From positions 5,264,496 to 5,328,495 of the forward strand of contig OW285193.1 in NCBI GenBank assembly GCA_935421135.1: a stretch of 64,000 nucleotides of DNA, given 5' to 3'. Of the stretch, positions 1 through 64,000 are shown one piece after another. Numbering within the stretch: the stretch's first letter is position 1; the number at the start of each line of letters is the position of its first letter. Below the pieces are notes generated by a model. It searched no databases and was not told where the DNA came from. It saw only the letters and a program-made list of their open reading frames with translations. The position numbers were made by a program, and so were the translations under genes. Source of the stretch: Bugulina stolonifera. Its lineage: Eukaryota > Bryozoa > Gymnolaemata > Cheilostomatida > Bugulidae.

Positions 1-825
1 GTTAAGTCAGCATATATAATAGATTAAATAAGCTTTTCACATAAAATACCTTTATATAATAATTTAAACACAGTTGAAAGAATAGGCTGTGTGCATGTGT
101 TAAGTCAGCATATATAATAGATTAAATAAGCTTTTCACAATAGTAGCAATTGAATAAATAAAAGGTTGTGTGCATGTGTTAAGTCAGCATTATGTAATTC
201 ATTAAATAAACTTTTCACAATAGTAGCAATAGAATAAATAAAAGATTGTGTACACATGTTGAAATACCTTTATATAATAGATTAAATAAGCTTTTCACAT
301 ACCTATTATTAGCAAGAAAAGGCTGTGTGCATGTGTTAAGTCAGCATATATAATAGATTAAATAAACTTTTCACAATAGTAGCAATAGAATAAATAAAAG
401 ATTGTGTACACATGTTAAAATACCTTTATATAATAATTTAAACACAATTGAAAGAATAGGCTGTGTGCATGTGTTAAGTCAGCATATATAATAGATTAAA
501 TAAGCTTTTCAATAGTAGGTAGGTGTCACTGTTTTAGTCTCCCTATAATAAATATAAAGTAGCAGGGTGTAAGTAATTTTTTAGCTTGATAGCATTATAT
601 ACAATAAACACTTCACAATTGCTGCCAATTACCCTATTTAGCACTAACCTTATGTTCTACTTGTTGAAATCTCTGATCAGGTGCTGACTAGTAGGTAGCT
701 GTCTCTGTTTTAGTCTCACTCTGTTGACTAGAGGCTGATTGTACATACTGCTAGAGTGAGAAACTCATACCTTAAATAGTAGTATTCAGTAGGCGGAGTC
801 TAACCATTTCCCCACCCTTTGCAAT

Positions 826-1140
826 ACCACCCCGATGCGTCCCGATGTGAATCCGAAGCCTCCCGATGCACCCCGATGCGAATCCGAAGCCTCCCGATGC
901 ACCCCGATGCGAATCCGAAGCCTCCCGATGCACCCCGATGTGAATCCGAAGCCTCCCGATGCACCCCGATGCGAATCCGAAGCCTCCCGATGCACCCCGA
1001 TGTGAATCCGAAGCATCCCGATGCACCCCGATGTGAATCCGAAGCCTCCCGATGCACCCCGATGCGAATCCGAAGCCTCCCGATGTGAATCCGAAGCTTC
1101 CCGATGCATCCCGATGTAACCCGATGCACCCCGATGTGAT
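826..1140 (+). repeat. 31-bp tandem array, left arm of palindrome
   Basis: Tandem repeat with a 31-bp period built from CCCGATGCA, CCCCGATGYGA and ATCCGAAGCCT blocks, with occasional C/T variants. Because 31 is not a multiple of three, all frames stay open and give low-complexity translations of no coding value. It is far more GC-rich than the AT-rich DNA around it. Confidence 0.9.
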
Positions 1141-1145
1141 TTGAC

Positions 1146-1488
1146 ACATCGGGGCACATCGGGGTGCATCGGGATGCATCGGGAGGCTTCGGATTCGCAT
1201 CGGGGTGCATCGGGAAGCTTCGGATTCACATCGGGGTGCATCGGGAGGCTTCGGATTCGCATCGGGAGGCTTCGGATTCACATCGGGGTGCATCGGGAGG
1301 CTTCGGATTCACATCGGGGTGCATCGGGAGGCTTCGGATTCGCATCGGGGTGCATCGGGATGCTTCGGATTCACATCGGGGTGCATCGGGAGGCTTCGGA
1401 TTCGCATCGGGGTGCATCGGGAGGCTTCGGATTCGCATCGGGGTGCATCGGGAGGCTTCGGATTCACATCGGGACGCATCGGGGTGGT
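1146..1488 (-). repeat. 31-bp tandem array, right arm of palindrome
   Basis: Inverted counterpart of the left array: CATCGGG, AGGCTTCGGATTC and CATCGGGGTG blocks at the same period. The two arrays face each other across a centre of a few tens of bases (about 1141-1170), so either strand could fold into a long hairpin. Unit order is not perfectly mirrored, which suggests unit gain, loss or conversion after the palindrome formed. Confidence 0.9.
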
Positions 1489-1803
1489 ATTGCAAAGGGT
1501 GGGGAAATGGTTAGACTCCGCCTACTGAATACTACTATTTAAGGTATGAGTTTCTCACTCTAGCAGTATGTACAATCAGCCTCTAGTCAACAGAGTGAGA
1601 CTAAAACAGAGACAGCTACCTACTAGTCAGCACCTGATCAGAGATTTCAACAAGTAGAACATAAGGTTAGTGCTAAATAGGGTAATTGGCAGCAATTGTG
1701 AAGTGTTTATTGTATATAATGCTATCAAGCTAAAAAATTACTTACACCCTGCTACTTTATATTTATTATAGGGAGACTAAAACAGTGACACCTACCTACT
1801 ATT

Positions 1804-3498
1804 GAAAAGCTTATTTAATCTATTATATATGCTGACTTAACACATGCACACAGCCTATTCTTTCAATTGTGTTTAAATTATTATATAAAGGTATTTTAAC
1901 ATGTGTACACAATCTTTTATTTATTCTATTGCTACTATTGTGAAAAGTTTATTTAATGAATTACATAATGCTGACTTAACACATGCACACAACCTTTTAT
2001 TTATTCTATTGCTACTATTGTGAAAAGCTTATTTAATCTATTATATATGCTGACTTAACACATGCACACAGCCTTTTCTTGCTAATAATAGGTATGTGAA
2101 AAGCTTATTTAATCTATTATATAAAGGTATTTCAACATGTGTACACAATCTTTTATTTATTCTATTGCTACTATTGTGAAAAGTTTATTTAATGAATTAC
2201 ATAATGCTGACTTAACACATGCACACAACCTTTTATTTATTCTATTGCTACTATTGTGAAAAGCTTATTTAATCTATTATATATGCTGACTTAACACATG
2301 CACACTGCCTTTTCTTGCTAATAATAGGTATGTGAAAAGCTTATTTAATCTATTATATATGCTGACTTAACACATGCACACAGCCTATTCTTTCAACTGT
2401 GTTTAAATTATTATATAAAGGTATTTTATGTGAAAAGCTTATTTAATCCATTATATATGCTGACTTAACACATGCACACAGCCTATTCTTTCAATTGTGT
2501 TTAAATTATTATATAAAGGTATTTTAACATGTGTACACACTCTTTTATTTATTCTATAGCTACTATTGTGAAAAGTTTATTTAATGAATTACATAATGCT
2601 GACTTAACACATGCACACAACCCTTTATTTATTCTATTGCTACTATTGTGAAAAGTTTATTTAATGTATTATATCTTATGCTGACTTTGTGAAAAGTTTA
2701 TTTAATGTATTATATATGCTGACTTAACACATGCACACAGCCTTTTCTTGCTAATAATAGGTATGTCATACTCCTTTACATATGTGCCTTTTATTCATTC
2801 AATTGTGTTTAAATTATTATATAATGGTATTTTAACATGTGTACACAATCTTTTATTTATTCTATTGCTACTATTGTGAAAAGTTTATTTAATGAATTAC
2901 ATAATGCTGACTTAACACATGCACACAACCTTTTATTTATTCTATTGCTACTATTGTGAAAAGTTTATTTAATGTATTATATATTATGCTGACTTTGTGA
3001 AAAGTTTATTTAATGTATTATATATGCTGACTTAACACATGCACACAGCCTTTTCTTGCTAATAATAGGTATGCCATACTCCTTTACATATATGTGCGTT
3101 TTATTCATTCAATTGTGTTTAAATTATTATATAATGGTATTTTACCATGTGTACACATTTATTCATTCTATTGCTAGTATTGTAAAAAGTTTATTTAATG
3201 TATTACATAATGCTGACTTAACACATGCATACAACCTTTTATATATTCTATTGCTACTATTGTGAAAAGTTTATTTAATGAATTACATAATGCTGACTTA
3301 ACACATGCATACAACCTTTTATTTATTCTATCGCTACTATTGTGAAAAGCTTATTTAATGTATTATGTATGCTGACTTAACACATGCACACAGTCTTTTC
3401 TTGCTAATAATAGCTATGACATACTCCTTTAGATATGTGTCTTTTATTCATTCAATTGTGTTTGAACTATTATATAAAGGTATTTTAACATGTGTACA
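1804..3498. repeat. AT-rich tandem repeats of the foldback outer arm
   Basis: Repeated blocks of roughly 80-130 bp carry the words GTGAAAAGCTTATTTAAT, ATGCTGACTTAACACATGCA and CTATTGCTACTATTGTG. Several block variants alternate (with or without CTTGCTAATAATAGG, or with TTTCAAYTGTGTTTAAATT). The same blocks in reverse complement fill positions 1-510. Confidence 0.85.
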
Positions 3499-3606
3499 CA
3501 TATGGATAGATGAGTAGAACTAGACTACACAAAGATTTTATCAAATCCTTCTCTATTTATTCTTCGGTGTCAGCACCCTCCAACCCGTCCATTTTATTTT
3601 CACAGA

Positions 3607-3753
3607 TTCGTCAGCAGAGAGGAGTTTGAGTACGTAGAAATGGACACGGATAGCGCTTACATGGCCCTGAGTGCTCGTAGTATAGATGCGCTCATCCGAA
3701 AAGATAAAAATTTATCAGAAGAGGAAACCAAACGTATAGCTACACCCAGCTAA
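3607..3753 (+). pseudogene. DNA polymerase family B palm fragment (Polinton-type), broken
   Basis: Open stretch of 48 codons and a stop, directly after a plausible splice acceptor (TTTTATTTTCACAG, ending 3605). It contains EYVEMDTDSAYMALS; the DTDS core is the metal-binding motif C of family-B polymerases. After the stop another frame continues for about 18 codons up to a GTGAGT donor-like site, so the coding frame appears shifted. A full protein-primed polymerase exceeds 1000 residues and nothing else of it can be recognised, so this is a relic. The assignment rests on the single motif plus the Polinton-like tip downstream. Confidence 0.6.
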
Positions 3754-3957
3754 AGACCGGACTCACCTACCTCTATGGTAAGCGGAAGGTTGCAGAAGAC
3801 GGGGTGAGTACGAGTCCTATAGAATGCTAGTACTGATTTCTCGGAGATGAGACTACTTCATTCGATAAATTGGAGAGTAAACGAACAGTGCAACATAACC
3901 CTTGTACATATACCCGTATATTTTTCTTCACATTCACTCTCTATTGTAAGGGGTCTC

Positions 3958-4010
3958 CGTCCTCAAAACGGAGGGTTTACCGGTTGTAACCTTAAAACCG
4001 AGCAATAAAA
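3958..4010 (+). promoter_or_regulatory. Conserved sub-terminal block with AATAAA
   Basis: A block with GAGGGTTTACCGGTTGTA and GAGCAATAAAACA is alignable with 56330-56380 (GAGGGTTTGCCAGTTGTA, GTGCAATAAACA) and, on the minus strand, with about 50220-50270. In the 8.1-kb element this block is the inner edge of the TIR, just beyond the stop codons of the outward-reading genes. It probably supplies the poly(A) signal. Confidence 0.5.
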
Positions 4011-4133
4011 CACTAGCTAATACATTAAAAACCATTTACCTCGCCAAACCAAAGGGGTAGACGGTACTAGTGCAACTTCCACTCATACTCACCCCTTATC
4101 AGTTCACATTTCTTCTATCGTCTTCATTCGTAG

Positions 4134-4268
4134 GTGGGGGGTGACATCGCACGCGCACGATGCGCTCTCTCCCTATCGGAGTTTGCTACCCGGGGGAAAG
4201 TGGACGCGGTGGTCGAAGAAATTGGTGGGGAGTCAACGACATCATCGTGGAGGCGGGTCTATTTGTAG
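4134..4268 (+). pseudogene. Exon-like fragment in Polinton remnant
   Basis: Follows a TTCATTCGTAG acceptor and stays open for 44 codons before a TAG. It has balanced composition (for example SLSEFATRGKVDAVVEEIGG), unlike the frames created by repeats nearby. A (GAT)n trinucleotide run follows the stop. No family recognised; it could be a decayed exon of an element gene. Confidence 0.25.
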
Positions 4269-4340
4269 GATGATGATGATGTTGATGATGATGATGATGA
4301 TGATGATGAGAAGACAGCCATCCATTTATTCCATTTATCT

Positions 4341-4631
4341 ATTTCTACCCCTCCGAGCGAGGATGTCGCCGGCGAACCACCTCGCGAGGTCTACGGTTTG
4401 AAGCGCGAAAGAGCCACCGCCTTCACTTTCCCTCGCCGCTCGTCACGGGGACGGGCGATTTCCCTAGGGGAGGGTCCGGGGGAAACGAGGGTTAAGGCGC
4501 GAGTCTTTCATCGGAGGTCCGGGGGCGCTCGAACGGAGGAGCGCGCGAGTGCGGTGTCACCCCGACCAGTTCAGTCTCAACAGTCCCCGGCGAAGAAATC
4601 ATCCGGAAGCACCACCACCACCACTCGGTAA
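4341..4631 (+). pseudogene. Arg/Ser-rich exon-like ORF in Polinton remnant
   Basis: Open frame through GC-rich DNA, encoding a basic, Arg/Ser/Gly-rich sequence that ends in QSQQSPAKKSSGSTTTTTR. It terminates at a TAA overlapping a good donor (CG then GTAAGT at 4628), so it may be an internal exon rather than a complete ORF. No ATG is visible near the start. The low complexity limits any functional reading; a basic DNA-binding protein is one possibility. Confidence 0.25.
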
Positions 4632-4669
4632 GTTTCTTATAGTAGTATAGTCAGCGTCGTAAACTCTGC

Positions 4670-5280
4670 ACGGGCACTCCGCACGGGCGTACCCTATCAT
4701 TACTCCAACCCGTATTTTTCTTCGCTTCACCGTACTATTACTCTCAAACGTATTGAAATTTAAAACAAATTCGTGTACCATTACCCTCGCTCACGTTTTT
4801 CATAGCCGGATATCATTACTCTAACCCGTATTTTCCTTCGCTTCACCCTACTCCAGCCGACGGTCCGCCCGCGAGGGCCGCGACGGGTCGTTGGGGCGGG
4901 AGAGCGGGGGAGGGGCGGGGGATGGGCGGGGGGAGGGCGGCGTGGGGCCACGGCTGGACTCGCGAACGAGAACCGCCGCGAGGCGGAGGGCGAGGCGGAG
5001 GGGTTTGGGGTGGGGAGGGGTGGGGAGGGGCGGGGACGGGTGGAGGGAGGACGGGTGGGGTTCGCGGGGCGGGGGGGCGCGCGCGTACGCGCGCGCCCCC
5101 TCGCCCGAGCCGTGGGACCGGGCGAGGGGTTTGCTCTTTAGACTGGGTTCTACGGAACAGCCGATGAGGTTTTTGAAACCCCACCCGCGATGGGGGGGAG
5201 TAGGTTCTAGGGCTTTGCACATAGAGTGAGGTTTAGGGGAGAGGAGGGGCGAGAGGACGGGTGGGGTGGTCGTCCGCCCG
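4670..5280. other. Non-coding: short direct repeat, then GC-rich tract
   Basis: A ~36-bp direct repeat around ACCCGTATTTTTCTTCGCTT lies at about 4700 and 4825. It is followed by a strongly GC-rich, purine-skewed tract (about 4880-5095) with GGGGAGGGG words and a GCGCGCGTACGCGCGC palindrome near 5078-5093. Long frames here are composition artefacts. It resembles the G-rich sub-terminal DNA of the 8.1-kb element in style. Confidence 0.5.
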
Positions 5281-5357
5281 GGGAGTTTTTGGATCTAGGG
5301 CTAATACGACGCGGAAAGGGCCGGGTGTCTGTGTAGATCTGCACTGACTATACTACT

Positions 5358-6052
5358 AGCACCAACCGCAAACGTTGTAATTTATACCTATGGGAAAAAA
5401 TTTACATCATTTATAAACCTAACCTGGTCACACTGAACAATAGAAATGAGCTTGTATCTACTTGTAGACATGCCTGCAAACACTTACTGGAACAAATCAC
5501 ATAGCGTTCTAACTTTGTAGTCATACGTCATCACTTCCTAACATACTGTAAACACTACTGACATCTTTAGCACTGGCTTACAGCACTAGGAGTTTCAAAA
5601 CAATAGTTGTATAAGGAGTGAAATGTTTAAACAGTCAAAAATGTAGTAATTAACACACAGTATAGGCTTTATTAACATGTAATGTCTTTGCAAATTACAA
5701 AACTTGCATGCTCAAACACCAAAGTGAAATATAAAATTTTGCACATTAAGTTGAACATAATGTATGCTTTCATTTTACTTACAAGTATGAAACTACTGTA
5801 CATAGTAAATAGTAAAATGAATTAAATATCAAAACATCAAGCGAGTATACTCGTTGTCAGACTCCAAAGTGTTAATTTCATCATTTCTTATGATATACAT
5901 GTACATGTACATATGCATGTCAGTCTAGGTGCCACTGCTGGACTGCTGAAATAGTATATGCAATGTATATTGTATCTACATATAATGCTTGCTTGACGAA
6001 CTTCGATGCTTGCATATCACATTCAACTCTCAAGGTTTGAATGACCAAAGTA
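5358..6052. other. Intergenic, nothing recognised
   Basis: AT-rich DNA between the Polinton tip and the 3' end of the minus-strand transporter gene. No coding region or repeat that I can support; it probably includes the transporter 3' UTR. Confidence 0.5.
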
Positions 6053-9000
6053 TCACTCTTCAGAAGAAGTTTGCAGAGTTGATTTAGAGTAATCTTCCTT
6101 GGTGATAGATTCATTAAAGAGTTTATATAACTTGTCTGAGATCTTTGATCTAACAGACTCAATGTCTTTTGTAGTGGGTTTATCTTCTTCATTCTTACCA
6201 TCTTCAGGAGCTATAGGCCATTTGTTTATCTTCATGATGATTAGATACAAGATAGTGATAGCAACCTACATATAAATAAGTAGAAATACTAAACAGCACT
6301 ACCATTTTCAAATGGTTTACAAAAAATTACAACATGTACAACAAAGCATAGAGTACCAAAATCAGGTGATAACAGAATATACTGTATAGTTCGGTTTCTC
6401 TTTTGTTTTAGAATTATACTGTAGTAAGTGTAAGGTACAGTATGAACCGGGGCATACTATACTATCTTGTGAAATTACATGTATCTGCATTGCTGTAGCA
6501 GCCAACCTTACCATAATAAACTGTAGACCACTCATTATAGTCATAGACCAACTGTAGCCATATTGATGTATTAGTACTCCTCCCATCATTGGTCCAATCA
6601 TCATTCCAAACCCGTTGGCAGAGTTTGTTATTCCAGCAACCATACCATACATCTTCATACAATCCTTAGGGTATCCATTGGCTCTATGAGTAGTGAAAGT
6701 GGTGAAAGTTATTTAAAAGCTAATTCTATTGATTTTGTCAAATAATGACTTAATGTACCTGTAGGAGTTTAATTTAATCATTTATCCCAATGGCAAGCTG
6801 GCTACAGGTTCTTGTGACTTATAAGGTGTGTGATGTACATGTACAAACACAGTACATGGTATAACTATGTACATGTACAATGTATAACTATGTACATGTA
6901 CAATGTATAACTATGTACATATACAATGTATAAATATGTACATGTACAATGTATAACTATGTACATGTACAATGTATAACTATGTACATGTAAAATGTAT
7001 AACTATATACATGTACAATGTATAACTATGTACATGTACAATGTATAACTATGTACATGTAAAATGTATAACTATGTACATGTACAATGTATAACTATGT
7101 ACATGTACAATGTATAACTATGTACATGTACAATGTATAACTATGTACATGTAAAATGTATAACTATGTACATGTACAATGTATAACTATGTACATGTAC
7201 AATGTATAACTATGTACATGTACAATGTATAACTATGTACATGTACAATGTATAACTATGTACATGTAAAACGTTGTTCTGGCGACCTAACCCTTTATTC
7301 AGATAATTGAGTAAATTTAAAGTCCTAAACATTGTTGTGAGAAGAAAGTTTCTCACTGACATTGTACAAGTACACTTAGTATGCAAATGCTACATTGTAT
7401 GTAAATGCATGGTTATGATAGGGCCGGACGGCCCTAGTATCTGGTGATCCTTTTATCCTTATTGTATCTGCAATATTACAATGTACATGTACATGTACAG
7501 TGTATGTGCTACTTTTGTCATATGACCAATTAACCTTAAGAAATCCGGCCTCGTCCCTTTTGCGATCATTGTACAATACTTTAGACAGAGTGAAAGTCGT
7601 ACTTTTTACCCGAAGCCACCGCAAATGTAATAGTATAAAAGGCAAACATTTTTCTGTATTGATTCAATTGTTACTTGGAACTCAATAAAGACACACCTAC
7701 AATGTCATGTACTTTTGAAAGAATTCTATTTGGAGTTATCTTTTCTAGACTAGCATACTTCTAGCTAAATACCTTAGGAAATGAAAGCCGAAGTCCTAGA
7801 ATGGCATTGATAAAACACATGCTAGCTCTAAGTCATTAGTAACAACTCGACCTATGGGTCAGCACTCATGAACAGTCAACTAGGTTGTCATAGCTCATTT
7901 TAATGTGAAAGGAGAGAGTTCAATCAACCACTCTTGCACTTCTCCCGTGCTCGTGCCATGGTACCGGCACGCAAAACATTACAATATTGCTTTTACTTGA
8001 TATAATATAATATAACATAATCTAATATAATCGCAGCATTATATTAATATAATTAATATTTATCTATATATCCCAAGCTCTCTCTGCCATGTCATTCTTC
8101 AATCTTGGCATCCATGTTGAATGAGACTAAATATTGATTCATACAATAAGTGCGGCTGATATCCTACATTATGCTACAGTAACCATGATTGCTGATCAAA
8201 TAACAATCTTGGGTTCTAGTCAATTTGTGGCGGCATAGCATGGGCCATTTCTAGCTTGAAATAAGCTTGAGAATGCTAAAATGTTAATACTCACTCAGCT
8301 AGGTTAGTTGTTGCCTTGAATGGTGGGACAAAGGCTCCTTGTCTAGCCAAAGCCATCAGAAAATGAATGGCTATTGTCAACCAGAAGTACCTGAAGGTTA
8401 TAAAAAGCCATTTCAGAGTGTGTGATAAACTTCATGCTAAGATTTGGTCAAACTGGGATACATGTACTCAATGCAATAAAGGTAATATTTTCTGTTGGTC
8501 GGAGCAGTAATTTGAAGTTGTCTTCTCTTTCACGTTTACGTATAGCAATAGAGCTATATTGTTAACAGAAATCTACAGCGCTGTCTGGAATTCACCCGCA
8601 ATGTTGTTTTAATTGGAGTGCAGGCTAGATATACGATGACTAGTTTCAGCATTAGTTCTACACAGACAGTCTAATATCTATTCAGTTAGGGCTTAGTAGT
8701 ACCCGCAATTACAATTAATAATAAAATCAGAATAGGGCTAATTTTAGCAAACAGTTGTTTTGTGACAAGTCCGTGTCAGGAGCACTAGAGCCAACTCTAA
8801 TTGCTAGGGAATTTTGAAAGTTTCCCCATTGCTTAGCTTCCATCGTTTCTCATGGCTTTGAAAGAGAAAGGGTAAGTTGAGGTTATTATTCCTCCAATCA
8901 CTATTTTCAAAACTCATTCAGTCATTGGATTGTTATTCAATTGCTCTGGCATTACTATCGAACACCACAGAACAGTGTCATTTTATTTGGTTGAATTTTA

Positions 9001-12000
9001 ATTTATTATTATTGTTTTATACCCAATTTAAGATTAATTATTATCATATTGATATTAATTATAATTATTATTATATAGTTTAGCCAATATTTATATTATT
9101 GTAATTAATTTTTTTTCGTTTTATTAATTAATCAACTAATCTCAAATCTGTATGTATTACAAACAATTATTTTATAAATTAAAATTATTTTATTAATTGT
9201 ATATAATTTTAAATTTAATATTATGTTATTTATATTAATATATATATATATATATTAATATGTAGCCTATTTTAATTTTTTATTTAGGCCTACTTTATCA
9301 TAATGAAAATGGTAATTGATAACGATAATAATAGGATAGTGAATTATATCTACAATTACAATATTTTGCAAAGAGTCTCTGCGAATCAGAAAGCAAATAA
9401 CTATAATATGTTATTCATAGTGATTGTGGTGTACCACCCCCAGTTATAGAAGATACTCAGTTGGTATATAGGCCCAACCATGATCATCCTCATAAGCTCA
9501 GTGTCTGGCAGCTATTGTACGGAACAGCAACAAAATTAAGTATAATCAATTGATAGTGATAAGTAGGCTAAGCATAAAGTGAGTACAATACAGGGTGATA
9601 GTAGTTGAAACAGAATGAAGATCCATAATGATTATTGGGTAATGCAATATTTATTGAAGAGCAATTATTTAATATAAGTATTTAATTATATTTGTAAATT
9701 GGTCCAGCAGATTTACAATGTTAATATAAATAGGACAAATCTAGAATGGTGCTTCTGATGGCCACTGAATAGGTCTGTGTAAGAACAGGCAAGCTTCAGC
9801 GCTATCAGGTAGCACAGGAGCACATCACGCAGAGATGTAGTCTTGTAGCTGGAATGCTAGCCGCTCAACTCTGCACTGCCTGTTAAAATATTGACGAATC
9901 TAGTTCAGCTAACCATTGACAGTCATACATGTGCATATCAGCTTTAGTTGCCATCAAACCATCAAGTCATTAATGCTGTTATATCATTTACTGTGAAATA
10001 CAAATTTAAATGGTACATGTATCTGTTATTTGCAGATAAGAACCATTATGCTAAATGAGAACATTGAACCAGTTATTCACCTGTTTTCCTGGAATTTGCT
10101 GTTCTCCATCAGGTACTTGGTCAAGTTGCCTCCAGTCAAGAGCTTTCAATCACACCCCCTGCTGTACGTTTTTTCTCCTGGGAAATCCAATGACTGTCAT
10201 ACATTGGTAGGTATTAATATCTAAGGTTAGTAGTTGTAGGCCTACTAGGTGTATTGCATTTGTCACATGTCAGTCTTTGACTATAGATTATGCTGCAGTG
10301 ATGTACTGGCATCTATATTACTAACCTAATTGGAGGTCGACTGGTAGGTTAGTTAGTAGCTGTACTTGGATAGGGCTGGCCAAAGTTCTTTTTGAAATGG
10401 GCCAGATCTAAAATTTGCATGCTTGAGGTGGGCCACTTTATTCTTGTTTCAATCAAATGTTGTAACTTCAGTACATGTATACTAATGTATGTAGAAGTGT
10501 ATGTGCATTTGTAAGTGTGCATTATACAGTGTAGATATAGGTGTAGCTTTGGGTGTAGGTGTACAGTGTAGATGTAGGTGTACAATGTAGATGTAGGTGC
10601 AGCCGTATGTGAGGTGTAGGTATACGTGTAGACTGTACATGTAGCTGTAGGCATATATTAGGTGTATGTGTAGGTGTGCATGTAGCTGTAGGCGTGCTTG
10701 TAGCTGTAGGCGTGCTTGTAGCTGTAGGCGTGCTTGTAGCTGTAGGCGTGCTTGTAGCTGTAGGCGTGCTTGTAGCTGTAGGCGTGCTTGTAGCTGTAGG
10801 CGTGCTTGTAGCTGTAGGCGTCCGTGTAGCTGTAGGCGTCCGTGTAGCTGTAGGCGTCCGTGTAGCTGTAGGCGTCCGTGTAGCTGTAGGCGTCCGTGTA
10901 GCTGTAGGCGTCCGTGTAGCTGTAGGCGTCCGTGTAGCTGTAGGCGTCCGTGTAGCTGTAGGCGTCCGTGTAGCTGTAGGCGTCCGTGTAGCTGTAGGCG
11001 TCCGTGTAGCTGTAGGCGTCCGTGTAGCTGTAGGCGTCCGTGTAGCTGTAGGCGTCCGTGTAGCTGTAGGCGTCCGTGTAGCTGTAGGCGTCCGTGTAGC
11101 TGTAGGCGTCCGTGTAGCTGTAGGCGTCCGTGTAGCTGTAGGCGTCCGTGTAGCTGTAGGCGTCCGTGTAGCTGTAGGCGTCCGTGTAGCTGTAGGCGTC
11201 CGTGTAGCTGTATGCGTCCGTGTAGCTGTAGGCGTCCGTGTAGCTGTAGGCGTCCGTGTAGCTGTAGGCGTCCGTGTAGCTGTAGGCGTCCGTGTAGCTG
11301 TAGGCGTCCGTGTAGCTGTAGGCGTCCGTGTAGCTGTAGGCGTCCGTGTAGCTGTAGGCGTCCGTGTAGCTGTAGGCGTCCGTGTAGCTGTAGGCGTCCG
11401 TGTAGCTGTAGGCGTCCGTGTAGCTGTAGGCGTCCGTGTAGCTGTAGGCGTCCGTGTAGCTGTAGGCGTCCGTGTAGCTGTAGGCGTCCGTGTAGCTGTA
11501 GGCGTCCGTGTAGCTGTAGGCGTCCATGTAGCTGTAGGCGTCCATGTAGCTGTAGGTGTATGGGACAGACAAGATTCTGCGTTGCTAGTCATTACTGCTT
11601 CATAGTTATATGTAGTCAGTAGTTGTACTATGATGTGGGTCAAAAAGTTCTGAAGGATATTGGAATCCAAGCTTGAAGCAGAGTGACTGGCAGAATGAGT
11701 GTGCATTCTTGTGGGGGAATGTGGCTTAGCACCTAACAGTGACTTACTATAAGTTAGTTCATGATTTTGGCTCTACATGTACATGCCCATTCACAGGGTT
11801 TCTGAAACTGCCCCAGGTCACATCGTTTAGCTACATGTAGTTCAGTCAGTGCTAGTAGGCAGTCTGTGAGCTGGCTAGATGCCAACTGTCTGTACAAGCA
11901 AGCAAGCAAGCTATTAATAGCCCATAGCTTAGTGCTAGTTATTAGTAGAGCTGCATGCTAGTACTAACGATTGTGTGTAGTGTTAAAACAGGCCTCATTG

Positions 12001-15000
12001 CTGTTTACTGTCTAGGCCTACAGCAATGTTTAACTTCTTGACTGAAGCAAAATTTAATTGAAACTAATGTTGATGCCATGAAGATAGATTCAGTTGAAGC
12101 AATGAGGATAATGATGTTTGAAAAGTGAGTACATGTAATTGTACATGTTTTTATCTGTAGCTGGAGTGGAGGTAAGCCAACCTTGCCTAAAGAGACCTCT
12201 CCTTTGGGTATTTATGGTGGTGTCACTCAAACTAGAACATGACAGCAGTTATTGCCAGCGTTATTAGCAGAGAGAGAATCATCAGGTAGATGGAGAACCG
12301 TACAACTACATGTGACAGTGGGTATGTATACGTTTTCAACCTACTTCAATATATTATACATTGTACATATAGGCTAAATCACACCACATGTAGCCATCAG
12401 ACTCGTAGCTTACTGGATTTACATAGCTCTGTATGTACATGTATATACATTGTGACAGTAGAGCAGTGCTACTTTTACTGGAATCAATGCAGTAGGCCTA
12501 CAACTAGGAATCGGTGTGTAGTAGGTTATGTCATTACACAACGCTACCTTTAGTTGATGCTTCAATTGTATTAGTTTGACTGGCTGGCAATTATTACACA
12601 TAGGTGGTACCAAAACAGCTAACACTCTGCTCTTGTTGATATTATAGTACAGGACTGGCCTAAGTTTTGTTGAAGTGGGCCACATCTAAAATTTCCATAT
12701 TTGTGGTGGACCACTTATTTTTGTTTCAATTGATGCTGTAACTTCAAAAGTGTATTGATGCTCTTAGCAGTGTATGTGCATGTGTCTGTCGGTGTACATG
12801 TAGATGTACTGTGTAGATGTAGCTCTAGGTAAGGTGTAGGTATACTTGTAGGTGTGCGCGTAGTTGTAGGTATACTTTTAGGTGTACATGTAGCTGTGGG
12901 TATACATTAGGTGTACATGCAGGTGTAGCTGTGAGTGTGCGTGTATGTGCACGTAGCTGTAGGTGTATGTGACAGATGATATTCTGATTAGGCTACTAGT
13001 CATTATGGCCTCATAGTTGGTAGTTGTGCTAGGATGTGGGTTAATCAGTTGTATTGCATTGATTGTCAGTCAGATTATGCTACTGTGATGAACTGTCTAT
13101 ATTACTAACCTAACTAGAGGTAGACTGGTATGTTAGTTAGTAGTTAAACTACAGTGTGGGTTGAACAGTTGTGAATGATATTGGAATTCGAGCTTGAAGC
13201 TGTTAGGTGCAGTAGTGGAGAAATTTGGATAGCCTTAGTTCCTTGTTTGTGGTTGGGGTTTGGGGTAAGGGCGGTCAACCAGCAAAATATAGAGAAGACA
13301 ACTTCTCCTGCTTCATTTGTGGTGAAGAACAAAGGCTATCTCAAATTTCTCCACTTCTGCACCTAACTCGCTTGAAGCAGAGTGACTGGCAGACTTAGTA
13401 TGCAGTCTTGTGGGGGAATGTGGCTTAGCACCTACAGTGACTTGCTATAAGTTAGTTAAGATTTTGGCTCTACATGTACATGCCCATTCACAGGGTTAAG
13501 AGTACTCCAGCTCACATAGTTTTGCTAGCTCACTCAGTGCTTACCATAGATAACGGAATGTTTATATTACATCTAACAGTACATTCATTGATGTACCATT
13601 ATTAGATCTATAGTAATAATAATAATGCACTCAGCAAGTAGGCAGTCCATCAGCTGGCTAGATGCCAACTGACTCTACAGGCAAGGAAGCAAGCTATTAA
13701 TAGCCCATAGCTTAGTGCTAGTTATTAGTAGAGCTGCATGCTAGTACTAACGATTGTGTGTAGTGTTAAAACAGGCCTCATTGCTGTTCACTGTCTCGGC
13801 CTACAGCAATGTTGGACTTCTTGATTGAAGCAAAATTTAATTGAAACTAATGTTAATGCCATGAAGATAGTTTCAGTTGGACACAATGAGGATAACTATG
13901 TTTGAAAAGTGAGTACATGTATTGTGCATGTTTTTATCTGTAGCTGGAGTTGAGGTAAGCCAACCTTGCCTAAAGAGACCTCTCCTTTGGGTATTTATGG
14001 TGGTGCCAATCAAACTAGAACATGAATGCATTCACAGCAAGTTATTGCCAGCGTTATTAGCAGAGAGAGAACCATCTGGTGGTTGGAGAACCGTACAACT
14101 ACATGTGACAGTGGGTATGTATACGTTTGTCAACCTACCTCAATATATTATACATTGTACATATAGGCTAAATCACACCACATGTAGCCATAACACTCTT
14201 GACTTACTGGCTTTATATCAGCCTATAATTATGTTCATGTATATACATTGTGACAGAGTAGAGTAGGGCTACTTTTACTGGGATCAAGGCAGTACAACTA
14301 GGAATCGGTGTGTAGTAGGTTATGTTATTACACAACGCTACCTTTAGTTGATGCTTCAATTGTATAGTTTGACTGGCTGGTAATTATTAGGTACAATTAA
14401 TTGGTTGTACCAAAACAGCTAACACTCTGCTCTTGATGATATTATAGTACAGGGCTGGCCAAAGTTTTGTTGAAGTGGGCCACCTCTAAAATTCTCATAC
14501 TTTAGGTGGGCCATTCAATTAAATGTTGTAACCTAATAGTTATTTTCAAGCACATGAACATTAATGCTCATGGAAGTGCATGTGCATGTGTGTATAGGTG
14601 TAGGCCTACATGTAGGTGTAGTATGGATGTACAGTAGGTGTACTTGTAGCTGTTGGTGAGTAGTGTGTGGTTATTGTACTGTATTGTTAGATTACTTTAG
14701 TAATAACTGCTGCCAGGTTGAGATGTCTAAATTATTAAATGGGCTGTCAGAGTGGGGCTATTTTTACTGGAATCAATACAGTACAACTAGAAATCGTTGC
14801 GCAGTAGGTTATGTCATAGGTTATGTCATTACGTCAGTAGTTGATGCTTCAGTTATATTAGTTTAACTGGCTGGTAAAAGTTTCAAGACACTGTGTAGAA
14901 TACCACGCACAATAAATAACCTCAGAAGCTGTCTAACGATTTTGTACTTGGCCATACCTATACAGTTGTAACTGTGCGTTATTTGTTTACCTCTAGCTGG

Positions 15001-18000
15001 TGTAGAGCTGGAGCTGGAAGTGCCACTACTTGAGGACTGTGGGCTGATGCCAGTAAATGCTGCATGATTGATGGGGATAGCCAGAGGACTGTTGTGACAG
15101 TTAGTAGAGGGAGTGCCATCAAGTGTGTGTAGATTTGAATCTTTGGTGAGTAAAGTATAGAAATGGTCACACATATGTACATGCATCTACATTGCAAGTA
15201 CAGCAAATAGAATTATTTTTATCATGCGCAGTGAATAACCTTAAGTTGTCCAATAAATAACTTTGCACTTTGCTATAATATGTACACAATTTAAGCAGTT
15301 AATGTCGCTGTCTTCTATTTGTTTTGATGCTTCTCCAGGTGATCTTGAACTTGGTGCATCTGGCTTAGAGTTATGGTGGTGTACACAGCATTGAGTAGCC
15401 TACTTACCAATGCAGCCCACAAAAGACCCGTCCACTAAAGATATGCACTACTTTCTCAGCCTGTATTCTGGAACTGAGGAATATGCAACGAAATAAGTTA
15501 TGCTGTGCCCATCTCTCTGGCAAACCTCCTTACACAGTTGACATTACCAGTTTCTCTGCCCTTATAGTTAGTTTGTGAATAAAATTCAAGTAGTTCATGT
15601 CGATACCAAATGTTTGATGCAGTAATCGTGTAAGCGTCCCATTTTTAGTTCTGATTCTGTTTTGATTTTTTAAGACTTCTGGAGAAGATTTTTTCTCAAC
15701 TCACAGTACATTGTATATTTATATTGCACTAGTATGCTAGTAGGTAGATAGCTAAAATATAATATGTTATGTATTATCTAGCAGCTACCGTTGCATTTTG
15801 TCTAGTTGAAGTCATTTTATGGTTTTATATCTGTTGTGTATTGTGAAAGAGTTTTCTAATCTGATCTACACAAAAAGTGTATACCAGGGTGTAAACTTGC
15901 TATGCAAAGAATTATCATTTGATGTGATGTTAGTGCTGCTTCAGTGTGAACTTACTCTTACTACTTATTCAAAAATGCTTCCATTAGCCTGGTGTTCCAG
16001 GCAGCCTGGATTATGGTGTATATTGTAAATCTGAGACAGATTGCATTGGATATACATGTACATCTATCACTGATATACAAAAGATGTAGAATTTCGCACC
16101 CAAAAGCGTTGCGCTGCTGTCTGCTTATTTATAGTTTATAGTGGCAATGGGGAGAAATCCTTGTGGCTACATTGTTGCGTTGTGCTATCTGCTTCACGTT
16201 ATGTTATCAGCTGCACGCGTGGTAGCGTCACTGTTTGGAGTCATCGTCTCAATATTGTGAATAGTTTTTCTGTAATAGCTGGTTAATCAAGAAGAATTGT
16301 AAGCCCCACAGCAAACAACAGCAACTTCAAACTATAAAGAACCTTTCTGCCAAATTTCAAAGCTTTTGGTGAAAGCATTCTCTTGTTATCTGCTGAAGAA
16401 GTTTTTGTCGAGGCTTGTTTCATCCGCCCTGCCGAAGCCATGCCCAGCCCGCAGTTGACAGGCTATCGGGCTACATTGTCGCGTTATCTCCTTCACGTTA
16501 TGTTGTCTGCTGCACGCGTGGTAGCGTCACTGTTTGGAGTCATAGTCTCAATATTGTGAATAGTTTTTCTGTAATAGCTCGTTAATCAAGAAGAATTGTA
16601 AGCTCCACAGCAAACAACAGCAACTTCAAACTATAAAGAACCTTTCTGCCAAATTTCAAAGCTTTTGGTGAAAGCAATCTCTTGTTATCTGCTGAAGAAG
16701 TTTTTGTCGAGGCTTGTTTCATCCGCCCTGCCGAAGCCATGCCCAGCACGCAGTTGACAGGCTATCGGGCTATAGTGAACCAAGGGCTGATTAGGGACAA
16801 CTTCAAAAATTGCGATTTCGGCCGTACCTTTGTTGCATTGAGTAGCATGTCTTAAACCGTAGTACTACATTGGTAGCTTTTGAAGCTGATTAAAGTTCTT
16901 GTGGTCATTGGGGTTTTTAAAAATATCGGTGAGCCTGCGTAAATCTGCACAATGAACTGGCCTGAGTAGTACAATGTAGACATAGTTAGATCAGTCATAG
17001 TTGAATGAGTCATAGTTGGGCGATGGATATTTATCGATATTGCCCAAAAGCTGGGTAAGTTTTTGAGAGAGTCGGGTTCGGATGAAGCCTCTAGCTGTTA
17101 GAACAGCCCTGGATATCTGAATCTCATCAATGGAAAAACCAGCGGATACATCTATAAGTGGTCACGCTCATTCGCTAGTGTACCGATATGAAGTTCGAAG
17201 AAAGATTAGGCTGGAGAGAAGAGTCAGAATGATTGACTCCTGATGTATTAATCTTCTCGGGAGATTGGGTTATTGTGGGAAGCCTGTCGTCAAACCACAG
17301 AAGTCCATAGAGGAGACCAGGAACATCAGGAAGCTACATGTACGTTGTTAGAAGTAGAGAGAAGCATGGTGTCTCGGTGCACTAACATGGTAACTTGCAT
17401 AGGTTATAATGCAACTATCACATGTACATTTCAATGTAGTAAATTCCGTGAAATCATTTGTTTACTACAGCTGTACTCTTTCTATGCAAACAGCTTGAAT
17501 TCAAGAAATTTCTATATGATAGTTAGACAAGAAACAAACAGTCGCGTTCTTTAACAAAGTTACATTCAAAACAGCATTGAGTAGTGTTAGCTGGTTGAGT
17601 ATGGGCAAGAGGACACAACTCTGCTTATAGTAACACAAGTGAGGCTGCAACGAACATACACAAACTACACCTCCTAACTCCTTTAAATTATTTTAAACCC
17701 CGGAATCTATTGCAATAGTTTTATTCTAGAAGAAAACAGAACATTTTTGCAAATACACCGTGACACATAGAATAACACATAATTTACTTTTCAGGCCCAA
17801 AACTACTGTGTACTATGTAATGGTAGTGTTAAAATAAGTACAGCTGCAACTCACAGTTTCCCATGGAATATAAAATCCAGAAGTGGAGAAGGTCCGATCA
17901 GTAGATAGAATATGGCAGATATAGTCATCAGGACTGTCATTATCGAGAAGACGTACCCCTGAAGAAACAGAAATTATACATGTGGAGATATCCTGTCATG

Positions 18001-21000
18001 TTGAACAATCTGTATACAAAGTTTTGTTCTGAGCACAGTAATGTTAACAATAGTAAAATATCTGGATCTCAAATTTATTCCTAGTATCAAATATCCTAAA
18101 AACAGAAATATTTCGCGAAAGAAAGTTTCACGAGTTTGCTAATCCTGGAGCAATTTGTGCGTTAGAAATATTTAGCGAGTTTGGCCTATCGAAATTTGTC
18201 AAATCCCAAAATTGATGTTTAAGCATATTCCAGCATTAAAACCAAGCTTAGCTAAGCTCTATGTTTACTCAGATTTAAACCCCCACTTACATACAGTACA
18301 AATCTACAGCTGACTCCTATATAGTGCAGTAAGCCCACCTGTGAGGTAAAGTAATTACTGTAGCTTGTTAAAAAATCCTCTGATTAAGCTCCTATTCTAG
18401 GCTACTTACCAATTATGTTATAGCAAATACATGCTGCTTTGTAAAATATTCAACTATGTATCATATAGCTATATAGCTGCATGTATGGTCTGTTTAAACC
18501 AGAAATTATTTAAATCAGTTTGAAAACAGATATTAATAGCGATGGAAATCATTTGCATTATTTGCGAGTTTGTCACTCGCGAAATTCGCAAAAGTTAAAA
18601 CTCGCAAAATGTATCTGCTTTTAGGGTAGTGTCTTTGTGACTTAAATTTCATGCACAGGCCAACTTCCTGTAAACTCTTCCGTCACACATCCATCATTGA
18701 GTCGCAAAAACACACAAGCCTGGTCCGAAAGCAAAATCCTCATTTTTATGCGAAAACCCGGGTGTGCCAATGAGCTAGGTATGGTTTTCTTTGAATGAAA
18801 AAAATCCCTATCCAATAGCCATTTTGGCCTATCCCAGACGGCCATCTTTCAATTTTTATTTGCAAACCAGATCAGTTAAATAGATCACAAAGACACCAAT
18901 AGCATTTGCATAAGCTTAAAACTTGCAGTAAAACTATGCATTAGCTCACCTACATGTACTTACCCTGTTAACAAGAGCTGCGGTTACTGGAACGAAAAGC
19001 GAATATATTATCGGAGTAGGACTCAACCATAAGCCAACTTCTGGTGGTGGTTTATGAAACTACATCATAAGAAAAGATAATGAAATAATTAATTCCATGC
19101 TCCATGTGTGTTTTTGGGTTTTAGATTTCTTTTGAATTTTCTACTATTAGTGGGCTGTCACGGCAATCATTAAAGTTATTGTCACTAGGCGTACATGGAA
19201 ACACTTTGTCACAAGGCATACATGGAAACACTTTACAATCCCAAACTATAGTAACTGAATGGCTAATTGAAATTAACTACTGTTAGCAACTGAGGGGTTA
19301 TTAGGTACACATACTTCTTTAAATGACATATTGTGATGGTACAGGACATTTGTATACGACTCCAGCTACCCGGATAAAACCCCATAGCACCTTAAGTGCC
19401 TAGTAGTTGCCACAGCACTACTCAGCTAACACTCGTACTCTCATATCCAGCTGTTCTTATACTCATGCTCAACTGTATTGCATGTCTAAACCATTCATTT
19501 GCTGTCTACATACGTGTATCTATGTGTTTATATCCATTCTACTTAACTATATACCAACGTACATTCATGTATGGCAATTACTGAGTTTTTTGGTACCTTT
19601 TATACCCATGTAAAGAGGCCCGACCTCTCAGAATCCCTTGATATTCATTTTGTACATGAATTGGATGATTATAAGCAACTTTTGTATAACCCGACCTATT
19701 TTGGGTCGGCCGTCGGGCTTTCGGCGGCCATGTTGTTGCGCAACTTCCAGACGACCCTACGTCGTCTTTTCCCGACACTACGTCGGGCGGAAGTTCTTAT
19801 ACTATATAAAGGACCATGTTTTATCATTTGTTGTTTCAGTCTTTACTTGGCTTTCAATAAAGACACATCTATACTTGATACAGAGACTTTCACTTCCTTT
19901 TGCCAGGTCATTCGCTTAGCGAACTGCCTACTAGGTCGGATCACTCTCTTTCATAGTATAGTCTACAGGCTAGACTCGGGACCAGATGGGTCGTCTCTGG
20001 TAGTAGTTTGACTACTGAGACCGCTCGATCTTTTATGTAATGAGAAGGCCTAGCACCACTCTTAGGCACTTCATTTCTTGGGTCGGCAGTCGTCCAAGGA
20101 CGGCCGCTCGCAAACCAGAAACCATTACAGTATTATGACTTCATGACGCAATCACTAGCATTCTATGCTTGCAATCGCTAGCATTCTATGCTTGCAATCG
20201 CTAGTATTCTATGCTTGCAATCGCTAGTATTCTATGCTTGCAATCGCTAGCATTCTATGCTTGCAATCGCTAGCATTCTATGCTTGCAATCGCTAGCATT
20301 CTATGCTTGCAATCGCTAGCATTCTATGCTTGCAATCACTAGCATTCTATGCTTGCAATCACTAGCATTCTATGCTTGCAATCACTAGCATTCTATGCTT
20401 GCAATCACTAGCATTCTATGCTTGCAATCACTAGCATTCTATGCTTGCAATCACTAGCATTCTATGCTTGCAATCACTAGCATTCTATGCTTGCAATCAC
20501 TAGCATTCTATGCTTGCAATCACTAGCATTCTATGCTTCGTATTTTCCTTCGATGGGAGTTGCTTCACCCTACGAAGCTGTGCTGCTGGCCTAATTCCAA
20601 GCTTCATACTATGTTGCTCAACAGTTTTGTGGGAGACATATTTAACGTTTCTAGCCCATGACATCATAATACAATAACCTTGGACATTAAGAATTCCTAC
20701 GCATTGTCTGATGTTGATTCAACCGCAACAAGGAGTGCGCAGCTAAACTGACGTCATAGCACAACATAGTTATTAACAAACAGTTACACAAGAGTAAATT
20801 CCATTGCGCTAGCCTAGTCCTACTACTGCTACTAAATAGCCAGCTAAAATTCGAAGAATGCTACTCCCATCCTACGAAGGCAATAAAAATCCCTACGTAT
20901 CTTTTGCAAATACCAAAGTCAGTGAGGTCTTCCAAACATTCAACTACTACCACAGAACAAAGCCTCATATCACTTGGCACTTGGGAAGTCATGCAAAAAG

Positions 21001-24000
21001 CAGTTTCATACCAGGAAAAATGATAATCATGATAATTGGTTTAAAACACTTATATTACCGCTTGTGTGAGGTAGATACTGAAGAATGGTATTCTACAGTT
21101 ACTGACTGCTTGATACACTAAGGCAATAAAGAAGACGATGACTACTCCAGGAATCCTCATTAGATTTAGCATTCCCTTCTTGTCTTTGGTCTCTGCAGAC
21201 TCTGAATAAAAATTTTTAGCAGTATTATCAAATGTTATTCATTCAAGTTATTAATTTTATGTACCTGTAATTGTTGAGCATCTAATTTGCTATTACTGTT
21301 CTAGCATCGCATCGCTGGACTGCAAGAAAGGTTTCAGAGCGTTAGTAGGCCTATTGAGATATAAAGGGTGCATTGTTTTTATTTCTAGGTATATCTTTAG
21401 CAACTGAAGATGTAATACATACCTGTTTTAGGAACCAAGGTGGCCACTAGTATGGTAAGTATTATCAGTAAACCTCCAATCATGAAGAAGCTGCAGGCAT
21501 AGCCACCCAACTAAAACATATTAACGCAAGTCACTTTGTAGTAACTTGGGATCAAGTGCATGTAATAGCCATTTACTTACTACTACATTGTCAATTTTAC
21601 TGCAAAAAGGACACCAAAATTCCATCATTTGACTTTGCACCTCATATCAATTATTGCGATATTCATATTTCTGCTAAGTTACATGTACATGTACATGTCT
21701 TGTTTGATTCTCACAATCCGCTTGACAGAAAACTCAACTGCTCATGTATCCATCTTATCACATTCTCTTGGATTTACTTTGAGATAGATTACACATGTAC
21801 ATGCACATATACATATACATATACATGTACATATACATGTACATATACATGTACATATACATGTACATATACATGTACATACATGCATATATATACATAT
21901 ACATGTACATGTACATGTACATGTATATGTACATGTATATGTACATGTATATGTACATGTATATGTACATGTATATGTATACATGTATGTATATGTGCAT
22001 GTACATGTGCATGTACATGTATAATCTATCTCAAAATAAATCCAGGGAATGTGATGAGATGGATGCATGAGCAGTTAAGTTTTCTGTCAAGTGGATCGTG
22101 AGAAACAGACATAATAGAGACAGAGGCAACTACGAGTATATAGTTGAATTAAAGTACCGCATATAGTCCAGCTCCGATGGTACGGCCGGCCATGATCCCA
22201 ACATTCAGTGCAGTTTCCGCTAATCCCTGCAGGATATATACAAGTATACTAAGTATGAACAGGTAAATGCTGTACATGCTGTGTGTATAAATTATACTGC
22301 ATATGACTGTTGTGTTTACATGTATGTGCAAATAAGGCTTAAACACCAATTTATAATAATACTGTAATGTTTTAGTGTTTATTTACATACGGGTGCCGAG
22401 GGCACAAGTATACGAAGGGCTTGGAATTGGTAGAGGACGATCAAGTGATCTTCCACACATTACATAAAAGAGTGAACAGTTATTAGGTGGTCTTGTTATT
22501 ATATATCTAGACGTAGGCTGATGCTGAGACTCTTTAAAGAGTCCAGGGTCGGCGTAGGTCTGTAGACTTTATACTTCAGAGGAGTGTAGTGAAAGATCTG
22601 ATATTCGAGGAACTAAAGCCCGACGCTAGATTCATTTAGAATCCGGGATCGACCTAAGCCGGAGAAGTGGTGTAGAGATATGCTTAAACGAGGATGGGGA
22701 TGAACTCGAGCCGTATGGATCTATGGATCCGCCGGTGGAGTTACCCGCCTACAAGAGTAAGCCTCTAGGTTTGGGTTAGGAAGTGTTGCTTTATTAGAGC
22801 ACAATCAACAACTGATTTCATACAGAAAATGTGCTATCTTATATACTATATATACTTCCGGTAAAAGAGGCCGATAAGGTCTCGGGTCCGGAACTGATGC
22901 AACAACATGGATGGTTCCGCCCGACGTCGGCCACAAAAAGGGTCGGCCTTGGCACAAAAGGTGCTTACAATGGTCCGAAACAGAAAGTATATAAATATGA
23001 GCCTATTACAAGATATCGACCTTAAAAAGTATATGGTAAAAGACTCAGTCTAGTACAATCAGATGAGAGAATATAATTGCTTGTAATATGTGGGAAAAAC
23101 CAAGTGTAATTGCAATAATCTGATTGATGGATAATAATAATAGAGCACACGATAAGTGGTTGATTATAATAGAGTGTAATCATGCATGTATAATAAATGT
23201 ACAAGATAAGACAATAATGCATGAATGAATAATATGGATAAGTGTCAATACATGTATGTATATGAATAATCATGTAAACAATGTCAATGTCAGTGTGGCT
23301 AGCCCATGGAGGCCATTACCACGGAGGCTGTTTCACCACAATACATGTGCATGTAGATTGGATACTACATATTACAATGCAAGGCTGCAATTTAAGGGGC
23401 AGCAGGGAGGCACTGTCGCCCCTGTTGCCAAAATAAAGTGGCCTAAAAACACTACTTTTGAAAACTGGGCAGTTTTCCCTACTCTTAGCTTGATTTCCAA
23501 AGTGACATGCTCAGAGCATGTTTACTGCTCACTGGTGAAGCTTCCTTTTTTAAAGTTGCTGAGCTGGTCTAGTGGTAGCATGTTCTGTTTACTGTGCTAG
23601 GCGATTAGGTGCCGTAGAGGCCCCGGGTTCTAACCCCTGTCAGGAACTGGTATTTTCATGGATTTGAAATGAGTCACTGACTGCTCAAAAATAAATTCCT
23701 TGCTAAAATACACTATTATATACAAAAAAATGGCCAAACCCCCTAACATTTAAATAAATATTGTAAAAAAACCAATAATCCCAATAAAAATATTTGAATT
23801 TTAAAAATTAACTATTTATATTGGAATTCTTGGATTTCCTTATATTGTTATAATTATAATATTTCTTAATATTACGAATAAGTTTAGAATGTTACCATTT
23901 CAAACATAATATTATATAATAATATATACATGTGTAGGTAATCTGGAGGTTATAATTACCAACATTCAAATGGGTTTATCCTGGCTACCACCAGGTTTAC

Positions 24001-27000
24001 AAAGACAAACAACGCATCAATCCTAATGAAATAAGATGAATAAAATTATTTGTGAATATTGAATGGTGCGACAGCAGTCGTTTAATGTCATTTGTGTTTT
24101 CTTTTCCATTTTAAATAATTAATTGATAATAATAATAATAACCATCATTCATGGATTCTTTGTATAGAGACACAATCATGTAGTTATTATAAACTACTAC
24201 TAGCTAGTAATACTACTGTAACACTTTCATTCCTATTACAAGTAATAGTAACGGTAGTAAGTAGAAGTAGTAGTGAACACTTGTTGTGGTGATGCCATGA
24301 CTAACATGCCATTACATTTATTTTTCAGCATTTTAGAAAGTAAAATTAAAAAATTTTTTGCTGCTCGTGCATTTGCAGGGAATGCCCACACCTCACCCCC
24401 TCCCACCCAATAAAGCTTTCTGCCTCCCCACTAGATTTTTCTAACCTACGCCGACGCAATGTATAGTATATACAATATACATATATGTATTATCAATAAC
24501 ATACACTACATGTACAACAGTGTACATATGTATAAAATTCATGGCAGGCGTGTACCCTCATTTTAATAAATACATAAATAGTTTTCCCCATACAGTCACT
24601 GCGGACCTGATAGTGTAGTGGTAGAATGCTTCATTGTCATTTATAGGGACATGGGTTCAAATCTCACTAGAGCATGAATTTTTTCAATTTAGCAGTTAAC
24701 TAATTGCTCAGCTACTAATAGCATAACTAAATACAATTATTATACTAATCTGTAAGGTTGTAAGGACCATGTACCCACCTCATTTGCTCCACTTCAAACA
24801 CTGCTGTACAGCATACAATGTGCAAATGTATTATGGCTGTTGTGCTCATGTGCAAGCATATAAACACCAGTATAACAGAATGGCATACATTTGCATGTAC
24901 ATTTGTATAAAGCCTGTCCCAGAGTAAAATAATGTATGATTACTTTATTTAGCTACATGTAAGTGCTGTATGATCTAACGTGAATAGACAACCATTCTGC
25001 TAGAGTAGAGATTAGCTTATGCTTACGACTACAGTGCCAGTCTCATATGGTGAGGTCTTTAATAAAATACTCATCGTGCTGACAGCTACTGCAGCACAAC
25101 CGACTCCAGCCAGTAGTCTGAGCAGAACGCAGAATACAAAGTATAAAATACCGTCCACGTAGTACACAGCCCTGAAAAGCGCAGATTGTACCAGAATAAT
25201 TGAACACAAGGATGTCACCTAATGTGTAAGGCTGAGTACAGAGTGATGGCAACAAAATAGTACATTGTATATACAGAATCCGGGTGTACTGTGCCATGAC
25301 TGTTTACTGAGGAATATGTAGGCTTACTGCGAGCATGTGGTACCACATGAAGGGTCTATACATACTTATATCAAGTCAGTCATTTTCAACATATGTTTTC
25401 CATTCTGAATATTTTATTTACTATTTTACACTTGTAGTAACATGACATAGCCTGGAATGTATAATATACTACAATATACATGTAACCAAGTAACTTGTAT
25501 GCATAAACCACAACTAGTCACTTGGCAACAACAATGCAAATCAGTGCTGCAATATTTCATTATAATGAATCCTACTCCTCAATCGTATGTATAACATGTT
25601 AAAGTATATACAATGCAGGTTTCTTTCTGTATTGTAACTTACAGGGTGTAAAGTACAAAACAGGTTGCCATGTCTCAACTCACCCGAATGCAAAGGTTGT
25701 TAACAAGCATAATATTGCTCCAAATATCGACATTGTCTTTGGATTAACTCTAGCTATCTGAAACATACATTATAACTATTACACACAGACACAACTAGCA
25801 CTGCAATACTAAATCTATAGGTATGATCACTATACTATACTTATCCTCAGATAGATGTTCTCATTTTGCTAATAATCAGATTGTTATCCATGTGATACAG
25901 ACATTACAAAACATATGTGATCTACATTTTACACCATGTTTAGTACTCTAATACAACAGCTGGTCAAACTATTGCTTTGCTTTGGGCAACATTATTTGTA
26001 TGATACAGCTAATAATATTCTTTTTCATTGACCTCGAATCGAAACTGCCTTTAAATAGGTTATGTCATGTGTGTTGAGGTAGAGTTGAAACCTACTCGTA
26101 GTAGTTGTGCAATGTTTTTGTTTAAGGTAAAATGCCCTATGTGACTAGTAGGTTCATTATGAAACAATATGAACTAAGTAAGTATGCTGGCAGAATGCCA
26201 GTCAATAAAATGAAAAAAGTGGGCTAGGTATAGGTTGGAGGGAACTTTTAAAATGTGTTAGAAAGTTGGCTAACAAAAACATTATAACAGTCATTTTACT
26301 GAAAATAATGCTAAGTGCACATAAGGCATTTTTCCATGAGAGGGCAGAATAGTTGGGTGTTTTAATTATCATGGTGTATATTGTAATGTTTTGGGGGATT
26401 GGTGTGTGTATGTTGTCCAAGACGAACCTTAGCCAAAATGAGGAACCTATGAGTGGTGTTAGGTTTTCTCATTACATGATAAATCGACAGGTACTAGTAG
26501 TCCAAAGACTAGCCAAGACGACCCATGTGGTCTCGAGTTAATGCTATCTTACTATACTGAGAAAGAGTATGTTCAGTCCTAGTAGGCAGTTTGGGCATCA
26601 AAGCCGGGGACCTTGTCAGCTGGAACAACCTATACTACGAGAGAAGACTCTGCATAAGTAGTATTATAGAAGTGTCAATATTGAGATTCAAGCCTCAACT
26701 GAGACAATGATAGTAAAAAACATGCGGCTTATGTAGTATTAGAATACGGAGGAAGTTCCGGTAAAAAGGCGGGCGTAGTGTCGTCCGGGATTTGCACAAC
26801 AAGATGGCGGCTGAAAGCCCGAGGCCAATCCAAAATAGGTCGGGTGTAACAAAAGAAGCATAAAATCGTCAGATTCGTGTGAAAAATTAATTATAGCTAA
26901 TTCTAAGAGGTCAGCCCTCTTTACATGGGTATAAAAAGGACATAATTGCTCAGCAATGCATACAACAAGTGTATGAAAGTGTAGTAATTACAACTGTATG

Positions 27001-29192
27001 GTTAAAACATGCATAACAATACAAATATGAGTCAAATGTAGGTAAATGCAGAGTATTTAGGACATAGGTGAGTAGAGCAGATACAACTACTTTGCACTTA
27101 GGTTGCTATAGTGTCCATCAGGCAAGCTGAAGCCATGTAAGTAAATATCCTGACCATTACAATATTATTATCATTGACAGTCGCAATGGTACAAGGATGA
27201 AAATGCCTTAGCTTAGGGGAAACTTCTTACCCCAACGACTGTTGGGGTCAAAATAAGATTAATTTTTCTTACCCCAACGTCGTTGGGGACCGTTGGGGCT
27301 TCACAACACCACTGGTTGAAAGTTCACACAGCAATATGCATTTTTGCATAAAGATGCTTTGTTAATTGCCAAAGTTTTAAAGCAAGCACAGTAAACGAAA
27401 ATTTTGCCACTGGAATACTGATAAAATAAAAATGTATGTAAAAGTTTAAAAAAGTATGATACAAGCTGCAAGGTGCAGTGACAGCAGTAGTTTCATTGCT
27501 ATAAAGTATATGCAGCCCAAAACTTCGCCAGATGATGACTTCATGAACACTGACCAATCTACATGTACACACTGAACATCAAGTGTCATGACCCCTCACT
27601 CACACAAAATTTGAATTTCTACATACATAATTATACATGTACATACACATTGTGAGAACAGTGAAAATTATCATCCAACACCCATGAATTGTACCAAAAT
27701 TAATTCTGTACCCTGTCGACATTATTTTTCATCTAAAGAGTTTGAGAGAAGTTAGGAAATTCCCACATAGTAGAACCAGGCAAGAATTTGGAAACTGTAT
27801 TGATTAATGTTTGACTTGCCTTGGTAATAGTGGATCGATGGGTTCCACATATTATACTTATTGAGTAGAGACAGCACATAATGCACTAGCCATTGCTACA
27901 TGTACACTATGACAGCTGAGATTTCCATTGCAAGAAATCTTGAGATTTAATGCGAAAGTTTATTTCAAATGTAGCGGAGAGGCTCTATTATACAAGAAAG
28001 CCAAACCCTTGGGAGAAAACTGCTGAACCAAGTGAGCTTTTTTCTAACTTGTACAAGTATACTGTGAAAATGAACACAAACCCCTAAAAAACATAATGAC
28101 TATTGCATTCAAAGTTTAATACCTGCAATAATATAAATTAATTGGCATTAATTGCTACCTGGTTATGACATATTAAACCACTACTGTCGCACCATTCAAT
28201 ATTTTCAAATAATCTTGTTCATCCTTTTTCAGTAAGATTGATGCGTTGTTTGTCTTTGGTAACCTAGCAGCTGCCAAGAAAACCCTATTTTAATATTGGC
28301 TGATTTCACCTTCAATCAGCCTATGCTGGGAATTTTGGAAGCTCTCAAGCAGTTAATATAAAACTGTGCTACAGAGATAGCCATAGGACTTGCAATGCAT
28401 TGCATTGTTTTTTGTGGGCATGACCCTAACTTACTTATTCATCACTGTGCACAAGAGTTATTTATAGAATGACAGTTAGTGTTGGCTCAATAAGATTACT
28501 GGGCTATTTGATGTTAGTAGCTTACCTATGTACATAAGTTACAAGTATAGACTTAGAACAGGCATAGCCATAGGAACTCAACAGGTCTCAATGCTGAATG
28601 GAGGTCATAATAGCCAATATTCAAATGAGTTTATCTTGGCTGCCACTAGGTTTACAAAGACAAACAGCACATCAATCTTCATGAAATAAGATGACCAGTA
28701 TTCTTTGCAAATATTGAATGGTGAGACAGTAGTGGTTTAATGATAGCCCCATGCTATTCTCCATGGCAACACCAGGTAGTATCTTTGTTATAGCCAGAAT
28801 TCAAAAAGGCTAAATGGCAATTATGTAAGGATTGAAGCAATTCAGATACAAAGAGACCCGTGAGCTTGCAGGAATGTATAAACTGCACTTACTAGAAATC
28901 CAGCAATTGGTGAAGAAATGAACTTGGCTAGTTCATAGGAGGCAAACACTATTCCAATCTCTACTTCCGAGACTCCTTTAGAATAAGCTACTGGAGGAAA
29001 GAATGGAGTGAGCAGAGACTCAGAGCATGATGTAAAGAACTGTAGAGAAAGGAGTAACAATGGGATGCCAAATCTCTTTAGCTTAGATCTCTGCTGGTGG
29101 ATGTTGTTTTCTTCCTTCTCTTCACTGTCTAGGATGAGCTGAGTTTTCTCTGAATCCTCCTCAAATTCCCGGTGCTCCTTGTAACCATCCAT
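6053..29192 (-). CDS. SLC18B1-like: SLC18B1-like MFS transporter, complete, 11 exons
   Basis: Predicted 12-helix vesicular-type major facilitator, related to SLC18B1 (vesicular polyamine transporter family). Exons, in transcript order: 29192-28893, 25757-25684, 25171-25027, 22226-22158, 21510-21423, 21201-21059, 19059-18964, 17958-17855, 8390-8295, 6683-6512, 6265-6053. All have GT donors and AG acceptors and sum to 1500 nt, i.e. 499 residues, close to the usual size of about 450-500. The N-terminus is an acidic cytoplasmic tail (about 1-38), then [10 protein letters not shown] opens helix 1. [17 protein letters not shown] is typical of the SLC18 branch. [18 protein letters not shown] and [19 protein letters not shown] are the expected MFS helix motifs, the latter near the C-terminal half. 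The charged C-terminal tail ends at 6053. The frame has no break. Introns hold most of the repeats listed below; the intron between exons 8 and 9 is 9.5 kb. Substrate is inferred from family only. Confidence 0.88.
6853..7269. repeat. 23-bp minisatellite, about 18 copies
   Basis: Tandem TATGTACATGTACAATGTA-type units of 23 bp with rare C-to-A or G-to-A variants (ACATGTAAAATG). It lies in a transporter intron and ends exactly where an LTR-like sequence begins. Confidence 0.9.
7270..7983 (+). mobile_element. Diverged solo LTR of the family seen at 19332 (5' edge uncertain)
   Basis: The 3' end GCAAAACATTACA is followed by ATAT, as in the other LTRs. A GTATAAAAGG box (about 7632) and GGAACTCAATAAAGACACAC (about 7678) reproduce the TATA-box/poly(A) order of the copy at 19332-20129. 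The 5' end cannot be fixed because it merges with the 23-bp array, so no target duplication can be confirmed. Confidence 0.45.
8880..9420. other. Very AT-rich intronic stretch
   Basis: Dense TAATTATTATT and ATATATAT runs without a coding signal, inside the intron between exons 8 and 9 of the minus-strand transporter. Confidence 0.6.
10675..11557. repeat. 18-bp minisatellite, about 49 copies in two blocks
   Basis: The unit is CGTCCGTGTAGCTGTAGG. The first eight or so units (to about 10818) read CGTGCTTGTAGCTGTAGG; the rest carry CGTCCG, with one GTATG variant near 11213 and CGTCCATG in the last two. An 18-bp period is a multiple of three, so long repetitive frames open on both strands; they have no start context or conservation and I do not call them genes. 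Flanking GTGTAGGTGTA-type DNA (10480-10670) is a degenerate version. Confidence 0.93.
11570..12960 (+). repeat. Segmental tandem duplication, copy 1
   Basis: Shares long ordered blocks with 13010-14600: GCTTGAAGCAGAGTGACTGG, GGGGAATGTGGCTTAGCACC, CTGTCTMGGCCTACAGCAATG, GGTAAGCCAACCTTGCCTAA, and a block around GGGCTGGCCAAAGT. Each copy ends in GTGTAGGTGTA-type simple repeats. A partial older copy of the edges lies at 10240-10660 and another fragment at 14730-14875. No coding potential is shared between copies. Confidence 0.8.
13010..14600 (+). repeat. Segmental tandem duplication, copy 2
   Basis: Second copy of the 11570-12960 segment, distinguished by an inserted 170-bp MITE and by a (TAATAA)n-bearing insert near 13560-13640. 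Apart from these and small indels the order of blocks is identical. Confidence 0.8.
13200..13369. mobile_element. 170-bp MITE, hAT-like 8-bp TSD
   Basis: The terminal inverted repeat is GTTAGGTGCAG-AGTGGAGAAATTT at both ends (left from 13202, right ending 13367). GCTTGAAG is duplicated on both sides (13192-13199 and 13370-13377). The parallel position in the other segmental copy (11671-11678) has a single GCTTGAAG and no insert, a natural empty site. No coding sequence. Confidence 0.85.
14880..16140. other. Intronic, no supported feature
   Basis: Unique-looking DNA inside the 9.5-kb transporter intron. A minus-strand stretch (about 14993-15143) translates to a Ser/Pro-rich sequence with exon-like borders but no partner exons; see rejected items. 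Confidence 0.4.
16165..16766 (+). repeat. ~300-bp direct repeat, two copies
   Basis: Two adjacent copies, offset about 299 bp, share CTGCACGCGTGGTAGCGTCA, TCAATATTGTGAATAGTTTT, CAGCAACTTCAAACTATAAA and CCGAAGCCATGCCCAGC. They differ by scattered substitutions. No frame survives in both copies. Confidence 0.85.
18628..18897. mobile_element. MITE with GTGTCTTTGTGA ends
   Basis: Terminal inverted repeats GTGTCTTTGTGA (left, from 18629) and TCACAAAGACAC (right, to 18896). The interior is alignable in opposite orientation with the element at 30855-31135, sharing GCAAAATCCTCA..TTTTGCG and CCTATTGGCC-type words. Non-coding. Confidence 0.7.
19332..20129 (+). mobile_element. Solo LTR, subfamily A, copy 1
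   Basis: Begins TGTGATGGTACAGGAC and ends AACCATTACA, with flanks ATAT and GTAT (one mismatch in the 4-bp duplication). A TATATAAAGG box at about 19804 is followed by AATAAA at 19856-19861, the promoter/poly(A) order of an LTR. Upstream of the TATA box lies a GTCGG/CCGAC-rich module (about 19690-19795). No internal retrovirus-like region flanks it. It sits in the intron between exons 7 and 6 of the transporter. Confidence 0.75.
20148..20538 (+). repeat. 23-bp minisatellite, exactly 17 copies
   Basis: The unit is GCAATCRCTAGYATTCTATG plus CTT. The first half of the array mostly has ATCGCTAG, the second half ATCACTAG. It starts 18 bp after the end of the LTR at 20129. Confidence 0.93.
21701..22109. 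mobile_element. Palindromic MITE with (ACATRT)n core
   Basis: The left arm (CTTGACAGAAAACTCAACTG at 21721, continuing to GAGATAGATTA) is mirrored on the right (TAATCTATCTC to TTTTCTGTCAAG, ending 22091), and weaker symmetry extends to about 21701 and 22109. Between the arms are runs of ACATATACATGTACATAC units that are themselves self-complementary. The frames here are artefacts. It lies between exons 4 and 5 of the transporter. Confidence 0.75.
22363..23340 (-). mobile_element. Solo LTR, subfamily B, copy 1
   Basis: In its own orientation it runs from TGTGGTGAAACAGCC (complement of 23340) to AAAACATTACA (complement of 22363), 978 bp, flanked on the plus strand by ATAC on both sides (22359-22362 and 23341-23344). 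It contains the same GTCGG-rich module, TATA region and AATAAAG as the copies at 33409 and 48060. No internal region, hence solo. It lies between exons 4 and 3 of the transporter. Confidence 0.8.
23557..23752 (+). mobile_element. tRNA-headed SINE, type 1, copy 1
   Basis: Internal pol III promoter: A box TGGTCTAGTGG (23565-23575) and B box GGTTCTAACCC (23626-23636). The body (AAATTCCTTGCTAAAATACA, AACCCCCTAACATTTA) is shared with the inverted copy at 31787-31915. The acceptor-stem ends do not pair, so it is a SINE rather than a tRNA gene. Confidence 0.65.
23955..24090 (+). repeat. ~135-bp dispersed repeat, copy 1
   Basis: Block with TTCAAATGGGTTTATCCTGG, GGTTTACAAAGACAAACA and TATTGAATGGTGCGACAG. 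It is repeated at 28605-28745 in the same orientation and at about 28165-28310 inverted. Nature unknown. Confidence 0.7.
24600..24682 (+). mobile_element. tRNA-headed SINE, type 2
   Basis: A box TAGTGTAGTGG (24611-24621) and B box GGTTCAAATC (about 24653-24662), 42 bp apart centre to centre as in tRNA genes. The ends do not form an acceptor stem. A related inverted copy lies at 47815-47890. Confidence 0.5.
26382..27161 (-). mobile_element. Solo LTR, subfamily A, copy 5
   Basis: On the plus strand TGTAATGTTTTGGGG to CTGACCATTACA, flanked by ATAT on both sides (26378-26381 and 27162-27165). In its own orientation it starts TGTAATGGTCAGG like the copy at 57550. The GTCGG module and a degenerate TATA/poly(A) region are present. 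It lies in transporter intron 1. Confidence 0.75.
27222..27297. repeat. CCCCAAC/GTTGGGG hairpin pair
   Basis: Two short imperfect hairpins in tandem: CCCCAACGACTGTTGGGG and CCCCAACGTCGTTGGGG, followed by a third GTTGGGG. Each could also contribute to G-rich structure on one strand. Function unknown. Confidence 0.6.
28165..28310 (-). repeat. ~135-bp dispersed repeat, inverted copy
   Basis: Reverse complement of the repeat at 23955 (CTGTCGCACCATTCAATA, GATGCGTTGTTTGTCTTTGG). Together with 28605-28745 it forms an inverted pair about 300 bp apart, inside transporter intron 1. Confidence 0.65.
28605..28745 (+). repeat. ~135-bp dispersed repeat, copy 3
   Basis: Contains TTCAAATGAGTTTATCTTGG, GGTTTACAAAGACAAACAGC and TATTGAATGGTGAGACAG, matching 23955-24090 with a few substitutions. 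Confidence 0.65.
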
Positions 29193-29930
29193 ACCTACGC
29201 AGTTCAGTAAAGTAAGTGTAATTTAAAGAAAGATTAATGACCCATGGTGTGGTCATTGAAATAGCTCTACTAGAGGATGATTTACTGGTGAATACCAGCC
29301 CACTAGTAGCTTTGATTAATTAATAGTGAGGTGGTCAAAGCAATCTCCCTAGACATTGACATTATTTTGCATGTGATTTCGCCTACTAGTAAAATACTAT
29401 GTACTAGTAAGTAGTTTGTCAGGCAGTTTAGACCTATTCCACTCACCGGTGTTAGTGGTCAGTGAGAAACAGACTCGCAAATGAATAGCTATTATGGGAG
29501 TAGCATCAAGTGTCACCTATTTATTCTAACTGGCATACTCTTAGCCTAGGACTCCTCAGGAACTGACAACCAGAGTGCTAAGATGAGGTAGAAGTCATAC
29601 TGTCTCAATAATTACAAGTGGAACACTTGGCCCTATGGGTTGGTACATATTAAATAAGCAACAATTAAACTAGTCAGTATATACAAGTCTGCATCTCACA
29701 CAGTACATGCACTTAAGAGGTACTGATAGTCTACTCGTAGTTCTCTCTCATAAACCTGTTCAGACACAGTTTGCACCCATTACAATATTCAACCAATAGA
29801 AAAAGCTTGTTTCTAATAAATTATATAATTGTCACAGAGCAAGGCTCTGGTGACGAAAGTGATCAGAAGCAGTCTTGCTAAGTGCAGCCAAGCCTTTGGT
29901 AAACACAAACTATTTCAGGTATAATTGAAC
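29193..29930. other. Upstream of minus-strand transporter, nothing recognised
   Basis: Unique-looking DNA 5' to the SLC18B1-like start codon, the expected place for its promoter and 5' UTR. I see no clear TATA box or other element that I could defend. Confidence 0.4.
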
Positions 29931-30841
29931 CAGGGCTCTCAACTACTCGGATTAAATCCAAATTGTTCGGATTTGTCCTTCCCTCTTGGGAATTCGGACG
30001 GATTTCCATATATTCCACTCACTGTTCGGATTTTGCTATTGTTTTAGGATTTGTTACTAGTAGCAAAGAGAGTACTCCCTTTGCTAGTAGGCTAACTACA
30101 TGTAGCACCAAAGCCGTACACAAACAAAGTCTGTCCAATGAAATCAATAGGGGTTGAGAGGTCGCTAGCCTAGTCAATTTAATACTTGAATCAAATGGAT
30201 GTCTAAAGTATTTTCCAATCTGATATTGATAGGTTTTACAAAATAACACATAAGACGCATGTGGTTGTATATCTTGCAAATATTTTTATGTTAGAAAGTC
30301 CCAAGTACTACTGTTTACTCACAAATATATAACATTTTAGATATTGACACAAAAACAAGGGAGACAAGTCAAAATATCTCAAACATTTTGCATGCACTGT
30401 GTACCCATCTCATTTGTTCCACTTCCACTTGGAGCCATACAGATATAGGCTATATCTGTATTTTGTTTAAATCTGTATTATGGTGTCATACAGCTACCTG
30501 TTATTGTATATATACACAATATTTTCCACTATCTCCACCACCTACATCTACTCTGTACATGTATATACTGTATGCCCTATTTGCATCTTTGTTTGTTCTA
30601 CCAAATAAATACACACAAGTTGCATGTTACAACCTCTACCAAGCACAGCACATTTTAAGTAAAATATGACTAGAATTGCATGAAATGGTGCCATTTTAGA
30701 TGGCATGGTTAAAAAATTTTCAAACGCGGGAGGGCGCTCCGCCGCCCCTCCCGCGCCCTCCCAGGAGGCCCCGCAGTGGCATCTTTTTCCTCAATTCAAC
30801 ATTTTATTAGGATTTTTCACTTTATCAAGTTGAGAGCCCTG
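29931..30841. mobile_element. Non-autonomous hAT-like element, 911 bp
   Basis: Perfect 14-bp terminal inverted repeat CAGGGCTCTCAACT / AGTTGAGAGCCCTG, with ATTGAAC directly repeated on both sides (29924-29930 and 30842-30848). The ends fit the CAGGG..CCCTG consensus of hAT transposons, which normally duplicate 8 bp; here 7 match exactly. The interior has no transposase. It contains TTCGGATTT repeats at the left and a GC-rich patch near 30725-30770. Confidence 0.75.
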
Positions 30842-30854
30842 ATTGAACAGCTCT

Positions 30855-31135
30855 AGGTGCCTTCGCGACCTCTTGGACGGACCTGGGTCGCAAATATAAA
30901 TCACCAGATGGCCGTCCAACCAGGGCCAGAAGGCCTATTGGCCTGGGATTTTGTTTGGTCGGAGGAAACCATCCCTAGCTTATCGACACACCTGATTTCT
31001 TCGCGCAAAAGTGAGGATTTTGCTTCTGGCCCAGGCCAGTGTGTTCGCGACTCTGTGACAGATGTGTGCCGGAAAATATTTTTGCAAGTTGGTTTGGGCC
31101 TAAAATTTAGGTTGCGAAGACACCTTTTGCTATCA
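30855..31135. mobile_element. MITE related to 18628-18897
   Basis: Ends AGGTGCCTTCGCGACCT and AGGTTGCGAAGACACCT form the terminal inverted repeat. The interior shares blocks with 18628-18897 in opposite orientation. It begins 6 bp after the hAT-like target duplication. Non-coding. Confidence 0.7.
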
Positions 31136-31786
31136 CACCTACAGGTGCAAGAACTTGTGAAGCACCTTTACTAATAAGTGTAATGCTACTGAATAGCTAG
31201 AATTAGTTAAACAGTGTCATCAGAAAGTACATGTGGGGGAGTCTATGCAGGGAATTGTGGTATTATTTCTTGATGCAAACCTGAACACATGTTTGCTAGT
31301 TAATTGCAGTACAATTACTGTACTAACCAAAATACCTTATGTTACAAATAACAAGACTCTGACTTGGGAATGCTATGACTAATTAGGGATGGAAACAATA
31401 CCGATTAACAGCATGGTGTACCAAGATGCAACTTCTTTGTCAGAATCAGACATCTGGAGGTCCATGGAATTGCAGTAAGGCCTACTTCATTCGGCAAATT
31501 TTTCCTACTTCTACGATAAATAATTAAAACACTTTAAAAAATAGGAATGCACATCATAAACACAATGTGTGACGGCCAGATTAGCCTAATTCTAGGCCAT
31601 CTTGTTTGTCCTGCCATACCATTTAGAAACTAACAGTTTGATAGAAAAGTTGATTCATAGACTATTGCATTTGTCCTCATTAATTTAATATTTTGTAACC
31701 ATAGTGACCAGTAATCTGACATTTGACTTCTGTTACTTTTCTTTGTCTGTCATGCTTTTGTAATTATCGACATTGAAACTGATTAT

Positions 31787-31915
31787 AAATGTTAGGGGGT
31801 TTGGTCATTTTTGTAATATCATGATGCATTTTTAGCAAGGAAATTATTTTTGAACCCGGGGCCTCTACAGCACCTAATCGCCTAGCACTACCATTACACC
31901 AGCTTAGTGTACCTA
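31787..31915 (-). mobile_element. tRNA-headed SINE, type 1, copy 2
   Basis: Minus-strand A box GGTGTAATGGTAG and B box GGTTCAAAAAT, with the same loop (GCGATTAGGTGCTGTAGAGG) and the same 3' body as 23557-23752. Confidence 0.6.
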
Positions 31916-32146
31916 CACTAAGATCGAGGCATGAGATAATGCCTTTACTGTATTTTATTAATTGATCATCCTTACCCCTAACCCTAACCACAAACCGTGA
32001 ACTATGGCTATTTAATTTTCACCTCAATTGCACCTAACATTAAAATAATGTATACAAAATACAAAGTAACATACAGTAATAATATTATATAATACTTATT
32101 ACTGTACAAGTACTGCAATAGTTGACTGTGAATGTACATGTAGTAT

Positions 32147-32931
32147 TGTAATGGTTTCTGTGATTTGGTGCGGTCGTCCTTGGACGACTATCGACCCAGA
32201 AATGAAGTGCCTATGAGTGGTAATAGGACTTCGCATTACATGAAAGATCGAGCGGTCCCAGTAGCCCAATAACTACCAGAGACGACCCATCTGGTCTCAA
32301 GTCTGACCTTCAAACTATACGTTGAAAAAGAGTGATCCGACCTAGTAGGCGGTTCGCTAAGCGAATGACCTGACAAAAGGAAGTGAAAGTCTCTGTATCA
32401 AGTATAGATGTGTCTTTATTGAAAGCCAAGTGAAGACTGAGACAATGAACAGTGAAACAATGCCCTTTATATAGTATAAGGACTTCCGCCCGACGTAGTG
32501 TCGGGAAAAGACGACGTAAGGTCGTCCGGAAGTTGCGCAACAACATGGCCGCCGGAAGCCCGACGGCCGACCCAAAATAGGTCGGGTTCTACTAAAGTTG
32601 CTTATAATGGTCCAATTCATGTACAAAATGAATATCAATGGATTCTGAGAGGTCGGGCCTCTGTACATGGGTATAAAAGGCATAAAAGACTTAGTAATAA
32701 TCATACATGAATGCACATCAGTATGTAATGGGTATAAACACATGAATACACGTATATAGACAGTAATTAAATGGTTTAACATGCAATACAATTGAATGTG
32801 GGTATACGAGCAGCTAATTATGATAGTTTGAGTGTCAGCTGAGTAGCACTGTGACAACTACTAGGCACTTAGGGTGCTGTAGGTCTTTGTCCGGTAGCTG
32901 GAGTCGTATACAAATGTCCTGTACCATTACA
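32147..32931 (-). mobile_element. Solo LTR, subfamily A, copy 2
   Basis: On the plus strand TGTAATGGTTTCTG to GTACCATTACA, 785 bp, with GTAT duplicated exactly on both sides (32143-32146 and 32932-32935). Nine-base terminal symmetry TGTAATGGT/ACCATTACA. Very similar to the copy at 19332 in the reverse direction, including the GTCGG module, TATATAAAGG and AATAAAGACACA. Confidence 0.85.
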
Positions 32932-33058
32932 GTATTGAAATACTTAATGTGCCACCTTCATCTAGTCTGACTAGTAAGTAGGTATGCTTGCGGGGAAGAA
33001 GTGCTGGGTGCTGAAATATACCATTAATTACTATATCATTTAATAAACAGTGCAGGTC

Positions 33059-33146
33059 AAATAAGCATCTTTTATTTTTTATAAATGTGTTGGTTGCATA
33101 CATGTATGCAACCAACACATTTATAAAAAATAAAAGATGCTTATTT
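33059..33146. repeat. Perfect 88-bp palindrome
   Basis: AAATAAGCATCTTTTATTTT and its exact reverse complement face each other across a CATG centre (33101-33104). There is no loop and I see no mismatch. Confidence 0.9.
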
Positions 33147-33148
33147 AA

Positions 33149-33216
33149 AAGAAAAAATTTAATGAAAATAATAATATGCATGTATGCATATTATTATTTC
33201 CATTAAATTTTTTCTT
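33149..33216. repeat. Near-perfect 68-bp palindrome
   Basis: AAGAAAAAATTTAATG to CATTAAATTTTTTCTT around ATGCAT-GT-ATGCAT, with one central asymmetry and one mismatch pair. It starts two bases after the previous palindrome. Confidence 0.88.
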
Positions 33217-34238
33217 CATTCTTTACCCGCATGGTATTAATGAAGGTTTCTATCAGTGAAGTACAGGTGTTCCAAGCAGGTGCCTGGCTAAGTTAGGGCT
33301 AGCAGTTCCAAATGCAGGATGTTGTCCAAAAGGTTAGTGTAAATGGCCAACATGTTATTCATATTTGCTGACATATAGTTTTGTTTACTGCTTCATATCA
33401 GGATGTATTGTGGTGAAACAGCCTCCGTGGTTATGGCACCTAGGCCAGCCACACAAACATTATTATAGCTGACATTACATTACCATACATAATCTCATCC
33501 ATGCATTCATTATTATCTTATACACTGCGTGTCTTATATATCTATATATAATATATATACTAGCAATCAAGCTTTGGAAGTATGTTCTATTGCAACTTGG
33601 TTTTTCCCACATTTATCTACCTATTTAGTAATTGTCTACTCTTGCTTTATTGTGAATTATTAGTCTTTTTGCCATTTTATATAGTAACTTCATGGCCGAC
33701 CTTAGAGATTAAGCTCATAATTATATATGACATGTTTCTCCTTATTGTAAGCACATTTTGTGCAAAGGCCGACCTTTTATGTGGCCGAGTCGGGCGAAAC
33801 CAGCCATATTGTTGCATCAGTTCCGGAACCGACCCCATGTCGGATAGCCGATACCATGTCGGGCTCTTTTGGCCGGAAGTTTGTTATGTATATAAGGCAG
33901 TGCATTTTGTGTTGTAATTCAGTTGTTGATTGCGCTTGAATAAAGCAACATTTCCTAAAGGTGAAAACAGACTAGCGAATATATTCGTCACGCTAGGGCG
34001 AAGCGATGGCAGCGTGCCAACGTTTTTCGCGCCAAACGAAGCACACAGGCGATTTTCCATCGCGAAAACGTTGTAGTCCGAGTATACATGTCGAAACAGG
34101 CAATTATTCTTATATTGATATTAAGGCATATTTTAATATTGCGTGTGCCACAACTCGGCTACTAACAGAACTTTTGGATTCATTAAAATATCGAATCTTA
34201 AAATAATATAATAATTTAAAATAACCATTGCTCAAATT

Positions 34239-34869
34239 CAGACATGTGCAAAGCAGACAAATACTCAAGTCACGAGTCAAGTAAGAGTATATATTCCCAA
34301 TTGATAAAAAGTAATTTAGAGTCAACTCATCGGATGAAGCAAGTCAAAAGTAGAGTAAGAGTAAATAAACAGCGATTTTGAAAAGTAAAGTAAGAGTCAA
34401 GCAGCTAGTGCCAAAATGCTAGAGTCAGAGTAGAGTCAAAAGTACAGCGGTATGTCAAAGAGAATACCAATGGGAAGTTTGTATAACACAAATTTCTGAT
34501 GTATACAAGTGTGACAACACACACTTAGTGTTAGATCAGATTTTCTGTCAGTTATAGTAGTTCTGAGGAACAAAGGCTACTTCAAATTTGCACTTGTTAT
34601 AATGGTGGGTCTGTTTATCTATAAGCCTCTCAGCTTCTCTATGGTGGACAAGACTTATTACATAATTACACCAAACCAATAGAATTATCATTGATAGCTG
34701 AGAGATTAGAGTAAAGTAAGAGTCAAGCATCATGCTTTGTAGGAGAGTAGAAGTAAAAGTCAATTCCCAGCTTTCACACAGTACAAAAGCACAAGTCAAT
34801 TAAAAGTAATGAAAAGCTGTTGCTCGAGTTAACTTGAGTCGAGTAAAATGACTCGAGTGCCCATGTCTG
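34239..34869. mobile_element. hAT-like MITE nested in the Harbinger element
   Basis: Ends CAGACATGTGC and GCCCATGTCTG (10 of 11 inverted matches), with an exact 8-bp target duplication CTCAAATT (34231-34238 and 34870-34877). The interior is full of GAGTCAAG/AGTAAGAGT words. It lies 16 bp upstream of the transposase start codon, so it may alter or replace the transposase promoter. Confidence 0.9.
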
Positions 34870-34885
34870 CTCAAATTCACTTGTT

Positions 34886-36450
34886 ATGGATGAGTACCAA
34901 TTAGCAGCCGGCTTGCTTTTTTTTACGTCAGCTTTTGTTGCTCTGAATAGAAGAAGAAATGCTCGGAGACGACGAGTTAGAAGATGGTGGACTCACCCCA
35001 TTAATCTAGTCCGGCCAGAGGAAGGAGCTTGGACTCTTTTGATGGAAAGATTTAGGGTTGAGTTTCCTGACAAGCATGAAGCTTGTTTAAGAATGAATAA
35101 AGATAAGTTTGACTTAATATTAAATTATGTTCAGCCAAGGATTGAAAAAGTGGATACCCACTTGAGAAAAGCAATACCTAGTGATCAGAGGCTCTGTGTT
35201 ACACTTTATTATTTAGCTACTGGAGACTCATTTAAGACTTTGTCTCTTTTCTTTCGAATGGGAGAGTCTACTATCAGAGAAATAGTATATGAGACCTGTC
35301 AGGCAATCTGGGACTCAATGCATTCAGATTATTTAAAAACTCCTTCATCTGCTGAAGACTGGGAAAAAATTGCTACTGATTTCTCCCATCTTTGGAACTT
35401 TCCACATTGTGTCGGTGCGATTGACGGCAAACACTGCACTATTCAAGCCCCTCGCAATAGTGGCAGTGAATATTTTAATTATAAAAAAACATTTAGTATT
35501 GTTCTAATGGCTGTTTCAGATGCAAGGTATATGTTTACATACATAGACGTTGGAACACCAGGTAGATGGAGTGATGGTGGCACCTTCGATCAGTGCAGTT
35601 TAAACCAGGTTCTGTCAGATGGTAGACTTGGTCTCCCCCCAAATGCTTCTTTGCCAAGTAAAGAAAAATAACTATCTTGTTAACAGTGCTGGTGCATCTT
35701 TATCTAAAATAGAAGTCACGGGTTTGCTTGATTGGAGAGGGGGTAGTGGTAATGTCTGTTAGTGTTATTTTTCTTTTGGTTCAAGAGTTGCAGCCCTCTG
35801 GCTTGGCTGCAAATCTCTATTATTATATACCATGCTAGTACCTTGTTTTAGGCAGCAATAAGATCGCTCCATTCACTTTTGTGGCAGATGAAGCATTCCC
35901 ATTGAAAAACTGCATCATGCGCCCATTCCCTGGTAGAGCGAATAGTTTGGAGAAGCACATTTTCAACTTTCGACTATCTAGAGCCCGCCGCACAATTGAG
36001 GTGAGTTAGTTCAACTATCTATATTTATTGTTTATATGCGATTCTAGGCTTGCCATATAGATTATTTTATTTCTTGATGGCAAATTGGCTTTTGATACAT
36101 CAAATTATTCTTTTATAACTTAGTAGTCTAAGAATTTCCAGCTTGACGAGAGCAATATCTAATTAACTTTTTTCAAAATTGAAATGAAATTCTGATTCCA
36201 AGTCGACAACTTTTCATTAATATATAATCCCTGATTTTATTTTCCGGACTTTCATGAGGCTGAATGTATATTTTAGAATGCTTTTGGAATAATGGTTTCG
36301 AGGTGGAGATGTTTGAGGAGCCACTTACACATGTCACCAGATCATGCCACATCAATAATACTTGCCTGCTGTGTGCTTCACAACTTCCTCCGTGAGCAGA
36401 AATGCGAGAACTACTGCCCACCAGGCTATGCAGATGCCATGGACATATAA
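34886..36450 (+). CDS. PIF/Harbinger transposase (DDE_Tnp_4), three exons
   Basis: DDE endonuclease of the PIF/Harbinger superfamily, which cuts the element ends and inserts at TWA targets, working with a MADF/Myb-like partner. Exons 34886-35657, 35852-36000 and 36277-36450 have GT/AG borders and join to 364 residues, normal for the family. Residues 20-35 are a basic arginine-rich stretch; 100-140 contain the helix-turn-helix-like segment (FFRMGESTIREIV). Catalytic residues appear as D180 in CVGAIDGKHC, D221 in TYIDVGTPGRWSDGG and E270 in FVADEAFPL. The conserved RLSRARRTIENAFGI spans the exon 2/3 junction. No stop or frameshift after splicing. The gene lies inside the 33959-38902 element, convergent with the MADF gene. 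Confidence 0.93.
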
Positions 36451-36890
36451 ATATATAAATAGAACACACTGTGATTTCATAAATATTATTTGTCAGTAAT
36501 ACTAAGTAAGCTACCATGCAATATACCCTTATGATGTAATTTTATTTTTAATTTCTTCCACATGTGCATGTTTTAAAACAATCCCTACTTCTAGTAGTAT
36601 GTATGCTTATGTTTAGTAATAATTAATTAAATTCATGCGTGCTTCTGAATGTTATATAATTATGCTTCTTTGCTGCATGACTTATAAATATTATAATATT
36701 CTTTACATGCATGTATATTGAATATAAATAAAATCAAGATGCATGTCTCATAAAATATGCTAAAGTGAAGTGAGACTTATTTGTCATGTGCTGAAATTAG
36801 CAAAGCAAAGCACGAATAATGTTTAAAAATATATGAATGTTTAATAACGAGGCGTCATATACTTGGCTAGATAAACAAAGCAGTGTCATA

Positions 36891-38608
36891 TCAAATATTA
36901 CCACTTTTCGTCAAATCCTGAGTTTCTTCAGACTGTATATGCTGAGGAAAACTGGCATTGAAAATCAGATCACGGATCTGCCGTTTTAGTAACTCGACAG
37001 TATACCTGTCATTTAGCTCATCCAATGCTTCAGCTACTTCCTCACCAAATCTAGCATTTTTTGGGGTGGTGGTCCGAGAACGTTGGTTACCAATGAAGGA
37101 ATCCCAACGATCGATCAGTTGCTCCTCAAACAAGCTGCTGTCACCTGACAACTTACGCTTGGCAGCCCGATTAGAGGTCCTACTTGAGGGGCGACTGTTT
37201 ACAGGTGTTATTGTTGAAGAACAGGAAGGAAGCTCAGTAGATGGGGCGTTGGAGGAATGGTCATTATTAGCCGGGTCATCTATATCATCATTATCAGATG
37301 CCTCCTCCATCTGCTCTTCTTCATCTATGATTGCTGGGAGTGTCTCAGTGCTAGGCAAGCTAGATGCTGATCTTATGCTAGAGACATTACTGAAAGCAAT
37401 TTGGAGAGAGTTATTACAAAACATGTATATATTATGCACAGAAAAAGCATACTAATGCAGTTACTAATAGTGATGATCATCACTACTCATACTCACCAAT
37501 ATAGTCTGACTCGAAACCAAAGTATTGTAACAATGCTTACATTATTTGACTTCACGCGTAAAATTTATGCATTATAGGACCACAATAAACAACTAGACCT
37601 AGTAGAAATTGCTGGCTATCGGAACCTCCAGAAATTCTGGTTGATGTCACACACAGCATCAAATACTGCTGACCTTGCAGCTGTGTTATATACCGATAGT
37701 CACGCTGCAGAGGGTCATTAAGTGACAAGAGGTACATACAGTCATGAAAGAAATAGTCTTCCATGCTAACAACAGCCTTAAAGGCCTGCCTATAAAATAA
37801 CATCTCAGCTTGATGCTCACCCACTCCTCGATCTATATGGCAAAAGCCATTCCATTAATGGCATCCAACACCAAGCTTTCTTTGTTGATGCTCCAGCACC
37901 TGACCTCGTCTCTTTCTCTATTTCTCTCTGCTTCCGCACAAGAGTGTCGTTCAAGTTCTTCCATGCTAACTTCAGATCTTGATCTGCAAATGTAAGTATC
38001 AACATAGAAAAAGATATGGACGTGCAAAACATCAGTTTTCATCTTACTAATTCAAGCTTAATTGAAATAACATCGACTTGAATTGAAAGAAAATCATCAA
38101 ATTATTATAATAATAATAATAATTTAATAATAGTTTAATATTAAAATTATATTATATTTTGAAATAATTTTGTATGATATCACCAATCAACCTAATCATT
38201 TTAATTAAATCCACTAATGTACTATTACTATAATTATTTCAAGTTGAAGTTGGTTACTAAGTAAGTTAGTAATGATAACAATTAATTTAGTTAGTAGGCA
38301 ACTCACTCGTTCTAAATTAATTAGATCAATAGTTGTAGGCAAAAACCTTATAAATCGTTTTCAATAATCATCCTAGTTTTGATGACATCTAAATTAAAAA
38401 AAACTTTGGTATTTATATTAAATCATATTATAAACTCACACTCAATATTCATAACCTGTGCGATTTCTCTCCAGTTGTTGTCCTTAATATCGGATCTGTG
38501 GTAATCCTTATGCTTCATGTTGAACAGGCATTCTCTCATTCTAACGTGGTCTATAAGATTTTCTATTTCATCTTTATCTAGCGTATACTTTTCTGTTTGT
38601 CTAGGCAT
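36891..38608 (-). CDS. Harbinger MADF/Myb-like DNA-binding partner, three exons
   Basis: Second gene of the Harbinger element. In known systems the Myb/SANT-type partner binds the transposon ends and brings the transposase to the nucleus. Exons 38608-38440, 37983-37821 and 37389-36891 (minus strand) join in frame to 276 residues. Residues about 13-110 form a MADF domain: LIDHVRMRECLFNMKHKDYH, NNWREIAQVMN, LKLAWKNLNDTLVRKQREIE and SGAGASTKKAWCWMPLMEWL are its characteristic blocks. An acidic and Ser-rich linker follows (EEEQMEEASDNDDIDD), then a basic patch (SNRAAKRKLSG) that could be a nuclear signal, and a helical C-terminus. The open stretch at 37552-37824 falls in intron 2 and is not coding. 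No break seen. Confidence 0.88.
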
Positions 38609-39744
38609 ATTGATATTGATTTGTTTAAAAAAGATGAAAGGTAAATATATTATTATGAATTAAACTTTTTTGGAAACAAACATGCAAAATGGAATCGGCA
38701 GAACAGATACAAGTATAGAGTGGAATCGGTAAAAGTTTACTAGCCAATCAAAATCAAGCGTTATCGAGAGCGAAGCGAAAAATATTAAACATGCTTGATA
38801 TTGGGCGAACGTGGCGTTTTTGCTTGATTTTATGACGTCCTGTCGCTCCGCCGTCAAATCGCTCCGAATAACGGCGCGAAATTCGCTAGTCTGTTTCAAC
38901 CTTAACTCAACCTACAGAGGCTTACTCTTTAGGCGGGTAACTCCACCTGAGAATCCCTTTGGGATTCAGTACGGCTCGAGTTGACCTCATCCTAGGCTAA
39001 GCATATCTCTATCCACCCCTTAGACTTAGGCCGACCACGGGTTCTAATGAACTCAGCGTCGAGCTTAGAATCTCAAGGCGAGACAATCTTTCTCTGCACT
39101 CCCTCGGAGTATAAACTCTACATGACCTACGTCGGTCCTGAGCTCCAATGAGTCTCGGCATCGACCTACGTCTGATATAATCTACACTACAAAGAGCACC
39201 TATAACTGTTCACTCTTTTATGTAATGAGCAGAAGGTACACTTGGTCGGCCTCTACCACCTTCCAAGCCCTTCCCATACTTGTAGCCATCGGCTCTCGTA
39301 TGTAAGCATACTCAAAAACATTACAGTATTTACAGTTTTACATTTATAGACGTTCTGTATTATTCATTATTCTGAATGAAACCAGTTTTACCCCCTTTTT
39401 TGGTTTTATCACAATGATATGCTTTACACACCCAGCTGATGATGTCACAATATATCTATTCTACTCCTTCTACTCCTTCTACTTCTGAAATATGGAAATA
39501 AAAAAGCCCAATGTTACTATGGGTGCATAAATATCAAGATCTGCTATATTTTGGAGCAGATATTTTACTCCCAGAAACTTATATTATATTACTGCTACTC
39601 GGAGACTCAAAAGAGGTAATTTATCCAATAATATTATTATTTTGTCATGATGCCAATACTGTGGTTTGACTGCTGTCAATGTTCATACCTAAGCAATTAA
39701 TACCTTTTGAGTACATATTTGTGGTCATTTTAATACAAGTGAAT

Positions 39745-40097
39745 ATAATGATGGTCGCACAGTCGTCTCTTATCACCTGACACTCATTATTATGTGTGCT
39801 TATATGTATATATCTGCTTGTGTACTATACTACTTAACTCTATACCATTGTACATTCATGTATGGCAATTACTGAGTCTTTTGGTACCTTTTATACCCAT
39901 GTAAAGAGGCCCGACCTCTCAAAATCACTTGATATTCATTTTGTACATGAATTGGATGATTATAAGCAACTTTTGTATAACCCGACCTATTTTGGGTCGG
40001 CCGTCGGGCTTCCGGTGGCCATGTTGTTGCGCAACTTCCGGACAACCCTATGTCGTCTTTTCCCGACACTACGCCGGGCGGAAGTCCTTATAGGCCT
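39745..40097 (+). mobile_element. Solo LTR, subfamily A, copy 3, truncated
   Basis: Highly similar to 19332-20129 from TACATTCATGTATGGCAATT through the GTCGG module to CGGGCGGAAGTCCTTATA, where similarity stops before the TATA/poly(A) part. The 5' edge is diverged and placed only approximately; no target duplication can be recognised. Replacement of the 3' half by unrelated sequence suggests a deletion or recombination. Confidence 0.6.
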
Positions 40098-40560
40098 ACA
40101 ATATTATAGCTTACTGCATGTTATTATTCTATATTTAGCTATCATTTATTATTATACAATTTTATTACAGTTTTCACAAGTTTAGTGAGTTTAGAGAATT
40201 GAAATAAAGTTTAAGGTATCCTATCCTATCAACTCTGCTGTTCTCAAGTCAACCCCCAGTAGCCAGTACAGTTGGCATAACAAATACAATTGTAAATAAA
40301 CAATATGAGAATACTGCAAGTGCACAGTTGTAGGTGTATTTGTAGTTGTAGCCTAAATTGACCTTTAAACATAATTCAGGTTTGTCTAGCTGCGACTAAC
40401 TTCTAATGCAAGCTGAAGCTGCAAAATTGATATCCGACTGGTTTGCTAAAAATATCAAGCTAGTGTGAATAATTCAGACCTAAGAAATGTTCACATAACA
40501 ATAATCATACCCTGTCACATCTGTTCACATGCACATACATGTATACATGCACATACATGT

Positions 40561-41170
40561 ATACATGTAGTTCACGTATACATGTAGTTCACGTATACAT
40601 GTAGTTCACGTATACATGTAGTTCACGTATACATGTAGTTCACGTATACATGTAGTTCACGTATACATGTAGTTCACGTATACATGTAGTTCACGTATAC
40701 ATGTAGTTCACGTATACATGTAGTTCACGTATACATGTAGTTCACGTATACATGTAGTTCACGTATACATGTAGTTCACGTATACATGTAGTTCACGTAT
40801 ACATGTAGTTCACGTATACATGTAGTTCACGTATACATGTAGTTCACGTATACATGTAGTTCACGTATACATGTAGTTCACGTATACATGTAGTTCACGT
40901 ATACATGTAGTTCACGTATACATGTAGTTCACGTACACATGTAGTTCACGTACACATGTAGTTCACGTATACATGTAGTTGACGTATACATGTAGTTGAC
41001 GTATACATGTAGTTGACGTATACATGTAGTTGACGTATACATGTAGTTGACGTATACATGTAGTTGACGTATACATGTAGTTGACGTATACATGTAGTTG
41101 ACGTATACATGTAGTTGACGTATACATGTAGTTCACGTATACATGTAGTTCACGTATACATGTAGTTCAT
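40561..41170 (+). repeat. 17-bp minisatellite, about 36 copies
   Basis: The unit is GTATACATGTAGTTCAC. A contiguous run of about nine units (about 40975-41120) has GTTGAC instead of GTTCAC, and two neighbouring units have GTACAC, showing local spread of variants. Each unit contains the self-complementary GTATAC/ACATGT words. Confidence 0.93.
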
Positions 41171-41974
41171 GTACACACCAAACTAACAATGCAATAGCTA
41201 GGTTAGCTAGGTTAGCTAGGTGATTTGTATAATATACATGTACAATCATGCACGTGTATTTGAACCTACGTGTGCAGCTGATTTGTTTTCTACTTCATTT
41301 GTATGCAATTTGTCTTGGACAGGTTGCTGTTAATTAGTGCAATCATGTACTTAGCTTTCTAGTAATGTAAAGGCTGCCATTGTGAGTTTCAGCTTTTAAA
41401 ACAGCACCGCCTGCTTGTCACTTTTAAAGTGGAAGAAGACCCAAAGCCTGTGTAGTTTTCCTGTGTTGTCATCTCTTGCATGAGCGTGTAAATTACAGGA
41501 TTTGCAGTATTTTTCTGCATCAGGGTATCTTCCTGGCCACTATAAATTGCTGCTCAGATTTTGGTTGGTGCCTACTATTCCTGTGTGACCTTCATGAGTT
41601 AAACTCAAAACTTTTGCTCAGAATGTTTTGGGGATTACTATCCTTGTACCTCTCATGAGGACTCTGGCAACTGTCAAGATTTCAAATAAAGCACTTATTG
41701 TTTAATGTATGTATGTACATGTATATATAATGTGTATATAGCTTGGGTTAAAATATACATTTTTGCTTGGGTTTCTTGTACGAGTATTTATAGCACAAAT
41801 ATATTAAATTTGCGTTGTCTATTGTGTTGGAAACAAATGTATATATACATTTATATTGTATATAACAAACAACAATTATCTAATAGCATAAATTTATAAA
41901 TCAGCAGTATTATTACTCGACAGTATACATGTAGCACTTGTAGCACTCAACAGTAATACATGTAATACTTGTAG

Positions 41975-42490
41975 TTTTAGGAAGAGAAGATAACTTTACA
42001 TTGGAGACAAATTTAGTGCTCAACGTTCAACATATAGAATTATCAAGAAGATAGCTTCTAATCATTCAAGTGTAACACATTGTACATGCACTTGCACTCA
42101 GTGTAATTTATGCAAGTAAGTAATTTCAATAATTTGTTCAATTGATCTGTGTGCATCTAAATACAGTTCTATGTTTTGTTTTAGTGTAATGGCGCAACCA
42201 CTCTGGATGGTGTACCAGACAGAAGGTTTTAATTAAGTTCAAAAGACAAAACTGGCTCCCTCTACTCAAAAAGATTGGAGTTCGTATATTATATAGAAAA
42301 GTTCACATGTCTATTTTATTCAGAAATATTTATACAATCGAGTGAGAAAGCTAACATTAATACTGCAAAAATATCAATTTTCATAAAAGCATTCAGCAAC
42401 CCACTAATGTATGCACTGCTGAGTTTATCAAACCTACGTGCTCATAGTACTTGATAATAATACAGCTGTTACGATCCAGACTTACTCCTC
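41975..42490 (+). repeat. Unclassified inverted repeat, left arm
   Basis: Matches 44830-45265 on the opposite strand in three ordered blocks: AAGAGAAGATAACTTT (about 41982), an ~100-bp block from a splice-acceptor-like TTTTAG through TGTAATGGCGCAACC to GACAAAACTGGCTCCCTCTA (about 42180-42285), and CCAGACTTACTCC (about 42477). The middle block is exon-like but its frame is not clearly shared by both arms. Confidence 0.55.
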
Positions 42491-43404
42491 AGCTGTATAA
42501 TTAAAATTGCCCAATTGATCTAACTAACGCCGTCTTGTTGTCTCATAAAAAAATTTGACTTCATATAAAAGTTGACAATATGATGTATAAAACCGGATGA
42601 TGCCAGTGAATAATATGGAAAGCCCCATAACGGTGGATGTCATGCATAGTTATTATATTGGACCAAACTATATTGCTAAAATAGTGGGGGTCTTAATCTA
42701 TAAACTACAAAAAGGAGGCGAATCACAAAGAGATTGAATGTAAATGCATCACTACCCCCAAATGATGTTTTGTAGTTTCACATTTTATATTAATAAGCAC
42801 TTCGTGCTTGGTCTGCGACGCAAGCTTCACTGCAAAATTTGCCCGCTTCGCTCGCATGAAACGATGGCTTGTGTTCATGTTGAAAGGACAGGCAATTGAC
42901 AAAAACGTAGAGTTTAATTCAAATCATTGAAAACACCAATTTTACTGCAGGACGGGTAGAAATACTATTGCATACATAATAATATTATAGATTCGCTTAT
43001 AATATACATATATCTTGGTGAATGGTTATCCATTAAATAACTTATTATATTATTATACTATCTAAAGAATGAAGTGAACACATTAATAGAGTAATAGAAT
43101 GCATACATACATGTATATCACATGTATGTGCAGTAATACATCACGAGGCCAGTAATAATGGAATATGAGAGCAGGGAAAGAATACAACATTAGATCATTA
43201 CTGTCTAAGTTGGTTAAAATTTGAGATACATAGAGTTGTATAGGTATGATGATGGAATTTCAGTGTTGGAGCTGCTTCTTGTTTACAAGATGTACATATG
43301 CACGTTTTGGCTATGAATCTATCTCTATGGTCATGTTGATATAATATCGTACAGCCTGGCAGGATGCCGAGGACGATTTTGAGCCAGGGCAGAGCAAAGG
43401 TTGT

Positions 43405-43690
43405 TTTACGTGGCAACCCAAGAGTGTTGCTGGGAGAAATTTTGTTTCTGTGATCCATGTATTAGTCATGATTATACATTTGATATCTGAGTATTCTGCA
43501 GAAATGGTGAAAAGCGACGTTGCAGGATTCAAACATCTGAAAAGTGTCAACGACGACCCTTGAAACAGCCATGATTCTGGTGGCAAGCCAAGAGTGTTGC
43601 TGGGAAATCTTGTTTTTGTGACCTATATATCTGTTACAATTATATGATCTTTGAGCGATTTGGTAGGAATGATGAAAAGTGTATTTCAGA
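43405..43690 (+). repeat. ~175-bp imperfect direct repeat
   Basis: Two copies of GGCAA-CCAAGAGTGTTGCTGGGA followed by TTGTTTYTGTGA and, further on, GATGAAAAG/GGTGAAAAG, at about 43412 and 43584. They lie near the centre of the 41975/45265 inverted pair. No coding frame supported. Confidence 0.6.
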
Positions 43691-44829
43691 ATTGAGGCCC
43701 ATGGTAAGACAGAACTGAAACTACCGAGGTAAAATATATCATTTAAATTTCTTATAATCACATAGACGCTGTCTACATTCTACATGGCTAAGTTGGTATC
43801 AACTGCTTGATTTAATACGGTTGGAAAACAAGTGTTCGAGTTAATACAATTGGAAAACACGTTGCACTTGTAGAATACATTATGCAATAGGCTTAAATGC
43901 AGTCTGTCTATTTAGCATTTCTTATGCAATGCATTTTGTTCTATTCAAGATAAAACAAGTCTATTTTCTTCTGAATGACTGTATTTGAAATGTCTATTTG
44001 ACTGGGCTGTGAATCTAATGTGAAATTTAATTGCACACACTTGAATTGTTAATTATATTTGATACATCTTTATCACACATGCAACAATTTACATGATCAA
44101 GTTATTAATAATTGTAGATTCCTTAAGTAGCTGGTGTTCCTTTATCTTAATACATCACTTGAATGTACAATGCACAGAATGTACATGTAAACACCAGTAG
44201 TGAAACCAACACTTTGGAAACTGCTTTACAACTACTAACTAATTGAGAGAAGACAACTCCAAGCAGCCCTGTCAAATAGACCATTATAATACATGATCTA
44301 ATTTTAGTTTGTATATTTTAGGTTTAAGGACCATTGGCTATTCCAAAACCTAAGGCTAAGTTCATGGAACAGTTACCTGCATATATACAGTATCCAGTGT
44401 ACATAATATGGCTTACATGGAACAACAACAAGTACTACAGTCAAGACCTGTAGCTACAGATGGTTTCTTCAACAACTTGATGAGCACTTCCTCCCCATGC
44501 TAGTGACTTAACATAGCAACTACCACGTTAGCCAAGATCAGGTGATGCTAACCACGATCAAGACAGCCATTGCATTACCACCATGTCATCAATTTACACG
44601 GCCAATAAGGTTACAGATTTCACTTTTGTTAAATACAGTTGGATAGTTTTTTATGCAGGAGAGTGCTAAATATTTTGAGATTGAACGAACGTTTATATTT
44701 TTTTGCTGTAAATTAATTTGAAGTGATTATTTTATACATACGTTGTTAGCTTATATTCAACGTAATTTATGGAAGGAAACAGACTACAGTTTTAATGAAC
44801 AACTCTTTTGACAATAATATATATATTCA

Positions 44830-45265
44830 AGGAGTAAGTCTGGATTCAACTACCACTATATTATCAACAAGTGTTATGAATGCGTAAGTTTTATAGACAC
44901 AACAGTGTATATTGGATCACTGGATAAATTTTATTTGCATGAAAACTGTTATTCTGATCGAATTGTTTAATTATTTATGAATGAGATAGACTTGTTTACT
45001 CTACTTATATATCTTCAATCTTGTTGAGTAGAGGAAGCCAGTTTTGTCTCTTTAAATTAAATCGCAATCTTTTGTCGGGTACACTGTCTTGAGTGCTTCC
45101 ACCATTACACTGAAAGTAAATAGAACCATACACATTTATAGGAACTAATTGGACAGTTGTATAAATTATATTGAAAACAAATGCATAGACAATATCTACT
45201 TTAATGATTTGAAGTTATCTGTTCTTAACAACTCAATTCAAAAGTTATCTTCTCTTTCTGAAACT
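44830..45265 (-). repeat. Unclassified inverted repeat, right arm
   Basis: Reverse counterpart of 41975-42490. Reading on the minus strand: AGAGAAGATAACTTTT, then CTTTCAG and TGTAATGGTGGAAGC.., GACAAAACTGGCTTCCTCTA, and GGAGTAAGTCTGG in the inner part. Coordinate sums of about 87245-87318 place the centre near 43650. Confidence 0.55.
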
Positions 45266-45599
45266 ACAGGTGCTATATTGTTGAATTATAACATTGCCGG
45301 CTTATATTTCTATGCTACTGGACAGTGATTCTAATATAGATATTACATATCGTTTCCGTCACAATAGACGGCGTAAAATTCATTTATCTACAAACCAAAG
45401 CTGAAACAAAAATATGCATTTTAACCTAAACTATATACATATACATACACAACAAAATATTCTACTCTAAATAGTCCTAATTCTATTTTAAATCCCGACA
45501 ATGTACTGTGGTCATGCATGTGCATGACCTCTGCTGGCACAGGCATGTTACAATTAATTCCATGAGGAGTTGTGCTCCCTTGCATTAAGAAAACAACTC

Positions 45600-46005
45600 T
45601 AAGTCCACAGCCCGAGTTCCAACACCAATGTGTCGGGTGGGGTGGGTGGGTACGACCCACCCTGGGTAAGGAATGAGGGCCTAAGGCTACAGACCCGCCC
45701 CGGCAGCGATGTCGGTGGACCCGGTCCCAAGGTCCTAGCACCACCCGGAGCCGAGATTCTGACCGGCAGCATTGTAACATATATAAATCACCGGTCTAGG
45801 AGATCTTGCTGCCGGTATAGCCTGAGTTCCAACAATTATTTGGCGGGTGGGGTGGGTCGAGCACCCACCCCACCTTAAGTCGGGTCAGGGGGTCTAAGGC
45901 TAGGGATTCGTCCCGGCAGCGATACAGGCGGACCCGGTCCCAAGGTCCTAGCGCCACCCGGAGCCGAGATGCTGACCGGCATCATTGCAACATATACATG
46001 TATGA
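45600..46005 (+). repeat. GC-rich direct repeat, two ~200-bp copies
   Basis: Copies at about 45607-45785 and 45830-46000 share GAGTTCCAACA, GCGGGTGGGGTGGGT, GGACCCGGTCCCAAGGTCCT, CACCCGGAGCCGAGAT and TGACCGGC. The GGGTGGGG style resembles the Polinton-like TIRs but I find no long match to them. Not coding. Confidence 0.75.
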
Positions 46006-46807
46006 GCATCCCAATTTTCGACCCCATATCTGATTGGAGGATGGCAGACCGTTAACCGCAGACCGTAGACCGTTTCGTCTTTTGTTATATGATTACTTTG
46101 ATTTATCTACTCTTGCCCTTCATTGAATTAATGAGTAGACAACTTCCTATTTTACAATAAAGACCCAATAGATGTGTAGCACCTAACAAAGTTTCCCATT
46201 TTTTAACCTTGCAGTATGTGTAGAAGTTGTGCGTCCATGCAGCATACCCTTTATACTAAAGAGACTCCGACCAGGGTCTCAAGGGCCCATGGGCCACTAG
46301 CCTACAATTAAATAATTCTCTCGACTAGTTTAATACTCACAAAACTTTAGAGCAATAACACCATAGGTGTGCTAATTTAAATAATATTGAAATAAGTTTT
46401 AATAGGTTGACCATAACAATTTTAATCTTATTCAGTTCAGCTGTGAATATAAATCTAGCGTTACACAATCTCCTAGCTCTCTAGTTAATTAATTCTAATT
46501 ATTTGCTTTTGTTTTTACTAAATCTAGATAAAAACCGATCATTGAGCTCACATGTATGTGGATAATTACAAATGTATAAATTGCTAACTTCACTTAGATT
46601 TGATAGAGAAAATAACTATGACTTTGATTGCACACAATTATATATTTTCACTATTTATTGTGATGTTAAATGCTACCGCATGCTACATGTACCTTAGCTA
46701 CAGCTCAATGAATAGGCTAAGAACAAACCAACAATATGGACACATACATATACATGTACATATACCATACACCCATGACCCTTGACAGACGCATACCAAC
46801 TACATAC

Positions 46808-46844
46808 CATAGAGTTATCTTCTCGTAAAGAAGATAACTCTATG
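46808..46844. repeat. Perfect 16-bp-stem hairpin
   Basis: CATAGAGTTATCTTCT, a 5-base loop, then AGAAGATAACTCTATG. Downstream (46850-47250) is Ala/Pro/Ser-biased DNA with CAGCAAAAACTCTAGTACCG-type degenerate repeats, which I do not call coding. Confidence 0.8.
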
Positions 46845-47814
46845 ACTCATACTAGCTGGCATCCCGGTGTGGGCAATCAAGCAGCTCAAAGCAACAGTGA
46901 GGAGAAGAGACCCTACCACAAAGAATTTGAAGGAGAAGAAACATTCACCACTCAATCTCCTAAGATATCTTCCGCAGCTCAGGCCTCAATTCCATTGATA
47001 GCCCCATCATCTGTCCTAGTAGCAGCCCAAGCAGCAGTTTCATAGACAGCTTCAACAAAAGCTTCAGCAAGAACCCTAGTACTGGTTCCAGCAAAAACTC
47101 TAGTACCGGTTCCAGCAACATCAAAAGTTCCGGCAACAACCCCCTCATTATTTGTGGTGCCTGTGGCAGCTAGATTTTCTACTAGAGCTGTGGAAATAGA
47201 ACCCACCATGCAGAGAATAGTCTCGTCTCCCAGATTTCCTGCACCTCACCAAGATTGAGGCCGGTAGTTGCTGCCTTCTTGCGTTTGCCTAGTGAGAGAC
47301 TACTATACACTACAATACGACCACTACACAACAACATGTACAATACAATCACTACACAACAACATGTACAATACAGAAAGTACACTACTACAACATTATT
47401 CTATTATATACAGGCAGTACACTACTGCATGTACAACACAGGCAGTATACTACAATGCATACATGTACATGTATAATACAGACAGTACATACAACACGTA
47501 CAACGTACAACATGGACATTACATTACAAAATGGTCACACATGTACCCACATGAATAAGATGGGAATAATGTGAAATTAGTTGGTGGGTAGAGATTGAAA
47601 GTGGTATTCTAGGTTTCCCAAACCCTGAAGAACAGTTTTCGAAATGGAACAAAAGAGGTGGATGAACTGTGCATGCATTCTTAGGACATTCTCTTTAGTT
47701 GAATACAGAGCTACACAATAATCCTACCTTACAGATTAGTATTGTATAGCTATTCACTTAATCTTATAGTAGCTAACAATATAGTGAGTTACTATGATGA
47801 AACCAAATTGTGCA

Positions 47815-47890
47815 TTGTGTGAAATTTGCACCCATGTCCCTATGATTGTTATTGAGTGCTCTACCATTGCACTATCAGATCAGCAGTGAC
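47815..47890 (-). mobile_element. tRNA-headed SINE, type 2, copy 2
   Basis: On the minus strand GATCTGATAGTGCAATGGTAG (A box) and CATGGGTGCAAATTTC (degenerate B box) align with 24600-24682. Confidence 0.4.
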
Positions 47891-48059
47891 TAATTTGGAT
47901 AAAAACTAGCCATCAGCATGAGGGTACACATAATAGCATAATTTTCATCAGAGTATGTTGATATTATGTTGGGCAGGGTAACTGTGCCTTCCGGAAATAG
48001 CTTGATGTTATATTTTTTGACAACAACTTCAGGTGGCTCGGGCCGTCTCAGCCACCAAG

Positions 48060-48774
48060 ATAGTTAGAGTCTTTTACCATATACTTTTCAAGGCCGATAT
48101 CTTGGAATAGGCTCATATTTATATACCTTCCATTTTGGACCACTGTAAGCACCTTTTTGTGCCAAGGCCGACCCTTTTTGTGGCCGACGTCGGGCGGAAC
48201 CATCTATGTTGTTGCATCAGTTCAGGACCCGATGCCTTATCGGCCGGCCGATACCTTATCGGCCTCTTTTTACCGGAAGTATATTTAGTATATAAGGTAG
48301 CACATTTTTTGAATGAAATCAGTTGTTGATTGCGCTCTAATAAAGCAACATCTCCAAATTTAAACCTAGAGGCTTACTCTTGTAGGCGGGTAACTCCACC
48401 GGAGGATCCATCGATCCATACGGCTCGAGTTTGTCCCAGTCCTCGTTTAAGCATATCTCTACACTACTTCTACGGCTTAGGTCGATCCCGGATTCTATAT
48501 GAATTTAGCGTCGGGCTTAAGTTCCTAGAATATCAGATCTTTCTCTACACTCCTCTGGAGTATAAAGTCTACAGACCTACGCCGACCCTGGACTCTTTAA
48601 TGAGTCTCAGCATCGGCCTACGTCCAGATATATATAATAGCAAGAGCACCTAATAACTGTTCACTCTTTCATGTAATGTGTGGAAGATCACTTGGTCGTT
48701 CTCTACCAAATTCCAAGCCCTTCCCATGCTCGTGCCCTCAGCACCCACATGTAAATAAACACTAAAAAATTACA
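48060..48774 (+). mobile_element. Solo LTR, subfamily B, copy 3, 5' part missing or diverged
   Basis: Aligns with the copy at 22363-23340 from TCTTTTACCATATACTTTTC onward: GCCAAGGCCGACCCTTTTTG, GTCGGGCGGAACCAT, TATATAAGG (about 48289), AATAAAGCAACAT (about 48339), GAGGCTTACTCTTGTAGGCG. It ends AAAAAATTACA at 48774 followed by ATAT. I cannot find the TGTGGTGAAACAG start, so the target duplication is unproven. It gives the empty Harbinger site for comparison with 33956. Confidence 0.75.
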
Positions 48775-49316
48775 ATATACATGTAGTTATGTGTAATTCC
48801 TAGAGGCATCCATGAATCCAGTCCAGTAGTGAGAAAGTGAAAATATGAGTCAGAGGGCTAGCTGTAAGGTCAAAGTACACTTATGATGGATATTTAGCTA
48901 CATAATTTGGTTCTCTTGCAATGTTATGTAATGATTTTGGTGCACAACTTGTGAACATTTTTATGTGTTTTATAATCTGAGTTCAGCTACACAATATTAC
49001 AAAAAGTTGTCAGAGCAACAAATTACTGGCTGATTTTAATTGGTTGTTAGAGAGTTCAGTGGCTAATAAGCCTATCATATTTAATTAGAAAGAGCAGAGA
49101 TTCAGCTTTCAGGGAATAGGCATATTTGCGTGAGTTAAAATGTGTTGAGTGGTGATGTTTTAAGTATAGTCAAAAGTACCTAGCTGTGAATGCATAGTAT
49201 ACGTATTGCCAAGTTCTACTCCTAGGGATGTCTCTGAACTACACTGATGAGGTGCCAAACACAAAAAGTACACTGTGTACAGATTAAGTATTGTATTATA
49301 CATGTATATATACATG

Positions 49317-50305
49317 AGTAGTAATATCAGTGCAGATCTGCACAGACATGCACTCAAAATGGGTACGTCTTAGCCCTAGGACCTTCGTTTTAACGGGTGG
49401 GTTATACCCCCCACCCGTCTTGAGAGTCTGTGGTCGAGCGAAGAACTTAGCCTATGTGGATAGCCTTAGGACCTAAAATAATTTGCGGGTGGGGTGTTAG
49501 ATTATAGTACGGGTTTTCTGAGGAACTTTGGGTTATGTGGAAAGCCTGAGCCCCCGCAAACCGTAAAAAGACGGGTGGGGTACCTCGCGTTGCGGGTGCG
49601 GTGCTGGGAGACAACTCTCGTTACCAAAAACATAACTGAGGCTACTTCGACCTCGAACTAGGTCAAGCCACGCCCCCTCCGACCCCCTCCGACCCCAAAC
49701 TAGGTCAAGCCACGCCCCCTCCGACCCCAAACTAGGTCGAGCCACGCCCCCTCCGACCCCGAACTAACCCTACAAAGACGGGTGGGGTACCTCGAGTTGC
49801 GGGTGGGGTGATAGGAGTCAACTCCCGTCATAAAAAAGACGGGTGGGGCTACTCCGACCTCTCAAACTAGGTCAAGCCAGACCCTCTCTGACCTCGGAGT
49901 CCAAACCCTAAAAAGACGGGTGGGACACCTCTAGTTGCGGGTGGGGTGCTGGGAGAACAGCCCATCACTAAAAACAGTAACTCCCATCATAAAACAAAAT
50001 AGATGGTGGGGCTACTCCGACCCCGAATTAGGTCAAGCCACACCCCTAAAAAAGATGGGTGGGATACCTTGAGTTGTGGGTGGGGTGCTAGGAGGTAATT
50101 GCCATCATAAAAAAGACGGGTGGACCACTCTGACTCCGAGCTGATTTGACTTGAGGGGGGCTTATCTAAGTTTAAAAGATGGAACTAAACTAATATACCA
50201 TAATATAGCGAGTGTTAAAATGTTTATTGCGCAGTTTTCAGGCTACAACTGGCAAACCCTCTGAACCTGAGGCAGAGACCTCTTACAAGAATATAGAAAA
50301 CAACA
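49317..50305 (+). repeat. Left terminal inverted repeat of the Polinton-like element
   Basis: From the AGTAGTAATATC tip through GGGTGGG/CCCACCC-rich blocks and CCGACCCCAAACTAGGTCAA minisatellite units (49640-49760) to the inner conserved block around TTTATTGCGCAGTTTTCAGG (about 50222-50245). Counterpart of 56275-57445. Confidence 0.85.
50222..50227 (-). terminator. Poly(A) signal for the leftward gene
   Basis: TTTATT on the plus strand, i.e. AATAAA on the minus strand, about 170 bp past the stop codon of the 50399-51139 gene and inside the conserved inner block of the TIR. Confidence 0.5.
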
Positions 50306-50398
50306 AAAATGTTAATGGAATGCTAAATGTATGCAAAAAAAAATCATACCAATGAGTAAGTGATTGTAGTGAACCATGTGGAGAGGTGAGAGTGCTAG

Positions 50399-51139
50399 CT
50401 AGCTCACCATCTTGGTGAGCAATCGCTCTTTGATTCTCTGATCTAGGACGCAGCACTCGTAATATTCGCGACCTCTTCTTTTCCTTCTCTCGTTTCCCTT
50501 GTAGATTACCACACCGGGGAGGTTGCCCTCTAGCTGACTTATGTAGTGCTGAGGTAGAAACACCTCTCCATTAATCTGTTTACCATCTACAACGGTTTCG
50601 AAGGTCGCCACACCACTAGACCCCATCTTTGACGTAGTCTCTCCTCTTACACCAAAGTCCGCTGCCAAGGCCTGAATCGCCGTCACAACCAAGACACTCC
50701 CCTTGGGAAGAGTGGAGAGTGTCCTCACCCTGAAGTACTCCTGCAACTCTTTTACGCTCTTTTTTCTCAGAGCGGCAGCCACCTTTTTCATCGCCACGTA
50801 GTTGGGAGTGTACACGAATTCTAGATGTTGGAAGGTGTGCTTACAGTCTCCCCTCGCCTTCTCTCCCAAGTAGACCATAACTCTTGGTGAGAGATAGCCG
50901 CCCTTGTTCACCATTCCACTGTCACTAGTGGCTCTACACTTGGGAGCATGCATTGAGGGGATGTGCATCTTGGAGTGAACACGCCTGCCTTTACCATCGA
51001 AGTAGCTGCACTTGATGAGTAAGGAGTCTCCGTAGACCGTATCTACTCGTTTACCACCACTCACTTCTAGCACAGTTCCCACGGCTAGTGAGGCCATTTT
51101 AGCGAAATCGTCCATGGTGATTCGTTTCTCTTCCGACAT
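50399..51139 (-). CDS. Polinton-like element protein with two OB-like domains
   Basis: 246 residues from ATG at 51139; a TTTTGCGCAG acceptor just upstream (about 51147) suggests a 5' leader exon. I recognise no named family with certainty. The chain falls into two similar halves. An N-terminal block (LAVGTVLEVSGGKRVDTVYG, then strands to MHIPSMHAP) is echoed by a C-terminal block (LPKGSVLVVTAIQALAADFG, then GEVFLPQHYISQL and GVVIYKGNERRKRRGREYYE). The pattern of a Gly-turn, beta strands, an 'LP.HY' helix start and a basic YKG strand resembles small OB-fold single-strand-binding proteins found in animal virus-like elements. A Lys/Arg-rich linker (KKVAAALRKKSVKEL) joins them. Inferred role: binding single-stranded element DNA during protein-primed replication. 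The frame is intact, in contrast with the decayed surroundings. Alternative: an unrelated structural protein. Confidence 0.6.
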   Translation of the reverse strand: MSEEKRITMDDFAKMASLAVGTVLEVSGGKRVDTVYGDSLLIKCSYFDGKGRRVHSKMHIPSMHAPKCRATSDSGMVNKGGYLSPRVMVYLGEKARGDCKHTFQHLEFVYTPNYVAMKKVAAALRKKSVKELQEYFRVRTLSTLPKGSVLVVTAIQALAADFGVRGETTSKMGSSGVATFETVVDGKQINGEVFLPQHYISQLEGNLPGVVIYKGNERRKRRGREYYECCVLDQRIKERLLTKMVS

Positions 51140-51355
51140 ATCTCTGCGCAAAACAATAGAAGTACACTAAAGTCAATCGAGAGCTCTCAGAGAGAATATC
51201 AAAGGGTGTGCACATCATCAACATTGTAGACTCGGGGAAAAAAAATAAGTGAAAGGTGATTAGACAACTCACATCAGACAGACTAGATATCTCACCTCAG
51301 AATGATGGCCACACTCCGAGCTTTGCTCAGCTCTCTTCTACCCGCACTGCTACGG

Positions 51356-52135
51356 AGGGGGTAGGAGAGGGTCGGAGAGTGTTGGAGGAGGGTGGGAGAG
51401 AGTCGGAGAGGGTCAGAGGAGGGTGGGAGAGGGTCGGAGGGGGTCGGAGAGGGTCGGAGGAGGGTGGGAGAGGGTGGGAGGGGGTCGGAGAGGATCGGAG
51501 GGGGTCGGAGAGGGTCGGAGGGGCTCGGAGATGGTCAGAGGAGGGTGGGAGAGGGTCGGAGGGGGTAGGAGAGGGTCGGAGAGGGTTGGAGGGGCTCGGA
51601 GATGGTTGGAGGAGGGTGGGAGAGGGTCGAAGAGGGTCGGAGAGGGTCGGAGGGGGTCGGAGAGGGTGGGAGAGGATCAGATGAGGGTGGGAGAGGGTCG
51701 GAGGGGGTAGGAGAGGGTTGAAGAGGGGTCGGAGGGGGTCGGAGAGGGTAGGAGAGAGTTGGAGGATGGTGGGAGGGGGTCGGAGGGGTGGGAGGGGCTC
51801 GGAGATGGTCAGAGGAGGGTGGGAGAGGGGTAGGAGAGGGTTGGAGAGGGGTGGGAGGGGTTCGAAGAGGGTAGGAGAAGGATGAAAGAGGGTGGGAGGG
51901 GGTTGGAGGAGGGTGGAAGATGGTTGGAGGGGGTCGGAGAGGGTGGGAAGGAGTCGGGGGAGGGTGGGAGAGGGTCGGAGAGGATCGGAGGGGGTAGGAG
52001 AGGGTCAGAGGTCGTCAGAGAGGGGTCGGAGGGGGTCGGAGAGGGTAGGAGAGAAGTCGGAGGGATCGAAAATGGGTGAGAGAGGGTAGGAGAGGGGTTG
52101 GAGAAGGTTGGAATGGGTCGGAGAGGGTAGGAGCG
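51356..52135 (+). repeat. G-rich minisatellite arm (GGGTCGGAGAGG units)
   Basis: Irregular tandem units of 10-15 bp such as GGGTCGGAGAGG, GGGTGGGAGAGG and GGGTCGGAGGGG. Open frames of Gly/Arg/Glu composition run through it on the plus strand and Pro/Ser/Leu frames on the other; both are repeat artefacts. Confidence 0.9.
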
Positions 52136-52380
52136 GGATCGGAGGGATCGTACAACAACAATGCAGTGTTTGCGGGAGAGAAAGAGGGGGGCAAACGATG
52201 GGCTTAGCCGCGCGCCGGGACCCGGGTGCCACGCGGCGGGTCCCCCGGCCGCCCACCCGGCACCGGGCCTCATCCACTGTCGTTGGGGCGGGCGGCGCCC
52301 CCTAAAGGCTATGCAACGGGTTGGGAGGGTTTTCCTATCCACCCTCCAACTTCTGAGAGCTCCTCACACCTCGGAGGGGG
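52136..52380. other. Unique GC-rich spacer between minisatellite arms
   Basis: Contains GCCGCGCGCCGGGACCCGGG and GCACCGGGCCTCATCCACTG, with inverted GGGTGCC/GGCACC motifs, then a plain stretch to 52380. Not recognised as coding or as rRNA by eye. Confidence 0.5.
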
Positions 52381-54040
52381 GTGAGAAGAGGTGGTAGGGG
52401 TCGGAGGAGGTGGGAGGGGGTCGGAGAGGGGTAGGAGGGGGTCGGGGAGGGAGCGAAGGGGTGTGAGAGGGGGTCGGAGGGTGAGTTTGAGGGTTGGACA
52501 CTCTTCTCCGACCCTCTCCGACCTCTTCCCACGCTTCTCAGACTCATCCGACTCCCTCCTCCGACCCTCTCCCACCTTCTCCGACCCTCTCCAACCCTCC
52601 CCACCCTCCTCCGACCCTCTCCAACCCTCCCCACCCTCCTCCGACCCTCTCCGACCCTCTCCCACCATCCTCCGACCCTCTCCCACCCTCTCCAACCCCC
52701 TCCGACCCCCTCCCACCCTCTTTCAACCCTCTCCTACCCTCTCCGACCCGCTCCCAACCCTCTCCTACCCCCTCCGACCCTCTCCCACCCTCCTCCGACC
52801 CTCCTCCGACCCTCTCCCACCCTCTCCGACCCCTTCCGACCCTCTTTCAACCCTCTCCTACCCTCTCCGACCCCCTCCCACTTCTCTCCGACCCTCTCCT
52901 ACCCCCTCCGACCCTCTCCCACTCTCATCCGACCATCTCTGAGCCCCTCCCACCCTCTCCGACCCCCTCCTACCCTCCTCCGACCCTCTCCCACCTCCTC
53001 TGACCCTCTCCAACCCTTCCCACCCTCCTCCGACCCTCTCCCACCCTCTCCGACCCCCTCCGACCCCCTCCCACCCTCTTTCAACCCTCTCCTACCCTCT
53101 CCGACCCCCTCCCACCCCTCTCCGACCCTCTCCTACCCCCTTTGACCCTCTCCCACCCTCCTCCAACCATCTCTGAGCCCCTCCCACCCTCTCCGACCTC
53201 CTCCTACCCTCCTCTGACCCTCTCCCACCTCCTCCGACCCTCTCTAACCCTTCCCACCCTCCTCCGACCCTCTCCGACCCTCTCCCACCCTCCTCCGACC
53301 CTCTCCCACCCTCTCCGACCCCCTCCGGTCGTCTCCCACCCTCTCCGACTCCCTCCGACCCTCTTCTGTCCCTCTCCGACCCCCTCCGACCTCTTCCCAC
53401 CCTCCTCCGACCCTTTCCGACCCCCTGCTACCCTCTCCAACCTCCTCCGACCCCCTTCTACCCCCTCCGACCCCCTCTGACCCTCTCCCGCCCTCTCCTG
53501 AGCCCCTCCGACCCCCTCCGACTCCCTCCCGCCCTCTCCTGAGCCCCTCCGACCCCCTCCCACCCTCTTTCGATCATCTCCTACCCTCTCCGACTCCCTC
53601 CCACCCTCTTTTGACCCTCTCCTACCCTCTCCGACCCCCTCCCCCTTCTCCGACCCTCTCCTACCCCCTCTGACCCTCTCCCACCCTCCTCCGAGCCCCT
53701 CCCACCCTCTCCGACCCCCTCCCACCCTCCTCCGACCCTCCTCCGACCCTCCTCCGACCCTCTCCGACCCTCCTCCGACCCTCTCCCATCCCCTCCGACC
53801 CTCTCCCACCCTTCTCCAACCCCTCCGACCCTCCTCTGTCCCTTTCCGACCCCCTCCGACCTCCTGCCACCTTCCTCCGACCCTCTCCGACCCCCTCCGA
53901 CCCCCTCCGACTCTCCCCAACCCTCCTCCGACCCCCTCCAACCCTCTCCGACCTCCTCCAACCCCCTCCGACCCTCCTCCGACCCCCTCCGACCCTCCTC
54001 CGACCCCCTCCGACCTTCTCAGACCCCCTCAGACCTAGGA
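52381..54040 (-). repeat. C-rich minisatellite arm, inverted relative to 51356-52135
   Basis: After a short G-rich stretch (52381-52490) the strand switches to CCGACCCTCTCC, CCGACCCCCTCC and CCACCCTCTCC units for about 1.5 kb. It is the complement of the G-rich arm, so the pair can fold as a multi-hundred-base hairpin. Internal higher-order repeats of about 300 bp are visible (blocks with CCTCTTTCAACCCTCTCCTA recur near 52715, 52845 and 53075). Not coding. Confidence 0.9.
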
Positions 54041-54132
54041 GGGTCCTCATAGACTAGGGGTGGGTGGGTAATCACCCCATGATGATGTATATTCAGCATG
54101 AGAGCTAGAAAATCAGTACAAAAACAGTTTCA

Positions 54133-54187
54133 ACCAATAAAATCAAAGCGTGTACATACACAAGTACACACCCACTCTGTATAAAAG
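54133..54187 (+). promoter_or_regulatory. CCAAT and TATA box promoter for the rightward genes
   Basis: CCAATAAAA at about 54134 and TATAAAAG at 54180-54187. A TCATCAGCA initiator-like sequence follows about 25-30 bp downstream. The leader (54270-54325) holds three copies of CTTCTACTACACTCA. This is the clearest core promoter in the element. Confidence 0.65.
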
Positions 54188-54329
54188 AGCCAGCATTTGT
54201 TGAGTTTCATCAGCATCCACACTCCAGTGTAAGTGTGACAACAACTCACTACAACTCTTGCAGCAGAAGATTCTTCTACTACACTCAGATCTTCTACTAC
54301 ACTCAAATCCTCTACTACACTCACTCAAC

Positions 54330-54734
54330 ATGAGTTCTCAAGACATGAGTTCAGACAACTTTTTTTTCTCATCAACGCCACCACCGCCACCACCTCGCAG
54401 CGGTGACACAGACGGGCTGATGGGTTTAACCAACGCTGAGCTGGAGCAGGTGATCGAGTACAAAGAGGAGAGTCAGAATAGACCCAGAGAAGTTGAGGAG
54501 TTGAGGGCGGAGATGGCGAGACGGGAGCGCTTTCGAAGGAGGCTTGATATTCCAGCCGCGACTGGTAGAAGAGAGTTATTATCAATGCTACAGCGTCCAC
54601 CACCCACCAGCTCTCCAGCGCCTCATGGTGTTATATACTACACTGGCTCAAGAGCTCAAGATGACTTCTCAAGACATAAGTTCAAACGATTTTTTCTTCC
54701 CTCCGATACCACCACCACTACCTCCCAGTGGTGA
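54330..54734 (+). CDS. Small proline-rich / coiled-coil protein, copy 1
   Basis: 134 residues from ATG at 54330, 143 bp after a TATA box. An acidic Ser/Asp start (MSSQDMSSDNFFF) is followed by a proline run (STPPPPPPRSGD), then a heptad-like charged helix (LTNAELEQVIEYKEESQNRP, REVEELRAEMARRERFRRR), suggesting a short coiled coil. No family recognised. The last part of the frame runs into the beginning of the second copy in another frame, so the native C-terminus may be shorter or removed by splicing. Role unknown; neighbours are an ankyrin gene and an OB-like gene of the same element. Confidence 0.55.
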   Translation: MSSQDMSSDNFFFSSTPPPPPPRSGDTDGLMGLTNAELEQVIEYKEESQNRPREVEELRAEMARRERFRRRLDIPAATGRRELLSMLQRPPPTSSPAPHGVIYYTGSRAQDDFSRHKFKRFFLPSDTTTTTSQW

Positions 54735-54855
54735 TACAGAGGGTCTGATGGATTTAACCAACGCGGAACTGGCTCAGGTGATCGAGTATGAGGAAGAGAG
54801 TCAGCAGAGATCCGGAGAAGTTGAGGTGCTGAGGGCTGAGATGGCGAGGTGGTGA
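54661..54855 (+). CDS. Small proline-rich / coiled-coil protein, copy 2 (tandem duplicate)
   Basis: 64 residues, repeating copy 1 with changes: MTSQDISSNDFFF, PPIPPPLPPSGDTEGL, then LTNAELAQVIEYEEESQQRS and VEVLRAEMARW before a stop. Offset 331 bp from copy 1 and in another frame, so it needs its own initiation or splicing. It lacks the RERFRRR tail, ending at a TGA within the helix. A GTAAGC donor-like site lies just after the stop (54864), leaving open that both copies are exons of a longer transcript. Confidence 0.45.
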   Translation: MTSQDISSNDFFFPPIPPPLPPSGDTEGLMDLTNAELAQVIEYEEESQQRSGEVEVLRAEMARW

Positions 54856-55141
54856 CGAGTGAGGTAAGCTTTGTTATATTGTTAAATATTTTTTTGACAC
54901 ATTAGAATTCCTCGTGAGGCTACCCCACACCTAGTCGAGAGGTTTGTCGGTTATATCCTCAAATATGGTAATAAAACAATGTCTTTCAAACTCTTCTCTC
55001 ATTCAGACTGATTTCTAATTGGTCGAGTTCTAACACGTGATCTAAAAGAAATATTTCTTATTTAGCACCAATCCGAACCAGAAGAGTGACACTTTTGGAT
55101 TGAGCTTAGACGCGGGTGGATAGTAAAAAAGCGGTAGTACT

Positions 55142-55966
55142 ATGACTTCTTTCGATCGAGATTTAATGCCCAAAGGTGAGTGGACGACTTGGCACTGCTG
55201 GGATGACATTGTCGGTTCACTTTCGGAAGAAAACCTCGACTCTCTTCGCGAGTATTTTTGGGAAAAAGACAGTAACTTAACACCTCCAAAAGTCTTCAGA
55301 CACATTGACAACAGAGATCATGAGGCTGTGGCGTTTGCCCTACACATCGCCCCGAACTATCAGACGGTTGCCGTGCGAAACTTGTCTCGGCAGACTGTAT
55401 TGCACGCTTTGTTGTTGTCGGGGTGCAAGGAGAGTATCGATCTGAGCTTTATGGCATTCGATGCGAATCCCGCCATGGTTGGAATGAGTGATGTTGATGG
55501 ACAAAACCCATACCATTTGGTGGCAAAATTAGGAGAGGTTAACTTATTGCATCGCTTTTGTACTCGACAACCCTCACACCAGCGCGAGCGTCCGTACTAC
55601 AGAGTGCCACACTTTGATTTACCATCCCCAGCCATTAATGAACACGATGGAGAGGGGTGGGCACCACTGCATTACGCGATGGAGCACGATCTATTAGACG
55701 GGAGTACTACTCACACTTTCGGTACCATGCTTGAGCAAGACGGTGTTTGTCCCAATGTCAGGCGTTTAGCAGATGGACATACATGTACCATCTCTCACAT
55801 GGCAGCCGAGGAAGAAAATACAGAGGCTCTCGATAGGTGTCGCGTGCACAAGGTATCTATGTCAGTGCTCAATCAACGAGGGCTCAGCGCTCTCAACCTA
55901 CAAGAGGGTTTAGCAAACGAAGAGATGGTACGGCGATTGCGACCGCGATGCGGTGTACTCGAGTGA
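55142..55966 (+). CDS. Ankyrin-repeat protein of the Polinton-like element
   Basis: 274 residues, single exon, ATG at 55142. Ankyrin-type units are visible at about 82-114 (SRQTVLHALLLSGCKESIDL), 117-147 (DVDGQNPYHLVAKLGEVNLL) and 166-200 (NEHDGEGWAPLHYAMEHDLL), with weaker ones at about 211-235 (DGHTCTISHMAAEEENTEAL) and 243-266 (NQRGLSALNLQEGLANEEMV). The T/N-x-LH and G-x-x-x-LL positions are those of the ankyrin fold; spacing is loose as in virus-borne and IkB-like proteins. The N-terminal 80 residues have a Trp-rich start (GEWTTWHCWDDIV) without a recognised domain. No signal peptide or membrane segment. Poly(A) signal AATAAA at about 56138. By analogy with viral ankyrin proteins it could target host signalling, but that is inference. 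Confidence 0.75.
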   Translation: MTSFDRDLMPKGEWTTWHCWDDIVGSLSEENLDSLREYFWEKDSNLTPPKVFRHIDNRDHEAVAFALHIAPNYQTVAVRNLSRQTVLHALLLSGCKESIDLSFMAFDANPAMVGMSDVDGQNPYHLVAKLGEVNLLHRFCTRQPSHQRERPYYRVPHFDLPSPAINEHDGEGWAPLHYAMEHDLLDGSTTHTFGTMLEQDGVCPNVRRLADGHTCTISHMAAEEENTEALDRCRVHKVSMSVLNQRGLSALNLQEGLANEEMVRRLRPRCGVLE

Positions 55967-56137
55967 TAAAGACTACACTTTTTTTTTCACTATTCTGTAT
56001 ACTATTTTGCCACTGTTTCGCTTAGTTTTTTCATTATTTTGTATACTATCTTGTCATTATTTAGCTTAGTTTTGAGAAGTGTGAGCATGCTAACAATCTA
56101 TAATACTTTCAGCCCAATCTAATGTATAACTTATCAA

Positions 56138-56143
56138 ATAAAA
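56138..56143 (+). terminator. Poly(A) signal after the ankyrin gene
   Basis: CAAATAAAAC about 170 bp past the stop. A second AATAAA lies at about 56369 in the conserved inner TIR block, mirroring the one at 50222. Confidence 0.5.
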
Positions 56144-56274
56144 CAGTTTGACTTTTGTGTAAGTCTCTTCTTCTCGCGACTCACCGCACTCACACAACTC
56201 ATTGATGTAATTTTTTCCCATACATTTTGTAGATAAGTAATTCAGCGTGCACATTGGCACTCCATTGACATTAT

Positions 56275-57445
56275 TGTTGTTTTCTATGTATTGATATATA
56301 TATATTCTTGTAAGAGGTCTCTGCCTCAGATTCAGAGGGTTTGCCAGTTGTAGCCTGAAAACTGTGCAATAAACATTTAACACTCACTATATTCCACTAT
56401 GTTATTTTAGCTCCATTTTTTAAGTTAGTTAAGCTCCTCTCTGATTGGTCGATTGTTTTTGTGAGAGGGTCTGAGATGGTATGGCTGGACCTAGTTCAGG
56501 TCGGAGTAGCCCACCCATCTTTTTTTATGACGGGGTTGTCTCCCAGCACCCCACCCGCAACTAGATGTACCCCACCCGTCTTTTTAGGGTTTGGGTCATT
56601 TTTATGACAATGGTTGTCTCCTAGCACTCCACCCGCAACTCGAGGTAGCCCACCCACCTTTTTTAGGGTTTAGTCAGAGGGGGGTATGGCTTGACCTAGT
56701 TCAGATCGGAGTAGCCCACCCATCTTTTTTATGACAGGGGTTGTCTCCCAGCACCCCACCCGCAACTAGATGTACCCCACCCATCTTTTTAGAGTTTGGA
56801 CTCCGAAGTCGGAGGGGGCGTGGCTTGACCTAGTTTGGGGTAGGGATGGGGTCGGAGGGGGCGTGGCTTGACCTAGTTCGGGGTCGGAGGGGGCATGGCT
56901 TGACCTAGTTTGGGGTCGGAGGGGGTGCGGCTTGACCTAGTTCGGGGTCGGAGGGGGCGTGGCTGGACCTAGTTTGGGGTCGGAGGGGGCGTGGCTTGAC
57001 CTAGTTTGGGGTCGGAGGGGGTCGGAGGGGCGTGGCTTGACCTAGTTTGGGGTCGGAGGGGGTCGGAGGGGGCGTGGCTTGACCTAGTTCGAGGTCAAAG
57101 TAGCCTCAGCCATCTTTTTGGTAATGGGAGTTGTCTTTCAGCACCCCACCCGCAACGCGAAGTACCCACCCGTCTTTTTAGGATTTGCGGGGGGGGGGGG
57201 GGGGGGGGGGGGCTCAGGCTTTCCACATAACCCAAAGTTCTTCAGAAAACCCGTACTATAATCTAACACCCCACCCGCAAAATTTTTTAGGTCCTAAGGC
57301 TATCCACATAGGCTAAGTTCTTAGCCCGACCACAGACTCTCAAGACGGGTGGGGGTATAACCCACCCGTTAAAATGGTGGTCCTAGGGCTAAGACGTACC
57401 CATTTTGAGTGCATGTCTGTGCAGATCTGCACTGATATTACTACT
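56275..57445 (-). repeat. Right terminal inverted repeat of the Polinton-like element
   Basis: Mirror of 49317-50305, longer because of extra copies of a ~35-bp CTTGACCTAGTTYGGGGTCG-type minisatellite (56820-57090). It ends GATATTACTACT at 57445. Confidence 0.85.
57189..57212 (+). repeat. Homopolymer run of 24 G
   Basis: Uninterrupted G tract in the right TIR. The matching place in the left TIR (about 49552) has only CCCCC, so the tract expanded on one side or is a sequencing/assembly artefact. Confidence 0.85.
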
Positions 57446-57549
57446 TACATGGCAAGTATATAGTGTACATTTAATATACAGTGTACATGTATACCTATCA
57501 TGTATTTATGTATACAAGTATTTATACATGTATACCCTTGAAATAATAT

Positions 57550-58227
57550 TGTAATGATCAGGTCATTTACCTACACAACCTCAGCTCGCCTGATGGATCC
57601 TATAGCACCCTAAGTGCCAAGTAGTTGTCTCATGACTCATACCCAGATTGTTATGCACGTCTTGCCATACCTTTATAATTACATATCACTTTATACTTAT
57701 AATGTGCATTACTGAGCAAGTATTTCCTTTTAATACCCATGTAAAGAGGGCCGACCTCTCAGAACTATTTGATGTTCATTTTGGACATGGATTGGATGAT
57801 TTTAAGCATCTTTTGTTGTACCCCGCTTGTTTTGGGTCGGCCTCGGGCTTCCGGCCGCCATCTTGTTGTGCCATTTCCGGATGACACTACGTCGACTTTT
57901 AACGACACTAAATTGGCCTTTTTACTGGAACTTTCTTCGGAAGTCCTTATGCTACATGTATATAAAGCACATTGTTTTATGTTCATTGTCTCAGTTGAGT
58001 CTTCACTTCGTAGTATTGGTCGCTCCAGTCGTCAAGGTCTTCGGCCTTCTTTCCCGAGCTTCCTGCTAGGACGGAACATACTCTTTCTCAGTATAGTAAA
58101 CAAGCATTGACTCGGGACCACATCGGTCGTCTTGAGTAGTTATTGGACTATATAGTACCTGTTGATCTTTCATTTTGGACAAGGAGGTGTCTTAGGACGA
58201 CATCACAACCCCCCAAAAACCATTACA
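57550..58227 (+). mobile_element. Solo LTR, subfamily A, copy 4
   Basis: TGTAATGATCAGG to AAAAACCATTACA, 678 bp, with ATAT on both sides (57546-57549 and 58228-58231). The GTCGG/CGTCG module runs from about 57830 to 57905 and TATATAAAG lies at about 57958. Shares its start with the copy at 26382-27161. It begins 105 bp after the Polinton-like element. Confidence 0.8.
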
Positions 58228-58519
58228 ATATATACGTGAATATACATGTACTACATTCAAGTATATTATATTATTTCAAGATCCTGGCCTTGTTATTTGT
58301 AGCACTTATTATCTTAGGTGGCAAGGCATTTAGATATATGCTCTGATTATCTTACAAACATATTATGGTTTGGGAAATTAAACCTTTAATATGAGATGCA
58401 TTCCTAGCTATCATGGTGGTACCCTTCTTATATGCTTAATGCAGATTCTTCCTAAGTTGTGGTCGATGGGATGCATGTGCTGAGAATACTGAGAATGTTA
58501 AGTTGATATTTTACACTTA

Positions 58520-58612
58520 AAACCCCAAACCCCAAACTCCAAACCCCAAACCCCAAACTCCAAACCCCAAACCCCAAACTCCAAACCCCAAACCCCAAAC
58601 TCCAAACACCAG
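58520..58612 (+). repeat. AAACCCC-type 21-bp minisatellite
   Basis: AAACCCCAAACCCCAAACTCC units of 21 bp, about four copies, 150 bp upstream of the plus-strand transporter start. It resembles telomere-like CCCCAAA DNA but its TCC interruption and 21-bp period argue for an ordinary minisatellite. Confidence 0.85.
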
Positions 58613-58768
58613 ACCCCTAGCCACAAACCACTAGGTATTTGGATAGAGTCCTTCAACATGTCCTCAAAGTCCCACATCCAAGCTTAATCTGAAATCACTA
58701 TCACTACTACAGAATTGTCCCTCGTCACTATACATGTACACGTGTTTGTGCAATTGGATTGAATAGGC

Positions 58769-61700
58769 ATGGGTGACAATGAGGAACACCAGGAATTCCA
58801 GAAATATTCAGAGAAAATGCAGCTTATCTCAGAGAGTGAGGAGGAACAAAACAAAGGCATCCACAAACAAATGCAGGAATCTAGACTAAGAAGATTTGGT
58901 ATTCCACTATTACTTCTGTCTCTCACGTTCTTTACTTCCTGCTCAGAGTCTTTGCTCACCCCATTCTTTCCTCCAGTAGCTTACTCTAAAGGGGTCTCGG
59001 AGCCACAGATTGGAATAGTGTTTGCCTCCTATGAATTATCCAAGTTCATATTTTCACCAATTGCTGGATTTATGGTAAGTGTGATTTACACATTTATCAC
59101 TTAAGGTACTTTAGTTCTAACATGCTTCTTGCCTAACACAGTTATAACTTAGCCTCCCTGAATTCTTGTCATAGTAACAGTACAGGTATATATCTGACCA
59201 ACATGGTAGCACAAAATTTTGTAAAGGTCAGTTATGTAGGGAGACCAGGAGTGTAACATAACATGTGACAATCAATGCTTACTAATCTATATTTTATAGC
59301 TTTCATGTTATGTGCTACATGTATTTATAGTTATTTATAACTTTATACTGGTTTGTGTTTGTATTTATATACATATCATACCAATAATGAACTTGATTCA
59401 ATGGCCAACCTGTGTAGGCAGTTACTGTTGGAGGCAGGCTTTTTCCACAAATGGAACCTCATCTCTTGTTTTCCAAACATAGTTTGACACACGTTTTAAA
59501 TACATAACTATGCATTCAAAAACTGATCTGTCCACACTGCTGGCTAGAGTCAATTCCTCAGGTGATATTGGCCAATAAGTTTCTGTGGCGACATTGATCA
59601 CTAAATAAGGCCATGGTCTAGAATGCGGATTTATCATACATTAACAAGCAAATTTACACTTTATAGCAAAATACTAACAACTCACAGTCTATTATTATTT
59701 ATAATTATTTTCTTTCAGCCAACATCTAAAGACAAATTCTAACTTCATTATAAAAAAGTAATCACTTACACCTGTAGTTACTGTTGGCTATCATGTGGTA
59801 GCAGTAAATATTTTATTCAGAGTGCAATGTTAAGCAAAGAACTTATTTTTGAGTAGTCATAGAATTGCGTTAAATTCATAAAAATGCCTTAATACAATCA
59901 TGTACCTGCCTTTGTTCAAACAAAAAAAATTTAGATTGACCGACACCTGTTGCTTATGCAACATTGTATTTTATATAAATGCTATTTATTATAACACCAA
60001 GTTTCACTATACCAATTAAACATTGCGCTAGCAATAAATTTTTGTTCACGTTCAGATGTACGCTGGTATTAAATGGTAATATTTGTTTTGGCACATTTAA
60101 ACTATAAAATATAATAACATTGCTACTAATGCTCCACATCAATCATGTTTGCAATTGTTGTTATTATAATTCTTCTAGTGAAATCTACCTTCCTCATGTC
60201 TAGCTTAGTCTAATATCAATTTCTAGTTCTTCTATTTGTTAAGCAGTCAGTTAATTTAGAATGTCTCAGTTAAAATATCTTGATGTTGATAGGCTGCTTC
60301 AAACGTCAGAATTTACTTTGATGTAGAAGTATGTATTCTTCTATCAGTTGGGTATTTATATAATGGGTGCGTCTATAACTACCAGGGGCCTTATTCTATA
60401 AGTCCTACTTGCTTCTAACAATGGTTATAAAATTTTAAGTAAAGTCCACCATTTTACTGTTAAGGTAATTTTGTAAGATAAATTAGTTTCATTGCGGCGT
60501 GAATATTGTAATGCGACACACGAGTACCGATGACCTGTGAATACCTCTACATACTCTGTTATGGATGGCATCTTCAATTGTGCTAATGAAAGCATCGCAC
60601 ACTAATTATTATATTATTTGAGTGGCATTTCACCACTGAAGTCCAAAGTAAGATTGGATAGACTATTTAAAGTTGCTGTTTAAATAAGTAAAGTACAGTG
60701 CATCACACACCGCCTGCAGTCCAACGCTAACCCGCCTACGGCCCTACAGAAGAGATGACAAAGAGAGGATACTTCCTGCTATAAGCAATAGCATATCCAT
60801 AATTCTTTGCAAAGAATCAACTAAGTTTTCTAAAGACGGAAAATGGTCATTGTATACTAAATAGCAAAATACATAATCTACAATGTCTGTATTGCAAAGA
60901 GAACTTGGGCAATATTTAGTTAATTTTAATAAGATTCTCAGCAAATGAAATTTTTGCTTGAATGAGTGTTGGTAATACAATAATGTAAGTTGAGCACTAC
61001 AGTGATAAATTAGTGTCATATACATGTACAACGTAGTGTATGTTTCAGATTGTGAAAGTTAATCCAAAGACCATGTCTGTGTTTGGAGCAATAGTGGTCT
61101 CGTTAACAACTTTTGCATTTGGGTAAGTTAAGGTCTGGTAATCTATTTTGTAACTTACACCTCATCTAAGTCATAATACAGAAATGTACATGACTCTATA
61201 CTTGTACAAGCTTTGTGATTACGGCTCTGGGTAGACGCCCACGTGTAGAAACATGTGATTGCAAATGTGATATTGAATAAATTGTGTTTCGGCCAGTTTT
61301 TGTTTACAAGAGTAATTTGTTATGCTATAGTCCATATCACAGCCGCTGCTATCATAAAACACGGCTATGTTCAATAATCCGTTAGACAACTTAAGATGCA
61401 GAGTTTTAAATTCCAACCCAAGTCGACAATAATGTTCTTCCTCAGATATGAGGACAAAAATTTGGGCTACCTGTAAATAAATTCACTTAAAATGAAATAA
61501 TAATAATTTGCAACATTATCCTCTAGTGACTGGTTCCTAAGGTTTATACATGCACGCCCTTGTCTAGATGTAGGATACCGTAACCATTCTATGTCATGTT
61601 ATTAGAATATAGTACAACATGTATATTGTAATAGTAGACATACATGTATCTGTGCAGACAATTAATACATGTATTTTCTGGCATAAGATCTGTCACGATA

Positions 61701-63168
61701 ATATTGTACAGCTAGGTTCTTAGCAACGATGCTTATCTGTTGACCCTAGTTGCTCCTTACAAGTTAGATACTGACATGTACAACATGTATGTAAAGCTAC
61801 CAACTCTGTTATGCTGTGCTGGTCTGATCGTACAATCGGTATTTGCAGGGCTGTGCTCTATGTTGATGATTCTCTATACTTTCTGCTCTGTGTACTGGTC
61901 AGATTTCTGGCTGGAGTCGGTTGTGCTGCAATAGCTGTCAGCACTATGAGTATCTTATTAAAGACCTCACCATATGAAACTGGCACTGTAGTGGTAAGCT
62001 TAAGTTACCATCAGATCTCGCACAATGGCTGCCTTCTCAAGTGGGCTCATGCAACACTTTGTTAATTTTATTATATATAAATGTAGATGTTAGATCAATT
62101 TCATTTATACCTTAGTTGTAGCTTTTTACTTAACATAATTTAGCATTATTTCAAATCAAGTAGAAATATAACTTTGACTTCTTGATTTACGAAAAGTTGA
62201 CGATCCTCTCTGAATACATGCAGGTCTATTCATTTAACAACACAAGTACATGCATGTCTAGCAATTCGTACCTCAGTAGCATACATTTATGCTGTACAGA
62301 AATTAAGGTGTTGACACAGTCATGAGAGTGTTTTTATGTGAATTTGACTCCTGGGTTTTGCCCATGTCCATTATAGCAGATACTCTCACAATGCTCGAGG
62401 TGGATCAACGTATGATTGAAGCAGTTTCCTTACTCCGTGATTCGCTGGGAAATAAAATTAGTAAACACCAGTACTTGGATTGTCAAGCAATGAATGCCAG
62501 TTGAAATAAGATTTTCTACTTGGCACACCTGTAACATACTACCCAACGCAGCATTGGCAAGAATGCTTAAGAAAGCCATAATAGCTCTGAATGCTCACCA
62601 GTTACTACAAAATCACTCTCTCCTGAGCACTTGCATAAAATATAGCAATAAAAACAAGCTAAATGAGATAGTAAATTTATGTTACATTATTTATATTTAG
62701 CAGCCATTCTAATATTGAACAAATAATGTAGTTTTTGTGTTAAGGAAGCGGTCGTGACCGATCGGTAAGAATGCTTAACTTCCATGTGGAAGAGCATCCA
62801 GCCACAATTGCTCCTGTGCCTTATATAAAAGTCATTGAAGTCAAGCAAGCCAGCATGGCTTCAAGGTAACTTCTCTACTCTTGCCAAAAAATAATCTTTT
62901 GTTATCTGGGCCTTTCTCTCAGGGAGTTGGCCAGCAAGGGGCTGTTCACATCGAGGAGTATAAGTCTATGTGTATGGTGCTATATCCAGTCATTCGCAGA
63001 TGCAAGATGTGTATGTATGACAACTCTTGGTCCGTTATAATGTACATAATATGGTTTTGTGCTGTTGTACATTGTACTTCATGTCGTTGTATGCTGCAGG
63101 GATTGGTGGAAACTGTACTGAGTGTCGGATACTTGACTGGCCGTGTTATGGGAGCTGGACTATATGCG
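58769..63168 (+). CDS. SLC18B1-like: SLC18B1-like MFS transporter, second copy, exons 1-4 (continues past window)
   Basis: Paralogue of the minus-strand gene. Exons 58769-59074, 61049-61122, 61849-61993 and 63100-63168 have consensus borders. Exons 2-4 have exactly the same lengths (74, 145, 69 nt) and phases as in the first copy; exon 1 has two extra codons. It encodes an acidic cytoplasmic start (MGDNEEHQEF), helix 1 from [15 protein letters not shown], the [20 protein letters not shown] block, and [20 protein letters not shown]. Exons 5-11 are not in the remaining 830 bp and must lie beyond 64000. The sequence is intact so far and clearly diverged from the first copy, so this is an old duplicate rather than an assembly echo. 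Function as for the first copy. Confidence 0.85.
59075..61048. other. Intron 1 of plus-strand transporter, no supported feature
   Basis: AT-rich intronic DNA. No SINE, LTR or MITE that I can match to the families seen elsewhere in the window; strikingly cleaner than the introns of the minus-strand paralogue. Confidence 0.5.
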
Positions 63169-64000
63169 GTAAACAAGTACTCTTATTCAAAACTTAAACT
63201 TACATGTACATGTAGATCTGCATTTGCTACCTACTGACTTTTACAACCTGATGCAGTTCAAAATTATTCAATCTGATAACGCCCTTGACAAAAATGTTCT
63301 GTACACTTTTTGTGAATCTGCATGGACTCACAAAACAGTTTCTATATAGAGTTACTACAAGTTTATTACATGTACATGTACATGGTGTCCATATTCTGAG
63401 AGACACAGTCATGTAATAACAACGTTTCTACCAATTTGGAACTGAATTACCCAGTAGGAAAAATAGGAATACATAAATGCTGGCTTGTGGTGAGAAGCAA
63501 ATAATATGGAATTTTGTTCCCGGTTTTTGCAACAAATTTTTTCATAGGACACATAATCATCAACACCATTGGAAACCGCATACCGCACTATATTAATCAT
63601 ATGGTTAGTTACTTTAGTACATATGTTTTGCATTTACGCTGGTACATGTACATGTACATTGTGTTGAGACCTCACAGGACGTAGGCCGCATCGGTATATA
63701 GTATGTGTATTACCTTTATTATTACAATTGAAAGAGTGTACTTTTGTTAACATCTGCCTCACCTGGGCCTATGCCAGATAGAGATTTTCTGTGCAGTGCA
63801 GACTGAGTGTCAGTAGGTAGCCAGCACTTGTGTGTCACAAGCCAAGTGACACTCAAAATTGGCAGTAGGCAAGCAGGTAGGTGGTAAGTATGAAGCCATA
63901 GTTATCAGTAAAACACGAGGTAAGCATACATGTAGATGTGTATTGTAGTGCGTTGTGCTGCTCCCTGGTGAATCGGAATTTATCTAACCAATATTCCTGG
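63169..64000. other. Intron 4 of plus-strand transporter, start only
   Basis: No exon 5 homologue (the [13 protein letters not shown] block of the paralogue) is present. Contains TACATGTACATG runs and a short GTGACACTC/GAGTGTCA-type inverted patch near 63806-63855. Confidence 0.4.

What the first reader, a model, noticed from the sequence alone, without database searches (positions are those of the whole stretch)
49317..57445. Compact Polinton-like element carrying an ankyrin gene but no visible replication or capsid genes
The ends satisfy the Polinton/Maverick signature (5'-AG, ~1-kb TIRs, exact 6-bp TSD TACATG), but only three kinds of gene are visible inside: an OB-like protein, a duplicated small Pro-rich/coiled-coil ORF and an ankyrin-repeat protein. 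Known Polintons encode polymerase B and a retroviral-type integrase. An 8.1-kb relative that kept open, host-interaction-type genes suggests a satellite-like or cargo-carrying class mobilised in trans. The genes read outward to poly(A) signals placed in the TIRs, a compact symmetrical layout.
Basis: partly seen in the sequence, partly recalled or inferred. Interest (0 to 1): 0.9.

Follow-up and report, generated by a model that had tools for sequence, protein, structure and literature searches.

The report
Polymerase-less satellite of stripped-down Polintons
This is one copy of a large family of small virus-like jumping DNAs in an animal genome; related copies carry the DNA-copying enzyme of the Polinton group, those that could be read lack the integrase and shell genes that Polintons normally have, and this copy has lost the copying enzyme too, so it looks like a parasite of its relatives.

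Summary
In detail: 49317-57445 is a mobile element with ~1-kb TIRs, AGTAGT ends and a 6-bp TSD. Its ends recur genome-wide; 22 copies were gene-typed, some only in part; 17 of 18 with both ends held have an exact TSD. Nine (11.3-13.1 kb where whole) carry a C2H2-PolB with a Vsr-like insertion, the mark of group I Mavericks; eight of these have the same ankyrin gene. Twelve gene-bearing copies, this one included, show no PolB. No Polinton-type integrase, ATPase or capsid-like gene was found in the parts read. A sister family (PolB ~70% identical) has a ~9.7-kb layout of OB protein, acidic protein and PolB. Integrase/ATPase-bearing Polintons exist in the same genome. The window copy is a recombinant: its junction at 54848 lies 4 bp past the PolB stop codon of long copies. 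All 12 PolB-less copies have an OBa-type arm, its gene under purifying selection; the other arm is swapped. Best reading: a lasting satellite class that borrows PolB from relatives and probably integrase from Polintons. Two elements with such ends contain an integrase match but could not be read, so a complete parent or a split system stays open.

The parts
49317..57445 (.). whole element, 8129 bp; TSD TACATG at 49311-49316 and 57446-57451
49317..50330 (+). left TIR, with subrepeats
56251..57445 (-). right TIR
50402..51139 (-). OB-like gene (OBa), 246 aa; weak model with two OB-like units; an OBa-type gene is in all 12 PolB-less gene-bearing copies read; pooled pN/pS 0.23 over 66 pairs of 12 sequences from 11 copies
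51353..52150 (.). G-rich half of the central tract (~10-bp units)
52150..52500 (.). GC-rich core of the centre, 95-98% identical in the closest copies, 78-80% in PolB-bearing ones
52500..54040 (.). C-rich half of the central tract, inverted relative to the left half
54330..54734 (+). shortened copy of the Pro-rich acidic ORF (PRO)
54661..54855 (+). second, truncated PRO copy; ends at the recombination junction
54848..54848 (.). junction: left of it like L012-L014 (arms with OBb), right of it like the stretch that starts 4 bp past the PolB stop codon of L028
55142..55966 (+). ankyrin-type gene (ANKa), 274 aa; 97.1-97.8% identical in the six whole PolB-bearing copies
513..5357 (-). remains of a second, PolB-deleted element of the sister family (end AGTAGTATAGTC... 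at 5357; centre repeats 513-1801; PolB 3' remnants 3640-3827); its other end lies outside the window

Best explanation
The element is a satellite of a reduced Polinton/Maverick lineage. Shown: in this genome the lineage exists as (i) 11.3-13.1 kb copies with PolB, (ii) 8.1-11.0 kb copies without PolB that share an OBa-type arm, and (iii) a sister family of about 9.7 kb whose read parts hold OB protein, small acidic protein and PolB only; all have AGTAGT ends. Inferred: PolB made by a long copy starts at the shared TIR ends (protein-primed, as in Polintons), the OB protein coats displaced single strands, and linear copies are inserted with 6-bp TSDs by an integrase from integrase-bearing relatives in the same genome. 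Satellites form when replication or repair switches arms across the inverted GC-rich centre, replacing PolB by another arm while both TIRs are kept. The ankyrin gene is cargo inherited from the PolB-bearing parent; its function is unknown and a host-interaction role is a guess.
For: Shared TIR and exact TSDs. Six whole PolB-bearing copies, layout OBb-PRO | PolB-ANKa. PolB: PF03175 2e-6, C2H2 fingers, Vsr-like stretch (phrog_13076 4e-7; Pfam Vsr 0.004, below cut-off), GT-AG intron borders by eye; the Vsr insertion marks group I Mavericks (PMC10328495, passage). 12 of 12 PolB-less gene-bearing copies have an OBa-type arm (in L029 only 85-90% identical and in two pieces), 0 of 6 whole PolB copies do; second arms are ANKa (6), OBb (3), OBa again (1), OBc+ANKb (2). 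Two different joints where PolB was lost, window 54848 and 124 bp further on in L009-L011/L034/L035. PolB omega 0.09-0.17 between subfamilies; pooled pN/pS OBa 0.23, ANKa 0.12. No integrase/ATPase/capsid-like match in the held loci. Possible donors: 6 Polintons with PolB, integrase frame and A32 ATPase and a high-copy group with integrase and a weaker ATPase match at fixed spacing.
Against: No expression, replication or transposition was observed. Integrase supply in trans is inferred; the ends of the integrase-bearing Polintons could not be read. Two of 29 end-paired elements contain an integrase match, so an ordinary parent with PolB and INT may exist. The integrase identity itself is modest: the Polinton A frame has no Pfam or PDB hit, the high-copy fragment has rve at 2e-5, below cut-off, L045 at 0.08. 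Selection on ANKa within the satellites cannot be shown (1-3 synonymous against 2-4 non-synonymous changes between close copies). The OB fold rests on a weak model (pLDDT 61; no Foldseek match at E <= 0.001) and no sequence search supports it. L033/34 and L035/36 were read only in part.
Confidence: 0.65

Rival explanations
1. Split system within the family: integrase is supplied by sister elements with the same TIRs (the two integrase-bearing ones), PolB by others, OB/ankyrin by satellites, so that no single element is complete. (Compatible with the satellite reading; it differs on the integrase source.)
For: Two of 29 end-paired elements hold an integrase match; the fragment read from one (L045) is 72% identical over 113 aa to the high-copy Polinton integrase. 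0 of 30 listed integrase places on C1/C2 lie in the 47 element spans listed there.
Against: The two elements were not read beyond 340 bases: they may hold PolB as well, or a chance insertion.
Confidence: 0.25
2. An ordinary autonomous parent with PolB and INT (perhaps capsid genes) exists among the unread 10-13 kb copies; PolB-only and PolB-less copies are its deletion derivatives. (Also compatible with PolB-less copies being satellites.)
For: Several paired copies of 10-13 kb were not read; two contain an integrase match.
Against: The sister family is close to 9.65-9.7 kb (medians of the 47 listed pairs of both families), no integrase was found in its read parts, and its PolB shows no stop in 49 of 50 scored places, unlike random deletion products. 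Of 58 scored PolB places 1 has an ATPase place within 9.7 kb (C8:4993174).
Confidence: 0.3
3. The PolB protein's own Vsr-like nuclease/zinc-finger part does the insertion and no integrase is needed.
For: The PolB frame that holds the nuclease-like part is under purifying selection between subfamilies.
Against: The same insertion is reported for group I Mavericks, which include the vertebrate elements (PMC10328495, passage), and intact vertebrate Mavericks have an integrase and 6-bp TSDs (PMC8097293, passages).
Confidence: 0.05
4. Dead deletion product without biology.
For: PRO ORFs are truncated here; 3 of 12 OBa frames and 1 of 12 ANKa frames have stops.
Against: Two different PolB-less joints, many copies with exact TSDs, an OBa gene with pN/pS 0.23.
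Confidence: 0.1

Closest known systems
Group I Mavericks/Polintons
   Same: PolB with Vsr-like insertion (passage), AGTAGT ends (PMC8097293 passage), TIRs, 6-bp TSD
   Different: 8-13 kb instead of 15-20 kb (PMC4028283 passage); no integrase, ATPase or capsid-like gene found in the parts read; PolB with introns; OB-like gene and ankyrin cargo
Capsid-less Polintons of a 72-element survey (PMC4028283, section 4 read)
   Same: nine elements lacked capsid, protease and ATPase genes together
   Different: that section does not report loss of integrase or PolB-less satellites
Adintoviruses and other Polinton-like viruses (PMC11071296, passages)
   Same: PolB-bearing linear elements
   Different: adintoviruses are defined there by hexon and OTU-PolB and carry an integrase; hexon and integrase not seen here, OTU not tested
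Palindromic or defective deletion genomes of linear viruses (recalled) and transpovirons (PMC3671162, passages)
   Same: small derivatives with kept ends; one copy with the same OB gene on both arms (L015)
   Different: chromosomal, with TSDs and a gene of their own under selection

Membership tests
Polinton/Maverick (window copy) | TIRs with 5'-AG / AGTAGT ends | tested here: met
   motif reported in PMC8097293 (passage)
Polinton/Maverick (window copy) | 6-bp TSD | tested here: met
   17 of 18 copies with both ends held are exact
Polinton/Maverick (window copy) | protein-primed-type PolB gene | tested here: not met
   no match in the window copy; present in 9 of 22 gene-typed copies
Polinton/Maverick (family) | retroviral-type integrase | tested here: inconclusive
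   none in held loci; an integrase match in 2 of 29 end-paired elements, unread but for 340 bases of one
Polinton/Maverick (family) | A32/FtsK-type ATPase and capsid genes | tested here: inconclusive
   no tblastn match in held loci of the Polinton A ATPase and its capsid-like neighbour, whose role is unproven; several copies unread; protease not tested
Group I Maverick | Vsr-like insertion in PolB | tested here: met
   phrog_13076 E 4e-7, Pfam Vsr 0.004 and PDB Vsr 0.018 (weak), between palm and the YVEMDTDS motif; definition
Group I Maverick | PolB related to those of other animals | tested here: met
   551 proteins at E <= 0.001 of 7995 scored; names seen include Exaiptasia, Holothuria, Branchiostoma, Asterias, Lytechinus
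Non-autonomous satellite | shares ends with a replicase-bearing element and lacks the replicase | tested here: met
Non-autonomous satellite | mobilised in trans | not testable with these tools
   needs expression or mobility data
ssDNA-binding OB protein (RPA/SSB type) | OB folds | tested here: inconclusive

The most novel reading that the evidence does not exclude
A segmented (multipartite) Polinton: PolB, integrase and OB/ankyrin functions sit on separate chromosomal elements that share TIRs, with no complete element, and a long-lived satellite line keeps its own OBa arm and swaps the other arm across a central inverted repeat.
Probability: 0.22. Interest if true: 0.85.

Novelty: new variant of a known kind. 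Interest (0 to 1): 0.62.

Why it matters
Polintons are described as encoding both a protein-primed PolB and an integrase. A lineage with several hundred elements whose read members keep only the replication module, plus a satellite class with a selected gene of its own, would show that Polinton replication and integration can be uncoupled inside one genome and that Polintons have satellites in animals. [quoted passage not shown]
Full report
Observation. The reported structure is real. TIRs of about 1 kb (966 aligned columns, 90.3% identical), AGTAGT ends and a TACATG TSD bound 49317-57445. Three kinds of gene are visible, read outward from a GC-rich centre.

Copies. The first 301 bases of the TIR match 40 places in the same 235-Mb genome at 89-100% identity over nearly their whole length (40 of 94 candidates scored). 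I fetched 23 copies wholly or in part. One (L040) shows only an end; 22 could be gene-typed. Both ends are held for 18: the 6-bp TSD is exact in 17, with one mismatch in one, and 0 of 306 when partners are swapped.

Gene content. Nine copies carry PolB: six whole (L017/18, L019/20, L021/22, L023/24, L025/26, L027/28; 11.3-13.1 kb), two read in part (L031/32, L037) and one decayed (L039). The whole ones have the layout OBb-PRO | PolB-ANKa; ANKa is also in L031 (interrupted) and L037, not seen in L039. Twelve carry genes but show no PolB: window, L009-L016, L029/30, L033/34, L035/36 (the last two pairs read only in part, because of large insertions). One (L038, 5.9 kb) has no recognised gene. 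Each of the 12 has an OBa-type arm (95.5% or more identical to the window's, except L029 with 85-90% in two pieces and L035 with 96% and two stops); the opposite arm is ANKa in six, OBb in three, OBa again in one (L015), and OBc with ANKb in two (L016, L029/30). L016 also carries a dUTPase (PF00692, E 2e-31). In the six whole PolB copies the OB protein is 73-74% identical to OBa.

The polymerase. The main exon (1270 aa in L028) has C2H2 fingers, a DNA_pol_B_2 match and a Vsr-like stretch. Intron borders can be seen by eye (no transcript), and the last exon holds the YVEMDTDS motif (motif roles recalled). A passage of PMC10328495 names a ~140-aa Vsr-like insertion as the mark of group I Mavericks. 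551 relatives at E <= 0.001 (only 7995 candidates scored) include several animals. Between subfamilies omega is 0.09-0.17; within subfamilies there are few changes and ratios of 0.5-1.4, the usual picture of a selected lineage with neutrally ageing copies.

The window copy as a recombinant. Left of 54848 it matches L012-L014 at 87-89%; right of it, it matches long copies from a point 4 bp past the PolB stop codon (98% over 54848-56169 to L018/L019/L022, 95.5% to L025/L028). L009-L011, L034 and L035 match the window only from 54972; in L009 that point corresponds to L028 4743, with an OBa-type arm on the other side. So PolB was lost at two different joints. The window's ANKa differs from satellites by 1-3 synonymous changes, from L018/L019/L022 by 3, and from L024/L025/L028 by 19 (6 non-synonymous).

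Selection. Pooled pN/pS: ANKa 0.12 (66 pairs of 12 sequences, 11 without stops), OBa 0.23 (66 pairs of 12 sequences from 11 copies, 9 without stops), OBb 0.35 (36 pairs of 9 sequences, 6 without stops). ANKb, one pair, gives 0.85. Pairs are not independent. The ANKa value comes mostly from the difference between PolB subfamilies, so it does not show selection inside the satellites. OBa was seen only in copies without PolB and does speak for selection there, unless an unread autonomous subfamily also carries it.

The sister family. PolB places in the genome: 438 candidates, 58 scored: 8 at 96-100% and 50 at 69-70%. The 69-70% group has ends AGTAGTATAGTCAGTGCAGATCTACACAGACACC. In the 9.7-kb copy C1:35618656-35628355 the left 4 kb holds a TIR, an OB protein (40% identical to the window's), a small acidic protein (35% over 82 aa to PRO), a central inverted array of ~30-bp repeats and the zinc-finger exon of PolB; the right end, read in other copies (L041), holds the PolB end, 1.4 kb without a recognised gene, and the TIR. 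A pattern covering both families has 340 forward and 331 reverse exact matches, control 0 and 0. Of the first 100 listed (C1 and part of C2), 94 form 47 pairs of 2.8-11.8 kb with medians of 9.65 kb (C1) and 9.69 kb (C2); 17 of the 20 PolB places on C1 and C2 lie inside them (one of the other three is beyond the listed part) and 0 of 30 listed integrase places do.

Integrase. tblastn of three integrase fragments, an A32 ATPase and three neighbouring frames found nothing at E <= 0.01 in the held loci L001-L042 and the window; a Ty3 element inside L032 is a separate insertion. The genome does hold Polintons. Six places have PolB (PF03175, 2e-25 to 5e-27 in five, in two weaker pieces in the sixth), an integrase frame and a 200-aa A32 ATPase within 5.2 kb (4 kb of one read as L043). 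A second, high-copy group has an integrase (213 DNA candidates, 40 of 40 scored identical) and an ATPase match of E about 0.002-0.005, above the curated cut-off. Over both groups 107 of the 150 listed integrase places have an ATPase place within 6 kb, 95 of them at one of two distances that reflect the strand. The integrase label is modest for single pieces: no Pfam or PDB hit for the Polinton A frame, which is cut; rve 2e-5 for the high-copy fragment; the two are 29% identical. These are possible donors in trans. Against a simple story, 2 of 29 end-paired family-1 elements contain an integrase match (C6:3785495-3796650 and C9:1531492-1543414). The fragment from the first is 72% identical to the high-copy integrase but alone has rve at only 0.08. 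By area about 0.2 such overlaps would be expected (my estimate: 150 places, 0.37 Mb of elements, 235 Mb), so at least one is probably real. These two, and other unread copies of 10-13 kb, leave open a complete parent or a split system.

Mechanism. Shown: shared ends, TSDs, arm exchange, PolB in some copies, selection on PolB and OBa. Inferred: TIR-primed replication by PolB from a long copy, coating by the OB protein, insertion by an integrase made elsewhere, arm exchange across the inverted centre during copying. I put 0.65 on the satellite reading as a whole; the first two rivals differ from it mainly on where the integrase comes from and can be true along with it.

Literature. Capsid-less Polintons are known: nine of 72 lacked MCP, protease and ATPase (PMC4028283, section read). 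I found no description of integrase-less, PolB-only Polintons with PolB-less satellites in the searches listed under Tried and rejected; subscription papers and Repbase entries were not searched.

Noticed in passing
window 513-5357: Remains of a sister-family element, PolB deleted except for two 3' pieces, so the window holds two PolB-less members of the superfamily.
   Followed up: partly
window 34886-35671: Open frame with DDE_Tnp_4 (E 8e-12) and HTH_Tnp_4 (Harbinger-type transposase, name recalled).
   Followed up: no
L016 3352-3792: dUTPase gene beside the centre of a PolB-less copy: cargo differs between copies.
   Followed up: partly
G000 C11:3523052-3580199 and C5:5950521-5980197: End pairs 57 and 30 kb apart; the first has a matching TSD (CCCATT). 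Probably large nested insertions into an element.
   Followed up: no
L041 (C6:9624000-9633900): Two sister-family copies, identical over the aligned stretches, face each other about 3.8 kb apart around a frame that looks like a DGAT2/MOGAT-type gene (by eye).
   Followed up: no
G000 genome-wide: A high-copy Polinton-like group whose 450-bp integrase fragment is identical in 40 of 40 scored copies (213 candidates): a very recent burst.
   Followed up: partly
window 57189-57212: A run of 24 G inside the right TIR, a likely place for sequencing error.
   Followed up: no
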